Positions 1 through 41,637 of a stretch of 41,637 nucleotides of DNA are shown piece after piece. This stretch comes from a virus. The stretch lies in IMG/VR virus record IMGVR_UViG_3300046737_000136, positions 1 to 41,637 of that record, one strand, 5' to 3'. The notes below the pieces were generated by a model. It was given only the letters and a program-made list of their open reading frames with translations. It had not been told where the DNA came from and searched no databases. Every line of letters begins with the position of its first letter. Position 1 is the first letter of the stretch. A program made the position numbers and the translations under genes.

Positions 1-116
1 GTCCCCCGCCCTTCCAGTATGTCCGTTTTGCCCCCCCCCCCCATCACTCTACGTGACGGGCCCAGGGTGGTCATGATCAGCAAGTCAGTCACTCTAAGTA
101 ACTCGACTACGCTGCG
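1..116. other. Probable virion-end (cos-side) non-coding region
   Basis: No gene is visible here. The stretch holds a run of 12 C at 31-42 and two imperfect copies of a motif, CACTCTACGTGAC (45-57) and CACTCTAAGTAAC (90-102). In many cos-type actinophages an HNH endonuclease gene lies beside the cohesive end, and the adjacent gene here is an HNH gene. That this is the true virion end is an inference: no overhang can be recognised from one end alone, and the terminase side lies outside the window. Confidence 0.4.
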
Positions 117-410
117 TCACCATGCTCGCTTGATCACATCGTGCGTGCCATCACCACGTGCTGCGTTGCATCCGTAGTGCAGGACACGCAGGTTGCTCGG
201 GTCATGGGCACGTGACCGATCGACGGACAGCGGCACGATGTGGTCGACCGAGGGCGAGAGCCTGTGTCGTGCCGGCCACGTGCCGACTGGGTCGATGGCC
301 TGGCCGCAGCGTGGGCATGGCTTGCCTTGGCTGATCCACAGTCCGATGACGCCGTGGGCCAGTCGCTCCCATGGTCTGCCCTTGCGTCCGTGTGTCCGGG
401 CCACGGGCAC
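117..410 (-). CDS. Small HNH endonuclease
   Basis: Predicted HNH nuclease of 97 residues. A CPRC zinc pair (residues 32-35) is followed by VDHIVP (catalytic D56-H57), an Asn at 73 in SNLRV, and HYGC (H78, C81), the usual order of a zinc-stabilised beta-beta-alpha metal nuclease. Phage HNH proteins beside cos often assist terminase in cutting packaged DNA. The frame is open to 755, but the upstream part overlaps a better gene (413-559), so I start at the GTG just after that gene's stop; a second GTG is at 404. No clear ribosome binding site precedes it, so translation may depend on the upstream gene. It is the last gene before the probable cohesive end. Confidence 0.75.
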   Translation of the reverse strand: MPVARTHGRKGRPWERLAHGVIGLWISQGKPCPRCGQAIDPVGTWPARHRLSPSVDHIVPLSVDRSRAHDPSNLRVLHYGCNAARGDGTHDVIKRAW

Positions 411-412
411 GG

Positions 413-559
413 TCAGCCGAAGTGCGGTAGCAGCACTGCCGTGAATAGCCAGATGGCCATGCCGAGCCAGCCGAACGAGATGCGTGGATGGCCGACGTTG
501 AATGCGGCCAGGACGAGCAGCACGCAGGCGATGACGTACAGCACCAGTGCCAGCATCAT
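413..559 (-). CDS. Two-helix small membrane protein
   Basis: This 48-residue protein is almost all hydrophobic: helix one about residues 2-20, a short loop GHPRIS, helix two about 28-45. GGGGAG lies just upstream and two ATG codons are adjacent (559 and 556), so either could start it. The first overlaps the stop of the 21-codon ORF upstream. It lies between that ORF and the HNH gene. A holin-like or superinfection role is possible, but a better holin candidate is at 22374-22559. Function unknown. Confidence 0.55.
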   Translation of the reverse strand: MMLALVLYVIACVLLVLAAFNVGHPRISFGWLGMAIWLFTAVLLPHFG

Positions 560-621
560 CGACTCCCCTCGTGAGATCCCGCTGGGCAGCCAGGCTCGGC
601 GCAGACGCGGAGCCTGGCCAT
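556..621 (-). CDS. 21-codon ORF resembling the N-terminus of phage HNH proteins
   Basis: A good ribosome binding site (GGTGGGAG) precedes an ATG opening a 21-residue peptide that begins MARLRVCAEPGCPA. From memory, that opening, with its CAxPGCP knuckle, is typical of larger actinophage HNH endonucleases. Here it ends after 21 codons by a stop overlapping the membrane-protein start, and the HNH domain is encoded separately 150 bases further on. It may be a remnant of a split gene or a leader peptide. Confidence 0.4.
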   Translation of the reverse strand: MARLRVCAEPGCPAGSHEGSR

Positions 622-764
622 CTCCCACCCCCGGAGACGACGAAGGCCCAGCTCAGTGGCCAGGCCTGGTCGAGATCAAGGCGGTCTTTCTCCGCCTGCA
701 AGATCGGATGTTCGCAGGTCAGAGCGCTACTGTCAACTCGCCACGCGCAGCTCATCCACGCCGC

Positions 765-1013
765 TTACAGGTCGAGCCTCGCCACGGTGCGGTTGACCGG
801 GTCGACCTCGTACACCCGTCGCCAGTCGGCGCTGCGGTCGGCCGGGCGCGCGAAAACGTCGTACGGCTCCATTAACGGAAGCGGCGTATTGCCATCCGTG
901 AGGATGCCGCCGGTGACCATGGATGGCGCTTGGATCGCCCGGCTGAGGACGGTGCCGTCGGGGCGTCGCCATTCGACCTCGGTCAAGACCATGAAGCTCA
1001 GTGGTGCGTCCAT
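765..1013 (-). CDS. Small protein of unknown function
   Basis: An 82-residue soluble protein, mixed beta in appearance (SFMVLTEVEWRRPDG, then VYEVDPVNRTVARLDL at the C-terminus). The ATG at 1013 has GGGAG about ten bases upstream, inside the end of the previous gene. No family recognised. It is followed by a gap of about 140 bases containing a minus-strand promoter-like pair, TTGACA at 735-730 and GAACAT 17 bases further on, and a small GGCGG/CCGCC hairpin. Confidence 0.6.
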   Translation of the reverse strand: MDAPLSFMVLTEVEWRRPDGTVLSRAIQAPSMVTGGILTDGNTPLPLMEPYDVFARPADRSADWRRVYEVDPVNRTVARLDL

Positions 1014-1017
1014 CTCG

Positions 1018-1680
1018 TCATGCTCCCATCTCGGCGGTCTCCCGCGTCTCTCCCGCAGCCCGGCGCTCAGCCGCTTCCCGTGCCAGCCCACGCACATCCC
1101 CGACGTAGTGCAGGCGTGGACCGCGCGCCTTGACGTCTTCGCCCTGCTCGGGTTCGGTCCACGGCACGATGTGCTCGCCGAGCCGGTAGTAGGTCCGCAG
1201 CTTGGCCTCGTGCAGGACCTCGCCGCTGTAGCTGGTGTGCGGGGTGGCCCAGGCGCGGACGGTCTTGACGTTGATGCTGAGCGCGTCGGCGATGCCGCGT
1301 GCGGTCCAGGCGAGGTCGCTGCCGCTGACCTGCTCGTCGAGCCAGATCCGCCGGTCGGCCTGCTCGTACTTCGCGCCGCACGTCCGGCAGCGTCCAGTGT
1401 GTGCGCCGGCCACCCCGTAGACGTCGCCGTCGCAGGTGACGGTCAGCAGCATGGTGTCGCCGAACTCGTCGTCCGCTTCGACCTCAACGCCCGCCCCGCA
1501 TGGCCCCAGGTACCGCCGGTCAGCCGGCCCTTCGACTAGCCCACGCAGCCGTGACGCGCAGTCCCGGATCTCCGCGAACACGTCCGCCGCGTACGGCCCT
1601 CCCTGCTCAGTCCTGGCATGGGCCAGCCAGGGCAGTTGTGCGGCGAGGAAGCGGGCGGCGGCGATAAGTGGGTCGGTCAT
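1018..1680 (-). CDS. HTH and zinc-knuckle protein of unknown role
   Basis: A 220-residue protein. The middle has a zinc pair, CRTCGAKYEQADRR, followed by a probable helix-turn-helix (WTARGIADALSINVKTVRAWA, about residues 125-150) that suggests DNA binding. A further Cys lies in TVTCDGD, consistent with a C-x14-CxxC zinc site. Its ATG overlaps the stop of the methyltransferase gene by four bases (ATGA), so the two are probably co-translated. Proteins of this build are frequent in actinophage early regions; I do not know a defined function. Confidence 0.7.
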   Translation of the reverse strand: MTDPLIAAARFLAAQLPWLAHARTEQGGPYAADVFAEIRDCASRLRGLVEGPADRRYLGPCGAGVEVEADDEFGDTMLLTVTCDGDVYGVAGAHTGRCRTCGAKYEQADRRIWLDEQVSGSDLAWTARGIADALSINVKTVRAWATPHTSYSGEVLHEAKLRTYYRLGEHIVPWTEPEQGEDVKARGPRLHYVGDVRGLAREAAERRAAGETRETAEMGA

Positions 1681-2465
1681 GCGGGTGCTCCCAACTCGCC
1701 GAAGATGTCACTCTGTTCGCCCGATCCCGGCTGCATGGCGGCGACCGCGAGGCGCTTGGCTGCCACCTCGGCGTAGTGCGCGCTCAGCTCAGCGCCGATG
1801 AACCGCCGTCCCTCGATGATCGCGGCGACCCCGGTTGTTCCTGATCCGCAGAACGGGTCGAGCACTACGCCATCCGCTGGGCTGATCCGGACCAGCGAGC
1901 GGAGCACGTCGACGGGCTTCTGGGTGATGTGCTCGCGGTCGCGCGGCGGGTGCGCCTGATAGAAGCCGGGAAGCGTCTCGTGTCCCTCGCCGGGCCGGGG
2001 TCCGGCTGTGCCCCATACGGCGTACTCGCAGGTGTTGGCGAAGCGGCCCTGGGTGTTGCGGCCTGCGGGTTTGTGCCAGGGGACGATGCCGCGCCAGACC
2101 CAGCCGCCCGACTGGAGCATGTCGGTCGTGGTGGGCAGTTGCCGCCAGTCGGTGAACAGCACGCAGGCCGCGCCGGGTTTGGCGATGCGCAGGCATTCGC
2201 TGAGCCAGAGCGTGCACCAGTAGCCGTAGGCGCGCTGGTCACGGTTGTCGCCGGTGAAGTCGGCCAGCTCCTGGCTGCCGCTGGCCGAGTTGACGTACTT
2301 GATGCGCGTGCCGTCCATCCGGTCGCCGCGCATCATGCCGCCGCTGGAGTACGGCGGGTCGGTGATAAGGGCGTCAACGCTGGCGTCGGGTAGCTCGCGG
2401 AGCACGGCCAGGGCGTCTCCTCGGTAGAGCGTCGCTCGCGGTCCGGCGTAGTACGGCTCGACCAT
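1677..2465 (-). CDS. DNA N4/N6 methyltransferase
   Basis: A 262-residue adenine-N6 or cytosine-N4 methyltransferase. The catalytic motif DPPY is at residues 36-39 and the AdoMet-binding motif FCGSGTT at about 205-211, preceded by TQKPVDVLRSL. Catalytic before AdoMet motif is the beta-class order. The short space between motifs leaves room for only a small recognition region. No restriction partner is visible nearby, so it is likely a solitary enzyme protecting phage DNA or altering regulation. The ATG overlaps the stop of the upstream zinc-protein gene by one base (TGATG). Confidence 0.9.
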   Translation of the reverse strand: MVEPYYAGPRATLYRGDALAVLRELPDASVDALITDPPYSSGGMMRGDRMDGTRIKYVNSASGSQELADFTGDNRDQRAYGYWCTLWLSECLRIAKPGAACVLFTDWRQLPTTTDMLQSGGWVWRGIVPWHKPAGRNTQGRFANTCEYAVWGTAGPRPGEGHETLPGFYQAHPPRDREHITQKPVDVLRSLVRISPADGVVLDPFCGSGTTGVAAIIEGRRFIGAELSAHYAEVAAKRLAVAAMQPGSGEQSDIFGELGAPA

Positions 2466-3094
2466 CAGAGCGTCTCCAGGGGCTCGGGGTAGGGCTCGGG
2501 GACCAACTCGGGCCGTTCGGCCGTCTGTGGCGTTCCCGGGCTGGCGGAGTGGGCATCTGCGCGGTTCTGCCCGCCGTCGAAGCGCCAGATGCCTGCGTCG
2601 GTGCGGTGGATGCCGGGCATGGTGTTGGGGTCGAGGCACTGTCCGCCGCGCCGGTGGCGGTCGAAGCCGCGTACGGAGCCGAAGGTTTCGTGGCAGACGG
2701 AGCAGTGGGCCTGGCTGGTGGTGGGTTTGATGCAGGACTTGATGCAGGGCATGTGGAGTCTCATTCCTCGGCGGACGGCGATGCGGATGGCGGGTCGGGC
2801 GATGGTGTCGAGGGCTTCGTCCAGCACGTCCATCGCGTCGTCGTTGCCGGGTGACCGTGAGCTGGGTTTGCTGCTGCCGCCCGACCCGCGCCGTACGAGC
2901 CCAGCGGCCACCAGCCTGGCGTCGCCCGTGAGCCGGATGATCTCGGCCAGCGACTCGGCGGCCCAGCGAACATGCTGGTCGCACACGATTCCGTCCTCGG
3001 CCAACCTGGGCAGGCAGCCGAGGCAGTCGTCGGTGCACGTGGGCAGGTGGCGATTGCGGATGCGGCAGCCGGGGATCGCGCAGAGCTGGGTCAC
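2465..3094 (-). CDS. FDXHR-type zinc-binding protein with extra N-terminal Cys domain
   Basis: This 209-residue protein has two Cys-rich parts. The N-terminal part (about 1-45) carries CAIPGC, CTDDCLGC and CDQH, likely zinc ligands. The C-terminal part (about 130-172) has CSVCHETF, then GFDRHRRGGQCLDP and GIW, which matches the FDXHR phage zinc-protein signature. The middle is a helical, Arg-rich linker. Start overlaps the previous stop (GTGA). Nucleic-acid binding is the natural guess, but no function is established for FDXHR proteins to my knowledge. The FDXHR part usually stands alone in small proteins, so the N-terminal addition is notable. Confidence 0.75.
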   Translation of the reverse strand: MTQLCAIPGCRIRNRHLPTCTDDCLGCLPRLAEDGIVCDQHVRWAAESLAEIIRLTGDARLVAAGLVRRGSGGSSKPSSRSPGNDDAMDVLDEALDTIARPAIRIAVRRGMRLHMPCIKSCIKPTTSQAHCSVCHETFGSVRGFDRHRRGGQCLDPNTMPGIHRTDAGIWRFDGGQNRADAHSASPGTPQTAERPELVPEPYPEPLETL

Positions 3095-3378
3095 GGGCGC
3101 TCCCCGCGCTCTCTTGCGTGCCGTTCGGCCTGCACGTCCTCGGGCTCGCGTCCGGTGGCGACGGCCTCGCGGATGTCGTCCAGCACTCGCTCCCAGTCGC
3201 CGCTCAGCTCGGTGGTGGTCGGCGGCTTGGTGGACATCGGCGCGCGGGTGAAGACCTTGAGCGCCAGCCGGTTCCAGAGGCGGCGGTCGAGCGCAATGGC
3301 GATCAGCGCGCCGAGCCCGGACGCGGCGAGCGAGCCTAGGCCGATCACCCAGGGCAGCGCCTGGTCGGAGATGTTCAC
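3091..3378 (-). CDS. Membrane-anchored small protein
   Basis: A 95-residue protein with one N-terminal membrane segment (about residues 8-30, PWVIGLGSLAASGLGALIAIAL) and a charged C-terminal tail rich in Arg/Glu, probably cytoplasmic. GTG start overlapping the preceding stop by four bases. No family recognised. Confidence 0.6.
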   Translation of the reverse strand: MNISDQALPWVIGLGSLAASGLGALIAIALDRRLWNRLALKVFTRAPMSTKPPTTTELSGDWERVLDDIREAVATGREPEDVQAERHARERGERP

Positions 3379-3719
3379 CGGCAGACCTCCACTCCGATCT
3401 CGGCGGCGGCTTCCCGCAGTGCCCGGTCGGCGGCGGACCTGCGGATCATCTCGCCGGAGTACACCGCCAGCCGCCGCTCGACCTGGGCGATGGCTTCGCG
3501 GGCGCCGCGCAGGTAGTCCGCGTCAGGCGTGTGCGGCTGCAAGGCGGCGTGGTCGACGTGGCCGAGCAGGTATCGGGCGTCGCTGGTGCCGTAGCCGAAG
3601 ACGTCGAGCACGCGGTCGCTGGGCATCTCGATGCCGTCGTCCCGTCGCAGCAGTGCCGTGCCGGGCACGACCTGCCACAGGTGGCCATACGAGTCATGGA
3701 GGCGGAGTTCGGGGCTCAC
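3375..3719 (-). CDS. Unknown early protein with helical C-terminus
   Basis: A 114-residue soluble protein. The first half reads as a small beta domain (ELRLHDSYGHLWQVVPGTALLRRDDG); the second half (from about 65) is helical and charged (REAIAQVERRLAVYSGEMIRRSAADRALREAAAEIGVEVCR), possibly a short coiled coil. GTG start in a GTGA overlap. No family recognised. Confidence 0.6.
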   Translation of the reverse strand: MSPELRLHDSYGHLWQVVPGTALLRRDDGIEMPSDRVLDVFGYGTSDARYLLGHVDHAALQPHTPDADYLRGAREAIAQVERRLAVYSGEMIRRSAADRALREAAAEIGVEVCR

Positions 3720-3922
3720 GTGTCCACCTCGGTCCAGTCGGTGACGGTCACGGTGCGCTTGTGCAGGTGCGGGCCGTCGGTCAAGTCCTGAGTGCGGGCC
3801 CAGGCGGCGCACTCAAGGGCTCGAGTCTCAGCGTCACCGTCCTCAGGCGGGGTGTAGACGACCTCGAACGACCCCTCTTCGCGGAACGTGCCGGTGACCC
3901 GCCACTCCTCGTACGTGGTCAC
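3716..3922 (-). CDS. Small acidic protein ending in TVTVTDWTEVD
   Basis: A 68-residue protein of unknown function, mostly beta-like. Its last 12 residues before the final one (RTVTVTDWTEVD) also end the product of 4101-4283, because the two genes share a 36-bp perfect DNA repeat at their 3' ends. GTG start overlapping the upstream stop. Confidence 0.6.
   Translation of the reverse strand: MTTYEEWRVTGTFREEGSFEVVYTPPEDGDAETRALECAAWARTQDLTDGPHLHKRTVTVTDWTEVDT
3722..3757. repeat. 36-bp direct repeat, copy 1
   Basis: Identical over 36 bases to 4107-4142. It begins gtccacctcggtccagtcgg and covers the 3' end of the gene at 3716-3922. Both copies lie at the same relative place, just upstream (on the plus strand) of where the two genes diverge, so they look like a duplicated gene end. 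Confidence 0.9.
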
Positions 3923-4104
3923 GCGACCTCGACCTCTCCGGTGAGCATGTCGATGTAGCCGATGTACGTACCGTCGCGCGTCAGGACGGCGAGGTTGCCT
4001 ACCTCGTTGCGGACGACGTACGCGCCCGGGTACTGCTCAGCGACATGGTCGAGCAAGGCCGGTAGGCCTTCGTAACGGTTCGCAAGCTGGCGGACGGTGG
4101 TCAC
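3919..4104 (-). CDS. Small protein of unknown function
   Basis: A 61-residue protein between the two copies of the 36-bp repeat. The N-terminal half is helical (TTVRQLANRYEGLPALLDHVAEQY), the C-terminal half beta (NLAVLTRDGTYIGYIDMLTGEVEVA). GTG start overlaps the previous stop. No family recognised. Confidence 0.6.
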   Translation of the reverse strand: MTTVRQLANRYEGLPALLDHVAEQYPGAYVVRNEVGNLAVLTRDGTYIGYIDMLTGEVEVA

Positions 4105-4283
4105 GCGTCCACCTCGGTCCAGTCGGTGACGGTCACGGTGCGGGCACGTTGACGGCCCCGTCGATCACGGGCGGCCAGCCGCTCCTTGTCCTGGTCGGTC
4201 ATCGGCCGGCGTGGCCGGGCGGCGTTGGATTCCTTCTTGCACCGCCTGCACTTTCGCACCACGTTCACGCTTGCTGTGTTCAT
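4101..4283 (-). CDS. Small zinc-knuckle protein
   Basis: A 60-residue basic protein with one CRRC pair near residue 12 and Lys/Arg-rich helices after it. It shares its last residues (TVTVTDWTEVD) with the product of 3716-3922 through the 36-bp repeat. ATG overlaps the preceding stop (ATGA). Nucleic-acid binding is plausible but unproven. Confidence 0.55.
   Translation of the reverse strand: MNTASVNVVRKCRRCKKESNAARPRRPMTDQDKERLAARDRRGRQRARTVTVTDWTEVDA
4107..4142. repeat. 36-bp direct repeat, copy 2
   Basis: Perfect copy of 3722-3757, at the 3' end of the gene at 4101-4283. Neighbouring bases just outside (cac g before, different bases after) are partly conserved on one side only. Confidence 0.9.
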
Positions 4284-4504
4284 ACCGCGTCCTCCCGAGG
4301 GATGAGGGCCAGGTCGTAGCCGAGGGCGTGGGCGAGCCGGATGAGCACAGCGATAGTGGGTACGACCTGGCCCTTCTCGTACTGGCTGTACTGCTGCGCG
4401 TACATGCCGACGGCTTGGGCAACGTCGTGGCGGAGCCAGTTGGATGACCTGCGGGCTTCAGCAAGTGCCGTCCCGGCGTCAGCAGGTGTGGCTATGCGGA
4501 TCAC
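4280..4504 (-). CDS. XRE-family HTH regulator
   Basis: A 74-residue protein that is essentially one XRE (Cro/C1-type) helix-turn-helix: RHDVAQAVGMYAQQYSQYEKGQVVPTIAVLIRLAHALGYDLALI. The recognition helix is about YAQQYSQYEKG (residues 35-45). It probably binds an operator as a dimer. It lies deep in the early operon rather than at the switch, so it may tune early genes or act as an anti-repressor partner. GTG start, overlapping the preceding stop. Confidence 0.8.
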   Translation of the reverse strand: MIRIATPADAGTALAEARRSSNWLRHDVAQAVGMYAQQYSQYEKGQVVPTIAVLIRLAHALGYDLALIPREDAV

Positions 4505-4824
4505 GATGCGGTCCTCCGGTCGGGGGTGAGGGCGCCGGCGGCCACGGCGCGGTAGTAGTGCTTGTTGAGCGCCTCGACGCTGATGCCGAGCGTCCGGGCG
4601 ATGTACCGGCGGCTACGGCCCGCGGCGCGGAGGGTGGCGTAGCGGGGGATCACCTCGGCGGGGGTGCGGGTGCTGCGCGGGAACCGGCCGAGGGTTCCGG
4701 CGTCCATGTGGTGCTCGTAGCAGCCGAGGCAGAGGCCGCGGGCTTTGTGCCGGCGTGCGGGGTGGCAGGCGGGGCGGCGGGCGGCGGCCTCGAAGTCGGC
4801 GAGCTGGTCGCGCAGGTCGGTCAC
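4501..4824 (-). CDS. HTH protein with N-terminal zinc motif
   Basis: A 107-residue protein. The N-terminal half has CHPARRHKARGLCLGCYEHH, likely zinc ligands; the C-terminal half carries a helix-turn-helix (YATLRAAGRSRRYIARTLGISVEALNKHYYRA, about residues 62-95). A DNA-binding role is likely. GTG start in a GTGA overlap; its own stop overlaps the XRE gene start, pairing two DNA-binding proteins. Confidence 0.7.
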   Translation of the reverse strand: MTDLRDQLADFEAAARRPACHPARRHKARGLCLGCYEHHMDAGTLGRFPRSTRTPAEVIPRYATLRAAGRSRRYIARTLGISVEALNKHYYRAVAAGALTPDRRTAS

Positions 4825-5135
4825 AGCTGGGCCTCCGTACGCCACGTGAGCCCGGTGTGTTCGTCCTTGTGCTCGGCGTGCGGGCCGGAGAGCGTGCAGC
4901 GGATCCAGTAGTTGTCCGTCTGCTCGGGGGTGAAGTGATCCCACGACCGGGTCTCCTCGGCGCACGCGCGCAGCGGTTGTGCGTTGAGCAGCGTGCAGAT
5001 CCGTTCGGCGAGTTCCTGGTCCCCGTTGACGACGACGGCGACGAGCTGGGCTTGCGGGGGAACTCCTGGGCAGGGGATGTCGCCCTCGCGGACGATGGTG
5101 ACGCCCCAGTGGTTGCCGGTGCGGTAGGTGCTCAC
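4821..5135 (-). CDS. Unknown early protein
   Basis: A 104-residue protein with an N-terminal beta strand pair (HWGVTIVREGDIPCPG), a helix with ELAERICTLLNA in the middle, and a C-terminal strand-rich part with YWIRCTLSGPHAEHKDEHTGLTW. The Cys and His residues in the last third could hold a metal. GTG start overlaps the previous stop. No family recognised. Confidence 0.6.
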   Translation of the reverse strand: MSTYRTGNHWGVTIVREGDIPCPGVPPQAQLVAVVVNGDQELAERICTLLNAQPLRACAEETRSWDHFTPEQTDNYWIRCTLSGPHAEHKDEHTGLTWRTEAQL

Positions 5136-5392
5136 GCGTGCTCGGCCTCCGATCGGGCGTTGCAGTGGCAGCCGCACGGGTGCGAGACGGCCAGTTCGGC
5201 GGGGGATACGTGCCCAACGCCTGCATGCTCGGCGTCCTCGTCGTCCATCCAGGTGTGCGGCCAATTGGCGCACTGGCCGGATTGGCAGGGCCAGCACTTC
5301 ACGTAGCAGACGATGGCGTTGCCCGCCTTGAGCGCGGCCACGATCTCGGCGGCCACCTCAGGCGTGAGTTTCGGCTGCTCGGGCGTGGTCAC
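5132..5392 (-). CDS. Small Cys-rich protein
   Basis: An 86-residue protein. A helical N-terminus (TPEVAAEIVAALKAGNAIV) is followed by six Cys in CYVKCWPCQSGQC and CGCHC, consistent with one or two zinc sites. GTG start in a GTGA overlap. It belongs to the long series of small Cys-pair proteins in this operon. No family recognised. Confidence 0.6.
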   Translation of the reverse strand: MTTPEQPKLTPEVAAEIVAALKAGNAIVCYVKCWPCQSGQCANWPHTWMDDEDAEHAGVGHVSPAELAVSHPCGCHCNARSEAEHA

Positions 5393-5811
5393 GGCGTCTC
5401 CTTGGGCTCGGCGGCGAGGCGGGCTTGGTGCTCGGCGGCGGCGACACCCGCGCAGGTGAAGGCATCCGGGTCGACGGTCATCCGATGCTCCGATGGCAGC
5501 TCGAACGGCGTGCGGAAGCAGCAGCGGGTGGTGCCGTAGCCCTCGCGCATCAGGTGCACGACCTCGGCGGGAGGTTCGGCGTGCTCGGCTGGGCAGGTGC
5601 CCTCGCCGAAGTCCCAGCTGCCGAAGTCGGGGCAGGTCGGCTCGTAGCAGCGGGGCGGCTCCCAGCGCCATTCATGGTCTGCCTCGCGCATTGGCCACTG
5701 GCCATTGGCATTCGCGTGCGGGTCTTCGTGCCCTTCGGGACCGGCGCAGTCCAGGCCTTGCGCGTCGGCGGCAGAGCACTGGCGGTGATCGGTGTTGTCG
5801 TAGAGCCTCAC
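5389..5811 (-). CDS. Cys-rich early protein of unknown function
   Basis: A 140-residue protein with scattered Cys/His ligands: CSAADAQGLDCAGPEGHEDPH at the start, CYEPTCPDFG and CPAEH in the middle, and RCCF later. The pattern suggests two treble-clef-like or knuckle zinc sites. GTG start overlapping the preceding stop. No family recognised. Confidence 0.6.
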   Translation of the reverse strand: MRLYDNTDHRQCSAADAQGLDCAGPEGHEDPHANANGQWPMREADHEWRWEPPRCYEPTCPDFGSWDFGEGTCPAEHAEPPAEVVHLMREGYGTTRCCFRTPFELPSEHRMTVDPDAFTCAGVAAAEHQARLAAEPKETP

Positions 5812-6071
5812 GATCGGCCTTTCGTGTCCCAGAGGTGTGGCGGTCTTGGTGGTGGAGCTGCTACTCCATGGCGAGGGCATTCCGGTTCGGTAGTGACCCG
5901 GATCCAGCCTTTGCCCATCGACACTCCGTGCAGGATTCCGACGCCTCGCCATTCGAAGGCGCATGGGCAGTCGAGGATGCCGACCCATGTCAGCCAGCTT
6001 CGGAGGCTTTCCGGGCAGTTGGGGTCAGCCAGCCCCCAGGCTCCCGGGGGATGCTTGGCGTCGGTGGGCAT
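5808..6071 (-). CDS. Small protein with CxC and CPRH motifs
   Basis: An 87-residue protein with CPCAFEWRGVG in the middle and ECPRHG near the C-terminus, a possible split zinc site, followed by a Pro-rich tail (APPPRPPHLW). The ATG overlaps the upstream stop by one base (TGATG) with GGAGG just upstream. No family recognised. Confidence 0.6.
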   Translation of the reverse strand: MPTDAKHPPGAWGLADPNCPESLRSWLTWVGILDCPCAFEWRGVGILHGVSMGKGWIRVTTEPECPRHGVAAPPPRPPHLWDTKGRS

Positions 6072-6280
6072 CACGCCTCCTTGGCGAGTCGGGGTGGCCT
6101 GCGCGTTTCGCGGTCGCGGAACTCGGCGGCCGGGATGTTCTCGGGCTCCCGGTCGTGGTTCGCGATGGCCTCGCTGCGGCAGAGGCGGCAGTTGGTCTGA
6201 AGCTCTGACGGGTGGCGGCGGCAGCGTGGTGCGTCGCGGTCGAGGTAGGGGCTGGGGTCGTCCAGCCAGTGGTCGGTCAC
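6071..6280 (-). CDS. Small CxxC protein
   Basis: A 69-residue hydrophilic protein with CRRHPSELQTNCRLC (likely zinc site, residues 20-34) and a charged C-terminus. Acts, if the zinc reading is right, as a small nucleic-acid or protein adaptor. GTG start overlaps the HNH gene stop. Confidence 0.6.
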   Translation of the reverse strand: MTDHWLDDPSPYLDRDAPRCRRHPSELQTNCRLCRSEAIANHDREPENIPAAEFRDRETRRPPRLAKEA

Positions 6281-6645
6281 GGCAGCACCGGGAACAGCGC
6301 CACCTCGCCACGGGCCACCCGCGCGGCGGCCAGCGTCGTGCGCCGGGTCTCGGCGTGATGGTCGCGGTCGTAGCGCAGGTGGCATCCCTGGCACATGGCG
6401 CGCAGGTTGGCCGGGTGGACGTTCTCCGGCGTGTGGTCGAGGTGGGCAACGGTGAGCACGACGGTCGACCCGGTACGCGGGTGCGGCTGGCCGTTGATCG
6501 CGTCGCACCGGTCCTTCCACCAGTAGGCGTTCTCGCACTCGCCTCGGCACTCGCACTGACCTAGCGCGCGGATCCAGCGGATGACCCAGGAGATTGCGGG
6601 CCACTCGGCCGGGTAGCGCTTGCGGTTCTCGGGACGGATGGGCAT
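6277..6645 (-). CDS. HNH endonuclease-like protein
   Basis: A 122-residue HNH protein. Features in order: CECRGEC (31-37), a likely first zinc knuckle; VAHLDH (H68, D70, H71) as the HNH core; PANLRAMC with N80; and CQGCH (85-89) closing the zinc site. Such proteins sit often near actinophage replication genes and probably nick or cut DNA. ATG at 6645 overlaps the preceding stop (TGATG) and has GGGAGG seven bases upstream, so the TTG two codons earlier is unlikely to be used. It follows the replication-initiator-like gene directly. Confidence 0.85.
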   Translation of the reverse strand: MPIRPENRKRYPAEWPAISWVIRWIRALGQCECRGECENAYWWKDRCDAINGQPHPRTGSTVVLTVAHLDHTPENVHPANLRAMCQGCHLRYDRDHHAETRRTTLAAARVARGEVALFPVLP

Positions 6646-7418
6646 CAGCAAACCTCCCTGGTGAAGAAGTCATGGACGGTGGCGAGCAGCGGCGGGTCCG
6701 GCGCGGCGCGTGTGCGCGGGAGTGAGTTGAGCTGTTGGTCTTGGGCTGGGGTGAGTGCGTCGGAGAGTGAGTTCTGCTCGTCGGTCCCAGGAGCCGAAGG
6801 CGAGTGGGGTCGCCAGGGGTCTGGGGGCGGCGCGCCCCCAGTGGTCGGTCGCAGTTCTCGTGCTCGGTGATAGTTGGACGGTGGGGGCTCACCAGGGATG
6901 AGCGCTGATGGAGCGTCGAATGAGCGCTGATAGCCGTCATTAGCGCTCGCCATAGTGAGCGCTGAAGTTTCGTCGTGATCCGTAGCATTAGCGCTCGCCT
7001 TAGGTGAGCGCTGAACGCGCATCCGGCGGCCTTTCTGGCCGGACTGGTTCGAGCTGTTCACCTCGTCGATGATCTTTCGGTATTCGGCCGTCTCGGGAAT
7101 GTCGAGGTGCGCGTACCTGTCGGGATCGAGGATCAGCCGGTACTCGTCGGCGAGGCCCTTCTTGTGGTTCCCGGCCTTCACCAGCTCGATCCAGCCGACG
7201 TCGCGCAGCCAGGCGAGGTACCGGCGCGCGGTGCTGTAGCCGACCTCGCAGTCGGCGGCCAAGCGGGCCACGCCGCACTTGATGTCCCGGCCGTTCTTGT
7301 CGGCGTACGAGCTGACGGTGAGCGCGGCCTGCTTACGCTCGCGACCTATGCGGGCGCGGCGGACGAGGGCGTTCCACTTGTGGGGCTGCGCGCCGATGTC
7401 TTCGGCATCAGCGCTCAT
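6645..7418 (-). CDS. Replication-initiator-like winged-helix protein
   Basis: A 257-residue protein with an N-terminal winged helix (about residues 30-100: RERKQAALTVSSYADKNGRDIKCGVARLAADCEVGYSTARRYLAWL, then a wing and DEYRLIL). The rest is low-complexity, hydrophilic and Pro-rich. The build resembles lambda O-type initiators, in which an N-terminal DNA-binding domain recognises repeats in the gene's own middle. Six 10-bp repeats are found in the linker part. I chose the ATG at 7418, where a seventh repeat covers the start codon; ATGs at 7445 and 7484 in frame are alternatives. No clear Shine-Dalgarno sequence. First gene of operon 2. A transcription-factor role cannot be excluded. Confidence 0.7.
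   Translation of the reverse strand: MSADAEDIGAQPHKWNALVRRARIGRERKQAALTVSSYADKNGRDIKCGVARLAADCEVGYSTARRYLAWLRDVGWIELVKAGNHKKGLADEYRLILDPDRYAHLDIPETAEYRKIIDEVNSSNQSGQKGRRMRVQRSPKASANATDHDETSALTMASANDGYQRSFDAPSALIPGEPPPSNYHRARELRPTTGGAPPPDPWRPHSPSAPGTDEQNSLSDALTPAQDQQLNSLPRTRAAPDPPLLATVHDFFTREVC
6899..7014. repeat. Iteron cluster, candidate replication origin
   Basis: Six 10-bp elements share the palindromic core AGCGCT. TGAGCGCTGA occurs at 6899-6908, 6921-6930, 6956-6965 and 7005-7014. The inverted variant TTAGCGCTCG occurs at 6940-6949 and 6988-6997. A seventh copy, TCAGCGCTCA, the exact reverse complement of the main form, is at 7408-7417 at the start codon. The cluster lies in the low-complexity coding part of the initiator-like gene and looks richer in A/T than its surroundings, as in lambda-type origins. 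Confidence 0.7.
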
Positions 7419-7484
7419 CGCGCGTACACCTGTTCGGTGGCGCATTGCACGGTGTTGGTACTTGCGCACAGAGGGCGCGGGCAT

Positions 7485-7746
7485 GGCAACATATGGCCAC
7501 GGCCCCTTCCGGTTGCGAGACTGGGGATGAGGGCAATAGACCGGATGGGTGTTGAAGCCACTCGTCCGGTCGCCCTATTTCTGACTCCCCATTCTCCCAG
7601 CTCAGCGCCCACGCCGAATAGCGCCGCGCCGATTCCCTCTGTATTTCTGATCACCCGTATACCTCGGAAACGCTCGCACTGGTGGGGATGGCCGAATAGG
7701 CCGGGCGTGTCAGGCCCGGCCGCTATCGGAACGGTTCGGCCGAATG
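7485..7746. other. Intergenic region between early operons
   Basis: No convincing gene. It separates the end of operon 1 from the start of operon 2 and holds two strong hairpins. One is described separately (7697-7726). The other pairs GACCGGA (7539-7545) with TCCGGTC (7565-7571) and extends through GGGC/GCCC (7531-7534 with 7572-7575). GGCCGAAT occurs twice (7690 and 7738). On the minus strand a TATGTT hexamer lies three bases before the ATG at 7484. A promoter for operon 2 should be here but I cannot place it with confidence. Confidence 0.5.
7697..7726 (-). terminator. Hairpin, probable end of early operon 1
   Basis: GGCCGGGC (7699-7706) pairs perfectly with GCCCGGCC (7714-7721) around a 7-base loop; ATAG/CTAT just outside can extend it. 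It starts about 20 bases past the stop of the last gene of operon 1. The following minus-strand bases are CTATTC, not a full T-run, so termination may be partial. Confidence 0.5.
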
Positions 7747-8076
7747 TCAGGCAGCCCCTTTCTGGGTCAGGTCCAAACGGGTCGTTTCGCCCTCGAATTT
7801 GCAGGGACGGTCGCGCCGATAGGAGCCCTTGAAGTGGTACGCGCTGCCCTCCTCGGGCTTCTGATCCCAGATCCACTCGTGCAGGTGCTCGTAGAACCAC
7901 GGCGAGTCCGGCAGGTCCTGGAACTCCGCAGTAATGACGGCCAGGTCGCCGTAGCGGCCGAGGGCGTAGACCACTGAGCCGTCGTAAGACCGGCCCCTCT
8001 GGCCAGCCAGGTGGCCCCACGTCTCCTGCATGACATCGGCGGCACGGCGCTCGCCGTACGCGTTGATCGTGGTCAC
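7747..8076 (-). CDS. Unknown early protein, last of operon 1
   Basis: A 109-residue protein with features of a compact alpha/beta fold: GSVVYALGRYGDLAVITAEFQDL in the middle and an aromatic stretch WFYEHLHEWIWDQKPEEGSAYHF. The C-terminal part is charged. GTG start overlaps the upstream stop by four bases. It is followed by a strong hairpin. No family recognised. Confidence 0.6.
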   Translation of the reverse strand: MTTINAYGERRAADVMQETWGHLAGQRGRSYDGSVVYALGRYGDLAVITAEFQDLPDSPWFYEHLHEWIWDQKPEEGSAYHFKGSYRRDRPCKFEGETTRLDLTQKGAA

Positions 8077-8267
8077 GTCTCGTCTCCGTTCTCGCCGGCG
8101 CGTAGCTGCTGCACGTCGAGCCCGGCCGGTCCGGTCTCGGGGTGGTGGGCGTCGCCTGCCTCACCGAGCAGCCCGCAGCGGCACGTACGGCGGCCGTTGT
8201 GGTCGGGTGGCAGGTCCGTGTCGGGCTGGAAGACGCCGCCGCAGGCGAGGTGCTGGGCGGGCTTCAC
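8073..8267 (-). CDS. Small zinc-ribbon-like protein
   Basis: A 64-residue protein with ACGG near residue 9 and RTCRCG near residue 30, together a plausible zinc ribbon. It has a polar C-terminal tail. GTG start in a GTGA overlap. No family recognised. Confidence 0.55.
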   Translation of the reverse strand: MKPAQHLACGGVFQPDTDLPPDHNGRRTCRCGLLGEAGDAHHPETGPAGLDVQQLRAGENGDET

Positions 8268-8473
8268 GGGGCCCTCCCGAACTCGGCCGCCTTCTCCGCG
8301 TCGGTCAGGTCTTCCCACTTCTTGCCGCGACAGGACTCACCGCGAGCTCGGGGCGTATCCCAGATGCCGCACCGGGCGCACATCCGTTGCGCTGCCTTGT
8401 GCCCGCGCCACCGCCCCGACTCCCAGTAGACGTCTTCCCAGCTGTGAGCCATCTCGTCGGTCGGCTCGATCAC
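8264..8473 (-). CDS. Small zinc-binding protein
   Basis: A 69-residue protein: HSWEDVYWESGRWRGHKAAQRMCARCGIWD, with CARC (32-35) and a later Cys in RGESCRGKKWEDL. The spacing resembles the small zinc proteins often found in actinophage early regions. GTG start overlapping the previous stop. Confidence 0.6.
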   Translation of the reverse strand: MIEPTDEMAHSWEDVYWESGRWRGHKAAQRMCARCGIWDTPRARGESCRGKKWEDLTDAEKAAEFGRAP

Positions 8474-8697
8474 CGGGCACCTCCCAGCACGGCCCGTCCC
8501 GCGCCGGTCAGCTCGTACGTGCCGCCGTCGGCGCCCAGGACGACCCATCCGGCAGCCTCGAACTCGCGGATGGTGACGTCGCAGCGTTGGTTGAGGCTGC
8601 CTCTGGTGTGGCGCAGGATGATGCCGTTGGCGAGGTTGACACGGCCGCGGCTGACGGCGGCGAGGAGGTCGAGGCGGGTCCGGTTGACGTCGCTCAC
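8470..8697 (-). CDS. Small winged-helix-like protein
   Basis: A 75-residue protein that reads as a minimal winged helix: a helix (NRTRLDLLAAVSRGRV), then IREFEAAGWVVLGADGGTYELTGAGRAVL, with a typical wing and the T-x-x-G-R end seen in MarR/PadR-like domains. DNA binding is likely. GTG start in a GTGA overlap. Confidence 0.6.
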   Translation of the reverse strand: MSDVNRTRLDLLAAVSRGRVNLANGIILRHTRGSLNQRCDVTIREFEAAGWVVLGADGGTYELTGAGRAVLGGAR

Positions 8698-8900
8698 AGT
8701 CCCACCGTCGTTCGGTTGCAGTCACGGCACTCGACGTCGGCGGTGGTGAGGACCGCGCCTTGGTGGCCGTAGAGGGTCTTGCCGCAGTCGGTGGAGTAGA
8801 CGCGGCCTACGTCGCGTTTGGTGGTGGCGCGGGTGAGGCGGTGGGGGATTCCGCCGGGGATGCGGACCTGCCGGGCAGTCAGGTCGAGGGTGTCGGGCAT
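8694..8900 (-). CDS. Small protein with C-terminal zinc pair
   Basis: A 68-residue protein with TDCGKTLYGHQG and VECRDCNRTT, which together form a plausible zinc knuckle (C39, H46, C58, C61). The ATG overlaps the previous stop by one base (TGATG). No family recognised. Confidence 0.55.
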   Translation of the reverse strand: MPDTLDLTARQVRIPGGIPHRLTRATTKRDVGRVYSTDCGKTLYGHQGAVLTTADVECRDCNRTTVGL

Positions 8901-9448
8901 CAGGTCTCCTCGATCGGGCAGCAGACGTGGGCGAAGTAGCCCTTGGCGTCGGCGAGTGGCTGGAACGCCTGCCCGCGCACGATGGGCCGGCCACACGAGG
9001 TGCAGGCGACGCCGATGGACCGGCGGGCGACTTGCCATGTGCGCGCCTCGGCGAGTTCGTCGCGTTCCCGCATGGCGTCGACGGCGAGGCCATGCCAGAC
9101 GCACGAGCCCTGTTCCTCGCGTGCGTGGTCAAGCCGGGTCTGGAGCATGCTCTGCTGGAAGGTGACGTGCTCAAGCTCGTGCTGGGCCTCGCGGAGCTGC
9201 CGGTCGCGGATGGCGAGGGTGGCGCGCAGGTCCTCGTTGGTGGCGGCTTGGCGGGCCAGCTCCTCGCGGACACCGTCACGTTCGGCCGCGACGCTGTTGA
9301 GGTCGTCCTCGGCGTCGCGGAGCTGCCGCTCGACGTGGCTGAGGTCCTGCTGTGACGCGGCGAGGTCCCGCTGGGTCTGCCGTAGCTGCGCCGAGGTGGA
9401 CAGGCCGACGGTCTCCCGCCAGGTCTCGGTCGACGGGTCGCGGGTCAC
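8900..9448 (-). CDS. Coiled-coil protein with C-terminal zinc site
   Basis: A 182-residue protein. Residues about 15-115 form a long heptad-rich coiled coil (LRQTQRDLAASQQDLSHVERQLRDAEDDLNSVAAERD onwards). The C-terminal 45 residues hold ACTSCGRP and HVCCP, a zinc site. A dimeric scaffold or nucleic-acid adaptor would fit. GTG start overlaps the previous stop. No family recognised. Confidence 0.65.
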   Translation of the reverse strand: MTRDPSTETWRETVGLSTSAQLRQTQRDLAASQQDLSHVERQLRDAEDDLNSVAAERDGVREELARQAATNEDLRATLAIRDRQLREAQHELEHVTFQQSMLQTRLDHAREEQGSCVWHGLAVDAMRERDELAEARTWQVARRSIGVACTSCGRPIVRGQAFQPLADAKGYFAHVCCPIEET

Positions 9449-9525
9449 GACTTGTTCCCCGTGAACAGGGCTATCGCGATGACGCACAGCACCAGCAGCA
9501 GGATGAGTTTGCCGGGCTCGCTCAC
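9445..9525 (-). CDS. 26-residue single-pass membrane peptide
   Basis: A very short gene read directly from the sequence. GTG at 9525 overlaps the previous stop (GTGA), and its own stop overlaps the next GTG in the same way. The peptide VSEPGKLILLLVLCVIAIAL plus six polar residues is one membrane helix. The double coupling argues that it is translated. Function unknown. Confidence 0.55.
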   Translation of the reverse strand: MSEPGKLILLLVLCVIAIALFTGNKS

Positions 9526-9785
9526 GCTCGGCCTCGCAGCACGCGCCAGGCCGACCGCAGGCGGCAGAATGGCGCTCCGCACGGCACGTCCGCCTCGTCG
9601 AGGACCTCGCACCGGATGCAGTCGGTCGGCTCCTCCTCGTCGGCGTCGTGATATCCGCTCAGGTCCTTGCCGCAGAGGGCGACGTTCGGGCGGCAACAGC
9701 ACACGTGGACGTCGCTGTCGCCGCCGAGCAGGGCATGCTCGGCCTGCTGCTCGACGGCAGGAACGCCTCCGGCCTGGCTCACCAT
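9522..9785 (-). CDS. Cys-rich small protein
   Basis: An 87-residue protein with many Cys: HVCCCRPNVALCGKDL, then CIRCEVLDEADVPCGAPFC. At least four pairs could bind two zinc ions. ATG at 9785 and GTG at 9782 both overlap the preceding stop; the GTG gives the usual four-base overlap. No family recognised. Confidence 0.6.
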   Translation of the reverse strand: MVSQAGGVPAVEQQAEHALLGGDSDVHVCCCRPNVALCGKDLSGYHDADEEEPTDCIRCEVLDEADVPCGAPFCRLRSAWRVLRGRA

Positions 9786-10069
9786 GGGTTCTCCCCGTAG
9801 TTGTCGATGATCGACTCGACGCGGCAGCGTGGCTTCTTCGCCGGCCAGGTGTCCATCGCGTCCGGCGGGCGGATGTACAGGCGCGCGTCGAGCAGGTAGT
9901 CCACGCCCTCGGCCTTCGGCTCGTGACCGGCCCACGCGGACAGGTCACGGTCGATCGCGCGCAGCTCGGCGAGGACCTGCCGGTCGAGGTTGCGCCAGGC
10001 GCGGGAGGACATGCGCGGCTCGGCGGGCGGTGTCTGCCGCTCGATGTCGGCGGCGGTCAGGCGAGGCAT
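9779..10069 (-). CDS. Unknown early protein
   Basis: A 96-residue protein, mostly helical (AWRNLDRQVLAELRAIDRDLSAWAG in the middle), then YLLDARLYIRPPDAMDTWP and a short tail. ATG overlaps the upstream stop by one base. No family recognised. Confidence 0.6.
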   Translation of the reverse strand: MPRLTAADIERQTPPAEPRMSSRAWRNLDRQVLAELRAIDRDLSAWAGHEPKAEGVDYLLDARLYIRPPDAMDTWPAKKPRCRVESIIDNYGENPW

Positions 10070-10248
10070 CAGCGGTCACCTCGGCGTCCTATGGCGTGGA
10101 GAAACAGCAGGGTGGTGGACGTGGTGGTGGCGAAGGCGAAGAGCGTGCCGGGCCAGAGACGCGGGGTGTTCATGGCGTCGCAGACCCCGTACACGAGTGC
10201 GGCGTTCGCTAGGCCGACGAGCGGGGCGATGAAGAAGCGCTCAGGCAT
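10069..10248 (-). CDS. 59-residue two-helix membrane protein
   Basis: A short gene joined to both neighbours by TGATG overlaps. The product has two hydrophobic segments, about residues 5-24 (FFIAPLVGLANAALVYGVC) and 32-52 (WPGTLFAFATTTSTTLLFLHA), with an Arg-rich C-terminus likely in the cytoplasm. Function unknown. Confidence 0.6.
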   Translation of the reverse strand: MPERFFIAPLVGLANAALVYGVCDAMNTPRLWPGTLFAFATTTSTTLLFLHAIGRRGDR

Positions 10249-10619
10249 CAGATCGACCCCGATCCCTCGGTGAAGTCCGGCAGAGCGGCCTTGCCATCGA
10301 GACGGCCAAATAGGTGCAGCGCGTACTCGTGGATGTTCACGTGGTCCGACGGCGGAGCGAACACCTGATACGCCCAGCCCTCACCGAAGACAGCCAGGTG
10401 CAGCAGCTTCAGGTCGTCGTAGTCCGGCATCGACCGGGTCCGGGCGATCGACGCGTGCACCCATTCGTCGCCTTCGTGGTCGGCGGCCGTGACGATGATC
10501 GAGGCAGCGCCGTCGAGCCGCTGCGTCCGCCAGCCGTCGGGCCCGAACGGGACAGGCGTCGACCAGTTCGAGCGTCCGAGCACGCGCCGGATTTGGAGTG
10601 CGTTGATCGAGGCGGTCAT
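10248..10619 (-). CDS. DUF7694-like protein
   Basis: A 123-residue protein. The segment DYDDLKLLHLAVFGEGWAYQVFAPPSDHVNIHEYALHLFGRLDG is a strong match, from memory, to the conserved core of DUF7694 proteins found in many actinophages and some hosts. Their function is unknown. Conserved W, Q, PP and H residues could mark a binding site. ATG at 10619 overlaps the stop of the small zinc-protein gene. Confidence 0.75.
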   Translation of the reverse strand: MTASINALQIRRVLGRSNWSTPVPFGPDGWRTQRLDGAASIIVTAADHEGDEWVHASIARTRSMPDYDDLKLLHLAVFGEGWAYQVFAPPSDHVNIHEYALHLFGRLDGKAALPDFTEGSGSI

Positions 10620-10759
10620 CGGCCCGCCCTCAGCTTGCGGGTGGAGTGCGGGCGGTCCCGCACCGTCAGGACCTCCGTCGTGTACCCGGCGACCATCGAC
10701 GCGCACGGCTCACCGCACACCGGGCACTTGCGGTAGTCGTCCCAGTTAACGGCGGTCAC
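10616..10759 (-). CDS. 47-residue zinc-knuckle protein
   Basis: GTG at 10759 overlaps the RecT gene stop (GTGA) and its own stop overlaps the DUF7694 start (ATGA). The product carries KCPVCGEPCA (Cys 12, 15 and 19), a likely zinc knuckle, and an Arg-rich C-terminus. Its place directly after recT makes a recombination accessory role conceivable, but nothing shows it. Confidence 0.6.
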   Translation of the reverse strand: MTAVNWDDYRKCPVCGEPCASMVAGYTTEVLTVRDRPHSTRKLRAGR

Positions 10760-11646
10760 TGCGGCTCACCGCCCGCCGTGCGCTCCTTGCGCTCCCGCAG
10801 CGCGGCGATCACCCGGTCGGCTTCGGCGGCGGTGAGATCGCTGCTGGACTCCAGCGGCTCGGCGAGGCCGAGGATCTGGGCGGTCAGCCACAGCCGCTTG
10901 GCGCGGTCCTCCTCGGAGTTGCTGTAGCCCAGCTCGCCCCACAGCGCGAACATGTGGCCGCGCTGCTTGTCGGTGACCAGCTCGACGGTCGGGTCGACGG
11001 CGGGCGGCTGGAGCGCGGCTTGCGGCTCGTCGAGGTCGGCGACCGTGAGCCGGCGCGTGACCGGCGACGGCGCGAGGACCGGCTCGTCGCTGATCTCCTC
11101 CGCCGAGTACGGCATCCCCATCACGGCATCGGCAGCAACACGGCGCGCGCCTTCCGAGGTCGCCCGGGCGACCAGCATCTCCTCGGGGTTCGTCTCGTAC
11201 TTCTTGTTCTTGGCGACGTAGCCAGCGACGATGGCACGCTCGATGGTCCACTCGACGCGCACCCACGTCTCGGAGCCCTTGCGGCGGCACATCGCCACGG
11301 CGTGCGTTGCATCGGACTCGACGATGTCCAGGTCGTGGCCCTTGCCCTGCACGACCGCCCGCAGAGTGATCGCCTTGGGCGCCGGAACGCCCTGGATGTT
11401 GTCGAAGGCGCGCAGGGAGGCCATGGGGTCGAAGCCCAGCTCTGCGCCGGCCAGCATGGCGGCGGCGGCCTCGGCGGGCTTGCCGCGGTAGGCGGCGGGC
11501 GCGAACGAGGTGGAGCAGATGCGGTCGGCGAGGGCGAACACGGCGTCGGCCTGCTGGACCCAGCGGGCGAGGCGGTCCATGGCGTTGTCGCTGTAGGTGG
11601 TGACCGCGTTGGCCGCCTGGCTGCTGATCTCGATGTCGGTGGTCAT
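10756..11646 (-). CDS. recT: RecT-family single-strand annealing protein
   Basis: A 296-residue protein with the RecT core: SFAPAAYRGKPAEAAAAMLAGAELGFDPMASLRAFDNIQGVPAPKAITLRAVVQ (about 47-100), then VAMCRRKGSETWVRVEWTIERA and the conserved region NPEEMLVARATSEGARRVAADAVMGMPYSAEE (153-184). RecT proteins anneal complementary single strands, acting with a 5'-3' exonuclease for phage recombination and genome repair. The C-terminal third (from about 205) is less conserved and helical. ATG overlaps the exonuclease stop by one base, so the two are made together. Confidence 0.9.
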   Translation of the reverse strand: MTTDIEISSQAANAVTTYSDNAMDRLARWVQQADAVFALADRICSTSFAPAAYRGKPAEAAAAMLAGAELGFDPMASLRAFDNIQGVPAPKAITLRAVVQGKGHDLDIVESDATHAVAMCRRKGSETWVRVEWTIERAIVAGYVAKNKKYETNPEEMLVARATSEGARRVAADAVMGMPYSAEEISDEPVLAPSPVTRRLTVADLDEPQAALQPPAVDPTVELVTDKQRGHMFALWGELGYSNSEEDRAKRLWLTAQILGLAEPLESSSDLTAAEADRVIAALRERKERTAGGEPQ

Positions 11647-12467
11647 CAGTTCTCCAGTCGCGCCCAGGCGGGCGGCTCGATCAGGGGGATCTCGTCGGTC
11701 GGGTATCCGGGCCAGTCGCCGGTCGCCTCGCACTCGGCGTACAGCGCGAGGGCCTCGGCGCTGCGCCGGTCGCCGTAGGCGAGGTACTCGTCGGTGAGCT
11801 GGAAGACCTGCACCAGATACGGCGGCTCTTTCTCCTGCGCCACGAAGGCGAAGAAGGGCACGCCGTGGTGCTGGTTCGCCCGGAGGCCGCGCAGGTAGAA
11901 GGCGGCCTGCAGGTAGTAGCCGTAGTTCCAGATGGCCTTGCCGAGGCTGGTCAGGTCGGCGGCGTCGCAGGACTTGTAGTCGACGATCCCGTCGGCGCGC
12001 AGCCAGTCCGTCTTGGCCCGGCACAGCACTCCGCTGGTCTCGTCGCGCCACACCAGCGAGTGCTCGGCGACGCCGCGGACGAACAGCTTCGGCGCGAGCC
12101 GGTGCGCCTGTAGCGCCTCGGCCATGCCGTGCACGGCGTCCCAGTCGGCGGGCTTCAGCGGCACAGCAAACCGCTCGCGGACGGCGGCGACCTCTTCCTT
12201 GACCGCCTTCGTCCGCCACTCGTCGGCGTCGATCCGGACCAGCTCCGGGCCCTCGCCGAGCACCAGCTTGTGAGCGGCGTGGCCCACGTCGAAGGCACGC
12301 TTCGGCGATCGCGGGTGCTGCTGGTTGTAGCGGAACCGGGCCGGGCACTTGAGCAGCTCGCGGGCACCGGTCGACGACAGGCTCGCCCGCGCGATCGGCC
12401 CGGCGAAGTACTCGTCGTCCGTGAGCGGGAAGACGCCGGGCGGCAGCAGTTCGACGGCGGTCATCAT
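11646..12467 (-). CDS. RecE/PD-(D/E)XK exonuclease
   Basis: A 273-residue nuclease of the RecE-like (exodeoxyribonuclease VIII, DUF3799-type) PD-(D/E)XK class. Visible motifs: FDVGHAAHKLVLG (H63 and H66), KTDWL with D154, IVDYKSC (D163-Y-K165, the DxK core) and NYGYYLQAAFYLRG with Q187, the usual helix that follows. It should resect double-stranded ends to feed the RecT protein encoded next. I start at ATG 12467, which gives the usual ATGA overlap with the preceding gene; adjacent ATG 12464 and ATG 12479 are possible. Confidence 0.88.
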   Translation of the reverse strand: MMTAVELLPPGVFPLTDDEYFAGPIARASLSSTGARELLKCPARFRYNQQHPRSPKRAFDVGHAAHKLVLGEGPELVRIDADEWRTKAVKEEVAAVRERFAVPLKPADWDAVHGMAEALQAHRLAPKLFVRGVAEHSLVWRDETSGVLCRAKTDWLRADGIVDYKSCDAADLTSLGKAIWNYGYYLQAAFYLRGLRANQHHGVPFFAFVAQEKEPPYLVQVFQLTDEYLAYGDRRSAEALALYAECEATGDWPGYPTDEIPLIEPPAWARLEN

Positions 12468-12858
12468 GACCTCGCCCACATGCAGTCACCCAGCAGCTTC
12501 AGCACCCGGTCACCGGAGCCGACCGTGAACCGGTCGAAGCCGCCACGGTTGATCGAGCCCTCGGCGATCACGGACTTCGGCTTGTCGTCGTTGGCCTTCA
12601 GCCGGATCCACGAGCAGCCGAACGTCAGCCCGGACGCCGTCAGGATGTACGTGCCGGGACCTGGAACGTGCCGGACCCGACGTAGTTGATCCGCACGCCG
12701 GGGAAGGCGCGCTCGGCGATCGCGGTCGGGGCCGGCTGCTCGAACTGGCCGGCGCCGGCGGCGGGCTTGACCGCCCATCCGACCGCCAACCCGACGACGC
12801 AGCCGACGACGATCCACACGGCAGCGGCGAGCCAGTAGGTTTTCGGCGCCCGGTTCAC
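12464..12858 (-). pseudogene. Membrane-anchored secreted-type domain, frameshifted
   Basis: The gene starts at ATG 12858 (ATGA overlap). It encodes one N-terminal membrane segment (about 8-30), a linker and a strand ending GVRINYVGSGTFQV, and then hits a stop at 12640. In another frame the continuation GTYILTASGLTFGCSWIRL through GDCMWARS runs to 12464. Together they match a familiar actinobacterial domain pattern (GTFxV...PGTY...CxWxR...GDCxW). One base is missing around 12650-12665, where the minus strand reads GTCCCGGCACG; one more G would join the frames. It is a real mutation, an error in a G/C run, or, less likely, programmed slippage. Confidence 0.65.
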
Positions 12859-13079
12859 GAGGTCACCGCCGCTCGTGCCCAGCGCATCCGCTCGGCGGCC
12901 TGTACCGGGTGCTCCCCGAACTCGGCGGCCATCACGGCGGCGCAGCCCCGGACGCCGTTGTAGTCGCGTACGGCGGCGGCGATCGCTGCCTTCAGCTCGG
13001 CCCGGTCGTGTGGCTCGGCGGCGGACAGGGTGGAGGCGAACAAGGCCTCGGCGCGGGCAACGGTCAGGTTCACGGTCAC
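12855..13079 (-). CDS. Small helical protein
   Basis: A 74-residue Ala-rich helical protein (LTVARAEALFASTLSAAEPHDRAELKAAIAAAVRDYNG) with a Cys in GVRGCAAVMAAEFGEH. Probably a helical bundle. GTG start in a GTGA overlap. No family recognised. Confidence 0.6.
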   Translation of the reverse strand: MTVNLTVARAEALFASTLSAAEPHDRAELKAAIAAAVRDYNGVRGCAAVMAAEFGEHPVQAAERMRWARAAVTS

Positions 13080-13309
13080 GACGCGGCCTCCTTGATCTGC
13101 GCCTTGACCAGAGCCCGGTCGTGGAAGTTGAAGACCTTCTCGGCCGCCCCGTGCGCCGCGCTATGGGCGGCCTTGGCGTGTTCGAGCATCTGGCCGTGGG
13201 TGAAACGGATGTGCACCTCGGCCAGGTCGAATTCGACCTGGCACAGGCGCTCGCAGTTGAACTCCAGGAAGTAGGTGCCGGGCAGATCCGGCTTGCGCGC
13301 CCCGGTCAC
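13076..13309 (-). CDS. Small protein of unknown function
   Basis: A 77-residue protein with a beta-rich N-terminal half (GTYFLEFNCERLCQVEFDLAEVHIRFTHG) and helical C-terminal half rich in His and Ala. Start overlaps the previous stop. No family recognised. Confidence 0.6.
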   Translation of the reverse strand: MTGARKPDLPGTYFLEFNCERLCQVEFDLAEVHIRFTHGQMLEHAKAAHSAAHGAAEKVFNFHDRALVKAQIKEAAS

Positions 13310-13563
13310 CGGGTCACCGCCTTCGTGAGTCCCGGCCGGTGCGCGGCAGCGGACGCCTCAACCCACGCCCCGCCCCGCGTCCACGTCCGGCCCCACGCCA
13401 GCGGCTCCCCGGTCGGCCCGGCGGTGATCTCCCAGTCCACGGACAGGAGGCCACGGCGGCGGACGGTGCCGTAGATGTGCGGGCTGCCGGTGGTGACGAG
13501 GCGGTTGTCGGCGGTCCAGACGACGGAGCGGCCGTCGTGCAGCAGGCGCGTCTCGGCGGTCAC
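13306..13563 (-). CDS. Small beta-rich protein
   Basis: An 85-residue protein made mainly of predicted strands (RLLHDGRSVVWTADNRLVTTG, RGLLSVDWEITAG, PLAWGRTWTRGGAWVEAS). GTG start overlapping the upstream stop. No family recognised. Confidence 0.6.
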   Translation of the reverse strand: MTAETRLLHDGRSVVWTADNRLVTTGSPHIYGTVRRRGLLSVDWEITAGPTGEPLAWGRTWTRGGAWVEASAAAHRPGLTKAVTR

Positions 13564-13907
13564 GACGCACCGCCAGGGCGCGAGCCGAAGATCTCGGCGA
13601 CCAGGCGGCCGAGGTCCTCGCGGGAGTGGGCCGCGTCGAAGAGGTCATCGAAGTCGGTCCGGCAATCCGAGCCGAGAACCAACTCGGCGGCCTCGGGCAC
13701 CTCCAGGCCCACAATGTCCTCAGGGCCCTCGACAACAAACGGGTCGAGGAGGCCGCCCTTCTCGACCTTCCCGCCCGCGAGGCGAACCGCCCAGCCCGCG
13801 AAGCAGGCCGCCGTGCCGCAGTCCCAGGTGGCCTGGTTCCACGTCTCCGGGTGCGCGTCAATCTGATCCAGGACTGCGTACGCCAACTCGGCGTTCGGCG
13901 CGCTCAC
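13560..13907 (-). CDS. Conserved actinophage protein with CGTAACFAGWA motif
   Basis: A 115-residue protein. The segment AYAVLDQIDAHPETWNQATWDCGTAACFAGWAVRLAGG carries a motif (W-x-CGTAxCFAGWA) that recurs, to my knowledge, in proteins of many actinophages and some actinomycetes, with no proven function. A second Cys-containing loop SDCRTDFDDLFDAAHS follows. GTG at 13907 overlaps the previous stop by four bases. Confidence 0.7.
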   Translation of the reverse strand: MSAPNAELAYAVLDQIDAHPETWNQATWDCGTAACFAGWAVRLAGGKVEKGGLLDPFVVEGPEDIVGLEVPEAAELVLGSDCRTDFDDLFDAAHSREDLGRLVAEIFGSRPGGAS

Positions 13908-14494
13908 CGGATCACCGCCAGGATGATCGCGAGGCCGAGGCTCCCACCGACCGCCATCGCCCCGCCCACCGTGATCGCCACGCGGGTCCACAACGGCGCG
14001 GGCTTACGGTGACGCGGCCCGAACCACGGCGCACGGTCGGCAGGCATGACGTACGGCACCGAACGGCGCAGCTTCAGCGGCGGCACGGCCGGGGCCAGCT
14101 CGCCGTCGACCGTCGCGGTCAGCGAGTGCAGGATCGTCTGGACCTGCGTCTCGTCCGCGCCGTACTGCGGCGGGACGGACGGGCGCGGCGCCGGCGGCAG
14201 GGGCGGCGGCGGGGACTGCGGCCCGGCCAGGCCGAACGTCACGGTGTCGACCAGGTCGACGATGGGGCCGGGGTGGGCTTCCGGGTCGTAGCCGTGGCCG
14301 GTCACCAGCGACTCGGGGATCGCGTCGTTGTGGCGCAGCGGGATCGGGAACGGGCCGGACGGGATCAGGTACGGGCTGAGGTTCTGGGTGGCCTCGCCGG
14401 TGTCGCGGCGCATGATGATGGTGCGCTGCTCGCCGATGACGAGGCGCGGGATCTCGCCGGAGTCGGCACGGTCGATGGCGATGGTGTCGGTCAT
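13904..14494 (-). CDS. Pro-rich tail-anchored membrane protein
   Basis: A 196-residue protein with a polar N-terminal part (GEIPRLVIGEQRTIIMRRDTGEATQ), a Pro-rich middle (PQSPPPPLPPAPRPSVPP, about 100-118), and one C-terminal membrane segment (about 168-195). That order implies a tail-anchored protein with its bulk in the cytoplasm. ATG at 14494 has AGGAG ten bases upstream; the longer frame begins in the hairpin region and is less likely. The protein at 15843-16241 has a similar Pro-rich plus C-terminal-helix build. Confidence 0.65.
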   Translation of the reverse strand: MTDTIAIDRADSGEIPRLVIGEQRTIIMRRDTGEATQNLSPYLIPSGPFPIPLRHNDAIPESLVTGHGYDPEAHPGPIVDLVDTVTFGLAGPQSPPPPLPPAPRPSVPPQYGADETQVQTILHSLTATVDGELAPAVPPLKLRRSVPYVMPADRAPWFGPRHRKPAPLWTRVAITVGGAMAVGGSLGLAIILAVIR

Positions 14495-14543
14495 GGCTCT
14501 ATGTCTCCTGGCTGTAATTCGCTGAAGTTGGCTGAAGTTCGGG

Positions 14544-14581
14544 GGCCCGGGGCGCGCCTGGGGGCAACCACGCCCCGGGCC
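14544..14581 (-). terminator. Strong GC hairpin between early genes
   Basis: GGCCCGGGGCG (14544-14554) pairs perfectly with CGCCCCGGGCC (14571-14581), an 11-bp stem with a 16-base loop. It breaks the otherwise continuous overlaps of operon 1. There is no T-run after it on the minus strand, so it may be a partial terminator or an RNA-processing or stability element. Confidence 0.5.
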
Positions 14582-14623
14582 GGTCATCCGATGCGGCGGG
14601 TCGCTAACCCGTCGCAGCGGAGG

Positions 14624-14722
14624 TCAGTGGCGGTGGAACAGGCGTCTCCACCGGGGGCAGCGCGGGAGGCGGTGGCCGTGGCAGCCGCAGAAGTCGCACC
14701 AGGGCAGCGGGGCGGCGGCCAT
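14624..14722 (-). CDS. 32-residue Cys/His peptide
   Basis: ATG at 14722 overlaps the previous stop by one base (TGATG). The peptide includes WCDFCGCHGHRLPRC, with four Cys and three His, a likely miniature zinc finger, followed by a basic end. The coupling and composition argue that it is a gene. It is followed by the strong hairpin at 14544-14581. Confidence 0.5.
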   Translation of the reverse strand: MAAAPLPWCDFCGCHGHRLPRCPRWRRLFHRH

Positions 14723-15369
14723 CAGAACGGGGCCTTTTCGCCGCAGGCCTTGCAGGTGCTCGGGTCCGACCACGACGTGACGAAGCCGTGTCCCGGCGGG
14801 AGGCTGCTGATCGGCAGCCCGCACTCGGTCACGGTCCCCACGACCGACACGTGGGCGACCGGCTCGGCGCTCAGGCAGGCCGGGCAGGTCGCCTTGTCGC
14901 GGCGCTTGGTGAACGGGCCGGACTCGGCGCCGCATGCGATGTTGAAGCCGAGGACCAGGCCACCGGCGTTCCAGTGCAGGATCTCGCGGAGGGCCGCGTC
15001 GGATACCTCGTCGAGGCCGGTCGGGTCTGGGCGGGTCTCGTCGACCAGGCCGCGCTCGGTCATGCCGCCGGTGTGCATCGGCTCACGGCCGCCGGACGGC
15101 TGCGGGTCGTCACTGTCGGCGGGACGGGAGTAGTCCAGGCCGGTGTCGGCGGGCGCGGGCCAGATCTCCAGCGCCGACTCGGACAGCACCGTCGTGCTGT
15201 CGTGCTGCCCGTTCGGGTAGCGGAACGCGAAGAACGTGTGCCCCTCGCCGTCGTCCGCCACGAACCGCACCTCGGCCGGGCCCTTGTTGAACCGGTGCGG
15301 CAGGTACGCGTCGGGCACGAGGTCGCCGACGGAAAGCTGGTCAGCGCGCATCCGCACCGGGTCGGTCAT
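14722..15369 (-). CDS. Zinc-site protein of unknown function
   Basis: A 215-residue protein. The N-terminal part (to about 75) is a beta-rich domain (ADQLSVGDLVPDAYL, EVRFVADDGEGHTFFAFRYPNG). Past a hydrophilic linker, the C-terminal part has Cys pairs: ACGAES, KATCPACLS, TECG and CKACGEK, consistent with two zinc sites. ATG overlaps the upstream stop (ATGA). No family recognised. Confidence 0.6.
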   Translation of the reverse strand: MTDPVRMRADQLSVGDLVPDAYLPHRFNKGPAEVRFVADDGEGHTFFAFRYPNGQHDSTTVLSESALEIWPAPADTGLDYSRPADSDDPQPSGGREPMHTGGMTERGLVDETRPDPTGLDEVSDAALREILHWNAGGLVLGFNIACGAESGPFTKRRDKATCPACLSAEPVAHVSVVGTVTECGLPISSLPPGHGFVTSWSDPSTCKACGEKAPF

Positions 15370-15761
15370 CGCCCGGCCTCCAACTCCGCGACGCGGGCGC
15401 GGAGGCTGGTCAGCTCGGCCTGCACGTCCTCGATGGCGGGGTCGGCGATGGCCTGGTAAATGGAGAGGCTGATCTGTCCCCGTCGTCCGGCCGCCGTGTG
15501 GTGGAAGGACTTGTGGTCGGACATCTTCTGCGTCTTGGCGTCCTTACCCAGGAACGCGTTCGCCGCCGCGTTGACCGCCTCGATGATGGCGTCTCGCTGC
15601 GCAGGCTTCGGCGGGTGACTCACCTCGGCGAACGGCTGCATGTCGAACGCCACCATTGCGGGCGGTGCGGTACCGATCAGCTTCTCGGCGTCGTCTGCGA
15701 TGCGGCGCAGCTCAGCGGCGATGGCGGCCCACGGGTCCGGGGTTACGCTCTTGTCGTCCAC
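15366..15761 (-). CDS. Unknown early protein with coiled-coil end
   Basis: A 131-residue protein. The N-terminus is helical (AAIAAELRRIADDAEKLIG), the middle is basic (GKDAKTQKMSDHKSFHHTAAGRRGQ) and the C-terminus a short coiled coil (IEDVQAELTSLRARVAELEAG). GTG start with GAAAGG upstream. It begins a new coupled run after an 81-base gap. No family recognised. Confidence 0.6.
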   Translation of the reverse strand: MDDKSVTPDPWAAIAAELRRIADDAEKLIGTAPPAMVAFDMQPFAEVSHPPKPAQRDAIIEAVNAAANAFLGKDAKTQKMSDHKSFHHTAAGRRGQISLSIYQAIADPAIEDVQAELTSLRARVAELEAGR

Positions 15762-15794
15762 GGGATTGCCTTTCAGGTAGAGATCCGGTGGTCA

Positions 15795-15826
15795 GCGGGC
15801 TGGCCGAGGGGATTCGGCTGGCCCGC
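15795..15826 (-). terminator. Hairpin in the 81-base gap
   Basis: GCGGGC (15795-15800) pairs with GCCCGC (15821-15826), and after a 2-base mismatch GCCGA (15803-15807) pairs with TCGGC (15814-15818). It lies just after the stop of the Pro-rich membrane-protein gene on the minus strand. No T-run, so a weak terminator or processing site. Confidence 0.4.
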
Positions 15827-15842
15827 AACTACGTCAGGGGGT

Positions 15843-16241
15843 TCAGATCCACCACGCGGCCCAAGCCGTGTAGTCGATCGCGGCGAGCAGTAGCAGCGAC
15901 GGCAACATCAGCGCCGGAAGCCACGCCAGACCCGGCGGCGGCGCGGGATGCGGCGGCGGGAACGGCGGAGGCGGCGGCGGCGGCGGGTTGGTGCCACCGA
16001 AACGCGGCGGGCCCAGCGGCTTGGGCATGGAGGGAACCGCGCCGGGCGGGGTCAACCCGGCACGGCCCTCCGAGTCAGCAGCCACGATCGCGGGCGTGGG
16101 CGACTCCTCCCGACCACCATGCCGGGAGCTGACCGGCCCGCCAGGGGTGCTCATGGGGTCCACCGCGGCCGCGGTGTTGCCCTGGCGAGCCGGAATCTGG
16201 AAGCCGAGCGTGTCGGCGAGATCCATCAGGTTGTCGGTCAT
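15843..16241 (-). CDS. Poly-proline tail-anchored membrane protein
   Basis: A 132-residue protein. The first 80 residues are polar (DNLMDLADTLGFQIPARQG onwards). Next comes an extreme Pro run (NPPPPPPPPFPPPHPAPPP, about 84-102), then a C-terminal membrane segment (LAWLPALMLPSLLLLAAIDY) and a Trp-rich end. It is probably anchored by its tail with the N-terminus in the cytoplasm. ATG overlaps the previous stop. Ribosome pausing at the Pro run could matter for its expression. Confidence 0.65.
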   Translation of the reverse strand: MTDNLMDLADTLGFQIPARQGNTAAAVDPMSTPGGPVSSRHGGREESPTPAIVAADSEGRAGLTPPGAVPSMPKPLGPPRFGGTNPPPPPPPPFPPPHPAPPPGLAWLPALMLPSLLLLAAIDYTAWAAWWI

Positions 16242-16681
16242 GCCGGCACCGGCTGACTACGTGCGATCGCGTGCTCGACGGTCTCGCCGCGCTGGAGCAG
16301 CTGCTCGATCCGCTCCCAGAACGCGACCTCAGCGGAGAAGGCGCGCCGTTCGTCGTCGTGAGCGCGGCGGCGCATGGCCCGCCGGATCGCGATCCGGCTG
16401 TGGTTCATCTCGCCGAGGCGCACAACCGTGCCGTTGCCGAGCGGGACCATCACGTCGGGCTCAAGCTCGGGAGAGAGTGCCGGCTGGGCGAACTGCTTGC
16501 GCAGGGCGGCAGTCTCCTGGTTCATCCAGGTCGAGCGCTCCTGCTTCGCCACCTTGGCAGCCAGCTTGGCGACCTCGTCCGGCGTCGCCGTGATCTCCAG
16601 GGCGCGGTCCTGCTCGGCCGCGTCGAGGTCGAAGGAGCCATCGGAGTTCGGGTGATTCAGCACGTGGTCGACGAAATTCAC
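16238..16681 (-). CDS. Unknown early protein
   Basis: A 147-residue helical protein. In order: a helix (DLDAAEQDRALEITATPDEVAKLAAKVAKQERSTW), a short beta insert (PDVMVPLGNGTVVRLGEMN), and a basic C-terminal helical half (RIAIRRAMRRRAHDDERRAFSAEVAFWERIEQLLQRG). The basic half could bind nucleic acid. GTG start overlapping the previous stop. No family recognised. Confidence 0.65.
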   Translation of the reverse strand: MNFVDHVLNHPNSDGSFDLDAAEQDRALEITATPDEVAKLAAKVAKQERSTWMNQETAALRKQFAQPALSPELEPDVMVPLGNGTVVRLGEMNHSRIAIRRAMRRRAHDDERRAFSAEVAFWERIEQLLQRGETVEHAIARSQPVPA

Positions 16682-17280
16682 AGCCCGGCCCCCTCGATCA
16701 GTCCATCGAGGACGGAGATCGCTTTGGTGGCGCGATCGACCAGATTGGACAGTTCGTCGTCGTACGGACCGAGCTGCTGAGCCCAGTGCTCTACGTGACC
16801 CTCGGGCCAGTTCGGTGACCAGGCCAGCTCGACGATTTGGCGCAGATGCTCGCGGGCGTCTCGCTGCTCCTCGGCGCGCTTGCGCTGCTCCTCGGAGACC
16901 TCGCGTACGGCGGCGGCGGTTGGCTTGCCGTTGGTACGCTCGACCGTCTCGGCCCAGACGTCGGCGCGGTCGGCCTCGGGAAGCCGAGAAAGCTGGCGGG
17001 CCTGAGCCTCGTTCTCCGGCGGCACCTGGCCCGTGTCCGCAATTGCGGACACCACGTCGGCGGCTGCCATCAGTTCGTACGAGCGGGTGCGGCTCAGATT
17101 CCACCGCTCCTTGGCGTACGCCTCGAAGGTCTCGTGGGTCTCGCGGTAGAGCTTGCTGTCCCGGATGACGGCCAGCGCGGAGCCGACTTCGAGGAAGGTC
17201 TTGAGACCCGACTCGATGCGCTTCTCGCAGTCGTCGAGGGCGATCGCCTCTTCGCGGGTGAGGATGGCGATGTCGGTCAC
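16678..17280 (-). CDS. DUF3102/ParB-like DNA-binding protein
   Basis: A 200-residue protein. The segment LDDCEKRIESGLKTFLEVGSALAVIRDSKLYRETHETFEAYAKERWNLSRTRSYELMAAADVVSAI resembles DUF3102 and related phage/plasmid proteins in which a helical region precedes a helix-turn-helix (KERWNLSRTRSYELM, about residues 60-75). The rest is helical with a charged stretch (SEEQRKRAEEQRDAREHLRQ). Probably a DNA-binding early regulator. GTG at 17280 overlaps the stop of the HTH gene by four bases. Confidence 0.65.
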   Translation of the reverse strand: MTDIAILTREEAIALDDCEKRIESGLKTFLEVGSALAVIRDSKLYRETHETFEAYAKERWNLSRTRSYELMAAADVVSAIADTGQVPPENEAQARQLSRLPEADRADVWAETVERTNGKPTAAAVREVSEEQRKRAEEQRDAREHLRQIVELAWSPNWPEGHVEHWAQQLGPYDDELSNLVDRATKAISVLDGLIEGAGL

Positions 17281-17564
17281 GCCGCCACCGCCCCGCGCTC
17301 GCGGTCGGCCATGAACTGGTGCGCCGCGGACCGGCGGATCCGGATCCGGGCCCGGCTTCCGCCCGGCCGGCGCAGGTCGATCCAGGGGAGTTCCTCGGCG
17401 TAGATCGCGGCGTAGACCGTCTCTCGGTCGACGTGCCACAGCTCCGCGACCTCGATGACCGTGAGGTACTCGTCGTCGAAGCGGCCGGGGCCGGTCGGCG
17501 GCTTGGGCTGCCCTGGCGGGTCGCTCGGCGGCGGAGTTCCGTCCGGAACCGTCCGCCGCCTCAT
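17277..17564 (-). CDS. Excisionase-type HTH protein
   Basis: A 95-residue protein with a Pro-rich N-terminus (about 1-28) and a MerR/excisionase-like helix-turn-helix (YLTVIEVAELWHVDRETVYAAIYAEELPWIDLR, about 33-66), then the R-I-R-I-R-R-S segment typical of the wing. It follows the leftward switch gene directly (ATGA overlap), a common place for a Cro-like or excision regulator. It could be the excisionase, but the AlpA-like genes at 20597 and 21580 are rivals. Confidence 0.75.
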   Translation of the reverse strand: MRRRTVPDGTPPPSDPPGQPKPPTGPGRFDDEYLTVIEVAELWHVDRETVYAAIYAEELPWIDLRRPGGSRARIRIRRSAAHQFMADRERGAVAA

Positions 17565-17842
17565 GCCGCATCACCGGCGGCGACCTGCTCGACGATCTCG
17601 AAGAGCTGCTCGAAGGTGACGTTGGGCATCTCGGTCTTGCACGCGGCGATGAACTTCTCGCCGACACCGACGCGGTGGTTGCGCAGCTGCGACAGGTGGA
17701 CCTCGCCGATACCGAGGCGCTCGGCCAGTTCCTTCTTTGACGACGCGCCGATGACGGCCGCCGCCAGCTTGTCGAACTCCTCGGTCCTGAGCCGCAGCGT
17801 TGGCCTGCCGCTGGCTCTCGCTGGCGTGCCGTTAGCTCTCAT
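17561..17842 (-). CDS. HTH regulator, leftward arm of the switch
   Basis: A 93-residue XRE-like DNA-binding protein: a polar N-terminus, then RLRTEEFDKLAAAVIGASSKKELAERLGIGEVHLSQLRNHRVGVGEKFIAACKTEMP (about 18-75), with the recognition helix near GIGEVHLSQLRNHR. It is the first gene of early operon 1 and probably the Cro-like or early regulator. I start at ATG 17842, because TATGTT (17855-17850) fits a -10 box seven bases before it and TTGCGC lies 17 bases further upstream; the ATG at 17854 would lie within that -10. This implies a leaderless mRNA. Confidence 0.8.
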   Translation of the reverse strand: MRANGTPARASGRPTLRLRTEEFDKLAAAVIGASSKKELAERLGIGEVHLSQLRNHRVGVGEKFIAACKTEMPNVTFEQLFEIVEQVAAGDAA

Positions 17843-18059
17843 GCAAACGAACATAGGCTCTCACCAAAACCAGCGCAACCCCCGATTGGCACGGTCTTTA
17901 GGCTTGAGTTGCGTACGTAGATGTCTTAAGTTTGTGTGCATGCAAACGTGGGAACAGCGGCCCCGGACCAAGGCCAGACGCGTAACTGCAGGCAGACGAC
18001 ACAACAGGCCACACACGGCACGCTCGGTAGGTAGCTATGGTTTGCGCATGCGCAAACCA
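17840..18059. promoter_or_regulatory. Divergent switch region with GTTTGC operators
   Basis: Between the divergent HTH genes are three related sites. First, GTTTGCATG on the minus strand at 17848-17840, at the leftward start codon. Second, GTTTGTGTGCATGCAAAC (17930-17947), with arms GTTTG/CAAAC. Third, TTTGCGCATGCGCAAA (18041-18056), extending to a perfect 22-bp palindrome (18038-18059) that covers the rightward start codon. Leftward promoter: TTGCGC, 17 bases, TATGTT. Rightward: TATGGT (18036-18041) six bases before ATG, without a clear -35. A weak alternative plus-strand pair is TTGAGT (17904) and TAAGTT (17927). Confidence 0.7.
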
Positions 18060-18452
18060 GCGGCAACGCCTGGCTTCCCCGAATACCTGCGCGAGGCCAT
18101 CCCGCGGATGGGCTACCAGACGCCGACCGACTTCGCCCGGGCCGCAGGCATCAGCCCGAGCGTCGTGCTGCGCTGGCTAAACGGCCAGACCCGGCCGCTC
18201 GTGCCGCTGCTGGAGCGGGTCGCCCCGCACCTCGGCGCGAAACTCAGCACCCTCGTCCGGATCGCTTACCCCGAAATCGACGAGGGCCTCCCGATCGAGG
18301 ACGCCCCGACCTTGCACCCGCTGGCCGCCGAGCTGCAGCGTCGTCTCGGCCCCAAGTCGACCCTGCCGGCCGCCGAGCAGGAGGTGTTGACCCGGATCGT
18401 CGACAGCGTGCTGACCCCGTACCGCTCCCGATCCACGCCGAGGGCAGGCTGA
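18048..18452 (+). CDS. HTH repressor-like protein, rightward arm of the switch
   Basis: A 134-residue protein with an XRE helix-turn-helix (REAIPRMGYQTPTDFARAAGISPSVVLRWLNGQTRPLVPLLERVAPHLG, about 16-65) and a helical C-terminal part probably for dimerisation. It is the best candidate for the immunity repressor because it faces away from the early genes and is joined to the integrase gene: its stop and the integrase ATG share a base (TGATG). No ribosome binding site; a perfect palindrome spans the start codon, suggesting autoregulation. No LexA-type cleavage domain is visible. Confidence 0.75.
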   Translation: MRKPAATPGFPEYLREAIPRMGYQTPTDFARAAGISPSVVLRWLNGQTRPLVPLLERVAPHLGAKLSTLVRIAYPEIDEGLPIEDAPTLHPLAAELQRRLGPKSTLPAAEQEVLTRIVDSVLTPYRSRSTPRAG

Positions 18453-19579
18453 TGGCCTACATCCGGCAACTCCCGTCCGGGCTGTGGGCCGCCACCGTCC
18501 GCACACCGGCCGGCCGCATCACCGAGACCCGCGAGCTGCGCGGCGCGGTCAAGGCGTGGGCGGACAACCTCGAAGCCGACATCAACCGCGGCGAGTTCCT
18601 CGACCCCCGCCTGGCGAAGCACACCGTCGGCGAGGTCTGGGCCAAGTACGCGACCGCGCGCCGGATAGAGATGGCCAGCCGCAAGCGCGACGAGTCGCAC
18701 TGGAAGGTCTGGGTCGCTCCGCGCTGGTCGGATGAGCCGATCGGCGGCATCGTCAAACCCGACGTGCAGACCTGGGTCAACGAGCTGGAGGAGCAGGACG
18801 TAGGCGGATGGACGATCATCGCCGCGCTCAACGTGCTCAAGGCGGCGCTCGAGCTGGCGGTCGACGCGGGCTGGATCAAGGCCAACCCGGCCCGGCGGGT
18901 CCGGCCGCCCGTTGCGCCGACGCACGTCGACCGGGTCATCGACGGCGACGAGGAGGCGCTGATCCTCGAGCGCCTCGACGAGCTGTTCCCCGAGCGGCGG
19001 GATGCACGCCTGTTCGTCGAGACGATGCTTGAGACCGGCGGCCGGTGGGAGGAAGTCGCCGCGGTCCGGCGCGAGGCGGTGAACCTGCGTCACGGGCTGG
19101 TGGCGTTCGGGCCGGTGATGGAACGCAGCGGCGAGGTGCGCGAGTATCCGAAGGGCGCGCGGTCGCGGAACCATCCGGCGTTCCGGGATGCGCCGCTCGG
19201 CCCGGACCTGCTGGCCCGGCTGCGGCCGATCGTGCTGGCGACGGATCCGGGCGGGCTGGTCTTCACCGCGCCGAAGGGCGGCCCGCTGCTGTATCCGACG
19301 TGGCTTCGGCGGGTGTGGAACCGGGCGCTGCGGGAGCCGGTCCTCGACGAGGGCGGCAAGCCGATCGGCTGGACGCCGCTGGTGGCAGATCCGCTGCCGA
19401 CGCCGCACGACTGCCGTCACACGTTCGGCACGCGGATGGCTGACGCGGGGTTGGAGCAGCATGACCGGATGGCGTTGATGGGCCACAAGGACGTACGGTC
19501 CGGGCAGCGGTACACGCACTCGGGGGACCGGCGGTTCGACGCCGCGAGGGACGCCCTACGCCGCGCGAGGGGAGGCTAG
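18452..19579 (+). CDS. int: Tyrosine integrase
   Basis: A 375-residue phage integrase. Order: an N-terminal arm-binding region (about 1-55), a core-binding domain (about 57-150), and a C-terminal catalytic domain with R198 (ETGGRWEEV), K234 as the likely beta-hairpin Lys, HDCRH with H319 and R322, GHKD with H345, and the nucleophile Y354 (QRYTH). All catalytic residues are present. It is translated with the repressor-like gene. attP with the tRNA-Val 3' half lies about 270 bases downstream, so the tRNA gene is the predicted host site. Confidence 0.95.
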   Translation: MAYIRQLPSGLWAATVRTPAGRITETRELRGAVKAWADNLEADINRGEFLDPRLAKHTVGEVWAKYATARRIEMASRKRDESHWKVWVAPRWSDEPIGGIVKPDVQTWVNELEEQDVGGWTIIAALNVLKAALELAVDAGWIKANPARRVRPPVAPTHVDRVIDGDEEALILERLDELFPERRDARLFVETMLETGGRWEEVAAVRREAVNLRHGLVAFGPVMERSGEVREYPKGARSRNHPAFRDAPLGPDLLARLRPIVLATDPGGLVFTAPKGGPLLYPTWLRRVWNRALREPVLDEGGKPIGWTPLVADPLPTPHDCRHTFGTRMADAGLEQHDRMALMGHKDVRSGQRYTHSGDRRFDAARDALRRARGG

Positions 19580-19581
19580 CG

Positions 19582-19722
19582 ATGGTGAACAAGGTGGCTG
19601 TGCGCATCGTGCGCCGCGGAGACGCGTACCACGTGATCGGCCGCAAGACATCCGTCATCTGCACTACGTTCGCCGAGGCGTGGCGGGTGAGCGTCGACTA
19701 CTTCGCATGCCGCCGCTGGTGA
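19582..19722 (+). CDS. 46-residue ORF between integrase and attP
   Basis: ATG at 19582 follows the integrase stop by two bases, with AGGGGAGG inside the integrase end as a strong ribosome binding site. The peptide is basic (VAVRIVRRGDAYHVIGRKTSV) and mixed beta-helical, ending YFACRRW. A site-specific recombination accessory role is possible but unsupported. Confidence 0.5.
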   Translation: MVNKVAVRIVRRGDAYHVIGRKTSVICTTFAEAWRVSVDYFACRRW

Positions 19723-19851
19723 CGATCATGACTGGTCAGCCAGGTGTCGGGAGCCCCGGATCTCATGGGAATCGCGCCCAATACCGCCTAATACTTTTCC
19801 CAGGTCAGCGGCAAGATCAGGCCATCAGCGCAGGTCAGGAAACCGGCTGAA

Positions 19852-19937
19852 CTTCCTTGACACGGAAGAGGTCACTGGTTCGATCCCAGTATCGCCCACC
19901 AAGCAAAAGGCCAGGTCACCTAAGGTGCCTGGCCTTT
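19852..19937 (+). other. attP core: 3' half of tRNA-Val(GAC) and its terminator
   Basis: CTTCC/GGAAG (19852-19856, 19864-19868) form an anticodon stem around the loop TTGACAC, giving anticodon GAC (valine). The T-stem is ACTGG/CCAGT (19874-19878, 19886-19890) with loop TTCGATC, then the acceptor strand ATCGCCC and ACCA to 19901. The matching 5' acceptor GGGCGAT and D-arm are absent upstream, so this is half a tRNA. A hairpin follows (19905-19920 with 19924-19937, ending CCTTT). Integration would restore a complete tRNA-Val gene in the host. Confidence 0.85.
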
Positions 19938-19940
19938 CTC
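19905..19940 (+). terminator. Terminator hairpin in the attP core
   Basis: AAAAGGCCAGG-T-CACC pairs with GGTGCCTGGCCTTT around TAA, a long stem with one bulged base and T's at the end. It is probably the host tRNA-Val terminator captured with the core. On the minus strand it would also stop transcripts coming from 19979. Confidence 0.75.
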
Positions 19941-19978
19941 GCGGGGTCTGGGCGAGAAGGTCATGTGTCGCTGATGTG

Positions 19979-20389
19979 TCAGGAGCGCCGCGAGCGTTCC
20001 TTCAAGAACCGCTCGGCGAAGCCGCCGTCGTCGGACACCGGGATCCGGCCGTTGCGCCGGAACCGGTCGAGGAACGCGACCGTAGGACCCTCGTCGAACG
20101 GCGAGTTCGGCCGGTGTACCGCGACCTCCTGGACGATGGGGACCAGCCGGCACGTCTCCTCGCCGACGAACTCGCGCTTGACCTTCCATCGGGACACCGC
20201 CGCGGCGTGCTCCTGGCGGGCGAACACGACCACCGCCCCTTCGGCGGCCGCCGCGAGCACGTGCGTCCATTTGCGGAGCACGCCCACGAACCGATACCCG
20301 CGGCGCTCGATGTGGGCGACACCGCGGCGCGCAAGCAGCGCCTCATCACAGTCAAGGTCGTCCGGTATGTAGACGACTGCTTCCGTCAC
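19979..20389 (-). CDS. Unknown protein beside attP
   Basis: A 136-residue protein beginning VTEAVVYIPDDLDCDEALLARRG, with RGYRFVGVLRKW and GAVVVFARQEH. The order strand, Cys-containing helix, strand, helix and VVVF is faintly like a serine-recombinase N-terminal fold, but the catalytic Ser and Arg residues are not where expected, so I assign no function. GTG at 20389 has GGGAGGAG six bases upstream and is preferred over the GTG at 20428. Its 3' end abuts the right attP repeats. Confidence 0.6.
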   Translation of the reverse strand: MTEAVVYIPDDLDCDEALLARRGVAHIERRGYRFVGVLRKWTHVLAAAAEGAVVVFARQEHAAAVSRWKVKREFVGEETCRLVPIVQEVAVHRPNSPFDEGPTVAFLDRFRRNGRIPVSDDGGFAERFLKERSRRS

Positions 20390-20596
20390 GTTCGACTCCT
20401 CCCTCTCTGCTGAAGAAGCTCTGTTCACCCTTGTGGGGCCCGTAAGAGATTCACTAAACCTTCAAAGATGTCGAAATGCCACCCTCAGTAGGAGGGCAGT
20501 TACAGGTACATCGCTCGTTCGGGGTCATACGATCATCCGAGGGCGGCCCAGTGCGCGATCGCGCACCCATGATCGCGCCGCCCTACCGTGCACTCC
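20390..20596. other. Divergent intergenic region
   Basis: No gene. It separates the leftward gene at 20389 from the rightward excisionase-like gene. It contains a perfect 16-bp palindrome (20551-20566) and the TACCGT hexamer (20584-20589), both described below. The middle (20441-20520) is richer in A/T than the rest. Confidence 0.5.
20551..20589 (+). promoter_or_regulatory. Palindromic operator and leaderless promoter
   Basis: GTGCGCGATCGCGCAC (20551-20566) is a perfect palindrome lying where a -35 would be expected. TACCGT (20584-20589) fits TANNNT and is followed after seven bases by the GTG at 20597. No -35 hexamer is seen, so the promoter may need an activator or be governed by whatever binds the palindrome. 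Confidence 0.55.
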
Positions 20597-20782
20597 GTGC
20601 CGAAGCCGAAGGTGATGGGACTCCACGAGTTCGCCGAGCGCTACGGCATCAGCAAGACCTACGCCCGACGCCTCTCCGAGCGCCGCGACTTCCCCGAAGG
20701 CCTCAAGCTCCACATGGGCCAGGTGTGGGACGTCCGCGACATCGAGGCCTGGATCCGCAAGCACCCGCGGCCGGCGCCCTAG
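20597..20782 (+). CDS. AlpA/excisionase-like HTH protein
   Basis: A 61-residue protein containing little more than a winged HTH: MGLHEFAERYGISKTYARRLSERRDFPEGLKLHMGQVWDVRDIEAWIRKHP. The helix-turn-helix is about residues 9-28 and the G-x-V-W-x-x-x-D-I-E-x-W end is typical of AlpA and excisionases. Being close to attP, it is a candidate excisionase or att-region regulator. I take the GTG at 20597 because of the -10-like hexamer seven bases upstream; a GTG at 20588 in frame is possible. Confidence 0.8.
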   Translation: MPKPKVMGLHEFAERYGISKTYARRLSERRDFPEGLKLHMGQVWDVRDIEAWIRKHPRPAP

Positions 20783-21120
20783 AGCCGGGCCAGGCACCAG
20801 TCACACCCGTGCTCGCTGTAACTGTGCTCCGGCACCTCGACCAGCAGCGGTTCGAGCTCGGCCGCCGTCGGCGCGAACGCCTCGATCGCCTTCACCGCGT
20901 GCGCCCCGGTCGGATGCGACGCCCAGAAGCCGGCGGCCCGCTCCCAGCCAGGCGTCGGGTTCTCCGGCATCCACGAGACGTGCCAGCCCGGATGCCGGTC
21001 CTCCAGGTCCGCGCAGGCCGCCAGCACGCCGTCCGGCCAGCGCTGCGCCTCGGCGATAATCCGCTGGTTGTTGCGTTTGCGGGCCAGGTCGGACGGCCAC
21101 TTCGGCGCCGGCGCGGTCAT
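20779..21120 (-). CDS. Unknown protein downstream of a Cys protein
   Basis: A 113-residue protein: PSDLARKRNNQRIIAEAQRWPDGVLAACADLEDRHPGWHVSWMPENPTPGWERAAGFWA, then a helix and a C-terminal HGCDWCLARL that could bind zinc. The arrangement W-H-V-S-W recalls small actinomycete proteins of unknown role. ATG overlaps the upstream stop by four bases. Its end overlaps the end of the convergent excisionase-like gene by four bases. Confidence 0.6.
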   Translation of the reverse strand: MTAPAPKWPSDLARKRNNQRIIAEAQRWPDGVLAACADLEDRHPGWHVSWMPENPTPGWERAAGFWASHPTGAHAVKAIEAFAPTAAELEPLLVEVPEHSYSEHGCDWCLARL

Positions 21121-21419
21121 GACTGCCTCAACCAGGTCGCGAGGTCGACCTCGCCGTGCGTGCCGGAGCAGTGTCTGCACAGCGCCCTGGTCGCGTCCGG
21201 TGGCCTCGTCGCCGACGGCTCGTAGACGTGGTCGGTGGAGTCGCCCGCCTCGGCGACGACCTCGTGGTTCCGCTTCACCGTCTCCGGGCTGACGCAGGTG
21301 TGCGCCCTGGCGTTCGGGTGGACGGCCGGGATGAGATCCGCCCGGAACGTGGGTAGCCCGCCGGGGGCATTCGGGCAGTTGGCCTCGTGGATGACGGCGG
21401 CGGGCAGGTATTCCCTCAT
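21117..21419 (-). CDS. Small His/Cys-rich protein
   Basis: A 100-residue protein with likely metal ligands: VIHEANCPNAPG near the start, HTCVSPETVKRNHE in the middle, and LCRHCSGTHGEVD near the end. ATG at 21419 has GGGGAGG six bases upstream, so the longer frame to 21494 is not needed. First gene of a two-gene leftward operon. Function unknown. Confidence 0.65.
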   Translation of the reverse strand: MREYLPAAVIHEANCPNAPGGLPTFRADLIPAVHPNARAHTCVSPETVKRNHEVVAEAGDSTDHVYEPSATRPPDATRALCRHCSGTHGEVDLATWLRQS

Positions 21420-21579
21420 GTCGTGCCTCCCCAGATGCGATGGGTGAGCGACGGCCGCGGGGTCGCATCCCTCGCGCAGCCGCCGCCCAGGCATGGCACC
21501 TTACGCTCCGACATGTCAACGTGACAGGCATTCATGCATATGGCGTACGGTCAGGTAATCGACACATAGCGTCCGAGAC
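21420..21579. other. Divergent intergenic region with inverted repeat
   Basis: No gene. It holds the inverted repeat TGTCAACGTGACA (21514-21526) and a plus-strand TAGCGT hexamer (21567-21572) seven bases before the ATG at 21580, again without a Shine-Dalgarno sequence. The repeat would sit about 40-55 bases upstream of that start. On the minus strand TTGACA is present inside the same repeat, but I see no -10 at a good distance. Confidence 0.45.
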
Positions 21580-21798
21580 ATGGCAGATCGGCGACACCTG
21601 CCCCGGCTCATGGGGCAGCAGGAGATCCGCGACCGCCTGGGCTACTCCCGCCAGCACACCGCCGTCATCATCGGCGCGAAGGGCTTCCCCGACCCGGTAT
21701 ATGTGCTGGCCATGGGCAGGATCTGGCTCGCCGAGGACGTCGAGCAGTGGATCCGCGAGCACCGGCCTGAACTCGCCGAGGACCCCGAGGGCGACTGA
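21580..21798 (+). CDS. Second AlpA/excisionase-like HTH protein
   Basis: A 72-residue winged HTH protein: RLMGQQEIRDRLGYSRQHTAVIIGAKGFPDPVYVLAMGRIWLAEDVEQWIREHRPEL. The helix-turn-helix spans about 11-30 and G-R-I-W-x-x-x-D-V-x-x-W matches the AlpA/Xis end. Two such genes near attP is unusual; one may direct excision and the other regulate. Start by a probable leaderless promoter (TAGCGT seven bases upstream). Confidence 0.8.
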   Translation: MADRRHLPRLMGQQEIRDRLGYSRQHTAVIIGAKGFPDPVYVLAMGRIWLAEDVEQWIREHRPELAEDPEGD

Positions 21799-21897
21799 CC
21801 CGATCATCCATCGCGGGTCGCCGATCATCGGATTGACCGGGTTGCATGGATACCTCACCCTGTGAGCGACCCGTCACCCACAGATCAAGGGACGACC

Positions 21898-22287
21898 ATG
21901 ACCGAGCCGACGCAGGAACGCACCGCCGAGGAGAAGGCCGCGATCGAGCGCGGCGGCAAGAAGTGGGCCATCGGCTTCGGCGTCGTCCTGGTCGCCGCGG
22001 TCGCATTCATCGCCACCCGCAACATGCACACCACCCCGACGCCCGAAGACAGGCAGGCCGACGCCAAGCGCGCCTGCCAGGAGAAGTTCATCCCCGATCG
22101 GCTGAAGGCTCCCGCGACCGCACAGTTCTCTAGCGTCACCGTCTCCGGCTTCAGCGGCACCTACACCGTCTCCGGCGCGGTGGACTCGCAGAACGCGTTC
22201 GGCGCCCTCGTGCGCGCCTCGTTCACCTGCTCGGTGCACCTCGACGGCGACCAGTGGGTGCTCGACAACGCCGCAGTGAACGGCTGA
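21898..22287 (+). CDS. Membrane-anchored protein with an extracytoplasmic domain
   Basis: A 129-residue protein: a short polar N-terminus, one membrane segment (about 22-42, WAIGFGVVLVAAVAFIATRN), and a C-terminal domain with two Cys (CQEKFIPDRLKAPATAQFSSVTVSGFSGTYTVSGAVDSQN then FTCSVHLDGDQWVLDNAAV). The second part resembles a small domain seen in actinomycete membrane or lipoprotein-like proteins. ATG at 21898 has AAGGGA upstream; the GTG at 21862 is less likely. A surface protein of the lysogen, such as an exclusion factor, is plausible. Confidence 0.65.
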   Translation: MTEPTQERTAEEKAAIERGGKKWAIGFGVVLVAAVAFIATRNMHTTPTPEDRQADAKRACQEKFIPDRLKAPATAQFSSVTVSGFSGTYTVSGAVDSQNAFGALVRASFTCSVHLDGDQWVLDNAAVNG

Positions 22288-22303
22288 AGCTGGACAGCAA
22301 GAA

Positions 22304-22335
22304 GCGCCGCCCCCGACCGAAGTCAGGGGCGGCGC
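22304..22335. terminator. Bidirectional hairpin terminator
   Basis: GCGCCGCCCC (22304-22313) pairs perfectly with GGGGCGGCGC (22326-22335), a 10-bp stem with a 12-base loop. It lies between the convergent ends of the membrane-protein gene and the holin gene, so it probably ends both transcripts, including the late operon. T-content after the stem is modest on the plus side (GTTGTGT) and slightly better on the minus side (TTCTT). Confidence 0.65.
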
Positions 22336-22373
22336 GTTGTGTCGGTGGCCGGCGTTATGCTCGCCGGTTCGGA

Positions 22374-22559
22374 TCAGGCGGCGGGCGCGTTCGGCACCTT
22401 CCAGGTAGCCAGCCCCGCGGCGATGGCGGCCACGGCGAACGCGCCGACGGCCTGGCCGATGGTGTCGTTGTCGACGGTCCCGGCCTTGATGAGCACGGCG
22501 ATTCCTGCGGCGAGCCCGGCGGTGACTGCGGCGACGAGCGCTTTGCGTACGCGAGCCAT
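22374..22559 (-). CDS. Holin
   Basis: A 61-residue protein with two membrane segments (about 8-25 and 38-54) around a short polar loop (TVDNDTIGQ) and ending YWKVPN-like (TWKVPNAPAA), the usual actinophage holin build. GGGAGG six bases before ATG. It is the last gene of the late operon and lies close to the endolysin gene. It would form pores that let the endolysin act. Confidence 0.75.
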   Translation of the reverse strand: MARVRKALVAAVTAGLAAGIAVLIKAGTVDNDTIGQAVGAFAVAAIAAGLATWKVPNAPAA

Positions 22560-22570
22560 GATGTCCTCCC

Positions 22571-22592
22571 GAACACGTGTTCTACTGGGTGG
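22571..22592 (+). promoter_or_regulatory. 12-bp palindrome at a leaderless promoter
   Basis: GAACACGTGTTC (22571-22582) is a perfect palindrome. It overlaps the hexamer TCTACT (22581-22586), which is six bases before the GTG at 22593. It also lies just upstream of the holin ribosome binding site on the other strand, so a bound protein could touch both genes. Confidence 0.45.
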
Positions 22593-22841
22593 GTGGAGCG
22601 GATCGACCTGGCTGCCGTGCGGTCGGCGATGCGGCAGTGGTGGCGCAGCGGTGACCTGTGGGACGAGGCCGCAGTGAAGGTGCTGGTCGGCGAGGTGTCC
22701 GACGGGCGCTGGTACGTACGGCGCTACGGCGGCGGCCCGGAGAAGGTCATCGCGTACGCCGGCAGGGACGCCGAGCACTACGCGCGGGGCACGGCCAGGC
22801 GGTGGATGCGGACCGTCGGCGGGACATGGGTCGAGGCCTAA
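22593..22841 (+). CDS. Small plus-strand protein inside the lysis region
   Basis: An 82-residue protein: ERIDLAAVRSAMRQWWRSGDLWDEAAVKVLVGEVSDGRWYVRRYGGGPEKVIAYAGRDAEHYARGTARRWMR. It reads as a real alpha/beta protein rather than a chance frame, and the opposite strand has no competing gene there. Its stop overlaps that of the convergent membrane-protein gene by four bases. Probably leaderless from TCTACT. Runs against the late operon, so it may be expressed in the lysogen. Function unknown. Confidence 0.6.
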   Translation: MERIDLAAVRSAMRQWWRSGDLWDEAAVKVLVGEVSDGRWYVRRYGGGPEKVIAYAGRDAEHYARGTARRWMRTVGGTWVEA

Positions 22842-23158
22842 GGTTTCGGCGGCTTCCGCCCGCGCCGGGCCGACGGGGGTTCCGGGTTCAGCGGTACCGG
22901 CTCAATGTGGTTACTGACCAGCTGATACCGCCAGCGGCCCGCCGTGTCCCGCCAGAAGTCCCGGTCCGCCTCAGCCCACTCGGCACGATCGTCGGCGGCG
23001 TCGCGTGCCCTCGCTAGATCGTTGACGGCCTCCCGCTCCCGGGCCCTCGCGCCGCCCCGCAACGTCCCGGCGCCCTTGAACACGGCCTGCAGGAACGCCA
23101 GGCCGCCGCCGCCGAGAAGCAGGGTGACCAGCGGGATGACCAGCTCGTTGCCCTTCAC
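22838..23158 (-). CDS. Membrane protein with coiled coil, lysis-cassette type
   Basis: A 106-residue protein: an N-terminal membrane segment (about 5-27), a charged coiled coil (ARAREREAVNDLARARDAADDRAEWAEADRDFWRD, about 37-72) and a Pro-rich basic tail. One-helix proteins with a coiled coil next to endolysin genes are common in actinophages and may assist lysis, but this is not established here. ATG overlaps the upstream stop (ATGA). Confidence 0.65.
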   Translation of the reverse strand: MKGNELVIPLVTLLLGGGGLAFLQAVFKGAGTLRGGARAREREAVNDLARARDAADDRAEWAEADRDFWRDTAGRWRYQLVSNHIEPVPLNPEPPSARRGRKPPKP

Positions 23159-23550
23159 TGGACCTCCCGCGCCCCCGGGTGCGCCTGACGGTCCGCCTCC
23201 CGCCTGATCGTCGAGATGTCACGCCAGCGGGCCGCCAGCAGCAGAGCGACCGCGCCGAACGCGAGCGACGCCGCGGCGCCGCTCACGGTGCGGGTCAGGG
23301 AGAGGACCACGAAGTACACCCCGAACGCGCTGCTGATCAGCGGCAGCCCGGCCAGCTCACCGATCCACCGGTCCGTGACCGCGCCCCAGCCGCAGAGCAG
23401 ACCGCCGAACAGCAGGAACGCCGCCCACAGGTACACCAGCCAGCCGGTGCTCGCCTGGATGCTGCTCACCGGGATGGCGAACGCGACGCCGCCGGCCGCC
23501 GCCATCATGGCGTAGCCGGCGACGCGCACCGTTCGGGATCGGCGCGGCAC
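23155..23550 (-). CDS. Four-helix membrane protein
   Basis: A 131-residue protein with about four membrane segments (near 10-30, 37-57, 67-87, 90-108) and a charged C-terminus. It lies between endolysin and the coiled-coil protein, so it belongs to the lysis module and could be a second holin or antiholin. GTG or ATG start near 23550, five bases after the endolysin stop. Confidence 0.65.
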   Translation of the reverse strand: MPRRSRTVRVAGYAMMAAAGGVAFAIPVSSIQASTGWLVYLWAAFLLFGGLLCGWGAVTDRWIGELAGLPLISSAFGVYFVVLSLTRTVSGAAASLAFGAVALLLAARWRDISTIRREADRQAHPGAREVQ

Positions 23551-23554
23551 GAGG

Positions 23555-24325
23555 TCAGGCTGGCTCGACCGTGAGCCGGCCGCCGGTCACGTTCAGCGCG
23601 CCGGTCAGCTGCCCGTCCTTGCCTGGCGCCCCGGGTGCCCCGTCCTTACCAGGCGCGCCTGAAGCACCGTCCTTACCGGCCCTGACGCCCGCCATGTCCC
23701 GCATCATGCAGAAGAACTGCCAGGCGGTGATCCCGTCGTTGGGGCCCTGCCCGTAGTGCTTGCGGTAGGCGTTGACGGCGGTCTGAGTGGCGTCGCCGTA
23801 ATCGCCGTCCGCGGTGACCTTCGCCCATTGGCCGGCGAAAGCCGGGGCGTCGAGCAGATCGTTGAGCATCATCTGGCAGAGCCGGACGTCCTCGGACGAG
23901 GCACCTTTGCTGATCGGCAGCATGCCGGTCTCCAATCCCCACGAGGCAGTCGAGTTGTTCCCGGTATGGTCGTGCCGGGCGCTGAAGTGTGCGTGGCCGG
24001 TGTGCGGGTCGCTTGTGCCGGTGTAGGTCCGCCAGGTCCAGCCCTGATCGCGGGAGGCGATCCGCCGGTTCCAGATGATGTATTCGAGCCGGTCGTCGCC
24101 GCGGCACTTCTCGACCAGATCATCGAACGACACGGGCCATGGACCGGTCGAGTCGATGTCGACGGCCAGCACGCGGCCCTGCGCGTCGGGGTTGTGGTCC
24201 GAGGTCCGCGCCTGGTGGGCGGGGTCGCCGATCCAGCCATCCGCGCCCTTGTCACGGCCGGGCGCGACCGCGTTGAACTCGGCCCTCAGCGTGACCAGGC
24301 ACGGCACGAGGTAGGGGGCGGTCAT
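23555..24325 (-). CDS. Endolysin: M15-like peptidase, peptidoglycan-binding domain, collagen-like segment
   Basis: A 256-residue endolysin. Residues about 25-125 look like a D,D- or L,D-peptidase of the M15 type: TSDHNP (H44), VDID (D56) and GHAHFS (H111/H113) as likely zinc ligands. Residues about 140-205 form a peptidoglycan-binding domain (GASSEDVRLCQMMLNDLL ... DGDYGDATQTAVNAYRKHYG). Residues 217-238 have Gly-x-x collagen-like repeats (GKDGASGAPGKDGAPGAPGKDG), then a short beta tail. It would cleave peptide crosslinks of the host wall. GAGGAG precedes ATG. The collagen-like piece is unusual for an endolysin. Confidence 0.85.
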   Translation of the reverse strand: MTAPYLVPCLVTLRAEFNAVAPGRDKGADGWIGDPAHQARTSDHNPDAQGRVLAVDIDSTGPWPVSFDDLVEKCRGDDRLEYIIWNRRIASRDQGWTWRTYTGTSDPHTGHAHFSARHDHTGNNSTASWGLETGMLPISKGASSEDVRLCQMMLNDLLDAPAFAGQWAKVTADGDYGDATQTAVNAYRKHYGQGPNDGITAWQFFCMMRDMAGVRAGKDGASGAPGKDGAPGAPGKDGQLTGALNVTGGRLTVEPA

Positions 24326-24334
24326 GCGATCTCC

Positions 24335-24607
24335 TCAGGGGCCCGGCGGGACTTGGGTGATGACCCACGTGGGCCACGTGCCGGCCAGCGCGCTGTTCAG
24401 TCGGGTCTGCCATTCGGCGTCCAGCACGACGCCCTTGTCGTTGAGGGCCTTCATGACCATGCCGATCAGGGTCAGCAAGGTGAGATTGACGTCGTAGAGC
24501 TGCTTGTCGACGGCCAGAATGTCCACGCCCAACTGGCTGGCCGCGGCCATCTGCCCGCGCAGCAGCGGATCGACGTATTCAGGAACGGTTGCGGCCACTT
24601 GCACCAT
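24335..24607 (-). CDS. Small structural-region protein
   Basis: A 90-residue helical protein (QVAATVPEYVDPLLRGQMAAASQLGVDILAVDKQLYDVNLTLLTLIGMVMKALNDKGVVLDAEWQTRLNSAL) without a clear membrane segment. It lies between a tail-side structural gene and the endolysin. A tail fibre or lysis accessory protein is possible. ATG at 24607. Confidence 0.6.
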   Translation of the reverse strand: MVQVAATVPEYVDPLLRGQMAAASQLGVDILAVDKQLYDVNLTLLTLIGMVMKALNDKGVVLDAEWQTRLNSALAGTWPTWVITQVPPGP

Positions 24608-24609
24608 CC

Positions 24610-25158
24610 TTAGAACGGTACGACGTTGAGCCTTCTCGTTGCGAACGTGCCGGTGCCGCCGGAGACGCGGTACTGCATCTGAATGGTGTTGACCCCGCTC
24701 GTCAAGCCGGTCTCGACGTAGGCCATACCGTGGAAGACCTGCGAGCTGACGATGTCGATCGACGTCGCCCAGGAGTCCGACGCCGCGATCGTGCTGGCAC
24801 CGGAGACGCCCACCGACGTCCAAACGTTCGTCGTCGCGACGCTCGTGCTCTGACGGCACGAGAACGCGATCAGCGCCTTCACGCCGGTCGTGATCGCGAA
24901 GCCCGGCCCCGCGCTGCCTGCGCCCCCCGACAGCGTGCCGGTGTAGGTGGTGGACGTCGTGGTCTCGCCGCCCGCCACCGAGAAGGTGCCTGGGATGCGT
25001 TGCCCGATCGCGTTCGTGCCGGTCGCGGCGAAGATGCTGCCTGCCGTCGTCGCCTGCGCCGGCGCGGTCATCAGGAGGTTATCCCGCACTGAGGCGTTCC
25101 ACTGTGCGGCGGTCAGCGCCGTCGATGCCACCGCGGTGAGAGGCGTGGTCCAGCCCAT
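24610..25158 (-). CDS. Tail-side structural protein, Ser/Thr-rich
   Basis: A 182-residue protein. The N-terminus (GWTTPLTAVASTALTAAQWNASVRDNLL) is an often-seen opening of phage tail-fibre-like proteins, in which the W-N-x-x-V-R-D-N-L segment recurs. The rest is Ser/Thr/Gly-rich and strand-forming, ending in a sheet-like YRVSGGTGTFATRRLNV. Likely a tail fibre or receptor-binding accessory. ATG overlaps the preceding stop by one base. Confidence 0.7.
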   Translation of the reverse strand: MGWTTPLTAVASTALTAAQWNASVRDNLLMTAPAQATTAGSIFAATGTNAIGQRIPGTFSVAGGETTTSTTYTGTLSGGAGSAGPGFAITTGVKALIAFSCRQSTSVATTNVWTSVGVSGASTIAASDSWATSIDIVSSQVFHGMAYVETGLTSGVNTIQMQYRVSGGTGTFATRRLNVVPF

Positions 25159-25607
25159 CAGGCTCCGATCTCGCGGCGCCCGGCCGCTTCCAGTTGCTTG
25201 TGGAGGAGCCCGCCGGTCGCGCGGCCCTCCGTGGTGGCGAGCAGCAACGTCCGCGTTTCGAGTGCCATCCACTCCGGCGGCAGGCACTCGTGTGCGGCGT
25301 TCTCGGCGAGTAGGTCCTCGAGGGTTTCGCCGACGGACCAGTTCTGGGTTCGCCGGACCGGGCGCATGCCGAGGATCGCTTCGATGGCCTGCGGGTCGGG
25401 TGGCCAGATGACGACGGTGCTGTAGCCGCAGGCGTCGGGGCCGCCGATGCACAGGAACTCGACCTGCCCGACTTCGAGGGCGATCGCGTTGGTGCACCAG
25501 GGGCGGACGCAGCGGGCGACCCAGCGGCCCCAGTTCGCCTCGGCGTACGCGACGCCTGCGATGGCGACCTCGGAGGGCGTGTCGACGATGAAGCTCGTTT
25601 CCGGCAT
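25158..25607 (-). CDS. Tail-region protein with Cys pairs
   Basis: A 149-residue protein: a Cys-containing N-terminal half (VARCVRPWCTNAIALEVGQVEFLCIGGPDACGYSTVVIWPPDP), which looks like a small zinc domain, followed by a helical half (TLEDLLAENAAHECLPPEWMALETRTLLLATTEG). AAAGGAG precedes ATG 25607. Similar small proteins lie after tail-tip genes in actinophages; function unknown. Confidence 0.6.
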   Translation of the reverse strand: MPETSFIVDTPSEVAIAGVAYAEANWGRWVARCVRPWCTNAIALEVGQVEFLCIGGPDACGYSTVVIWPPDPQAIEAILGMRPVRRTQNWSVGETLEDLLAENAAHECLPPEWMALETRTLLLATTEGRATGGLLHKQLEAAGRREIGA

Positions 25608-25617
25608 GCCTCTCCTT

Positions 25618-27162
25618 TCAAAAACTGAAGAGCCCCTGGTCAAATCCCTGGCCAGCGGTGTCGAGCCGGAACATGGTCGCCGGGTTGTCGGCGCCGGATG
25701 CGGCGAAGTTGCCCTGGTCGAAGCCCTGCCCCGATGTGTCGAACATGAACGGATTCGTCACCAACGGCGGGATCTTCTCCACGCCGAACGTGGTCACATG
25801 CTCGGTGCCGCCCTGGCCGATCGTGTGCGCGATCTGCTCGATGTAGACGTCCGCGTCCAGGCCGGTCAGCGACTCCGTCAGGTGCACCCGGTCGGACAGG
25901 TTCCGGTACAGGCACTCCGCCAGCCGCAGCGCACTCCCGGCGCCGCGCATCGTCACCTGCAGTGTCGGCAGCCGATCCGCGCGCTTGGCGACGATCAGTT
26001 GCAGGATCGCCTGGGCGTCGTACGGGTTGGCCCATACCGGCAGGCGGCCGTCGGCAAGCGACTTGCGGCCGTAGCGGCCGATGCTGACCTGGTCCTCGAC
26101 GGTGACCGTGATGCTCGTCGACTGGACCGCCTGGGCCCGCAGCTGCAGGTCCTGCACCACCGAGTCGGACGCCGCGAGAATCGAGATGATCGTGGACGCG
26201 CCGGAGGTCTGCGACAGGCTGATCGTCACGCCGCCTGACACGAGCGTGTAGTCGGTGTCCTGCACGGGCGTGATGGCGTTGAGGAACGCCGACGACGCCT
26301 TCGCCGTGATGTACACCGTGTTCCCGGCCGCGATCGTGATCAGGCCCTGGTTGGACCACACCTGCGACGGCAAGGTGTCGATCGTGCGCAGCGGCACGTC
26401 GACCGAGACTGAGTTGACGATCTCCTTGAAGCCGTGGTTGTACGTCAGCGGGTCCGAGATGCACGGCTCCGTGCCGGACGACCGCCATGTCGCCTGCGCC
26501 GTCAGCGACACCGCCCGGGTCAGCCGATGGTGACGGTCGCGGAACACGATCCGCCCGAACTGATCCACCGTGATCAGCGCGGCCGGACCGTCCGAGTCGG
26601 CCAGCTCCATCAACGCCTCGAACGCATCGGCGGCGTCGAGCCACCAAAACGGCAGGTACGAGACGCCGGCGTCCAGGTCCCGGGCCGCCGTCGGCCAGCC
26701 GATCGCATCCAGCACGTAGCCGATCGCGTCGCCGGTCCGGATGGCCTGATACAGCGGGGTGCTGATGGTGACGCCACGGAACGTGCCGAGCGCGTCGATG
26801 CAGTTCACCGGGACGGACTGGTCGTTGAGGCCGGGCTTGATGTCCAGGTCGTCGAGGAAGCCGCCGTAGAGGTTCGTCACCGTGGTGCCGAGGGTCGCCT
26901 GCAGGCGGGCCAGCTTGCCGGGCGTGACGAACCCGGCGATCGGCGAACTCGTGTTCTCCGGCGAGTAGTCGCGGGAGATGTTGTTGAGCTCGAAGGTCAT
27001 CTCGCCCGGGTCGGTCGGGGAGAACTGGCGTGCCTGGGAACGGCCGTACTTAACCTGGATCGGGGTGCGCTGGTCGAGGGTGCGGGCGGTGACGTCGTCG
27101 TTCGTGACGTCGGAGAAGCCGTTGCCCTGCCAGTCGATCTGCAGCTGGTAGGTGGCGCTCAC
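25618..27162 (-). CDS. Minor tail (tail tip) protein
   Basis: A 514-residue protein. The N-terminus (YQLQIDWQGNGFSDVTNDDVTARTLDQRTPIQVKYGRSQARQFSPTDPGEMTFELNN) and the following domains match, from memory, the large minor tail proteins that follow tape measure genes in actinophages. They assemble the baseplate hub and contact the fibre. The end carries a repeated motif, DTSGQGFDQGNFA and DTAGQGFDQGLF, near the last 35 residues. GTG start overlaps the tape measure stop by four bases. Confidence 0.85.
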   Translation of the reverse strand: MSATYQLQIDWQGNGFSDVTNDDVTARTLDQRTPIQVKYGRSQARQFSPTDPGEMTFELNNISRDYSPENTSSPIAGFVTPGKLARLQATLGTTVTNLYGGFLDDLDIKPGLNDQSVPVNCIDALGTFRGVTISTPLYQAIRTGDAIGYVLDAIGWPTAARDLDAGVSYLPFWWLDAADAFEALMELADSDGPAALITVDQFGRIVFRDRHHRLTRAVSLTAQATWRSSGTEPCISDPLTYNHGFKEIVNSVSVDVPLRTIDTLPSQVWSNQGLITIAAGNTVYITAKASSAFLNAITPVQDTDYTLVSGGVTISLSQTSGASTIISILAASDSVVQDLQLRAQAVQSTSITVTVEDQVSIGRYGRKSLADGRLPVWANPYDAQAILQLIVAKRADRLPTLQVTMRGAGSALRLAECLYRNLSDRVHLTESLTGLDADVYIEQIAHTIGQGGTEHVTTFGVEKIPPLVTNPFMFDTSGQGFDQGNFAASGADNPATMFRLDTAGQGFDQGLFSF

Positions 27163-30100
27163 GAGAGCTTCCCCTTGCGGCGTAGGTTGTCGACCCCGGC
27201 TTCAAGCCAGTTCTGCAGTTCGTACGGGCTGCCGATCGGCGCGTGGTTGTGCAGCTCGATCACGGTGGTTCCGCCGCCACCGCCGCCGTTCTGCCACATC
27301 GGCGTGACCCGCTCCGGCTGGTAGTTCTCGCCAAAGCTGTACGTCCTGCCGGACGCGCCGACCCCGAAGACCGGCTCGACGATGGTCCCGCCGTTCTTCA
27401 TCGCGACATGACCACCCTCGCCGTAATGGGCTATGTGCGCGAAGTCGGTCAGACGGCGCGTGCTGGCGCCGAGATGCACTCCACGGGAGCCGGTCGACTC
27501 GAACGTGAGTCCTCCCGCCATGCCCATCATGTGACCGGTCGTCGACGACGCCGGGGCTTCCCCCGGGTTGGACCAGGCCGCGGTCAGCGGCCCGCCGATG
27601 CCGGGCTTGGTAAACCAGCCGCCGGGCAGGCCGGCCGTGGAAAAGGTGTGGTGGTACGGGCTCTTGCCGTGCAGCAGGTTGTAGACGGCGCTAACGATGC
27701 CGGAGCAGTCGTAGCCGCCCGGGCCGGCCGATGCCCACACGTACGGCTTGCCGTCCTGCGCATGCAGGAACGAACTGGCCGAACCGCCTGGAATCTTCGA
27801 CAACACCTGAGCCCACGTCGGAATCCGGGTATGCGCCGCCGTGGTTTCGAATGGCCACTGGACCCGCCCACCGAGGGCCAGGCCCAGCGGCAGATCACCC
27901 ATCTTGCCCAGTTGGCCGGAGGCGAACCCAGCCAGCACCTCACGGGGCACGTGCCGGTGCTGAATGGCGCTCATGACCTGTGGGCCGTAGTAGCGGACGG
28001 AGTCGACTGGATGAACCCACTCGTCCGCGGTGAGCATGGCGGGGATGTTGTCGGCCTTCGAGTGCGGCGACCATCCGGCGACCGGGCCGCCGCTTGCGTA
28101 GCCCCTCTGCCGATTGCGGTCCAGATCCTTCTGCACGGCTGCGCCCGCAGCGGGAATGGACAGGCCGGAAGCTAGGACGCGCTGCTGCACCAGTAGCGCG
28201 GCAAGTTTCTGGCTAACGACCTTGTCGCCGGAGATGAGGGCCTTCGCCGTGTAAGTGCCCTGGAAGCCTTTCGCCTGGGCCCACGCGTCGGCCATCTGCT
28301 GCTTCGCGGTCACCGCGCCCGGCGCGGACGCCTTGGCCACGTACTTGCCGTCGTACTTGTCGGCCGCCGACTTCGCGTCCTTGAACTGCTGCTCGAGCAG
28401 CTTGATCTCGGCCTTGCTGAGCCCGGCCGCCTGCAGCGTCTTCTTCAGCGCCGGGCTCAGCTTGCCGTTGAATCCGTCGCTGGTTTTGCCGACCGCGTCC
28501 TGCAGTGCGATCGCGGCGAGGGCCAGCTCCCGGTCGGCCTGCTTCGCCTCGTCGCTCTTCTTGCCGTGCTCCTTGACCGCCTTCGAGTAATTCTTCTGGG
28601 CGTCGACGAGATCCTGCTGGGCCTTGATCAGCCCGAAGATCGGATCGGTCTCCTGCTTCATGAAGTCGGCGAGCGACGACAGCGCGACCCGCTGACCCTT
28701 GGCGGCCGCGGCAGCAGCATCGGAGGCTGACGCTAGCTTCTTCGTCTCCGTCGCGGCCGGGCCGGCCGCCCCGGCTAGCGCATCCGCGCCGCCGGCGGCG
28801 GCCTGAGTCCCGTCGGCCATCGCCTTGCCAGACTTGGCGCCGTCCATCTGCGCCTGGTTGAGCTTCCCGACTTCCTTGTATGCAGTTGGGAGCAGGTCCA
28901 TGAGCTGCTGGCCATCCAGGCCGCTCTTGAGAACAACCTCGTTCCACAGCGCCTGCGCCTTGGTGGCGTCGTTCGTCGTGGTCATGGCCTGAGCAAGCGC
29001 CTGATCGAGGTTGGCGAAGTTCTGAACCGCGGTCTGATAGTCGTCCTTGCCCGCCAGGGTGGCGCCGAGATGGACGGCGGCGTGGGCCAAGTCGCCGACG
29101 AACGGGAGTCCGCCGGAAATCTGGTCTAGCCATTTGGCTACGCCGCTTGTGGCGATCCCTGCGTCGTCATTGAGCCCTTTCATGTCCGTACCGAAGGTCC
29201 TGGCCATCTCGCCGGAAACGTTGCTGGTGTTAGCGAAGTTGACGAGGCTGTCGGTAAGCCGGTCGACGTTAGCTGCCTTCTTCCCGAAGGAGTCAAGGAC
29301 AGCCGCGGCTACTTCCATGGCGGCGAAAGCGAGCGCGGTCTTACCCGCTGCGGAGACCGTCTTCTGCAGACCGGTAGCCGCCTTCTCGCCGGCCGGGCCC
29401 ATGGCGTTCAACTGCTCGACAGCGGCGGCGATACCCCTGCTGACCTTGACGAACGCGGCGAGGGCCAGCAGGGATGCGGCGCCAATCCCGGCGAGCACAG
29501 TTACCGTTCCGCTCACCGCCGGCGGCATAGCAAGGAACCTACCTACCATGGCGTCGAGAGACTTCACCAGGACGCGGAGGCCACCATTGGCGCCTGATCC
29601 CGACGAGATCGCGAGGGTTTCGATCGAGCCCTTCAGGCGCTCGATGTCGCCGGACAGGTTGTTGGTCAGGTCGCTGGCGGTCTTCGACGCGTAGCCCGAA
29701 TCGTTGACCGCGCTCTTCCACTTCTCCACGCCGGCCGCGCCGTCGGAGTAGAGGACCGACGCGGCGCGCACGGCGTCGTTGCCGAAGATCTGCGCGAGCG
29801 CCGACTGCCGGGCCTCCTGCGAGAGGCCACCCAGCCTGTCCTGCAGCACCTTGGCCACGCCGGACAGCCCGATGAAGTTGCCCTTGGCGTCGTAGAACGA
29901 GATGTTGAGCTCGTCCATCTTGTTCTTGGTGATGTCCGACGGGTTGGCCATTGCCAGCAACATCGTCTTGAAGCTGGTGCCTGCGTCGGAGCCGATCAGG
30001 CCCGCGTTGGCGAACTCCGCCAGAGCGCCGGTGGTGTCCTCGATCGACAGCCCGAACTGGGCGGCGACGAGACCGGACTGGTTCAGGGCGTAACCCATGT

Positions 30101-30662
30101 CGTGCACAGAACCCTGCGCCTTGCCGGCGGCCGCGGCGAGCAGGTCGGCGACGTGCGGGACGTCGGCGCCCTTCAACTTGAACTGAGTCAGCGCGCTGGC
30201 CGCGGTCTCGGAGGCCTCCGCGACGGACATCTGCCCGGCCGCGGCTAGGCTGAGCGCACCCTTGAGGCCGCCGTTGAGCACGTCTGCCGTGCTGACGCCC
30301 GCTTTGCTCAGTTCGGTGATGCCCTGCGCTGCTTCGGTCGCCGAGTACTGCGTGTCCTTGCCCGCCTGGAGCGCGGCCGCGCGCAGCGCGGAGATGTCCT
30401 TGGCGCTGGCGTGCGTGGCTGCGGAGACGCCCGACATGGCCTTGTCGAAATCGGCCGCTGCCTTGATGGCGTAGCCCGCCATGGCTCCCAGTGCAATGCC
30501 CGCGACGCCTGCACTGTCGGCGACCTTGTCGAGGTGGCCGCCCTGCGCTGCCTTGTCTAGCTTCCCTGAGAAGTCCTTCGTCGCCGCGCCCGCCCGCGCA
30601 AGGGCAGACGTGTACTGCGAGATGTCAGCGGTGAGCTTGACCCCTACGGTGCGCAGCGCCAC
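27159..30662 (-). CDS. Tail tape measure protein with NlpC/P60-like domain
   Basis: A 1167-residue protein, by far the longest gene, so tail length should be set by it. The N-terminal half (TP901-type) has ADISQYTSALARAG, coiled helices and AAEAAQGITELSKAGVSTADVLNGG. Hydrophobic helices lie near 380-460. The C-terminal part (about 970-1080) contains GGYDCSGIVSAVYNLLHG (Cys about 986) and TTGHMMGMAGG (His about 1044), an NlpC/P60 cysteine peptidase pattern, which would cut peptidoglycan during DNA entry. GTG start four bases after the frameshifted chaperone's stop. Preceded, as expected, by the tail assembly chaperones. Confidence 0.93.
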   Translation of the reverse strand: MALRTVGVKLTADISQYTSALARAGAATKDFSGKLDKAAQGGHLDKVADSAGVAGIALGAMAGYAIKAAADFDKAMSGVSAATHASAKDISALRAAALQAGKDTQYSATEAAQGITELSKAGVSTADVLNGGLKGALSLAAAGQMSVAEASETAASALTQFKLKGADVPHVADLLAAAAGKAQGSVHDMGYALNQSGLVAAQFGLSIEDTTGALAEFANAGLIGSDAGTSFKTMLLAMANPSDITKNKMDELNISFYDAKGNFIGLSGVAKVLQDRLGGLSQEARQSALAQIFGNDAVRAASVLYSDGAAGVEKWKSAVNDSGYASKTASDLTNNLSGDIERLKGSIETLAISSGSGANGGLRVLVKSLDAMVGRFLAMPPAVSGTVTVLAGIGAASLLALAAFVKVSRGIAAAVEQLNAMGPAGEKAATGLQKTVSAAGKTALAFAAMEVAAAVLDSFGKKAANVDRLTDSLVNFANTSNVSGEMARTFGTDMKGLNDDAGIATSGVAKWLDQISGGLPFVGDLAHAAVHLGATLAGKDDYQTAVQNFANLDQALAQAMTTTNDATKAQALWNEVVLKSGLDGQQLMDLLPTAYKEVGKLNQAQMDGAKSGKAMADGTQAAAGGADALAGAAGPAATETKKLASASDAAAAAAKGQRVALSSLADFMKQETDPIFGLIKAQQDLVDAQKNYSKAVKEHGKKSDEAKQADRELALAAIALQDAVGKTSDGFNGKLSPALKKTLQAAGLSKAEIKLLEQQFKDAKSAADKYDGKYVAKASAPGAVTAKQQMADAWAQAKGFQGTYTAKALISGDKVVSQKLAALLVQQRVLASGLSIPAAGAAVQKDLDRNRQRGYASGGPVAGWSPHSKADNIPAMLTADEWVHPVDSVRYYGPQVMSAIQHRHVPREVLAGFASGQLGKMGDLPLGLALGGRVQWPFETTAAHTRIPTWAQVLSKIPGGSASSFLHAQDGKPYVWASAGPGGYDCSGIVSAVYNLLHGKSPYHHTFSTAGLPGGWFTKPGIGGPLTAAWSNPGEAPASSTTGHMMGMAGGLTFESTGSRGVHLGASTRRLTDFAHIAHYGEGGHVAMKNGGTIVEPVFGVGASGRTYSFGENYQPERVTPMWQNGGGGGGTTVIELHNHAPIGSPYELQNWLEAGVDNLRRKGKLS

Positions 30663-30665
30663 AGC

Positions 30666-31093
30666 TCACCGCCTTCGGATCGTGGTGCCCCAGAGGTGGG
30701 CTGGGCGGTTGGGGTGGTCCTTCTCGCCGTACGCGCCGCGCTGCTCCTCGAGGAGCGTCCGGGTGGCGTTGCAGACCCGCCACGACACGTCGAACTCGGC
30801 CGTGCCCGGGTCCCGCTCGTCGGCGGTGCACACCTCGAGGGGGCGTCCGCACTTCGGGCACAGACCGTCGCGGTAGACGGCCAGCGCGATCAGCTCGGCC
30901 CGGTCCTGCTCGGTGTACAGCGGCTCCCGGGTCGTCACCGACCGGACCAGACGCCCGCGCTCGTACTCGTACTCGGTGACCTCGACCGGCTCGCGGCCAT
31001 CGAGTCGCGACGGCGGCTGGCCAGCCCGTTCGGCCGCCTCTACTCGGCGGCGGAAGCCTGCATCAGCCTCGAAGCGGCGGACGAGAAAGGGAT
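30666..31093 (-). CDS. Tail assembly chaperone, frameshift extension (T part)
   Basis: A reading frame entered by a -1 slip at CCCTTTC (31091-31085) in the gene at 31040-31594. It continues PFLVRRFEADAGFRRRVEAAERAGQ, then VEVTEYEYERGRLVRSVTTREPLYTEQDRAELIALAVYRDGLCPKCGRPLE. The last part, with CPKCG, matches the usual C-terminal half of actinophage gpGT chaperones. A separate start at 30938 (GTG, MTTREPLY) seems less likely, since it would drop the conserved joining part. gpGT normally guides tail tube polymerisation on the tape measure. Confidence 0.85.
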
Positions 31094-31594
31094 GTCGACC
31101 TCACCCCGGTTGAGGTACCAGGCGGCGGCGGCCAGCTCCTCGAACTGCTGCTCGCTGAGCTTCCCCAGCAGCTCCGCCCAGGTCTCGTCATCGAGTTCCG
31201 GATCGACGAGGCACATCCGGGTCAGCGGCTCGAAGCCCTTGTCGGTGTCGAACCCGAAGACGGCGTCCTGCTTGTTCTGCTCGCCGTCCTCGACGCGGAT
31301 CGGGTGGTCGGCCTTGAACGCACGGAACTTCGGCGCGGGCAGGGCGCGGAGCCGGAACTCGACGACGCTGTCCTGCATCTCTGCTTCGAGCGCCCGGATG
31401 CGTCCCGCGATCTCGGCGGAGCCGTTGCCCGCGAGGCTGTTGCCGGTCTGCTTCTCGGCCTTCTCCAGCTCGCGTTCGGCGGCCTGGTGGTCGGCCACGA
31501 GGTCGCCGCGCAGGCAGATCTCGACCGTACGCTCCGGCAGCCTTGCGGTGCCGAGCATCTCCTTGAAGTTCTTCAGGGTGGCCTTGCCGCTCAT
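31040..31594 (-). CDS. Tail assembly chaperone (G part)
   Basis: A 184-residue helical protein (TLKNFKEMLGTARLPERTVEICLRGDLVADHQAAERELEKAEKQ onwards), the shorter of the two tail assembly chaperones that precede tape measure genes. Its C-terminal region is RLMQASAAE. GGGAG lies just upstream of ATG 31594, in a leader with two ATCGGGAG copies. The slippery heptamer CCCTTTC near codon 168 lets part of the ribosomes slip back one base and make the longer fusion to 30666. Confidence 0.85.
   Translation of the reverse strand: MSGKATLKNFKEMLGTARLPERTVEICLRGDLVADHQAAERELEKAEKQTGNSLAGNGSAEIAGRIRALEAEMQDSVVEFRLRALPAPKFRAFKADHPIRVEDGEQNKQDAVFGFDTDKGFEPLTRMCLVDPELDDETWAELLGKLSEQQFEELAAAAWYLNRGEVDIPFSSAASRLMQASAAE
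31085..31091 (-). other. -1 ribosomal frameshift heptamer CCCTTTC
   Basis: In the frame of the G chaperone the codons read ATC CCT TTC. The bases C CCT TTC obey the X-XXY-YYZ rule, so both tRNAs can slip back one base to CCC TTT. The frame entered stays open to 30666, past the G stop at 31040. Confidence 0.8.
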
Positions 31595-31626
31595 CGTTCT
31601 CCCACTCCCGATATCTCCCGATGGGA

Positions 31627-31685
31627 GTGCCCGGCCAGCTCGGGAGGAACTGGCCGGGCACGAAAAAACCGCCCCGAGAGGCGGC
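31627..31685 (-). terminator. Tandem hairpins after the major tail gene
   Basis: On the minus strand just past the major tail stop, CCGCC-TCTCGG-GGCGG is followed by TTTTTT (31663-31685), a standard Rho-independent terminator. Next comes a longer stem, GTGCCCGGCCAG (31627-31638) with CTGGCCGGGCAC (31650-31661), perfect over 12 bp. The first should lower downstream transcription relative to the highly needed tail tube protein. The second may protect the 5' end of the downstream mRNA. Confidence 0.75.
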
Positions 31686-31704
31686 GGCTGGAAGGGGTTG
31701 CGGA

Positions 31705-32199
31705 CTACGCGACGGCGGCGCGCAGCGATGGGCCGGTGCCCGCGGCACCGGCGGTGATCTTGATCGGGATCTCGTACCGCTCGAGCGAGTTGGGCTCGAA
31801 GTCGACGCGGGCGGTCTCGCCGCACTTCGCCGGGTAGACCTCGACGCCCTGCGACGACGCCCACGCGGTGGCCTGCGCGACCGACCGCCGGACCACCAGG
31901 AAACCCGCCGTACCCTTGGTCAGCGTGTTGAAGATCGTGTCCGTCGAGGTCTGCTTCTTCAGCCGCAGCTTGGTGCCCGAGAACGACACGCGGCCGTTGT
32001 CGACGGCGTTGAACGTGCTGGCCAGCGACGACACGTCGATGTCGGCGGTGTCCGGCTGAAGACCCATCAGACCGTCGGCGGTGATCGTCGAGGTCAGGTC
32101 GATGCCAGCGTTCAGCTCGGTCGTGGTCGGGGCATTCTGGGACGCGATGGACGTGACCCAGTATGCCCGGATATTGCCGTCTGCCGGAATGTCAGCCAT
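31705..32199 (-). CDS. Major tail (tube) protein
   Basis: A 164-residue protein of the expected size for a siphovirus tail tube subunit, located directly before the chaperones. Features: AYWVTSIASQNAPTTTELNAGIDLTSTITADGLMGLQPDTADIDVSSLASTFN, which is typical of the N-terminal strand and loop of actinophage tail tube proteins, and a C-terminal VDFEPNSLERYEIPIKITAGAAGTGP. AGGAG precedes ATG. Followed by a strong terminator, consistent with high expression. Confidence 0.85.
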   Translation of the reverse strand: MADIPADGNIRAYWVTSIASQNAPTTTELNAGIDLTSTITADGLMGLQPDTADIDVSSLASTFNAVDNGRVSFSGTKLRLKKQTSTDTIFNTLTKGTAGFLVVRRSVAQATAWASSQGVEVYPAKCGETARVDFEPNSLERYEIPIKITAGAAGTGPSLRAAVA

Positions 32200-32203
32200 T
32201 CAC

Positions 32204-32524
32204 CTACTCCTTGATCTTGTCGCCGCTGGTGGCGGACGGCTTTGCGGAACTCTTGGGCGGCTCGGCGACCTCGACCAGGCCGGAGTCTCCGGGCGGCGGG
32301 CCGGGCTTCCAGCCCAGGCCGCCCCAGTCCTCGACCGCGCCGTACGGCAGCTGGCCGGGACCGATCTCCGGGTGCTCGTTGACGACGCACACCTGATCGG
32401 TGGGACCGGGCTCGTCGGCGTCGACCCAGGCGTGGACCTTCGTCCACTGGTCACGCTCGGCCGCGCTGCCGACCAGGGCGTAGATGCCCCGGACGTCGCG
32501 GATCCAGTAGCTCTGATTGGGCAT
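32204..32524 (-). CDS. Small tail-region protein
   Basis: A 106-residue protein. SYWIRDVRGIYALVGSAAERDQWTKVHAWVDADEPGPTDQVCVVNEHPE looks like a small alpha/beta domain, then a Gly/Pro-rich part and a Lys-rich C-terminus. Genes of this kind lie just before tail tube genes in actinophages, role unknown. AGGAG precedes ATG. Confidence 0.7.
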   Translation of the reverse strand: MPNQSYWIRDVRGIYALVGSAAERDQWTKVHAWVDADEPGPTDQVCVVNEHPEIGPGQLPYGAVEDWGGLGWKPGPPPGDSGLVEVAEPPKSSAKPSATSGDKIKE

Positions 32525-32534
32525 CTGCGCGCTC

Positions 32535-32867
32535 CTAAGCCGAGTAGATCTCGTACGTAACGCCGGTCAGCGCCCCGGAGAAGGTCACCGTCGCGACACC
32601 CGCGCTGTTCATCGCGCCTCGAGGGACGAGGATCATCCGGACGCCGGTGGCCGGCGCGGCGACGGGCGTGACCGTGCCCGGGTTGCTGATGTCCGTGAAG
32701 GTCGGATCCTGGATGGCGACGTTGGTGGCCGTGCCCGTGGTGATCACGCGCAGGTAGATGCCGGCGGGCCCCATAGCGCTTACCGGGAACGTGTCGGACG
32801 CCGTCGGGGTGATCGGGGTCGGAGTCGTCCCGGTGGTGACGACCGACTGGGGAGTCTGGAGCGTCAT
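32535..32867 (-). CDS. Small beta-rich structural protein
   Basis: A 110-residue Thr/Pro-rich, strand-rich protein (TPITPTASDTFPVSAMGPAGIYLRVITTGTATNVAIQDPTFTDIS), probably a virion surface or tail decoration protein. AGGAGG precedes ATG. It is the first gene after the reversed gene at 32960-33208. Confidence 0.7.
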   Translation of the reverse strand: MTLQTPQSVVTTGTTPTPITPTASDTFPVSAMGPAGIYLRVITTGTATNVAIQDPTFTDISNPGTVTPVAAPATGVRMILVPRGAMNSAGVATVTFSGALTGVTYEIYSA

Positions 32868-32946
32868 CCGACGCGCCTCCTAAAGTGCGTGAAATCGGAC
32901 AGGACATCCGCCGAACAGCGGACAGTGATCTCGTGCATGCGGGCCG

Positions 32947-32959
32947 TACCATCGCGGCT
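32947..32959 (+). promoter_or_regulatory. Leaderless promoter of a reversed gene
   Basis: TACCAT (32947-32952) lies seven bases before the ATG at 32960, with no Shine-Dalgarno sequence between. No -35 hexamer is seen. The same layout recurs upstream of the other plus-strand genes. Confidence 0.5.
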
Positions 32960-33208
32960 ATGACGCAGATCGATGGGCAACCCGAGGGGGACGCCGAGCA
33001 CATGCCGGCCCGCTGGTGGTCGATTCAGTGGAAGACCAGCAGGCTCTTCTACGCCCTGGCCGCCGGGATCGTGGTGACACGGAACTTCAATCCGAACGAG
33101 CCCGTCATGCTCTTCGGCAGCATCCTGATCGTCGCCGCAGTGGTCTTCCTGGCCCTGACCGCGGTCGCGCTCTACTACCGGCGTCGCTGGGCCCGCGAAC
33201 ACTCCTAG
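32960..33208 (+). CDS. Reversed membrane-protein gene in the late operon (moron)
   Basis: An 82-residue protein that runs against the surrounding late genes: polar N-terminus (MTQIDGQPEGDAEHMPARWWS), two membrane segments (about 32-46 and 50-75), and a basic C-terminus (YYRRRWAREHS). It has its own promoter-like hexamer, and it sits between the tail terminator gene and a structural gene, with stops overlapping by four bases. Lysogen-expressed membrane proteins of this type often block superinfection; here that is a guess. Confidence 0.7.
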   Translation: MTQIDGQPEGDAEHMPARWWSIQWKTSRLFYALAAGIVVTRNFNPNEPVMLFGSILIVAAVVFLALTAVALYYRRRWAREHS

Positions 33209-33651
33209 CCCGGAACGCTCCGCCAGCCGTACACGTCGACCTGGTCGAAGACCGCCGAGCCCGGGATCTCCTCGTTGCGCTGCGGCGGCTGCCCGTCGAT
33301 CCACCGGATCGGCGCGCACGACCGGCCCGCGATCGTCAGCCGCTGGTTCAGCACCGCCGCCCGACCTCGCCCAGCCTGCGCCCGGGCTGCTCGCGCACCT
33401 TGGGGGTCGCGGCCGACGCTGTGCAAGATGGCGCGGGCGTCGATCACGTCCGAGTCGGCGTGCAGTGACACGGCGTCCGGGGCGGCGAGCCCATCGGGCG
33501 TCATGATCGAGAAGTAGACGAGGGTGTACGGCGGCACCGTCCCGTCCGGCACGACCCCATCGAGCGCGTTCAGACTGGGCGGCCCGCCCGGCGCGGCCGA
33601 GAGCAGCGCCAGGAACGCGTCGAAGTGGTCCTGGATCGGCCAGGTGGTCAT
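33205..33651 (-). CDS. Tail terminator-like protein
   Basis: A 148-residue protein of the type that completes the head-tail joint in siphoviruses: WPIQDHFDAFLALLSAAPGGPPSLNALDGVVPDGTVPPYTLVYFSIMTPDG, a mid-part ADSDVIDARAILHSVG, and a C-terminal FDQVDVYGWRS. Position after the gp10-like gene and before the tube gene fits. ATG overlaps the upstream stop (ATGA). Confidence 0.75.
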   Translation of the reverse strand: MTTWPIQDHFDAFLALLSAAPGGPPSLNALDGVVPDGTVPPYTLVYFSIMTPDGLAAPDAVSLHADSDVIDARAILHSVGRDPQGARAARAQAGRGRAAVLNQRLTIAGRSCAPIRWIDGQPPQRNEEIPGSAVFDQVDVYGWRSVPG

Positions 33652-34037
33652 TCGAGGCCCAGCGCTTTCACGGCCAGGGCCTCCATCGCCCGCTCGAAGC
33701 GTGGCTGCTCAGCGTCGGCGGCCGGGCGCATGAACGGCATAGGCGAGGTATGCGGCGTCCCGTACTCGGCGATGTTGCCCAGCGGGCCCTGCGGCTTCGC
33801 GTGGTTCGGGCCGATCTCCGCCGCCGGGCCCTTCAGCGACTGGTACATGTCGAAGTCGATCGCGCGCGGCAGGCGCTTCAGGCGCGGGTGACCGGAAATC
33901 CGGCGGGCCGCGTCCTTCTTGATCTGGATCGCGCCCCGGAAGACGACCGCCTCGGTGTCCTTCGCCGCGACGCGGGAGGCCTCGCTGATCGCGTCGGCCA
34001 GCGCGGTGACCTCATGCGCTTCGAATCCGACCTTCAC
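33648..34037 (-). CDS. HK97 gp10-like tail completion protein
   Basis: A 129-residue protein: a helical N-terminus (FEAHEVTALADAISEASRVAAKDTEAVVFRGAIQIKKDAARR), then AIDFDMYQSLKGPAAEIGPNHAKPQGPLGNIAEYGTPHTSPMPFMRPAADAEQPRFERAM. The segment G-x-x-x-N-I-x-E-Y-G-T-P-H-x-x-P-x-P-F-M-R-P-A is typical of HK97 gp10-like proteins, which take part in joining head and tail. GTG start overlapping the upstream stop. Confidence 0.85.
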   Translation of the reverse strand: MKVGFEAHEVTALADAISEASRVAAKDTEAVVFRGAIQIKKDAARRISGHPRLKRLPRAIDFDMYQSLKGPAAEIGPNHAKPQGPLGNIAEYGTPHTSPMPFMRPAADAEQPRFERAMEALAVKALGLE

Positions 34038-34438
34038 GAGTCCGTCACCTCGATGATGCCGATCCGGCGGGCGGTCGGCTCTGACTTGTGGGCCAGCTCG
34101 TTGACGGTGAAGACCCGGTTCACCAGGTCCGGATCGTTCACGGCGGCGGTGACCGTGACCTGGTCGCCGACCTGAAGCCCGGCGGTCGTGGCGACCGGGA
34201 GCTGCAGGTCGAAGCGGACGAGCCAGACCTTGTCCTCGCCGACGTCGTGCGGGCGGGCGATCACGGCCTGCTGCTGCACGCGGCACTTACCCGTGTACAG
34301 CGTCGTGTAGGTCGTCGCGCCGACGCCCGTGACCGGGTTGGTCGTGTCGCTGGTGTTCTCGCGCCGGATCGTGCACGCGTCGGCCATGCCCGCCTCGGCT
34401 GCTGCCTGGCCGCGGGCGAGGACGGAGGCGCGGCTCAT
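34034..34438 (-). CDS. DUF6093-like head closure protein
   Basis: A 134-residue protein: SVLARGQAAAEAGMADACTIRRENT, then TTLYTGKCRVQQQA, WLVRFDLQLPVATTAGLQVGDQVTVTA and FTVNELAHKSEPTARRIGIIEV. I recognise this as DUF6093-like, a phage head closure protein family that seals the portal channel after packaging. ATG overlaps the upstream stop by four bases. Confidence 0.8.
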   Translation of the reverse strand: MSRASVLARGQAAAEAGMADACTIRRENTSDTTNPVTGVGATTYTTLYTGKCRVQQQAVIARPHDVGEDKVWLVRFDLQLPVATTAGLQVGDQVTVTAAVNDPDLVNRVFTVNELAHKSEPTARRIGIIEVTDS

Positions 34439-34863
34439 GCGAGCCCGATGCTGATCCCACCGACCGCGATCTGGAACGTGTTGCCGTTCGCCACGCTGAT
34501 CGGCGCGCCGTTGAAGTCGCCGAACCAGGAACGGGCCGCGGCCGAGTCGGTGAGGTCGAACGACTGGATCGACCACGAGCCGCCCGAGCCATTCGTCCAC
34601 GACAGTGCCGACGACGCCGGGAGGGTCACGTTGCTGCCCGAGCTGGACGCGGTCGACGCGGCCGGGACCGCGGTGCCGCCCGCCGTGTAGCCGGTGCCTG
34701 TGAGCTGGGTGCCGTTCGCCGACGCGGTCGAGCTGGTCGAGTTGAGCCGGACCTTCATCGCCGAGCCCGCGAATGCGGTGAACGAGCCGGGCGCGCCCGA
34801 GGTGCCGGTCGGCGTGGTGGCGTTGAGGACGTTAGAGATCAACGTGTTGGGAAGACCGGCCAT
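34435..34863 (-). CDS. Beta-rich virion protein
   Basis: A 142-residue Ser/Thr/Gly-rich protein. The last part (WFGDFNGAPISVANGNTFQIAVGGISIGL) matches a frequent actinophage virion protein of the head-tail region. Mostly strands and loops, likely a capsid or neck fibre. The ATG overlaps the upstream TAA (TAATG). Confidence 0.75.
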   Translation of the reverse strand: MAGLPNTLISNVLNATTPTGTSGAPGSFTAFAGSAMKVRLNSTSSTASANGTQLTGTGYTAGGTAVPAASTASSSGSNVTLPASSALSWTNGSGGSWSIQSFDLTDSAAARSWFGDFNGAPISVANGNTFQIAVGGISIGLA

Positions 34864-35027
34864 TACTCCTGCTCTCCTTCGGTGCTGAACTGCTCGATGA
34901 GCTGGGCGAGTTGGCCGTCAGCCAGGGCGATCGAGATGCCACCGGACTGCACGACGTTCCCGTCGGCGTCGAGCACCCGCCAGCCCTGCCCTTCGTCGAA
35001 CTCCGGCGATTCGCTCTGGTCGGTCAT
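34863..35027 (-). CDS. 54-residue acidic protein
   Basis: A short coupled gene: GAGGAG before ATG 35027, and its TAA overlaps the next ATG. The acidic product includes GWRVLDADGNVVQSGGISIALADGQ and a helix AQLIEQF. No family recognised; a small virion accessory is plausible. Confidence 0.6.
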   Translation of the reverse strand: MTDQSESPEFDEGQGWRVLDADGNVVQSGGISIALADGQLAQLIEQFSTEGEQE

Positions 35028-35035
35028 GGCGCTCC

Positions 35036-35920
35036 TCAGGGGCGAGCTGTGGTGCCCGCGAACGGTCGTGGCGTGATGCCGGAGTTCGGGCGGGACGTGG
35101 TGCCCGAGAACGGGCGCGGGGTGATCCGCGAGTTGGAGCTCGCGGTGACGAAGCCTTGCCCGGTGACGGTCGCAGTGCCGGTGATGACCAGGCCGCCGAA
35201 CGCCGAGACGGAGCCTGCGCCGGTCCGGCTCGCGATGGCCTGAAGCCGAGCCAGGGCGGTGACCGCTCCGGCCCCCGTGACGGTGGCCGAGCCGATGATC
35301 GCTCCGGACGCGCTGACCGATCCCGCGCCCGCGACCGTCGCAGTGCCGGAGCTTGCCGCGCCCGAGTTCGCGGTGACCGAGCCGACGCCCGCGACCGTGG
35401 CCGTGGCGATCTGGACGGCGACGTCCGTGACCGAGCCTGCGCCGGAGACCGTCTTGCCTGCCGCGACCGTCACCAGGGCCGAGACCGACCCGGCGCCGAA
35501 GACTGCCGCCGGCGCTGCGACCGTGGCCAGCGCTGCGGTGGAGCCGGCGCCGGTGACGGTGGCCGTGCCCGACGTGGTGCCGCCGGAGCTCGCCGAGACG
35601 CTGCCCGCGCCGGTGACGGTCGATCCGGCCAGCTCGGTGACGAGCGCCGTCGTCGCACCCGCACCGGTAACTGAGGCGGAGCCAGGCAGCGTCGCCAGGG
35701 CGGTGACTGTACCGGCGCCGCTGACGGCGGCGGTGGCGATGATCGTGACGGCGGCGGACGTGCTGCCCGTACCGGTGACGGTCTTCCCGGCGGCCTGCGT
35801 GGCCAGGGCGGTGACTGAGCCCGCGCCGGTGGCAGTTGCGGTTCCGTTTGTGGTCGAGGCGGTGAACTGCTGCTGCTTGATGATCGGGCGTGCGGGGAAA
35901 CTACGACCGAGCCGGGCCAT
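35036..35920 (-). CDS. Virion protein with 13 tandem Gly/Thr repeats
   Basis: A 294-residue protein whose residues about 28-258 are 13 copies of an 18-20-residue repeat of the form TVTGAGSVTALATxxAGK. The pattern T-V-x-G-A-G-S-V is nearly fixed, and alternate Thr/Val positions suggest stacked beta strands. The C-terminus repeats ITPRPFSGTT and ITPRPFAGTT. It is probably a long, thin decoration or neck fibre. The gene lies among head completion genes. Copy number could vary by recombination. No known domain family recognised. Confidence 0.7.
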   Translation of the reverse strand: MARLGRSFPARPIIKQQQFTASTTNGTATATGAGSVTALATQAAGKTVTGTGSTSAAVTIIATAAVSGAGTVTALATLPGSASVTGAGATTALVTELAGSTVTGAGSVSASSGGTTSGTATVTGAGSTAALATVAAPAAVFGAGSVSALVTVAAGKTVSGAGSVTDVAVQIATATVAGVGSVTANSGAASSGTATVAGAGSVSASGAIIGSATVTGAGAVTALARLQAIASRTGAGSVSAFGGLVITGTATVTGQGFVTASSNSRITPRPFSGTTSRPNSGITPRPFAGTTARP

Positions 35921-35952
35921 CGGCTACCGCCTCTCGCTCGACGGGCCGGGGC

Positions 35953-36453
35953 CTACTCCTCCCAAACCACGTAACAGATCGCGTTCACCGCGGTCCCGAA
36001 AGTCACCCTCACCCGCAGGAACTTCGACGCCGCCACCTCCGGCTCACGGCCGAGCGGAAACTGCTTCACGTACTGCGAGGTCGGCGCGATCAGCTGGTAG
36101 TCCAGTACCCGGGATGCGGTAGTCGTGCCCTCGGCCGACGCCGTATAGCCGGTCGCCGACGTGCCGAGCGTGACCAGCGAGGCGACATCGTTCGGGCCGT
36201 TCATCTTCATCACCCCGGCCGCCACGTGCGCCGTGACTGTGGCCGCAACGTCCGTCTCGATCAGCTCCACCTTGCCCGGCGTCGCCGCCGCCGAGCCGTC
36301 GAACGAGATGCCCCACTCGATGACCCGCAGCTGCTCGGTCGAGGGCGTCGCGATCTGCAGCAGCGTCTTGATCGCCGTGCCGGTCGTCACCGGGGTGATC
36401 GCCGCCGTGGTCGGCATCGCCGCGTTATAGGCGACGTAGGTCTTGGCTCCCAC
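35953..36453 (-). CDS. Beta-rich virion protein
   Basis: A 166-residue protein with a strand-rich pattern typical of phage virion proteins: KTLLQIATPSTEQLRVIEWGISFDGSAAATPGKVELIETDVAATVTAH and C-terminal FLRVRVTFGTAVNAICYVVWEE. A head-decoration or neck protein is likely. GTG start with GGGAG upstream. Confidence 0.7.
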   Translation of the reverse strand: MGAKTYVAYNAAMPTTAAITPVTTGTAIKTLLQIATPSTEQLRVIEWGISFDGSAAATPGKVELIETDVAATVTAHVAAGVMKMNGPNDVASLVTLGTSATGYTASAEGTTTASRVLDYQLIAPTSQYVKQFPLGREPEVAASKFLRVRVTFGTAVNAICYVVWEE

Positions 36454-36462
36454 GCAGGCTCC

Positions 36463-37167
36463 CTAGAAAATGCTGGCGCGATTCACAGCCTGGCGGATGA
36501 TCAGCGGTAGTGGCGCGATGAACGATGCGCCGGCAGATGCCTGAACCTCGATCGCAGCGGTCACGTAGCCCATGCCGGTCGGGGCGGACAGCCCGTAGCT
36601 CTGGCTGCCCGTGCCGGTGGACGACTGGTAGGCGTGGTACTCGACGCCGTTGCTGCCGACATGGTCATCCCGCAGGCCGTCCTGGGTGGCCGAGGCCAGG
36701 TACGTACGGGTCGCCGGGTCGACCGAGTTAACGTCACCAGCGGTCCAGGAGATGATGCTCGACCCCGATGACGGGGTGATCGAGCCGGACGCAGCGCCGG
36801 TGGAGTTCGACGTTGCCGTTACCGGTGTCGCGGCGAGCTGGGCGCCGGACCAGCGCTCGACGACCATCGAGCCGCGCAGGCTGACCGATGGGGTGGAGCT
36901 GACCGTCATCGACCCGGGTGACCCGCTGATGATGCAGGTGTAGATCGCGCACCACTGATTGAAGCCGCCCGGAGCTTCGACCACCCGCGACGTGTAGGTC
37001 TGGCTACCGCCGGTCGGCGCGCCCAGCGGGCTACCGGTGTCCCAGGTGCCCAGCTTGATGACGAGCACTTCGCCGTTGCTGGGCGTGAATGACGGCGTGA
37101 CCAGCGCTGACGTGCCCTGCGGGGAGAGCGGGACGTAGTACGGGGTGGTGACCAGCGTCGGAGCCAC
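36463..37167 (-). CDS. Beta-rich virion protein, possibly carbohydrate-binding
   Basis: A 234-residue protein: strands dominate (GEVLVIKLGTWDTGSPLGAPTGGSQTYTSRVVEAPGGFNQWCAIYTCIISGSPGSMTVSS), with a C-terminal ATAAIEVQASAGASF. The fold reads like a jelly-roll or lectin-type domain as in virion decoration proteins that bind the host or surroundings; this is only a reading of strand pattern. GAGGAG before GTG. Confidence 0.65.
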   Translation of the reverse strand: MAPTLVTTPYYVPLSPQGTSALVTPSFTPSNGEVLVIKLGTWDTGSPLGAPTGGSQTYTSRVVEAPGGFNQWCAIYTCIISGSPGSMTVSSTPSVSLRGSMVVERWSGAQLAATPVTATSNSTGAASGSITPSSGSSIISWTAGDVNSVDPATRTYLASATQDGLRDDHVGSNGVEYHAYQSSTGTGSQSYGLSAPTGMGYVTAAIEVQASAGASFIAPLPLIIRQAVNRASIF

Positions 37168-37185
37168 GGCTTACTCCTCGCCGGG

Positions 37186-37506
37186 TCATCCAGCCCAATT
37201 CACGCCAGTAATTTGCTGGCCCGAGAAAAAGAAGTTGTTCGTCGACGGCACGGTCTTCAGGTTGTGCGCGACGGCCCACAGCCCGTTCGTCGAATGCCCG
37301 AGGTCGTTGACCGCCGCCCGCAGCAGCGTCACCTCGCCCGACGTGTAGCCGAGGTTCGTCAGGAACGTGTCGTTCGGGACGATGTTCGTGTTCGCCAGCC
37401 ACAGCGAAGCCTGGTTGATGTTGTTCAGCGAGTTCCAGACCTGCTCGACGGCCGACGACATGCGCTGGTCGATGTCGTTCTTGGTGATGCCGCGTCCGAC
37501 GGACAT
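37186..37506 (-). CDS. Conserved virion-region protein
   Basis: A 106-residue protein: SVGRGITKNDIDQRMSSAVEQVWNSLNNINQASLWLANTNIV and GYTSGEVTLLRAAVNDLGHSTNGLWAVAHNL, then NNFFFSGQQITGVNWAG. I recall similar proteins next to adaptor genes in actinophages, without known function. GGAGG precedes ATG. Confidence 0.7.
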   Translation of the reverse strand: MSVGRGITKNDIDQRMSSAVEQVWNSLNNINQASLWLANTNIVPNDTFLTNLGYTSGEVTLLRAAVNDLGHSTNGLWAVAHNLKTVPSTNNFFFSGQQITGVNWAG

Positions 37507-37533
37507 GCGCCCTCCTGGGCAGTGAGAAGGGGG

Positions 37534-38067
37534 TCAGGCGACGAGAGTGCCGCGGTACATGTACGCGAGATCCCGCGCCGACGCGGTGAGCTGCAGGCCG
37601 CCGGTAGTGGCGTATTTGACCGCGTAGTCATCAATGGACTCACTGATCACGGCACTGGGCGGGACCTCATATGCCTGAGCCGCCGTCTCCAGGACCGCGC
37701 CTTTGACGTCGTCGGTCGGGGCCGCGTAGCCGTGGGTCAGGTCGATGTCGACCTCATCCGGCGGGATCACGCACGAGACCCCGAACCCGCCTGTACGCCA
37801 CAGCGTCCGCTTGATCAGCGTCCAGCCGGTGACGGCCGCCCCGTTGATCCGCACCGCCGTGACCGCGCTGATCGGCCGGAACGGCAGGGCGATCGACGGG
37901 CAGAACGTCCCGAGGACCGTGTAGGTGACGGTCGTTGCTTCCCACCACGTGTCCGCTGTCCGGGAGAACAGGCTGGAGGTGAGGGTGAGGACCTGGTTGG
38001 CGCTGTACGTGTCGAGGTCCTTCTGCAGCCTGCCGGCCAGCTCAGTGGCGGTCGCGTACTGGGCCAC
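37534..38067 (-). CDS. Head-to-tail adaptor protein
   Basis: A 177-residue helical protein like other actinophage adaptors that sit under the portal: LAGRLQKDLDTYSANQVLTLTSSLFSRTADTWWEA, then TFCPSIALPFRPISAVTAVRINGAAVTGW and IDLTHGYAAPTDDVKGAVLETAAQAYEVPPSAV. GTG at 38067 is the likely start. The gene begins only 36 bases from the divergent gene at 38104. Confidence 0.8.
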   Translation of the reverse strand: MAQYATATELAGRLQKDLDTYSANQVLTLTSSLFSRTADTWWEATTVTYTVLGTFCPSIALPFRPISAVTAVRINGAAVTGWTLIKRTLWRTGGFGVSCVIPPDEVDIDLTHGYAAPTDDVKGAVLETAAQAYEVPPSAVISESIDDYAVKYATTGGLQLTASARDLAYMYRGTLVA

Positions 38068-38090
38068 AGCCCGCCCCCAATCCGCTCGGC

Positions 38091-38103
38091 TACCTTGGAA
38101 TGC
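38091..38103 (+). promoter_or_regulatory. Leaderless promoter of a reversed gene
   Basis: TACCTT (38091-38096) lies seven bases before the ATG at 38104. No Shine-Dalgarno sequence or -35 is seen. Confidence 0.5.
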
Positions 38104-38331
38104 ATGACGACGGCGGAAGAACTGCGGGAACTGATCCACCAGGCGAAGAACCATCCAACGGCCGACCAGATCTACACGCAGCTTCAGGTGGCGCGTGCGG
38201 AGTCCGGCTTCGCGGCAGGGCAGTGTCCCGACTGCGGTAACTTCCGGTCGGACGGGCTACCGCCAGTCCTGCATCATCCCGGCTGTTCGCATGCCGACGA
38301 TTGGAAGGCCGACCCGCTCAGCTTTCTGTAG
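38104..38331 (+). CDS. Reversed small zinc-type gene in the late operon (moron)
   Basis: A 75-residue protein running against the late genes: an N-terminal helical part (MTTAEELRELIHQAKNHPTADQIYTQLQVARAE) and a C-terminal CPDCGNFRSDG, then HHPGCSHADDW, likely ligands for one zinc. It has a TANNNT box and starts without a leader. Its stop region overlaps the second glycosyltransferase gene by 14 bases. Function unknown; expression in the lysogen is plausible. Confidence 0.7.
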   Translation: MTTAEELRELIHQAKNHPTADQIYTQLQVARAESGFAAGQCPDCGNFRSDGLPPVLHHPGCSHADDWKADPLSFL

Positions 38332-39031
38332 CGAGTGACTTGATCGTTGCCACGTCCGCATCACGGCCGGAACCGCACCACTGCCGGTAGGCCGCCTCGT
38401 CACGCTGGAACTGCTCGGCCCGGTTGACCCGCGCGTAACCGGTGTCCCACTCCGCCTTCCCGGCGAGCGGGTGGCAGTGCTCGACGACCACCTCCGGCAG
38501 GTAACGCAGGCAACCGGCCAGGCGGCCCAGGTCCATCACCGAGTTGTCGCAGTACATGTGGTCTACCGGCGCCGGGACCATCCGGCCCAGCGCCCGCACG
38601 ATGTCGGAGGTCATCGCCCACGAGGTGCACAGCCGCTCGCCCTGCAGCAGGTCGTTGCCGTAAACGATCCCAGTACGCAGCTGGTCGAGCGCGGCGAGAA
38701 GCATGGCGGCCCAATGCTTCGTTCGGGGCAGGTGGTCGTCGCCTGCGAAGCCGAGCACCGGGTACTCGTAGCTCCGGGCGTAAAGTCCAGCCACGTCATT
38801 GAGCTTGGCCACCATCGGCCGCCACTTCGGCGAGATGTGCACCGTGATCGGCAAGCCCGCATAGTCCTGCGGGATGCCGACGTAGTCGTCTATCGATGGG
38901 TCGTCGAGATCGGCGGCGAACATCAGCTCCGCAGCCTCGAACGCCTCGGTCGCCTTCCATGCCTCGACCACCCGCCGCGCCGAGGCGGGCCGTCCGCGCG
39001 TGGGGACGATGACTAGCAGATCACTCGCCAT
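38318..39031 (-). CDS. Glycosyltransferase, GT-A type
   Basis: A 237-residue protein starting SDLLVIVPTRGRPASARRVVEAW, the nucleotide-sugar-binding start of GT-A enzymes. LMFAADLDDPS and FAGDDHLPRTKHWAAML supply acidic (DxD-like) metal sites, and YCDNSVMDLGRL and VVEHCHPLAGKAEWD follow. It probably adds a sugar to a virion protein or to DNA, but the acceptor is unknown. ATG at 39031 is inside the end of the fusion gene, overlapping it by 11 bases, so the two are co-expressed. Confidence 0.8.
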   Translation of the reverse strand: MASDLLVIVPTRGRPASARRVVEAWKATEAFEAAELMFAADLDDPSIDDYVGIPQDYAGLPITVHISPKWRPMVAKLNDVAGLYARSYEYPVLGFAGDDHLPRTKHWAAMLLAALDQLRTGIVYGNDLLQGERLCTSWAMTSDIVRALGRMVPAPVDHMYCDNSVMDLGRLAGCLRYLPEVVVEHCHPLAGKAEWDTGYARVNRAEQFQRDEAAYRQWCGSGRDADVATIKSLATES

Positions 39032-40475
39032 CGGCTTGCCGCACGAACAGGGTGTCGGCGAAGTGGGCCTCATGCTCCCAGCGGATCGCCGGGACGAAGC
39101 CGACCTTCCCGAGTGCCTCCACCGCGTCCGGCCAGAACGCTGCGTACAGGTCCCGGGAAAGCTCCTGCGTCTCCACGATGACCAACTCGACGTTGGTCAG
39201 ATCGGCGGAGGCCAGCGCCTCGAGCTCGGTGCCCTGCGTGTCGACGACCAGGACGTTCGCCGCATGCTCGGCCTGGATGTCGCACAAGGGCTCGACGTCC
39301 ACCTCGAACGTCTCGGTCGTGGGTACACCGGCGTCCGCGCGCAGGCCGCTGAACACGGTGTCGACGGCGCGATGGAAGGTAGCCGTGCCGATCATGGCCC
39401 CCACCGCGATTTCGACCACCTCGCAGTCGGGGAAGGTCTCGCGCAGGTAAGCGGCGTTGACCGGGTCCGGCTCGACCAGGGTGATGTCCTCGATCCCGCA
39501 CTTTCGGTAGATCGGCACCTCTTCGCCCTTATGCGCGCCGACATGCATGAGCGAAGTCGGCTTCAGGCCGAGCTCGGCCAGCGCGTCCGGCAGCAGGTCG
39601 AACGTCCACGCCTGCTCGCGGGTCATCGCGACCCGCTTGAGCCCGGAAATGTCCGGGCGGCGCTCCAGGATGGCCAGGGCGGCCCGCTCCCGGACGTAGA
39701 AGTCCTCCGACACCCAGATCGGCTTCAGGTGCGTCGTCTTCACCCGGGTATCGACGTACACCGGGATGTCCAGGGCGCCGGCGCGGACGCAGAACGACAG
39801 GTCCTCGCTGAACAGCTGCTGCGTGCTGGGGTTCGGCACCCGGTCGTACCAGGTCCCGAACTTGTCGACCATGCGCTGAAGGACGCTGCGGTGGATCAGG
39901 ATGCACGCCGAGCCGGTCGCGTGGCACTGGGTGACCGTGTCGCGCGGGTAGTCCCAGCGCACCGCGTACCCGGACTGGCCCTCCACGGTGATCCAGTCGT
40001 AGATGACCGGGGTCGGCTGGACCCGGCGCCCACCCATCCCGTCGGACTCGATCTCCTGCTGCGAGAAACACAGCGCCCCGACGATCGGCCGCTCCACCGG
40101 ATCCGCCGCCTCGAGGAGCTTCTCCAGCGCGTCCTCGGGGAAGCCCATGTCGGTGTCGATCCAGAACAGCCAGTCGGCGTCCGGGTAGTCGTTGAGGAAG
40201 TCGTAGGCGGCCTGGTTGCGGGCCTGGATCAGCCCGCCGGTGCCGTAGCGCAGGGCCAGGAACCCACCGCGGCCGTCGCCGAGCCGCTGGCTGGTCTGGG
40301 CGTCGTAGCCGATCAGCTGGACCATCGACCGGTGCCACGAGTAGGCAACCTCATTGCCGCACACGTAGGCCAGGACGACCGCGTCCTGCTGCTCGCGGGC
40401 CGGTGGGCACGGCTCAGGACCCGCCTCGTGGATGGTGTTGCAGTGCGCGTCGTGCGCGTAGGTCGGCTCAGCCAC
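39021..40475 (-). CDS. Glycosyltransferase-FkbM methyltransferase fusion
   Basis: A 484-residue two-domain protein. Residues about 30-300 are a GT-A-like glycosyltransferase: TGGLIQARNQAAYDFL, DWLFWIDTDMGFPEDALEKL with D107-T-D109, ATGSACILIHRSVL and SEDLSFCVRAG (223-233), with H249. Residues about 308-480 are an FkbM-type methyltransferase: HVGAHKGEE (311-319), VEPDP (334-338) and VDTQGTELEAL (411-421), as seen in sugar O-methyltransferases. The fused product suggests that a sugar is added and then methylated. GTG at 40475 overlaps the preceding stop. Lying directly after the capsid genes, a virion glycoprotein is the likely target. Confidence 0.85.
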   Translation of the reverse strand: MAEPTYAHDAHCNTIHEAGPEPCPPAREQQDAVVLAYVCGNEVAYSWHRSMVQLIGYDAQTSQRLGDGRGGFLALRYGTGGLIQARNQAAYDFLNDYPDADWLFWIDTDMGFPEDALEKLLEAADPVERPIVGALCFSQQEIESDGMGGRRVQPTPVIYDWITVEGQSGYAVRWDYPRDTVTQCHATGSACILIHRSVLQRMVDKFGTWYDRVPNPSTQQLFSEDLSFCVRAGALDIPVYVDTRVKTTHLKPIWVSEDFYVRERAALAILERRPDISGLKRVAMTREQAWTFDLLPDALAELGLKPTSLMHVGAHKGEEVPIYRKCGIEDITLVEPDPVNAAYLRETFPDCEVVEIAVGAMIGTATFHRAVDTVFSGLRADAGVPTTETFEVDVEPLCDIQAEHAANVLVVDTQGTELEALASADLTNVELVIVETQELSRDLYAAFWPDAVEALGKVGFVPAIRWEHEAHFADTLFVRQADGE

Positions 40476-40710
40476 GGCGCACGTTCCGCCGCTCGCCCGG
40501 CGCGGCGGTCGCCTGCTCCACCGGCGGATCGTTGTAGCCGGGCGGCTCGGCGCTGTACCGCATCCCGTACCGCGCATCGGTCGAGAACAGCGTCGGGGCC
40601 GCCTTCACCACCGGGTCGTCCGCCGCCCAGTGCTCACCCTTGTTGACCAGGACGACACCGCACGCCTCGGTCGGTATCTGCGCGGTGTCCACCGCGTAGA
40701 CCACATCCAT
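40468..40710 (-). CDS. Small head-region protein
   Basis: An 80-residue protein, polar with strands (DVVYAVDTAQIPTEACGVVLVNKGEHWAADDPVVKAAPTLFSTDARYGMR) and a charged C-terminus. It lies after the capsid and its small neighbour. GGGAGG precedes ATG. Resembles small head accessory proteins in position only. Confidence 0.65.
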   Translation of the reverse strand: MDVVYAVDTAQIPTEACGVVLVNKGEHWAADDPVVKAAPTLFSTDARYGMRYSAEPPGYNDPPVEQATAAPGERRNVRRG

Positions 40711-40733
40711 CTCTTTACCTCCCACGTAGGTGA

Positions 40734-40762
40734 GGCGGCCCGGAACGTGGGTCCGGGCCGCC
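40734..40762 (-). terminator. Strong hairpin after the capsid genes
   Basis: GGCGGCCCGGA (40734-40744) pairs perfectly with TCCGGGCCGCC (40752-40762), an 11-bp stem with a 7-base loop. There is no T-run on the minus strand, so it may be a partial terminator or mRNA stabiliser that lets capsid mRNA exceed downstream mRNA. Confidence 0.55.
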
Positions 40763-40769
40763 CCGTCTA

Positions 40770-40955
40770 TCAGCAGTAGCCGAGATCGGCCAGCTGCTTG
40801 CTCAGGTCGGCGACCTTCGCCTCGTCGCCGTTCATCTGCGCCGTCTGCAGTTCCGCCATCAACTGGTGGACCGCCGGGTCACCGGACTCGCTCGCGCGGG
40901 CCAGCACCGGCTTGGGGTCGGGCGCCTTGCGGGTTTCCGGCTTCGGGTCGGGCAT
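40770..40955 (-). CDS. 61-residue helical protein after capsid
   Basis: A small polar protein: a Pro/Lys-rich start (MPDPKPETRKAPDPKPVL) and a helical end (AVHQLMAELQTAQMNGDEAKVADLSKQLADLG). ATG overlaps the capsid stop by one base. A head-stabilising or scaffold-like accessory is possible. Confidence 0.65.
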   Translation of the reverse strand: MPDPKPETRKAPDPKPVLARASESGDPAVHQLMAELQTAQMNGDEAKVADLSKQLADLGYC

Positions 40956-41637
40956 CAGCTCGACACCAGCAGCCGGAACGCGAGGTCGTTCGCCGACGAC
41001 CCGCCGATGCGGGAGTAGGCGAACAGGCCGCGCTGGCCGGTCGGCATGCCGTAGGCGGAACCGGCCGTGGCCTGCTGGAAGATCTGCGGGATCAGCTCGA
41101 CCGACATGCCGCCGCGGCGGGCGATCACGTAGTTCGAGAAGTCGCCCGCGATGGCGTAGCCCTCGGTCGCCGTGGTGACCGTGGTGGTGGTCGGCATGTA
41201 CGGCGACTCGTAGACCGGCCGCTGGAACAGCTCCTCCACCGCGCCCTGCGGCAGGTTCACCGTGTACGCGTGGTAGACGTTGGCCGCGCCGAGCTGCCGG
41301 ATGGAGTTGTTCACGGCCACGTTCATCAGCCACGACGCGTTGCGCCGGTTGCGCTGCGGGATGGCCTGCCACACGTTGTACGGGTCGTTGACGGTGATGC
41401 CCGGGTTGGTCGCCACCTTGACCCGGACGTTCGTGTTCGCCGACAGGCAGGTGAGGATGCCCTTGGGCTCGCCGGTGCCGGACCCGCGGGTGAACTTGTC
41501 GACCAGCAGCTCGTCGTAGCCGGACGCCAGCAGCGCCTGCATCTCGCTCGCGAAGCCGGGGTAGTCCATCCCCACCTCGATCGAGTACGGGATGAAGCCG
41601 CGGGCCATGAACACCGACACGATCGGCTGCGCCAGGG
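40955..41637 (-). CDS. Major capsid protein (HK97 fold), 5' part missing
   Basis: The C-terminal 226 residues or so of a capsid protein, running off the window end. The segment LLASGYDELLVDKFTRGSGTGEPKGILTCLSANTNVRVKV matches the HK97-type core, where D-K-x-x-x-G-S-G-T-G-E-P-x-G-I is highly typical. NASWLMNVAVNNSIRQLG and YESPYMPTTTTVTTATEGYAIAGDFSNYVIARRGGMSVELI follow the same order as other members. It forms the icosahedral shell. The protease and portal genes should lie beyond. Confidence 0.93.
   Translation of the reverse strand, partial: LAQPIVSVFMARGFIPYSIEVGMDYPGFASEMQALLASGYDELLVDKFTRGSGTGEPKGILTCLSANTNVRVKVATNPGITVNDPYNVWQAIPQRNRRNASWLMNVAVNNSIRQLGAANVYHAYTVNLPQGAVEELFQRPVYESPYMPTTTTVTTATEGYAIAGDFSNYVIARRGGMSVELIPQIFQQATAGSAYGMPTGQRGLFAYSRIGGSSANDLAFRLLVSS

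Follow-up and report, generated by a model that had tools for sequence, protein, structure and literature searches.

The question raised by this locus is whether a cluster of short repeats lying inside an initiator-like gene forms a replication origin of the lambda type or serves some other purpose. For most temperate phages of actinobacteria, we are aware of no mapped lytic origin. The window analyzed here is the whole of the viral record IMGVR_UViG_3300046737_000136 (41,637 bp, about 69% GC). It encodes an integrase, a RecT-like protein and a tape-measure protein, and was therefore regarded as a temperate tailed phage. The host is probably a high-GC bacterium, an actinomycete, since homologues of the initiator-like protein sit in Micromonospora and mycobacterial elements. 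A DNA methyltransferase gene (phrog_67, 1.5e-69) and a repressor-like gene adjoining the integrase were also seen in the window (1677–3038, 17319–18452). GC skew along the window gave no origin signal.

The initiator-like gene (6645–7418, minus strand) is predicted to encode a protein of 257 aa consisting of an N-terminal winged helix, a Ser/Ala-rich linker whose coding sequence holds the iterons, and a low-complexity C-terminal part. The ATG at 7418–7416 was favored as start codon over that of a longer mechanical ORF beginning at 7484, because the homologues begin there. The assignment was based on PHROG matches, i.e., phrog_270 (replication initiation, 1e-6) and phrog_391 (O-like, 5e-4), and on 53–61% identity of the N-terminal domain to those of the homologues L009, L016, and L018. 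Besides, the ORF matched phrog_26991 (2.8e-5, residues 35–130 of the full ORF), and some PHROG matches of the window protein and its homologues were transcription regulators. Searches of Pfam and NCBIfam gave nothing above cut-off. An AlphaFold2 model of the winged-helix DNA-binding domain with a long C-terminal helix (7010–7418, minus strand) was confident (mean pLDDT 85), showing helices at residues 12–21, 26–37, 49–57, 61–74, and 110–135 and wing strands at 77–81/92–95. The helix of residues 61–74, YSTARRYLAWLRDV (7197–7238, minus strand), is the putative recognition helix, as suggested by the model and by covariation with the iterons. Foldseek matches among viral proteins included phage Min27 protein O (E 8e-5) and also a replication initiator, and those in the PDB were weak, most of them to MarR-like proteins or DNA-binding proteins of archaea and some to initiator domains. 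The likeness of the window protein to named initiators is weak and passes through a widespread fold. A Cys-rich C-terminal motif present in several relatives was absent from the window protein, which ends in a low-complexity tail, and the copy in the window could therefore be partly degenerate. An HNH endonuclease gene (6277–6645, minus strand; phrog_1571, E 8e-38) overlaps the stop codon of the initiator gene, and such a gene was also found as its neighbor in L018.

The decamer TGAGCGCTGA was found in four copies on the plus strand at 6899–7014 and as an exact reverse copy on the minus strand at 7408–7417 (five in total), and TTAGCGCTCG in two copies at 6940 and 6988. Thus, the six decamers within 116 bp (6899–7014) and the seventh over the start codon that a sequence-only reading had described were confirmed. 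Shuffles of the window contained a mean of 0.15 (maximum 1) and 0.06 copies of the two decamers, respectively, and neither decamer occurred outside 6899–7417 in the record. The same reading had proposed a genome-wide count of the core AGCGCT, which was 19 against 15.6 expected over the window. This is background and not enrichment, so that the signal is the local cluster, and the bare hexamer was dropped as a measure. A 13-mer scan allowing three mismatches was near chance across the window as a whole. The core had been read as palindromic, which holds in this lineage but is not a property of the family: TGAGCGCTGA and TTAGCGCTCG are two orientations of one asymmetric, directional repeat, (A/T)TCAGCGCTCA(C/T), with the inverted partner ATTAGCGCTCGCC.

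Following the gene from its 5′ side, iteron a (TTCAGCGCTCACC, 7003–7015, minus strand) forms an inverted pair with iteron b (ATTAGCGCTCGCC, 6987–6999, plus strand), and iteron c (TTCAGCGCTCACT, 6954–6966, minus strand) forms one with iteron d (ATTAGCGCTCGCC, 6939–6951, plus strand). These are followed by the penultimate direct copy, iteron e (ATCAGCGCTCATT, 6919–6931, minus strand), and, 22 bp from it, by the last direct copy, iteron f (ATCAGCGCTCATC, 6897–6909, minus strand). The array is closed by a terminal element (6880–6894, plus strand) in which an inverted half-iteron, GCTCACC, is fused to GGTGGG; on the coding strand of the gene it reads GGTGAGCCCCCACC. The seventh iteron over the start codon (ATCAGCGCTCATC, 7407–7419, plus strand) is the same as iteron f, and the two match across 14 bp.

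A scan of viral and genome contigs with the window protein as single query gave no relatives. The first homologue, L009, was obtained by a DNA-pattern scan and showed 61% identity in the N-terminal domain and the same iterons in the same place; most other matches of that scan looked unrelated (L006–L008, L010–L015). Later scans added L016, L018, L027, L028, and 31 loci related to mycobacterial prophages. Annotated relatives were phiGD34-2, prophi62-1, IdentityCrisis, the 10.9-kb JSGardenL2, and a linear Micromonospora plasmid, and their annotated neighboring genes include a sliding clamp and a DnaQ-like subunit. The homologues, like the window protein, matched replication-initiation PHROGs, and the window protein showed about 35% identity to that of L020. 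A comparison set of 32 distinct DNA-binding domains was assembled from viral contigs, M. abscessus prophages, a 10.9-kb Mycolicibacterium phage, and the Micromonospora plasmid. Within 500 bp after the domain, 28 of these 32 domains, several of which are closely related and therefore do not count as independent cases, were followed by a repeat array that was reached by none of 200 shuffles; the remaining four (L040, L042, L046, and L049) had weaker arrays. The repeat sequence is lineage-specific, and the array lies directly behind the winged-helix domain in nearly all homologues, with in-gene iterons in the window, L009, L016, L018, L020, L021, L026, and others. L021 (OR387117.1), the 10.9-kb phage of Mycolicibacterium aichiense, has few structural genes and is satellite-like in size, and its homologous initiator carries CTCACGGGACAT iterons (4975–5411). 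No paper on M. aichiense phages as satellites was found in the open-licence literature.

Such repeats could in principle be a by-product of a repetitive protein linker, the DNA itself having no function. The linker is indeed of low complexity, and the 33-bp unit of the mycobacterial homologues is a multiple of three. However, the seven copies in the window use all three codon frames and both orientations, and codon shuffling with the protein kept fixed did not reproduce them (five identical 8-mers observed, at most four in 500 shuffles). Moreover, the array persists where it lies outside the gene: in three homologues (L019:6301–6520, L027:4330–4530, and L028:4330–4540) the coding sequence reaches no further than the first iteron and yields a bare winged helix of about 110–115 aa, and the array continues just downstream. 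The frame use and these three homologues contradict a reading by the protein linker alone, which we regard as scarcely credible, and the array was therefore concluded to be selected as DNA.

The layout of the array is fixed. The iterons are directional and in many lineages form inverted pairs, behind which stand two final direct copies, 21–23 bp apart in nearly all lineages compared. A few base pairs past the last of these lies half an iteron in the opposite orientation, which continues into CCCACC or a sequence very similar to it. This terminal element is conserved in form across the lineages compared, and its half-site (CTCA, GACA, ATCA, GTCA, or GAAC) varies with the iteron, being the same in both. 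Such agreement was found in all 13 sequences tested, with a chance of about 1–11% of shuffles for each single lineage, a test that describes rather than discovers since the half-sites were chosen by eye ahead of it. The tract past the terminal element is 44–54% AT in most relatives, about the top 5% of their loci, and in several of them it is poor in G. Exceptions are L045, L046, and the window, where the expected position of an unwinding tract (6830–6879, minus strand) is only 34% AT, ordinary for its genome; the array of the window is itself relatively AT-rich (42%, top 1.2%). A strong GC inverted repeat, CTGGGGGCGGCGCGCCCCCAG, lies shortly past the terminal element of the window (6821–6841), where the relatives are AT-rich. 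In many mycobacterial homologues (L020:4430–4480, L026:3430–3490, and other mycobacterial prophages) a palindrome, GTTACGTAAC, is conserved shortly downstream of the array.

Comparison between lineages showed that the recognition helix and the iteron vary together. With the rest of the domain controlled for, the partial Mantel r was 0.50 and none of 5000 permutations was as high, a figure that is optimistic because the half-sites were hand-aligned and the lineages are related. Besides, two prophage groups were found to share a C-terminal domain (95–98% identity) and to differ in the winged helix (about 50% identity) and in the repeats. For instance, L020 (phiGD34-2, an M. abscessus prophage) and L047 showed 98% identity between their C-terminal domains and 51% between their N-terminal domains, and their iterons are ACGACCGGACAC and ATCACCGGAAC, respectively. 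The winged-helix domain and the array thus seem to have moved as one cassette. Across the sequences compared, this suggests that a change of specificity in the initiator protein goes along with one in its site, similar to the situation in phage lambda.

The array edge could also be searched for at the DNA level. A pattern written from L018 and L021 (GGGACA, 15–17 bp, GGGACA, 3–9 bp, TGTCCCCC) was scanned against viral contigs and found in 25 contigs, among them L018 (as L071), which was recovered by construction. In 21 of the 25, a winged-helix or replication-initiation gene contains or adjoins the array; these represent far fewer than 21 independent families since 11 of the 13 contigs described last here belong to one homologous group. 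In eight contigs a protein matching the winged-helix profile adjoins the array (weakly matching in L073 and on the opposite strand in L085; L078 and L082 are the same sequence), and in 13 more the array lies inside genes that match replication-protein or O-like PHROGs or are homologous to such genes. Replication proteins of phrog_22470 with dense in-gene GGGACA/TGTCCC arrays form a separate homologous group (L062, L069, L070, L074, L075, L077, L079, L080, L081, L084, and L086). Like arrays with no assigned gene were seen in L065, L068, L076, and L083, those of L065 and L076 being very dense in GTCCC/GGGAC. An equivalent scan with the iteron type of the window matched only L009 and the L016 contig. 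It is conceivable, though we would not yet call it probable, that several initiator families share this edge layout as a general plan of in-initiator phage origins. The plan would comprise two direct iterons spaced by about 22 bp, half an iteron in inverted orientation a few base pairs on, a C-rich stretch, and in most cases an AT-richer tract. The DNA alone might then reveal the origin and its iteron specificity, which could be paired with a short recognition helix, and the initiator of L019, L027, and L028 would be no larger than the bare winged helix.

The iteron over the start codon had been taken by the sequence-only reading as a possible site of autoregulation. The only parallel is L016, with two copies around the start at a distance of 34 bp; the starts of L009 and L018 are free of copies. 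That this copy lets the initiator repress its own expression is thus a weak proposal. It also bears on the possibility that the whole array is an operator cluster and the winged-helix protein an autoregulating transcription regulator with no role in replication, as the fold is common to MarR/ArsR regulators and transcription regulators are among the PHROG matches. We consider this improbable, as the array lies 400–520 bp inside the gene and not at a promoter, the start site is not shared by L009 and L018, replication initiators rank first among the named PHROG matches, and 21 of the 25 contigs from the DNA-only search pointed to winged-helix or replication genes. Still less probable is a role in partition or incompatibility, with the array as a centromere, or in some other nucleoprotein element that maintains a prophage like a plasmid. 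Weak structural matches to the archaeal centromere-binding protein AspA and the homologue on the linear Micromonospora plasmid point in this direction, but the PHROG matches are replicative, no ParA-like protein was seen in a partial search of the proteins, and the integrase of the window implies that plasmid maintenance is not required.

Taken together, the window probably contains a lambda-type replication origin inside the gene of its own initiator. The winged-helix domain (residues about 12–95) would bind the iterons within the coding sequence of the linker that follows it, and each half of an inverted pair would probably take up one protomer. The functional edge of the array would consist of the last two direct iterons, about two helical turns apart, and the inverted terminal half-site, and local unwinding would be expected past this edge, in the AT-richer tract of the relatives. 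The host helicase might then be loaded; it is invoked because the phage seems to carry neither a helicase nor a loader. An origin and an initiator are thereby predicted in a set of actinobacterial temperate phages, including M. abscessus prophages and the 10.9-kb phage. The natural pairs of recognition helix and iteron, including the swap in an otherwise nearly unchanged protein, make binding specificity directly testable, and the conserved array edge is a concrete candidate site of double-helix opening.

Compared to lambda O and ori-lambda, the likeness lies in an initiator gene with an N-terminal DNA-binding domain and iterons in mid-gene. Lambda has four iterons at 39034–39118 inside O, at offsets 348–432 of 900, and those of the window are at about 403–521 of 774. 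A spacing of about two turns is common to lambda (starts 20, 24, and 23 bp apart) and the window (22 bp between the last two direct copies). In lambda an AT-rich tract follows the iterons (PMC7466680, on lambdoid Stx phages). Such a tract is found on the 3′ side in most relatives, as in lambda, but is missing in the window. Unlike those of lambda, the iterons of the window are asymmetric, occur in both orientations, end in a terminal inverted half-site, and belong to GC-rich genomes. Dimer binding, a further trait of the lambda initiator, would find an indirect counterpart here in the inverted iteron pairs and the covariation of helix and iteron. A search for Phage_rep_O (PF04492), which recovered the lambda control with E 2.5e-38, found nothing in the window or in six relatives, and lambda P (PF06992), PF01695, and PF03796 were also absent from them with positive controls run; no DnaB-type helicase or DnaC/IstB-type ATPase was found in this set. 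The window protein accordingly falls outside the Pfam-defined lambda O family. The earlier suggestion of lambda-like iterons inside an initiator is well supported in comparative terms by the PHROG matches, the layout in the homologues, the covariation of helix and iteron, and the natural swap of domain plus iterons, but does not extend to Phage_rep_O, lambda P, or the AT-rich tract.

Mycobacterial HTH proteins of phrog_26991 (phiGD34-2 gene 53 and IdentityCrisis gene 55) resemble the window protein in the linker iterons, the terminal element, and a winged helix that may be homologous, and differ from it in iteron sequence, in 33-bp units, and in a Cys-rich C-terminal domain; they are annotated merely as HTH proteins, and the PHROG is one of unknown function. 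For mycobacterial prophages with RepA, the authors suggested an origin upstream of or within repA (PMC7157519). By their description, these prophages share with the window an HTH initiator in actinobacterial phages, and that work, unlike the present case, deals with extrachromosomal prophage replication (PMC7157519). The plasmid initiators PDB 5kbj (a Rep-DNA complex), 4pql, and 4pta likewise have a winged-helix N-terminal domain, with a weak fold match (E 0.006–0.01). No paper on in-gene iterons in these phages was found in the open-licence literature. Beside these known systems, three features look new: lineage-specific iteron sets that are coupled to a recognition helix, the inverted half-site conserved at the end of the array, and initiators reduced to a bare winged helix.
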